Source of the DNA: Burkholderiales bacterium
GTDB taxonomy: Bacteria > Pseudomonadota > Gammaproteobacteria > Burkholderiales > JAEUMW01
DNA: 10,024 bases
Direction of reading: 5' to 3'
Assembly (NCBI GenBank): GCA_016791285.1
Contig: JAEUMX010000289.1
Span: 1 to 10,024 of the forward strand
Made by a program: the position numbers and the translations under genes. This document shows positions 1-10,024 of the stretch, one piece after another. Below the pieces are notes generated by a model, which saw only the letters and a list, made by a program, of their open reading frames with translations, was not told the origin of the DNA and made no database searches. Position 1 is the first letter of the stretch; each line of letters starts with the position of its first letter.

Positions 1-276
1 GGGCAGCGGGGCGCACTCGACGTCCACCACCGGGCCATGGATTTGGCAGACGGTCCCGATCTTTACGCCCAGCTCCGCGAGGCGAAGGAGCGCCTCGATC
101 TTCGCGGAGAACTGGTTGAGGCAATCACGCGAACAGAAGTAATAGGTGCTCCCGGCGTGCGTGAGCGTACCCGCTGCGCCTCCCGGGTCCACCGCCATGC
201 CGCAGACCGGATCGGTCGCCATCGCGAATCTCGGTGCGGTGCCGGGCATCCCGGCCGGTTGCTCACCTGTTGCCAT
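1..276 (-). CDS. atpD: YHS domain fused to the N-terminus of an F1 ATP synthase beta subunit (partial, runs off left edge)
   Basis: The first 92 residues are visible. Residues about 22-65 form a YHS domain, seen as DPVCGMAVDP, then HAGSTYYFCS, CLNQF and a K-IEALL tail; YHS domains are small metal-binding modules common in copper ATPases and other metal proteins. After a short linker, residues about 71-92 read IGTVCQIHGPVVDVE followed by APLP. This matches the first beta strands of F1 beta subunits (G-x-[IV]-x-x-[IV]-x-G-x-V-V-D-V). The start is the ATG at 276, 22 bp after the stop of the DUF3141 gene; the Shine-Dalgarno is weak, and in-frame ATGs at codons 10 and 19 are alternatives that would keep the YHS domain. 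The preceding PHA-type genes fit an 'alternate' (N-ATPase type) operon, in which atpD is normally the first ATPase gene. The YHS call is firm; the beta call rests on about 20 residues, and the Walker motifs lie outside the window. Confidence 0.7.
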   Translation of the reverse strand, partial: MATGEQPAGMPGTAPRFAMATDPVCGMAVDPGGAAGTLTHAGSTYYFCSRDCLNQFSAKIEALLRLAELGVKIGTVCQIHGPVVDVECAPLP

Positions 277-298
277 GATCCCGAACGCCGTGCGGCGC

Positions 299-2071
299 TC
301 AGCCCTTCCCGTAGAGCAATCGGAACGCGTGCTCGCGCATGGCGTCGCCAAGTTGGCGTTGCCTGTCGAGCCCTGCGGAGACCTGCCGGGCGGCATCGCG
401 CTCCGCGGCGAGAAACGGATTGTCGGGGCGAGCAGGCCGTCTCTGCTGGTGCACCCACTCCGCCCAGGCCGGAAGCCCGCTCATCCATGGGTTGACCCGC
501 TCGGAGAACGCGTACCGGTTCACGCGCATAGGATGCAGCCACTTGACGAGGTCTGCGCTCCACGGCGCCGCCGCCATCTTTACCCAGGGGCTGAGAAACG
601 TGGCGTAGAGCAGCTCGTTGAATTCGGACACGTCACGCGCCTTCTCGAACTGATCTCGCGGGTAATCGAAACGGATGTCCTCCACGCGCCGTCGTTCGAA
701 CGACACGGAATACTGTGGCCTGCGACAATCGGGGTCGCCGGTCGGGTTGTCGATCTTCATCTCGTACAGACCGGGCTTGAGCGCCTCCAGCTCCTCGACG
801 CTTTCCAGGATGGCCCGGTGCTCCAGCCGCGCGACGCTGGCGGAGACGAAGATGCCCAGATGACCGACGTGCTGGTTCAGCAGGTACACGATTCGTTGGC
901 CCGCATCCTCCAGGGATTGCGTCGTGGGGTACACGGCTGGAATCCAGTTCAGCGCCTGGTGGGGCGGGGTGATGATGTCACCACTGGACGCGAAGATGAC
1001 GAGCGGGTTGCGGATTCGCCTGAGGTCGGCCACGCAGCGGTCGCAGATCCGCATCTCGCCCTGCTCGAGCTTGTTGCCGACGAACAGGTTCTCCACGATG
1101 GCGACGATCTCTTCGCGACCGAGGAAATAGAAGCCGCTCCACCAGCGCTCGAAGTCGAGGAACCGCTCGCGCCCCGCGTCGACGTTTGCAAACAGCTCGT
1201 AGTACTTCCCCCACAGGCTGTGGGCGGGGTTCAGGCTTTCGAAATTCTGCACCAGCCAAGCGCCATCGAACTTCCCGTTGCCGAGGTCCGACAGGAAATG
1301 GGAAAGCCACGTTCCGCCGACCAGGCCGCCCGTGATGCGCATCGGGTTCGCGTCGGACGATCCGGCCCAATAGGAGAGCGGCGAGCCGTTGAGCACGGCG
1401 GGTCCCGCGAGACCGGTGCAGTCGGCGGCGAGAAGCGTAATCGCCCAACCGGCCTGGCAGTTGCCGTAAAGCACGGGGGCCTGGCCGCCGTGGCGCCGGC
1501 TTACTTCCTCGAAGAAGCGCCGCAACGCGTGGAGCACGTCCGCGAGCGTCTGGCCCGGGCAGGGTTGCGGGAAGAAGACCACGAAATACACCGGATGACC
1601 TTCGTGCATCGCGATCCCGACCTCGGAGTCGCGCTTGAAACCCCCGATGCCGGGACCATGTCCGGCCCGCGGATCGACCACGATCACGGGTCGCGCGGCT
1701 TCGTCGACACAGTCCTCAAGGCAGGCATCACCCACTGCCGAGATGCGGAGCAGCGCGTAGTTGGCGGGTCGCTCGAAAGTCCGGGCGTCGACGACGGTCT
1801 CGTATTCGAAGCCGAGCAGCGGCGGCAATCCCGCGGCTTCGTGCGCGAGCATGTCGTTGGCTCGTTCGCGCAGCGTGTCGGAGAAGAGTACGCTGCGCTG
1901 CCAAAAGTCGATCTGGTACTCGAGTGAGTCGTTGGCGAGGCCCATAGTTGTCCAGTTCGGAGTCGACCTATTCGCCACCGTCTCGGTCCCAATGGATTTT
2001 TGCGGCAGGGACGGCTCTTGTGTCTTCCGCGCCGAACGTGCAACGCGCAGGGCCTCGCTGGTCTTTGTCAT
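299..2071 (-). CDS. DUF3141 domain protein, PhaC-like alpha/beta-hydrolase with Cys nucleophile
   Basis: A 590-residue protein of the DUF3141 family, related to PHA synthases and found near PHA genes. Residues 51-75 (EYQIDFWQRSVLFSDTLRER) are a characteristic N-terminal segment. The alpha/beta-hydrolase core follows: VIVVDPRAGHGPGIGGF at 129-145, the nucleophile elbow GNCQAG at 203-208 with Cys205, a candidate catalytic Asp365 in ASSGDIITPP, and a candidate His404 in HVGHLG. Together these form a Cys-Asp-His set as in PHA synthases rather than the Ser of lipases. There is no signal peptide, so it is cytoplasmic, perhaps granule-associated. An earlier in-frame start exists at 2158. I prefer the ATG at 2071 because GAAGGGA lies about 6 nt upstream and the extra 29 residues overlap the preceding small ORF. 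It sits between phaC and the YHS-atpD gene with short gaps, which suggests one transcript. Its precise reaction (polymerase, depolymerase or thioesterase-like) is not known to me. Confidence 0.85.
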   Translation of the reverse strand: MTKTSEALRVARSARKTQEPSLPQKSIGTETVANRSTPNWTTMGLANDSLEYQIDFWQRSVLFSDTLRERANDMLAHEAAGLPPLLGFEYETVVDARTFERPANYALLRISAVGDACLEDCVDEAARPVIVVDPRAGHGPGIGGFKRDSEVGIAMHEGHPVYFVVFFPQPCPGQTLADVLHALRRFFEEVSRRHGGQAPVLYGNCQAGWAITLLAADCTGLAGPAVLNGSPLSYWAGSSDANPMRITGGLVGGTWLSHFLSDLGNGKFDGAWLVQNFESLNPAHSLWGKYYELFANVDAGRERFLDFERWWSGFYFLGREEIVAIVENLFVGNKLEQGEMRICDRCVADLRRIRNPLVIFASSGDIITPPHQALNWIPAVYPTTQSLEDAGQRIVYLLNQHVGHLGIFVSASVARLEHRAILESVEELEALKPGLYEMKIDNPTGDPDCRRPQYSVSFERRRVEDIRFDYPRDQFEKARDVSEFNELLYATFLSPWVKMAAAPWSADLVKWLHPMRVNRYAFSERVNPWMSGLPAWAEWVHQQRRPARPDNPFLAAERDAARQVSAGLDRQRQLGDAMREHAFRLLYGKG

Positions 2072-2108
2072 GGCATTCCCTTCGTCGTGAGCACGGAAGA
2101 GCGGACCC

Positions 2109-2222
2109 TCACCTCGAAGAGCCGCTGAGACCCTTTCCGAGAAACTCCTTCGGCCCAACCGTCCCGCTCCGGCCGGGGTCCATCGCTTCGAACACTATGA
2201 GGATGTTCTTGGCTTTCGACAC
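2109..2222 (-). CDS. Possible 37-residue small protein with an EF-hand-like loop
   Basis: After the phaC stop, the minus strand has a near-perfect Shine-Dalgarno AAGGAGGT (2231-2238), 8 nt, then GTG at 2222 opening a 37-codon frame that ends at 2109. The frame reads on through FEAMDPGRSGTVGPKEFL. Residues 15-26 resemble the 12-residue EF-hand loop: Asp at loop position 1, Ser at 5, Gly at 6, Val at 8 and Glu at 12, flanked by F-E-A-M and E-F-L. Loop position 3 is Gly instead of Asp/Asn/Ser, so calcium binding would be weak or absent. It lies 55 bp after phaC and 37 bp before the DUF3141 gene, in the same direction. Nothing known to me matches it. The strong ribosome site is the best evidence that it is translated; it could be a real microprotein or a coupling device for the next gene. 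Confidence 0.45.
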   Translation of the reverse strand: MSKAKNILIVFEAMDPGRSGTVGPKEFLGKGLSGSSR

Positions 2223-2230
2223 TTTTTTGT

Positions 2231-2238
2231 ACCTCCTT
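2231..2238 (-). promoter_or_regulatory. Strong Shine-Dalgarno before the 37-codon ORF
   Basis: AAGGAGGT on the minus strand, 8 nt before the GTG at 2222. It is the strongest ribosome-binding site in this part of the window. No other in-frame start sits at a suitable distance, so it decides the start of the small ORF. Confidence 0.55.
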
Positions 2239-2277
2239 GCTTGGGTTATTGGTTTGCCAGTCCGCAGAACAGGGTCG

Positions 2278-4161
2278 CTAGTCCTGAAATACGTATGCAC
2301 CTGGTGCCGGCCCCAGTGCCGAGAATCCTTGCTCTGGCGCCCCGATCTGCGGTGGGCGCACCCGCTCGGGCGCGGAGTGCGCGGTGAGCCAGCGCTGCCA
2401 TTCGGGCCACCAGGAGCCCTCGGTGGTGGGGACTTGTGCCGCCCACGTGTCGGCGTCGACGTACCGTTCGCCCTCGCGCTGCGTCGTCACCTGGTAGCGC
2501 CGTCGCGGATGTCCGGGCTCGCTCACCACGCCTGCATTGTGACCACCGTTGGTGAGCAGGAACGTGACCTCGGTGTCGGCAAGGAGGTGCAGCTTGTACA
2601 CCGACTTCCAGGGGGCGACATGGTCCTCCGTGGTGGCCACCGCGAAGATCGGCACGCGGATGTCGCCGATCACCACGGGGCGCCCCTCGACCTTGTAGCG
2701 ACCCTCCGCGAGATCGTTGTCGAGGAAGAGAGAGCGCAACACCTCGGAGTGCATCGCGTAGGGCGCGCGGGTCACATCGGCATTCCACGCCATCAGATCG
2801 CTCATGCCCTGGCGCTCGCCGAGCAGGTACTCGCGCATCATCTTCGACCAGATGAGATCGTTGGAGCGCAGCAACTGGAAGGCACCGGCGAACTGCGGGC
2901 CGTCGAGGTAGCCCTGGTCCCACATGATGTCTTCGATGTAGGCGACCTGGCTCTCGTCGATGAACGGGAGCAACTCGCCCGGTTCGCTGAAGTCGAGCTC
3001 CGTGGTAAAGAGCGTGAGCGTGCGGATCCGATCCTCGCCATCGCGCGCCATCGCCGCCGCGGCCGTGGTGAGCAGGATCCCGCCGAAACAATAGCCGACC
3101 GCGTGCGGCTCGACGGCTGGCACGATGGCTTCGACCACGCGCAGCGCCGCGCGCACACCGAGCCGCCGATAGTCGTCCATGCTCGAGTCCCGGTCCTCGG
3201 GGCCGGGATTTTTCCACGAGATCATGAACACCGTGTGCCCCTGCCCCACCAGATAGCGGACCATGGAGTTCTCGGGCGAGAGGTCCAGGATGTAGTACTT
3301 CATGATCGGCGCCGGTACGATGAGGATCGGCTCGGGATGGACCGCCTGCGTGGTCGGCGTGTACTGAATGAGCTCGATCAGGCGGTTGCGGAACACCACC
3401 TGGCCGGGCGTCACCGCCACGTCGCGTCCCACCGCGAAGGCCTCGGTGCCCACCGGCTTGCGGCCGGCGACCGTGCGCTCCACATCCTGGATCAGGTTGA
3501 AGAATCCGCGCATGAAGTTGAGGCCGCCGGACATCGCGGTCGCCTTCAGCACCTCGGGATTGGTCGCCACGAAATTCGACGGCGACATCACGTCCAGGAA
3601 TTGGCGCGCTATAAAGCTCACCGACTGCTCGTTCTGCGTCGACATGCCGCGGATGTGCGTGGTGGCGTTCCACCACCATTGCTGATTCAGGAGGAACCAC
3701 TGGTAGAAGAAATTGAACGGCGGCTGCTGCCAGTCCGGACTTCTGAAGCGCCTATCCTGGTGCAAAGGCTCGATGCACGGCGGCGTGCCCGGCTGCACCG
3801 CAGCCCGCGCCGACCACACGGCGAATCGAGCAGCCTTGCGCCACGCCTTCTGCGCGAGCTCGGCCTGCCTGCCCGGCGCCAGCGCCAGGTTGGCGAGCCA
3901 GTCCAGATACGCCAGGATTGCCGCGGCCGGCGACACACCGAAGGTCATGCGCCCGAGCACGGCGTGCACGAAGCGGTCGATGGTGCGCCCGCTCGCAGGA
4001 AAGGTGATCGCGTCGGTGATCTCGCGCCGCTCCTCGACAGGGATCGTCGGCGTGGGCAGTCGGGGCTCGACGCGACGCTCCCCAGGGATGTCGGCTGGAC
4101 CCGATTTCGGAACCGCCGGCGTGGCGGTCAGGGGAGCGGGTTTGGGGACGAAGTCGGGCAT
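2278..4161 (-). CDS. phaC: Poly(3-hydroxyalkanoate) synthase, class I-like
   Basis: A 627-residue PHA synthase, which polymerises (R)-3-hydroxyacyl-CoA into storage polyester at the granule surface. Residues 1-55 are a Pro-rich, low-complexity extension. The PhaC N-terminal domain follows (QPPFNFFYQWFLLNQQWWW at 146-164; SPSNFVATNPEVL at 193-205; GLNFMRGFFNL at 213-223), then the catalytic alpha/beta-hydrolase domain. The PhaC box is GYCFGG at 356-361 with nucleophile Cys358. The general-base residues are Asp513 in TTEDHVAPW and His541 in NGGHNAG; the Asp-His spacing of 28 is the same as in the Cupriavidus necator enzyme. The size fits class I (about 560-630), and no PhaE or PhaR gene is adjacent. 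The start is supported by AGGAGGT 7 nt upstream of the ATG. It leads a co-directional group with the small ORF, the DUF3141 gene and YHS-atpD. Confidence 0.95.
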   Translation of the reverse strand: MPDFVPKPAPLTATPAVPKSGPADIPGERRVEPRLPTPTIPVEERREITDAITFPASGRTIDRFVHAVLGRMTFGVSPAAAILAYLDWLANLALAPGRQAELAQKAWRKAARFAVWSARAAVQPGTPPCIEPLHQDRRFRSPDWQQPPFNFFYQWFLLNQQWWWNATTHIRGMSTQNEQSVSFIARQFLDVMSPSNFVATNPEVLKATAMSGGLNFMRGFFNLIQDVERTVAGRKPVGTEAFAVGRDVAVTPGQVVFRNRLIELIQYTPTTQAVHPEPILIVPAPIMKYYILDLSPENSMVRYLVGQGHTVFMISWKNPGPEDRDSSMDDYRRLGVRAALRVVEAIVPAVEPHAVGYCFGGILLTTAAAAMARDGEDRIRTLTLFTTELDFSEPGELLPFIDESQVAYIEDIMWDQGYLDGPQFAGAFQLLRSNDLIWSKMMREYLLGERQGMSDLMAWNADVTRAPYAMHSEVLRSLFLDNDLAEGRYKVEGRPVVIGDIRVPIFAVATTEDHVAPWKSVYKLHLLADTEVTFLLTNGGHNAGVVSEPGHPRRRYQVTTQREGERYVDADTWAAQVPTTEGSWWPEWQRWLTAHSAPERVRPPQIGAPEQGFSALGPAPGAYVFQD

Positions 4162-4182
4162 GGCCGGACCTCCTGATGAAAC

Positions 4183-4193
4183 TTCACTGTGAA
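4183..4193. repeat. 11-bp palindrome in the phaC leader
   Basis: The minus strand reads TTCACAGTGAA: two perfect 5-bp arms around one base, ending 12 nt upstream of the phaC ribosome site (AGGAGGT). It could be a small operator or a weak hairpin in the mRNA leader. The arms are short, so chance is possible. Confidence 0.3.
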
Positions 4194-4333
4194 AAATCGA
4201 TCGTGTTCCCGCGCCAGCGAGGAGTCCAATGACGCGACGCTATCGGGTCTAAGAGCGCCGCAGCGGCGATCCGTGGCTCATCTTCGCGTTCAAGCTTCCT
4301 CCTGCACTGCGATCATCCCGGCCTCGAATCCCG

Positions 4334-4435
4334 TTACACGAATTGCGTGGCTCGCGCGCGCCCGATCGACGCCTCCACGTCCGTCACGCCGTTGATCGCC
4401 GCGAGCGCGCTCCGCACTCCGGCGGCGCGCTCCAT
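4334..4435 (-). pseudogene. Possible remnant of an HMA (heavy-metal-associated) domain
   Basis: A 33-codon frame from an ATG at 4435 to a TAA at 4334 contains VRSALAAINGVTDVEAS followed by ARAT. This resembles the helix-1 to strand-2 part of HMA domains in MerP and copper ATPases (V-x-x-A-L-x-x-[IV]-x-G-V-x-x-V-x-V). The MxCxxC metal site that should precede it is absent, and the frame stops where the third strand should follow. Shifting frame just before the stop gives AIRVTGFEAGMIAVQEEA, which faintly resembles the rest of an HMA domain, so a frameshifted relic is one reading. GAGGT lies 9 nt before the ATG, so a translated short peptide cannot be excluded. The similarity is judged by eye only. 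Confidence 0.3.
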
Positions 4436-4512
4436 GATTGACGTACCTCGCGACAAGGCGGACAACTGGCTCGCCTCGCAGAAGCGGGGCTCGTATTGGC
4501 CACCACGCCGCG

Positions 4513-4866
4513 CTAGGGAGTGCAGGGCGTCTGCATGATCAGGTGGTGCTCGCCCATCATCTGATCCATCATCATGTCCATGAGCTTCTGATGCTCCGCG
4601 ATCCAGTCCTTCTGCTCCTGCATGGTCATGTCAGCGCGCGGCTTCATCGCCTGCATCTTTCCCATGGTCTCGCTCATCATCTTCATGTGCTCGCTCATGA
4701 GCCGGCGCCGCTCGGCGCCCTTCGCCGCCTCGGCCGCGGCGAGCTTCTGCTTCGCCTCCTGGGCTTGCCGAACCAACTGCTGTTGCACGATGTCGGCTGC
4801 GGCAAGGCCGACGGCTGGCATCGTAAGGATCGTGCTCAGCGCGCTGGCAATGATTTTCTGCTTCAT
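4513..4866 (-). CDS. Small exported Met/His-rich protein, possibly copper-binding
   Basis: A 117-residue protein with an N-terminal signal peptide: K2 and K4, hydrophobic core IIASALSTILTMPAVGLA, likely cleavage near residue 23. A Gln/Ala/Lys-rich, coiled-coil-like stretch follows (about 26-57). The C-terminal half is crowded with Met, including HMKMM, MGKMQAM, MDMMMDQMM and then GEHH. I count 18 Met in all, 16 of them in the last 62 residues. Such Met/His clusters are typical of periplasmic Cu(I)/Ag(I)-binding proteins, but I cannot assign a named family. Its ATG overlaps the kinase stop as ATGA, and its ribosome site (AGGAG, 9 nt upstream) lies inside the end of the kinase gene, so translation is probably coupled. 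Role as a metal buffer or an accessory to the sensor is inference from composition and context. Confidence 0.8.
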   Translation of the reverse strand: MKQKIIASALSTILTMPAVGLAAADIVQQQLVRQAQEAKQKLAAAEAAKGAERRRLMSEHMKMMSETMGKMQAMKPRADMTMQEQKDWIAEHQKLMDMMMDQMMGEHHLIMQTPCTP

Positions 4867-6404
4867 GGCTGACTACTCCTGATTCGCGGATCACAAGTTG
4901 AACGGCTTGGCACCTGCACTGGCTGCAGTTTTGCAGTCTGCAGGCGGAAACGAAAAACGGTGCCCCTGCCGGGGGCGCTTTCGACGGAAATGACGCTGCC
5001 GTGCAGCTCCACGATCCGTTTGACGATGGCGAGGCCCAGCCCTGCGCAGTCGGCCTGTCCGCCGCGGCCTTGCTCGCCGCGGAAGAAGCGATCGAAGATG
5101 TGGGGCAGACTCTCCTCTGGTATGCCGACGCCGGTGTCCGATACCTGGACGGCGACCTGTCCGCTTCGGTGGTCGAGTGTCGCCGTGATGGTGACGATGC
5201 CCCCCGAGGGCGTGTAGCGGAGTGCGTTCTCGACGAGATTTTCGAGGGCGCGTTCGACGAGAGCGCGATCTGCGTGCACGAGAGGCAGGGGTTCGGATAT
5301 CGTCGTGGCAAGCCGGATCCCCCGCTCCCCGGCTACCAAGGCGAACTTCCTGCTGATCGCCTCCGCGACCTCGGAGATCCTGAACGGCTCTGGCGATGTC
5401 TTGGCTTCCGGCGCATCGAGCTTTGCGAGCTCAAAAAGCCGGTCGACGAGCTTGCTCAGGTGGCCCGCCTCCTGGGTGGCGATCTTGCAGTACTCTCGTT
5501 GCTCTTCCGCTGTCAGGTCACGCGTCGTCGCGACGGTCTCCAGGTAACCGAGAAGGGAGGCGAGCGGAGTGCGCAGATCATGGGAAACGTTCGCGAAGAA
5601 CTCGCGCCGCGACGCATCGCTCTTCCTGAGCTCATCCAACTGCCCGACCATGCGCATGGCCATCTGGTTGAATGTCTGTCCGAGCCGCCCGACCTCGTCG
5701 CGAGCCGAGAGCCGGGCGGGCGGATCGAGCTCGGGTACCTCTCGAAACCCGTCGGCGCGGAATTTGTCCATCGCAGCCGCGAGGCGGTGCAGCGGTCGCG
5801 TCAGCAGATTCACCATCAGCCAGCCGGCGAGGATGGCGAACGCGACACCGCTCGCGATTAACCACATACCCTCCCGGATCGTATACGCAGACCTCAGGGT
5901 TGCGGCGTCAGCCTCGTGCTCCTCCCCGCGAAGGACGACATAGAGGAATCCACGCCTGCCGTCGTCGCGCGTGAGCTCGGCCACGGAGAAGATCTTCGGA
6001 CGAGCCGGATCTGCTGGATCGGTGCCGAGGACTGGCAGTCTATCCGCATCGTCCAGGAGGCGGCGGACGGGGGCGAGATCGACGCGGCGCGCCTTCACGC
6101 GCTCGGCCGCCTCGGAACTACCCACCACGACCCCGGTCTCGTCGAGCAGGTAAACCGCGATGTGCGGATTGATCTCCGTCAGCCGCGCGAGCTTCGCTGC
6201 GAGCGTGTTCGCGTCCAGGGCGCCAGCAGCTAGAGCAGTGCCATCCCCTACCAACTGACCGGCGAGCGGCTTGTTGATGCCCTGGCTGACCTGCAGGTGA
6301 TAGGTCTCGTGCGACGATCGAAGCATGACGGCGAACATGATTCCCAGTGCAACGCAAATGCCCGTGAGCAGCGCGACCAGCTTTCCCGTTAGGCTGCCAA
6401 ACAT
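4863..6404 (-). CDS. Membrane sensor histidine kinase, partner of the adjacent OmpR-type regulator
   Basis: A 513-residue inner-membrane kinase of a two-component system. Transmembrane segment 1 lies at about 9-29, a periplasmic sensor region at 30-178 and transmembrane segment 2 at about 180-201. A HAMP linker follows (about 202-260, RPLHRLAAAMDKF and DEVGRLGQTFNQM). The dimerisation/phosphoacceptor domain has His275 in FFANVSHDLRTPLASLLGYL. The ATPase domain shows the N box (ENLVENALRYTP, 388-399), G1 (DTGVGIP, 423-429), an F box (IFDRFFRG, 436-443) and G2 (GLGLAI, 455-460). The periplasmic region has no Met/His-rich copper motif that I can see, so the signal is unknown. It starts 3 nt after the regulator stop (TGAGCGATG) and ends in an ATGA overlap with the Met-rich gene, so the three genes form a tight operon. 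Confidence 0.95.
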   Translation of the reverse strand: MFGSLTGKLVALLTGICVALGIMFAVMLRSSHETYHLQVSQGINKPLAGQLVGDGTALAAGALDANTLAAKLARLTEINPHIAVYLLDETGVVVGSSEAAERVKARRVDLAPVRRLLDDADRLPVLGTDPADPARPKIFSVAELTRDDGRRGFLYVVLRGEEHEADAATLRSAYTIREGMWLIASGVAFAILAGWLMVNLLTRPLHRLAAAMDKFRADGFREVPELDPPARLSARDEVGRLGQTFNQMAMRMVGQLDELRKSDASRREFFANVSHDLRTPLASLLGYLETVATTRDLTAEEQREYCKIATQEAGHLSKLVDRLFELAKLDAPEAKTSPEPFRISEVAEAISRKFALVAGERGIRLATTISEPLPLVHADRALVERALENLVENALRYTPSGGIVTITATLDHRSGQVAVQVSDTGVGIPEESLPHIFDRFFRGEQGRGGQADCAGLGLAIVKRIVELHGSVISVESAPGRGTVFRFRLQTAKLQPVQVPSRSTCDPRIRSSQP

Positions 6405-6407
6405 CGC

Positions 6408-7136
6408 TCAGACCTGTTGGCGCTCCGGCTCGGCGAACCGGTAACCCAGACCCCATACTGTCAAAATGAACCGTGGGCGGGCAGGGTCCTCCTCGAGCTT
6501 GTTGCGCAGCCGGTTGATGTGGGACTTCACGGTATCCTCGTAGCCGGAGTAGTCGTAGCCCCATACGAGGTCGAGCAGCTGCGAGCGCGTGAAGGGTCTA
6601 CCCGGGTGCTGGGCGAAGACGAGCAGGAGGTCGAACTCCCGCACCGTCAGCGGAACCTCGGCACCGCCCAGCATCACCTTCCGGTGGGAAACGTCGATCA
6701 TCAATTCTCCGAACTGGAGAAAATCCGCGGGCCCGCCTTGTTCGTTGCCGGCAAATACGTATCGCCGCCGCAGGAGCGCCTTCACCCGAGCGACCAGCTC
6801 GGCGACGCTGAAGGGTTTGACGAGATAATCGTCCGCGCCCATATCCAGCCCCGTCACCTTGTCGGCCTCGGTCGACTTCGCGGTGAGCATCAGGATGGGT
6901 GTGAACACGCCCTTGCTCCGCAGACGGCGACAGATCTCCAAACCGTCGATCCCAGGCAGCATCACGTCGAGGATGATCAGATCGTATTTCTTCGACTCTG
7001 CCGCTGCGAGGCCCGCATAACCATCGAACGCGAGCGTCACGTCCCGCGTCACGGCCTTGACATGCAGGCGGACGAGATTCGCGATGTTCTCGTGATCTTC
7101 GATCACCAGCACCCCGTGCGTCGTGGACGGCCCCAT
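6408..7136 (-). CDS. OmpR/PhoB-family response regulator
   Basis: A 242-residue DNA-binding response regulator. The receiver domain (about 8-122) has the acidic pair Glu13-Asp14, the phosphorylation site Asp57 in IILDVMLPG, Thr85 in MLTAK and Lys107 in VKPF. The winged-helix effector domain (about 138-235) shows LTVREFDLLLVFAQHPG, the recognition helix region YEDTVKSHINRLRNKLE and the final hairpin VWGLGYRF. The frame is open further upstream to a TTG at 7223, but that adds 29 residues unlike the family, so I place the start at the ATG at 7136, where the receiver fold begins directly. The ribosome site there is weak; a strong AGGAGG further upstream serves another frame (see the leader ORF). 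It is cotranscribed with the kinase. A CGTTAC direct repeat at 7827-7843 is a candidate binding site. Confidence 0.95.
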   Translation of the reverse strand: MGPSTTHGVLVIEDHENIANLVRLHVKAVTRDVTLAFDGYAGLAAAESKKYDLIILDVMLPGIDGLEICRRLRSKGVFTPILMLTAKSTEADKVTGLDMGADDYLVKPFSVAELVARVKALLRRRYVFAGNEQGGPADFLQFGELMIDVSHRKVMLGGAEVPLTVREFDLLLVFAQHPGRPFTRSQLLDLVWGYDYSGYEDTVKSHINRLRNKLEEDPARPRFILTVWGLGYRFAEPERQQV

Positions 7137-7296
7137 TTCGCAATTGTCTGCTATGCGTTCAGCGACACCCGCGAGGGATAACCGCTTCGCACCACAAACA
7201 TCCTCCTTTCCGGCCGCGCGCAAGCCCTCGGCTCCCTACCGGCCCATCGGCGCATTGACCCTACCTCGAGCTCGCGTTGACCACTCCTTGCTCGAG
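7137..7296. other. Gap between the repeat-protein gene and the response regulator
   Basis: 160 bp holding the possible leader ORF and, on the plus strand, a direct repeat CGCATTGACC (7251-7260) and CGCGTTGACC (7273-7282) spaced 22 bp, two helical turns. I see no confident promoter or U-tract terminator, so the regulator may be transcribed from the promoter upstream of the 131-residue gene. Confidence 0.4.
7151..7195 (-). CDS. Possible 14-codon leader peptide upstream of the response regulator
   Basis: The minus strand has AAAGGAGGA (7201-7209), and 6 nt after its AGGAGG core comes GTG at 7195, opening a frame VVRSGYPSRVSLNA that stops at TAG (7151). An in-frame ATG at 7201 overlaps the Shine-Dalgarno and is too close to use it. 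The stop lies 14 nt before the regulator ATG, whose own ribosome site is poor, so translation of the leader could couple to the regulator. No start codon in the regulator frame lies at a useful distance from this strong site. It may also be a chance ORF. Confidence 0.3.
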   Translation of the reverse strand: MVRSGYPSRVSLNA

Positions 7297-7692
7297 TCAC
7301 GGCTTATGGGTTGGGGGATGGTATTCCCCATCGCTCGAGCGCAACTGGTGCTCCAGCTCGTGTGCCCGCTTCTCTTCTTCCTTTGTCGGCGCCTTGCCCG
7401 CTTTCTTCACCGGATCATGGTCATGGCTTGGATTTTCGCCATCGCTCGCACGCAACCCGTGCTCCACTTCGTGCTCCTGCTTCTTGGCCGCGGGGGTGGG
7501 CGTGCTTGGTTTCGGCTGCTTCACGCCCTTCAATTCGCTCTCGCTCGGGTGACCGCCATCGGATTGCCGCATCTGGTGCTCCAGTTCCTTGTCCGTCGGC
7601 GCTGCGAAGACCGCAGGCGGACTGCTCAGCGCCGTCGCGAACACGGCTGCGATGGCGAGCACGGACGGTTTGATGATGAAATTCGTCGACAT
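7297..7692 (-). CDS. Exported 131-residue protein with three EHxLRxSDG repeats, family not recognised
   Basis: A signal peptide occupies residues 1-30: IIKPSVLAIAAVFATALSS ending in AVFA-A, with likely cleavage after Ala30. The mature part is highly charged and contains three copies of one motif: ELEHQMRQSDGGHPS at 36-50, EVEHGLRASDGENPSHDHDP at 75-94 and ELEHQLRSSDGEYHP at 112-126. The conserved His sits at 39, 78 and 115. The linkers are Lys/Pro/Ala-rich (KPSTPTPAAKK; KKAGKAPTK). Acidic and His residues could bind metal, but that is inference. The start at 7692 is chosen because GAGGAGA lies about 8 nt upstream and the signal peptide begins there; the frame stays open upstream to 7941 without recognisable content. 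It precedes the regulator-kinase genes by 160 bp and lies downstream of the FNR-type box and the CGTTAC repeat, so it may be their target. Confidence 0.75.
   Translation of the reverse strand: MSTNFIIKPSVLAIAAVFATALSSPPAVFAAPTDKELEHQMRQSDGGHPSESELKGVKQPKPSTPTPAAKKQEHEVEHGLRASDGENPSHDHDPVKKAGKAPTKEEEKRAHELEHQLRSSDGEYHPPTHKP
7328..7590 (-). repeat. Three DNA copies encoding the EHxLRxSDG motif
   Basis: On the plus strand, related stretches begin with CCATCG at about 7328, 7439 and 7556 and run about 35 bp each (for example GCAACTGGTGCTCCAGCTCG in the first). They are the reverse complement of the three protein repeats. Spacings of 111 and 117 bp are multiples of three. The nucleotide similarity suggests internal duplication within the gene. 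Confidence 0.7.
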
Positions 7693-7826
7693 GTTCGGTA
7701 TCTCCTCAAGATGTTGATTCCGCCGCGCCTGACGCAGGTGCAGTAGGCGCCGGAGAAAAGCGCCACGTCTCCGTTCCACGAAATGCATTACCGTGTGCTC
7801 TTCCAGTTGCAGCTTCGCAGACAAAA

Positions 7827-7843
7827 GTAACGAAACCGTAACG
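7827..7843 (-). promoter_or_regulatory. Candidate response-regulator box: CGTTAC direct repeat
   Basis: The minus strand reads CGTTAC, 5 bp, CGTTAC. Two identical hexamers with an 11-bp period is the layout bound by OmpR/PhoB-family dimers (for example PhoP boxes, hexamer-N5-hexamer). It lies 134 bp upstream of the 131-residue gene, in non-coding DNA, and an OmpR-family regulator is encoded just downstream. A 4-of-6 match to a -10 hexamer (GGTAAT, 7787-7792) follows at a distance that would suit activation. Confidence 0.4.
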
Positions 7844-7857
7844 ACCCGACACCGCTC

Positions 7858-7871
7858 TTGATCGAGATCAA
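7858..7871. promoter_or_regulatory. FNR/Anr-type binding site
   Basis: The minus strand reads TTGATCTCGATCAA, a perfect match to the FNR/Anr/Dnr consensus TTGAT-N4-ATCAA. It lies 3 bp after the HD-GYP stop and 165 bp upstream of the start of the 131-residue gene, in the only promoter-sized gap of this area. If used as a class II activator site, transcription would start near 7823, which would place the CGTTAC repeat over the core promoter. This would link the downstream genes to low oxygen or NO. The match is seen directly; the function is inferred. Confidence 0.5.
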
Positions 7872-7874
7872 ACT

Positions 7875-8699
7875 TCATTCGATCAATCCGTGCTTGGTCT
7901 GAGAAACCTGCCGCCACGGTGCGGCGGATTCCGCATGGCACTTGAGGCTCACCATCTCACGCAGTGTCTCCGCCTCGGCGAGAAACGCCTCCACGACGAC
8001 CGGATCGAACTGGATACCCGACACCTTCGCGATTGCGGCGCTCGCGTCGTCGAACCCCATGCCTCGGCGATACGGGCGGTCAGAGGTCATCGCATCGAGC
8101 GTGTCGATCACGGCGAAGAGCCGCGCCCCGAAGTCGATGTCCGCTCCCGCGAGCCGCCGGGGATAGCCGCTCCCGTCGAAGCGCTCCTCGTGGCTCAGCA
8201 CGATTTCCGCGGCGCCTTTCATGAACGGGACTCCCGAGAGGATGGAGTAGCCGATTTGCGGATGGGTGCGCATTAGACGCCATTCCTCGTCAGTCAGCGA
8301 ATCTCGCTTGAGCAGGATTGAGTCGGGAATCCCGATCTTGCCCAAGTCATGCAGCAGCGCTCCCCAGTAGATCTGGCGAAGCGCATCTGGATCCTGGATG
8401 AAGCGCCGCGCGAGAACCAACGTATGGCAGGCCACCCGCTTCGAATGCAATCCGGTCTCGACCTCCCGAGCGTCGAGCGCCGCGGCGAGCGCTTCGGCTA
8501 ATGCGAGATAGGCCAACTCCCGTTCGTCATGCAGGGCCTGGCAGTCCTTCTGTCCGAGGAAGCACCCCTCGCAGCAGTAGCTTTCTCCGACACGCAAGAA
8601 GGTGGATCCATCGATCGGCGAACCGCAGTGATGGCAAAAAGGGGTACTCACCGGCGCGCCGTTGACGCCCGAAGGGTTCGGATCGCGGAATGACTCCAT
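7875..8699 (-). CDS. HD-GYP protein with an N-terminal Cys-rich metal-binding-type module
   Basis: A 274-residue probable cyclic-di-GMP phosphodiesterase, soluble, with no signal peptide. Residues 21-53 hold FCHHCGSPI, then SYCCEGCFL and a further Cys53. This CxxC...CCxGC pattern resembles the N-terminal metal-binding region of CcoI/FixI-type copper ATPases. The HD-GYP domain (about 65-250) shows Glu81 and His85, the HD pair His117-Asp118 in LLHDLGKIGIPD, His146 in MRTHPQIG, HEERFDGSGYP at 170-180 and Asp199 in VIDTLDAMTSDRPYR. The usual HHE is HEE here, so one metal ligand of the trinuclear type is Glu. I chose the ATG at 8699 because GAGGA lies 6 nt upstream. The alternative ATG at 8729 overlaps the cusA stop as ATGA and adds 10 residues. 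Tight linkage to cusA suggests that it couples metal stress to c-di-GMP. Confidence 0.88.
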   Translation of the reverse strand: MESFRDPNPSGVNGAPVSTPFCHHCGSPIDGSTFLRVGESYCCEGCFLGQKDCQALHDERELAYLALAEALAAALDAREVETGLHSKRVACHTLVLARRFIQDPDALRQIYWGALLHDLGKIGIPDSILLKRDSLTDEEWRLMRTHPQIGYSILSGVPFMKGAAEIVLSHEERFDGSGYPRRLAGADIDFGARLFAVIDTLDAMTSDRPYRRGMGFDDASAAIAKVSGIQFDPVVVEAFLAEAETLREMVSLKCHAESAAPWRQVSQTKHGLIE

Positions 8700-8725
8700 G
8701 GCCGATCCTCGCGGAGATTGTTGTT

Positions 8726-10024
8726 TCATTGCCCGATCGACCCGGCAGCGGGCTCCGCGCTTGCCGAAGCCGGCTGGCGGCGAAGAGCGGCCTCCTTTAC
8801 GAGGGCATAGATCGCAGGGATCACGATCAGGGTGAGCAGCGTGGATGAGACCATGCCTCCCACCATCGGCGCCGCGATCCGCCGCATCACCTCGGAGCCG
8901 GTTCCGGTGCCCCACATGATCGGCAACAAGCCGGCCATGATGGCGACGACGGTCATCATCTTCGGACGCACCCGCTCCACCGCCCCTTCCATTACCGCTT
9001 CATAGAGATCGGCGACGCTCGGCTTGCCGCCCTCCGCTGCACGCTTTGCCGTGATCGCCTCCCAGGCGTGATCGAGGTAGATGAGCATCACCACCCCGGT
9101 CTCGGCGGCCACCCCGGCGAGCGCGATGAAACCTACCGCCACCGCCACGCTCATGTTGTAGCCCAGCCACCACATGAGCCAAACGCCACCTACCAGGGCA
9201 AACGGCACCGAGAGCATGACGATCAAGGTCTCGCTGAGCCGCCTGAAGTTGAAGTAAAGGAGCACGAAGATGATGAGCAGGGTGAGGGGTACGACCACCG
9301 CGAGCTTCTGCTTCGCGCGCTCCATGTACTCGAATTGGCCGCTCCAGCTCGCGTAATAGGCGGGTGGGAATTTCACCTGCTCGCGCACCGCTTTCTGTGC
9401 GTCTCTGACATATCCTCCGATGTCCCGGTCGCGGATATCGACGTAGATGTATGCAGTCAGCAGGGCGTTCTCGGTACGGATCGCGGGGGGCGCTTGTATA
9501 AGACTGACACGGGCAAGCTGCCCCAAGGGAATCATGCTGCCGTTCATGACCGGTACCAGGACCTGCGTGGCGATCTGTTGCGGATCGCTGCGCAGTTCGC
9601 GCGGATAGCGCACGTTGACGCCGTAGCGCTCGAGCCCCTCCACGGTGGTTGTCACCATTTCGCCCCCTAAGGCGGTGCCGATCACCTCCTGAAGCTCGCC
9701 CACACTCAGGCCATAGCGCGCCAGTGCCATGCGATCCGGCTCGATGTCGAGGTAATAGCCACCCGTGACGCGCTCGGCATAGGCGCTGGTGGTGCCTGGC
9801 ACCGTTTTCACCACTGTTTCGATCTCCTTCGCCAGCGTCTCGATCTCCGTCAGATTCTTGCCGAACACTTTGATGCCGATGGGCGTACGGATACCGGTGG
9901 CAAGCATGTCGATGCGTGCCTTGATCGGCATGGTCCAGGCGTTCGATACGCCCGGGATCTGCACCGCCTTGTCCATCTCGGCAATCAGCTTGTCCGTGGT
10001 CATGCCCGGGCGCCACTGATCCTC
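8726..10024 (-). CDS. cusA: CusA-type heavy-metal RND efflux pump, C-terminal 432 residues (5' end outside window)
   Basis: The frame is open to the right edge, so the first residues (DQWRPGMTTDKLIAEMD) are internal. Family features in order, numbered from the first visible residue: RIDMLATGIRTPIGIKVFG (37-55), GGYYLDIEPDR (88-98), ALGGEMVTTTVEGLERYGVN (118-137), SGQFEYMERAKQKL (228-241), then five transmembrane segments at about 241-259, 266-286, 292-317, 356-372 and 386-408. GFIALAGVAAETGVVMLIYL (298-317) and RPKMMTVVAIMAGLLPIMWG (353-372) are strong signatures of the HME-RND family, closest to the Cu(I)/Ag(I) CusA/SilA branch. It would work as the inner-membrane trimer with a CusB adaptor and a CusC channel, which should lie to the right of the window. 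The Met in RIDM and in GGEMV fits a Met-based relay, but the equivalent of RYGM in E. coli CusA, as I recall it, is RYGL here. It overlaps or closely precedes the HD-GYP gene. Confidence 0.93.
   Translation of the reverse strand, partial: EDQWRPGMTTDKLIAEMDKAVQIPGVSNAWTMPIKARIDMLATGIRTPIGIKVFGKNLTEIETLAKEIETVVKTVPGTTSAYAERVTGGYYLDIEPDRMALARYGLSVGELQEVIGTALGGEMVTTTVEGLERYGVNVRYPRELRSDPQQIATQVLVPVMNGSMIPLGQLARVSLIQAPPAIRTENALLTAYIYVDIRDRDIGGYVRDAQKAVREQVKFPPAYYASWSGQFEYMERAKQKLAVVVPLTLLIIFVLLYFNFRRLSETLIVMLSVPFALVGGVWLMWWLGYNMSVAVAVGFIALAGVAAETGVVMLIYLDHAWEAITAKRAAEGGKPSVADLYEAVMEGAVERVRPKMMTVVAIMAGLLPIMWGTGTGSEVMRRIAAPMVGGMVSSTLLTLIVIPAIYALVKEAALRRQPASASAEPAAGSIGQ

Follow-up and report, generated by a model that had tools for sequence, protein, structure and literature searches.

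A recurrent fusion of a YHS domain to the N-terminus of an F1 ATPase beta subunit, with a possible role in sensing soft metals

At one edge of the window, by which is meant the whole 10,024-nucleotide stretch of Burkholderiales DNA analysed here, a YHS domain is joined in a single reading frame to the beginning of an F1 ATPase beta subunit. The domain fusion is real, it is recurrent, and as far as the literature searches reach it is undescribed. The open-access literature searched, which leaves most subscription papers uncovered, held no description of a YHS domain fused to the beta subunit of an ATP synthase or N-ATPase, and a term search of a paper on ATP synthase evolution that mentions N-ATPases 187 times (PMC4154653) did not find YHS. 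What might such a domain be doing on the catalytic subunit of a rotary motor? The reading tentatively preferred here is that it senses soft metals on the crown of F1 and tunes an ion pump during metal stress. The parts of the gene that lie in the window are as follows:

1..222, minus strand: 5' end of the YHS–F1 beta fusion gene, which runs past the window edge (open frame and start of the homologue P0002)
103..216, minus strand: YHS domain (PF04945, 38.1 bits), with putative ligands Asp 213-211, Cys 204-202, Cys 135-133 and Cys 123-121
70..129, minus strand: single helix linking the YHS domain to the beta barrel (AlphaFold2 of P0001, helix 50-69, block pLDDT about 87-94; helix 32-51 in the P0002 model)
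1..57, minus strand: opening strands of the beta-barrel (crown) domain of F1 beta (gapless alignment to P0002 residues 56-74; PF02874 begins at P0002 residue 58; model strands 74-80 and 83-88)

The frame is stop-free over 92 codons (276 to 1, minus strand) and leads from the YHS domain through a 20-residue helix into the first F1 beta strands. A sequence-only reading had claimed just such a continuous frame, and the open frame, the Pfam match of the YHS domain and a homologue that spans the junction all confirm it. That reading also placed the start at the in-frame ATG at 276-274, but the gene probably starts at residue 19 (ATG at 222-220), because P0002 begins there and 68 of the 72 fused relatives with the complete motif have a Met at this point. 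The frame contains no ATG, GTG or TTG between residue 29, which belongs to the YHS domain, and residue 83, which already belongs to the first beta strands; the beta part therefore lacks such a start codon of its own. But how can a beta subunit be recognised from so short a piece? The last ~20 residues of the frame, IGTVCQIHGPVVDVECAPLP, resemble the first F1 beta strands; taken alone they match no ATP synthase family in Pfam even at E 10, being too short, and from the window alone the call therefore rested on pattern reading. The full-length homologue supplies the rest. Of 254 candidates scored in a protein search with the 92 residues, five reached E 0.001 or better: four other YHS proteins and P0002, a fused beta subunit. 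P0002 has 506 residues, combines YHS with a complete F1 beta and is 89% identical to the window frame over 80% of the 92 residues, across the junction (46 of 50 residues in the YHS–linker part, 20 of 24 in the beta part). Its YHS domain (3-39) is followed by the beta-barrel (58-123), nucleotide-binding (180-393) and C-terminal domains (PF02874, PF00006, PF22919), with the Walker A motif GGAGVGKT at 200 and GERIRE, holding the catalytic glutamate of the GERxRE motif, at 231. The F1 beta motifs that the earlier reading expected in the continuation are thus present in this homologue, the window itself covering the first strands only.

How widespread is the fusion? Of 7999 candidates scored in a search with full-length P0002, 7973 reached E 1e-100 or better. 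By motif, 76 of the best 120 of these 7973 carry the YHS domain (72 with the whole motif, four whose predicted start lies beyond the first Cys), whereas the other 44 lack it. A second search with the divergent P0126 gave 7920 matches, from which the best 120 were likewise taken, and the combined set comprises 150 different beta proteins. Conservation in a set selected by motif is circular for the motif itself, so the recount was made by extension length alone, counting the residues before the first conserved beta glycine with a threshold of 45. An N-terminal extension of at least 45 residues is found in 84 of the 150 beta subunits, which are the tops of two ranked lists, so the fractions describe this beta branch and not all alternate ATPases. 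All three YHS cysteines (C plus CxxxC) are kept in 77 of these 84, and the fusion whose spread the first reading had wished to see checked is clearly recurrent. Five of the remaining long extensions (P0022, P0026, P0055, P0068 and P0147) keep CxxxC but are predicted to begin no earlier than the first Cys; the last two (P0138 and P0142) are unrelated to YHS. Among the 66 shorter proteins four show a trace of the domain: its first half in P0131, its second half in P0141 and an apparent tail in P0088 and P0089. One entry of the count, PAVC, looks like a pattern slip in P0017, where the sequence is DPIC. Few rows are named; names on fused rows include Betaproteobacteria (P0026, with a cut start), Burkholderiaceae, Gammaproteobacteria and Nitrospiria metagenome-assembled genomes (MAGs) and one named species, Noviherbaspirillum agri (P0053), and names on unfused rows include Rhodocyclaceae, Nitrospira and Porticoccus litoralis.

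A scan of genome contigs with the 92 residues returned no fusion, its only hit being a MAG titled Acidimicrobium in which a short YHS frame lies beside a P-type-ATPase-like frame. A beta-like match of E 1e-120 or better occurs in 161 of the 198 genomes from the phylum of genome G001, those listed being about 50% identical; eight loci were read from these matches, and the YHS motif is absent from all seven that have a Walker A frame, the eighth (L033) being without an exact Walker A. None of 78 matching PLSDB plasmid records covers 80% of the fused N-terminal query, and the viral contigs scanned gave no relative.

The YHS domain itself is recognised with confidence. PF04945 matches residues 21-58 of the window frame with 38.1 bits against a gathering score of 30.3 (E 1.6e-9), and the putative metal ligands D22, C25, C48 and C52 are invariant in all 45 rows of an alignment made of fused proteins picked for it. 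Nine columns of the YHS region reach 95% in the motif-selected set (n = 75, hence circular for the motif), and much of the remaining domain is variable. An AlphaFold2 model of the 92 residues, built with 45 sequences, has a mean pLDDT of 85.5 and shows a beta hairpin, a helix at 50-69 and beta strands. The model of P0002 has the same N-terminal layout (YHS, helix 32-51); its catalytic domain is poor (mean pLDDT 61 at full length), and only the first 160 residues were used. In these models the helix continues into the first beta strand, which suggests mechanical coupling of the YHS domain to the crown. The first beta strand also carries a Cys at P0002 position 59 (GTVC or GTIC) in 21 of 72 motif-complete fused proteins and in one of 44 unfused proteins.

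Could the domain simply hold a permanent metal? A structural zinc finger that carries no signal, and instead supports the folding, assembly or stability of the F1 crown or of the place where the crown touches the peripheral stalk, is a possible if somewhat unlikely explanation. The closest solved folds of the YHS part, all of them weak matches, are L24e ribosomal proteins, the TRASH zinc finger and toluene monooxygenase; the metal of the first two is taken as structural, and the rigid junction of YHS and beta barrel predicted by the models would suit such a role. Against it stand close relatives that have no YHS domain (P0059, and an unfused group that includes Nitrospira names), from which it follows that the domain is not needed for assembly in general. 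In addition, we know of no comparable structural part on other F1 beta subunits.

In a 45-row tree the fused betas and nearby unfused ones, including those of Sulfuricella and Legionella fallonii, form one branch of 34 rows with 100/100 support and a long stem, separate from 10 other plasmid-borne betas of N-type-ordered operons. The tree was rooted on E. coli AtpD, and with this single ordinary beta as root it cannot by itself place the branch nearer to N-type or F-type enzymes. Within the branch fused and unfused rows are intermixed, with at least eight changes in the 45-row tree and 10 in a quick tree built from 125 beta cores, so the YHS domain has been gained and/or lost repeatedly. A single clade of fused rows was rejected (AU p 7.9e-50), bearing in mind that the fused set was named after an earlier tree and that start-site errors may blur the labels. 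The unfused P0059 is 84% identical to P0002 and placed beside P0018, which is likely a recent loss of YHS; P0095 is another unfused sister. Mispredicted starts could inflate the count of losses. The part before the conserved glycine has two prevailing lengths, 55 residues in 49 rows and 58 in 11, and the domain may thus have been acquired more than once.

To which type of ATPase does this beta subunit belong? The fused branch is probably alternate and N-type-like, the label being unsure because the AtpD cut-off is passed as well. P0002 scores 604 bits on TIGR03305, below its cut-off of 752, and 589 on the ordinary AtpD model TIGR01039, above its cut-off of 463; other betas also remain below 752 on TIGR03305 (P0079 599, P0126 578, P0081 574). 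A beta subunit from a Novosphingobium operon of N-type order behaves in the same manner. It reaches only 622 on TIGR03305, which shows that this cut-off is strict, and its 636 on TIGR01039 passes the AtpD cut-off, so that passing it does not exclude an N-type enzyme. In the nearest unfused operons (Sulfuricella and Legionella) the order is beta, epsilon or an unnamed small gene, AtpZ/I, a, c, a delta-type stalk gene, alpha and gamma, and the YHS motif was not found within the stretches examined of Sulfuricella pSCD and L. fallonii plasmid II. The plasmid operons offer some further observations. Those of L006 and L007 have one AtpZ/AtpI gene and no separate subunit I, nine of the 10 others list AtpZ/AtpI together with subunit I (one of the nine has an unnamed gene where the second would be) and the remaining one has subunit I only. 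An oleate hydratase gene lies downstream, near the alternate ATPase operon, on three plasmids (L008, L013 and L018). The idea that a 78-residue gene before atpD in Sulfitobacter is an unfused YHS gene was found to be wrong.

The rest of the window gives the fusion gene a setting. All of its named neighbours share the minus strand:

299..2158, minus strand: DUF3141 gene, distantly PhaC-like (PF11339, 695 bits; TIGR01836 27 bits, far below cut-off), start uncertain
2278..4161, minus strand: PhaC-like polyhydroxyalkanoate synthase (PF07167; TIGR01838 530 bits against a cut-off of 623)
4513..4866, minus strand: Met-rich protein of 117 residues, 18 of them Met, with an apparent signal peptide judged by eye and without a Pfam match
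4863..6404, minus strand: sensor histidine kinase (HAMP, HisKA, HATPase_c; TIGR01386 198 bits against a cut-off of 293)
6408..7223, minus strand: OmpR-type response regulator (PF00072, PF00486), start uncertain
8726..10024, minus strand: RND efflux pump of the copper/silver CusA type, C-terminal part only (E. coli CusA 469 bits, ZneA 206 bits)

The DUF3141 gene lies directly upstream of the fusion gene, with a gap of 22 or 76 nucleotides depending on the start. The partial pump has 218 of 415 aligned residues identical and keeps Met at CusA positions 672, 755 and 1009, methionines with a role in copper passage, the other such methionines lying outside the part in the window. Together with the Met-rich protein, which adjoins the two-component pair and is possibly a periplasmic copper binder, this pump points to copper, and the arrangement could be chance. 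The kinase is below the heavy-metal cut-off of TIGR01386 and is thus not recognised as a metal sensor. Two smaller genes complete the picture. The protein encoded at 7297-7770 (minus strand) has the repeats ELEHQMRQSDG, EVEHGLRASDG and ELEHQLRSSDG and no Pfam family above cut-off. An HD-domain protein at 7875-8741 (minus strand) has an N-terminal CHHCG...YCCEGC ribbon weakly like PF12156 (E 0.24, 12.6 bits, cut-off 27) and may be another metal-binding fusion in the same gene set.

Is there a more general link between alternate ATPases and metal pumps? Among 12 plasmid loci, a small sample of unfused betas in alternate-type operons without a background control, a heavy-metal RND or copper P-type pump lies within 9-12 kb per side in three (Legionella, Methylocystis and Novosphingobium) and in nine it does not, so a general link is not upheld. 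Multidrug models give the highest scores for the RND pump next to the Sulfuricella operon, though all stay below cut-off, and an adaptor close to the operon of Methylovirgula belongs with an ABC transporter. L. fallonii, which is among the two closest relatives on plasmids, carries an unfused operon with DUF3141 and CusA/CzcA genes next to it. In a plasmid island of Halomonas KO116 (L012), DUF3141 and PhaC-like genes related to those of the window occur together with a copper P-type ATPase, NhaA and acetate kinase, as well as two stand-alone YHS proteins (4822-5175 and 21363-21563); stand-alone genes of this kind are a possible source of the fused domain.

These stand-alone proteins also bear on a second explanation, in which YHS is a docking or delivery module that ties the ATPase to metal exporters or to YHS/CopA proteins, or passes metal on, leaving catalysis unchanged. 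When the YHS part was compared with plasmids, the closest matches (40 listed of 3280 records) were mostly genes annotated as heavy-metal P-type ATPases; the Halomonas stand-alone proteins sit in a copper island, and three copies per F1 would suit binding by avidity. The explanation is nevertheless unlikely: no partner is known, and the RND pump CusA obtains most of its metal in the periplasm, a different compartment from the cytosol in which F1 lies. A passive sink, soaking up soft metals to protect the catalytic subunit or the cell, is highly unlikely; the putative ligands are intact and abundant complexes would offer many sites, but a separate small YHS protein would do equally well, and it would be strange to find a sink attached to an alternate ATPase. 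That the frame is an artefact, a frame-shift, a chimeric assembly or a chance open frame uniting two genes, might be suspected from a window that ends inside the gene with only ~20 residues of beta visible, and is refuted by the recurrence of the same domain order in 77 of 150 listed protein clusters, from several sources and in part on long contigs. The longest contig is 103 kb for P0002, 222 kb for P0042, 655 kb for P0065, 1.04 Mb for P0069 and 97 kb for P0053 of Noviherbaspirillum agri.

The sensor reading, our tentative preference, would place the domain in an unusual position. The regulators known for F1, such as epsilon, zeta and IF1, target the rotor or the catalytic sites, and to our knowledge none works via a small-ion sensor on the crown of beta; if metal-switched, the fused enzyme would be, as far as we know, the first rotary motor with a metal sensor built into its catalytic subunit. 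How could it work? Once F1 is assembled, three YHS domains would sit on the crown, with a stiff helix connecting each of them to the first beta-barrel strand. A rise of cytosolic soft metal, for example Cu(I) or Ag(I), would lead them to bind metal, and the metal-bound domains would alter the crown or the way it meets the peripheral stalk. This change would turn up the ATP-driven ion pump, or alter its coupling, and the membrane would stay energised while the CusA-type pump exports the metal. The narrower version, in which Cu(I) or Ag(I) on the three YHS caps turns on ATP-driven pumping and so restores the gradient spent on copper efflux, is doubtful.

Several observations speak for the sensor: the fusion recurs with its putative ligands kept and with much of the remaining domain variable, the models give a confident YHS domain whose helix continues into the beta strand, the window contains a CusA-type pump and a Met-rich protein, and L. 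fallonii has CusA/CzcA genes near its operon. The reading is favoured by joining two published observations as well. A Mycobacterium phlei adenylyl cyclase with a YHS domain is activated specifically by 1-10 µM Cu2+, its catalytic domain alone is not, and one Asp and three Cys were proposed as ligands (PMC4626032). The first reading's suggestion that the ATPase might respond to copper gains indirect support from this cyclase and from the CusA-type pump in the window. The N-type ATPase of Burkholderia pseudomallei is proton-coupled with a c17 ring and was proposed by its authors to act as a proton pump; according to the same 2017 source, what N-type ATPases do in the cell was still largely unexplored (PMC5376962). 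What argues against a sensor is that the fusion is missing in close relatives (with P0059 so near to P0002, the ATPase can evidently do without YHS), that metal pumps accompany only three of the 12 plasmid loci read, that the copper neighbours in the window could be chance, that the kinase is not a recognised metal sensor and that the N-type label is unsure. A recurrent, ligand-keeping module on the catalytic subunit offers a concrete way to connect soft-metal stress with ATP-driven ion pumping that can be tested, and it would let control of a rotary ATPase by metal be probed directly.

How does the fused enzyme compare with known systems? It resembles N-type F1Fo ATPases in that P0002 scores slightly higher on TIGR03305 than on AtpD, and its nearest unfused relatives have beta-first operons with AtpZ/I and a large delta-type stalk gene; it differs from N-type enzymes in its N-terminal YHS domain, in its own long-stemmed branch and in falling below the TIGR03305 cut-off while passing that of AtpD. 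The closest plasmid-borne betas, on Sulfuricella denitrificans pSCD and L. fallonii plasmid II, are 73% and 69% identical over the beta core, but they begin at that core and the YHS domain is absent. Heavy-metal P-type ATPases share a related YHS domain and a metal context; they move the metal themselves, whereas F1Fo moves protons or sodium. A functional precedent is the M. phlei cyclase (PMC4626032), in which YHS is likewise joined by a short linker to a catalytic domain and whose set of one Asp and three Cys is kept here. Its YHS domain is C-terminal and its activation by Cu2+ was measured, whereas the domain described here is N-terminal, sits on a subunit of a rotary ATPase and has been read from sequence.
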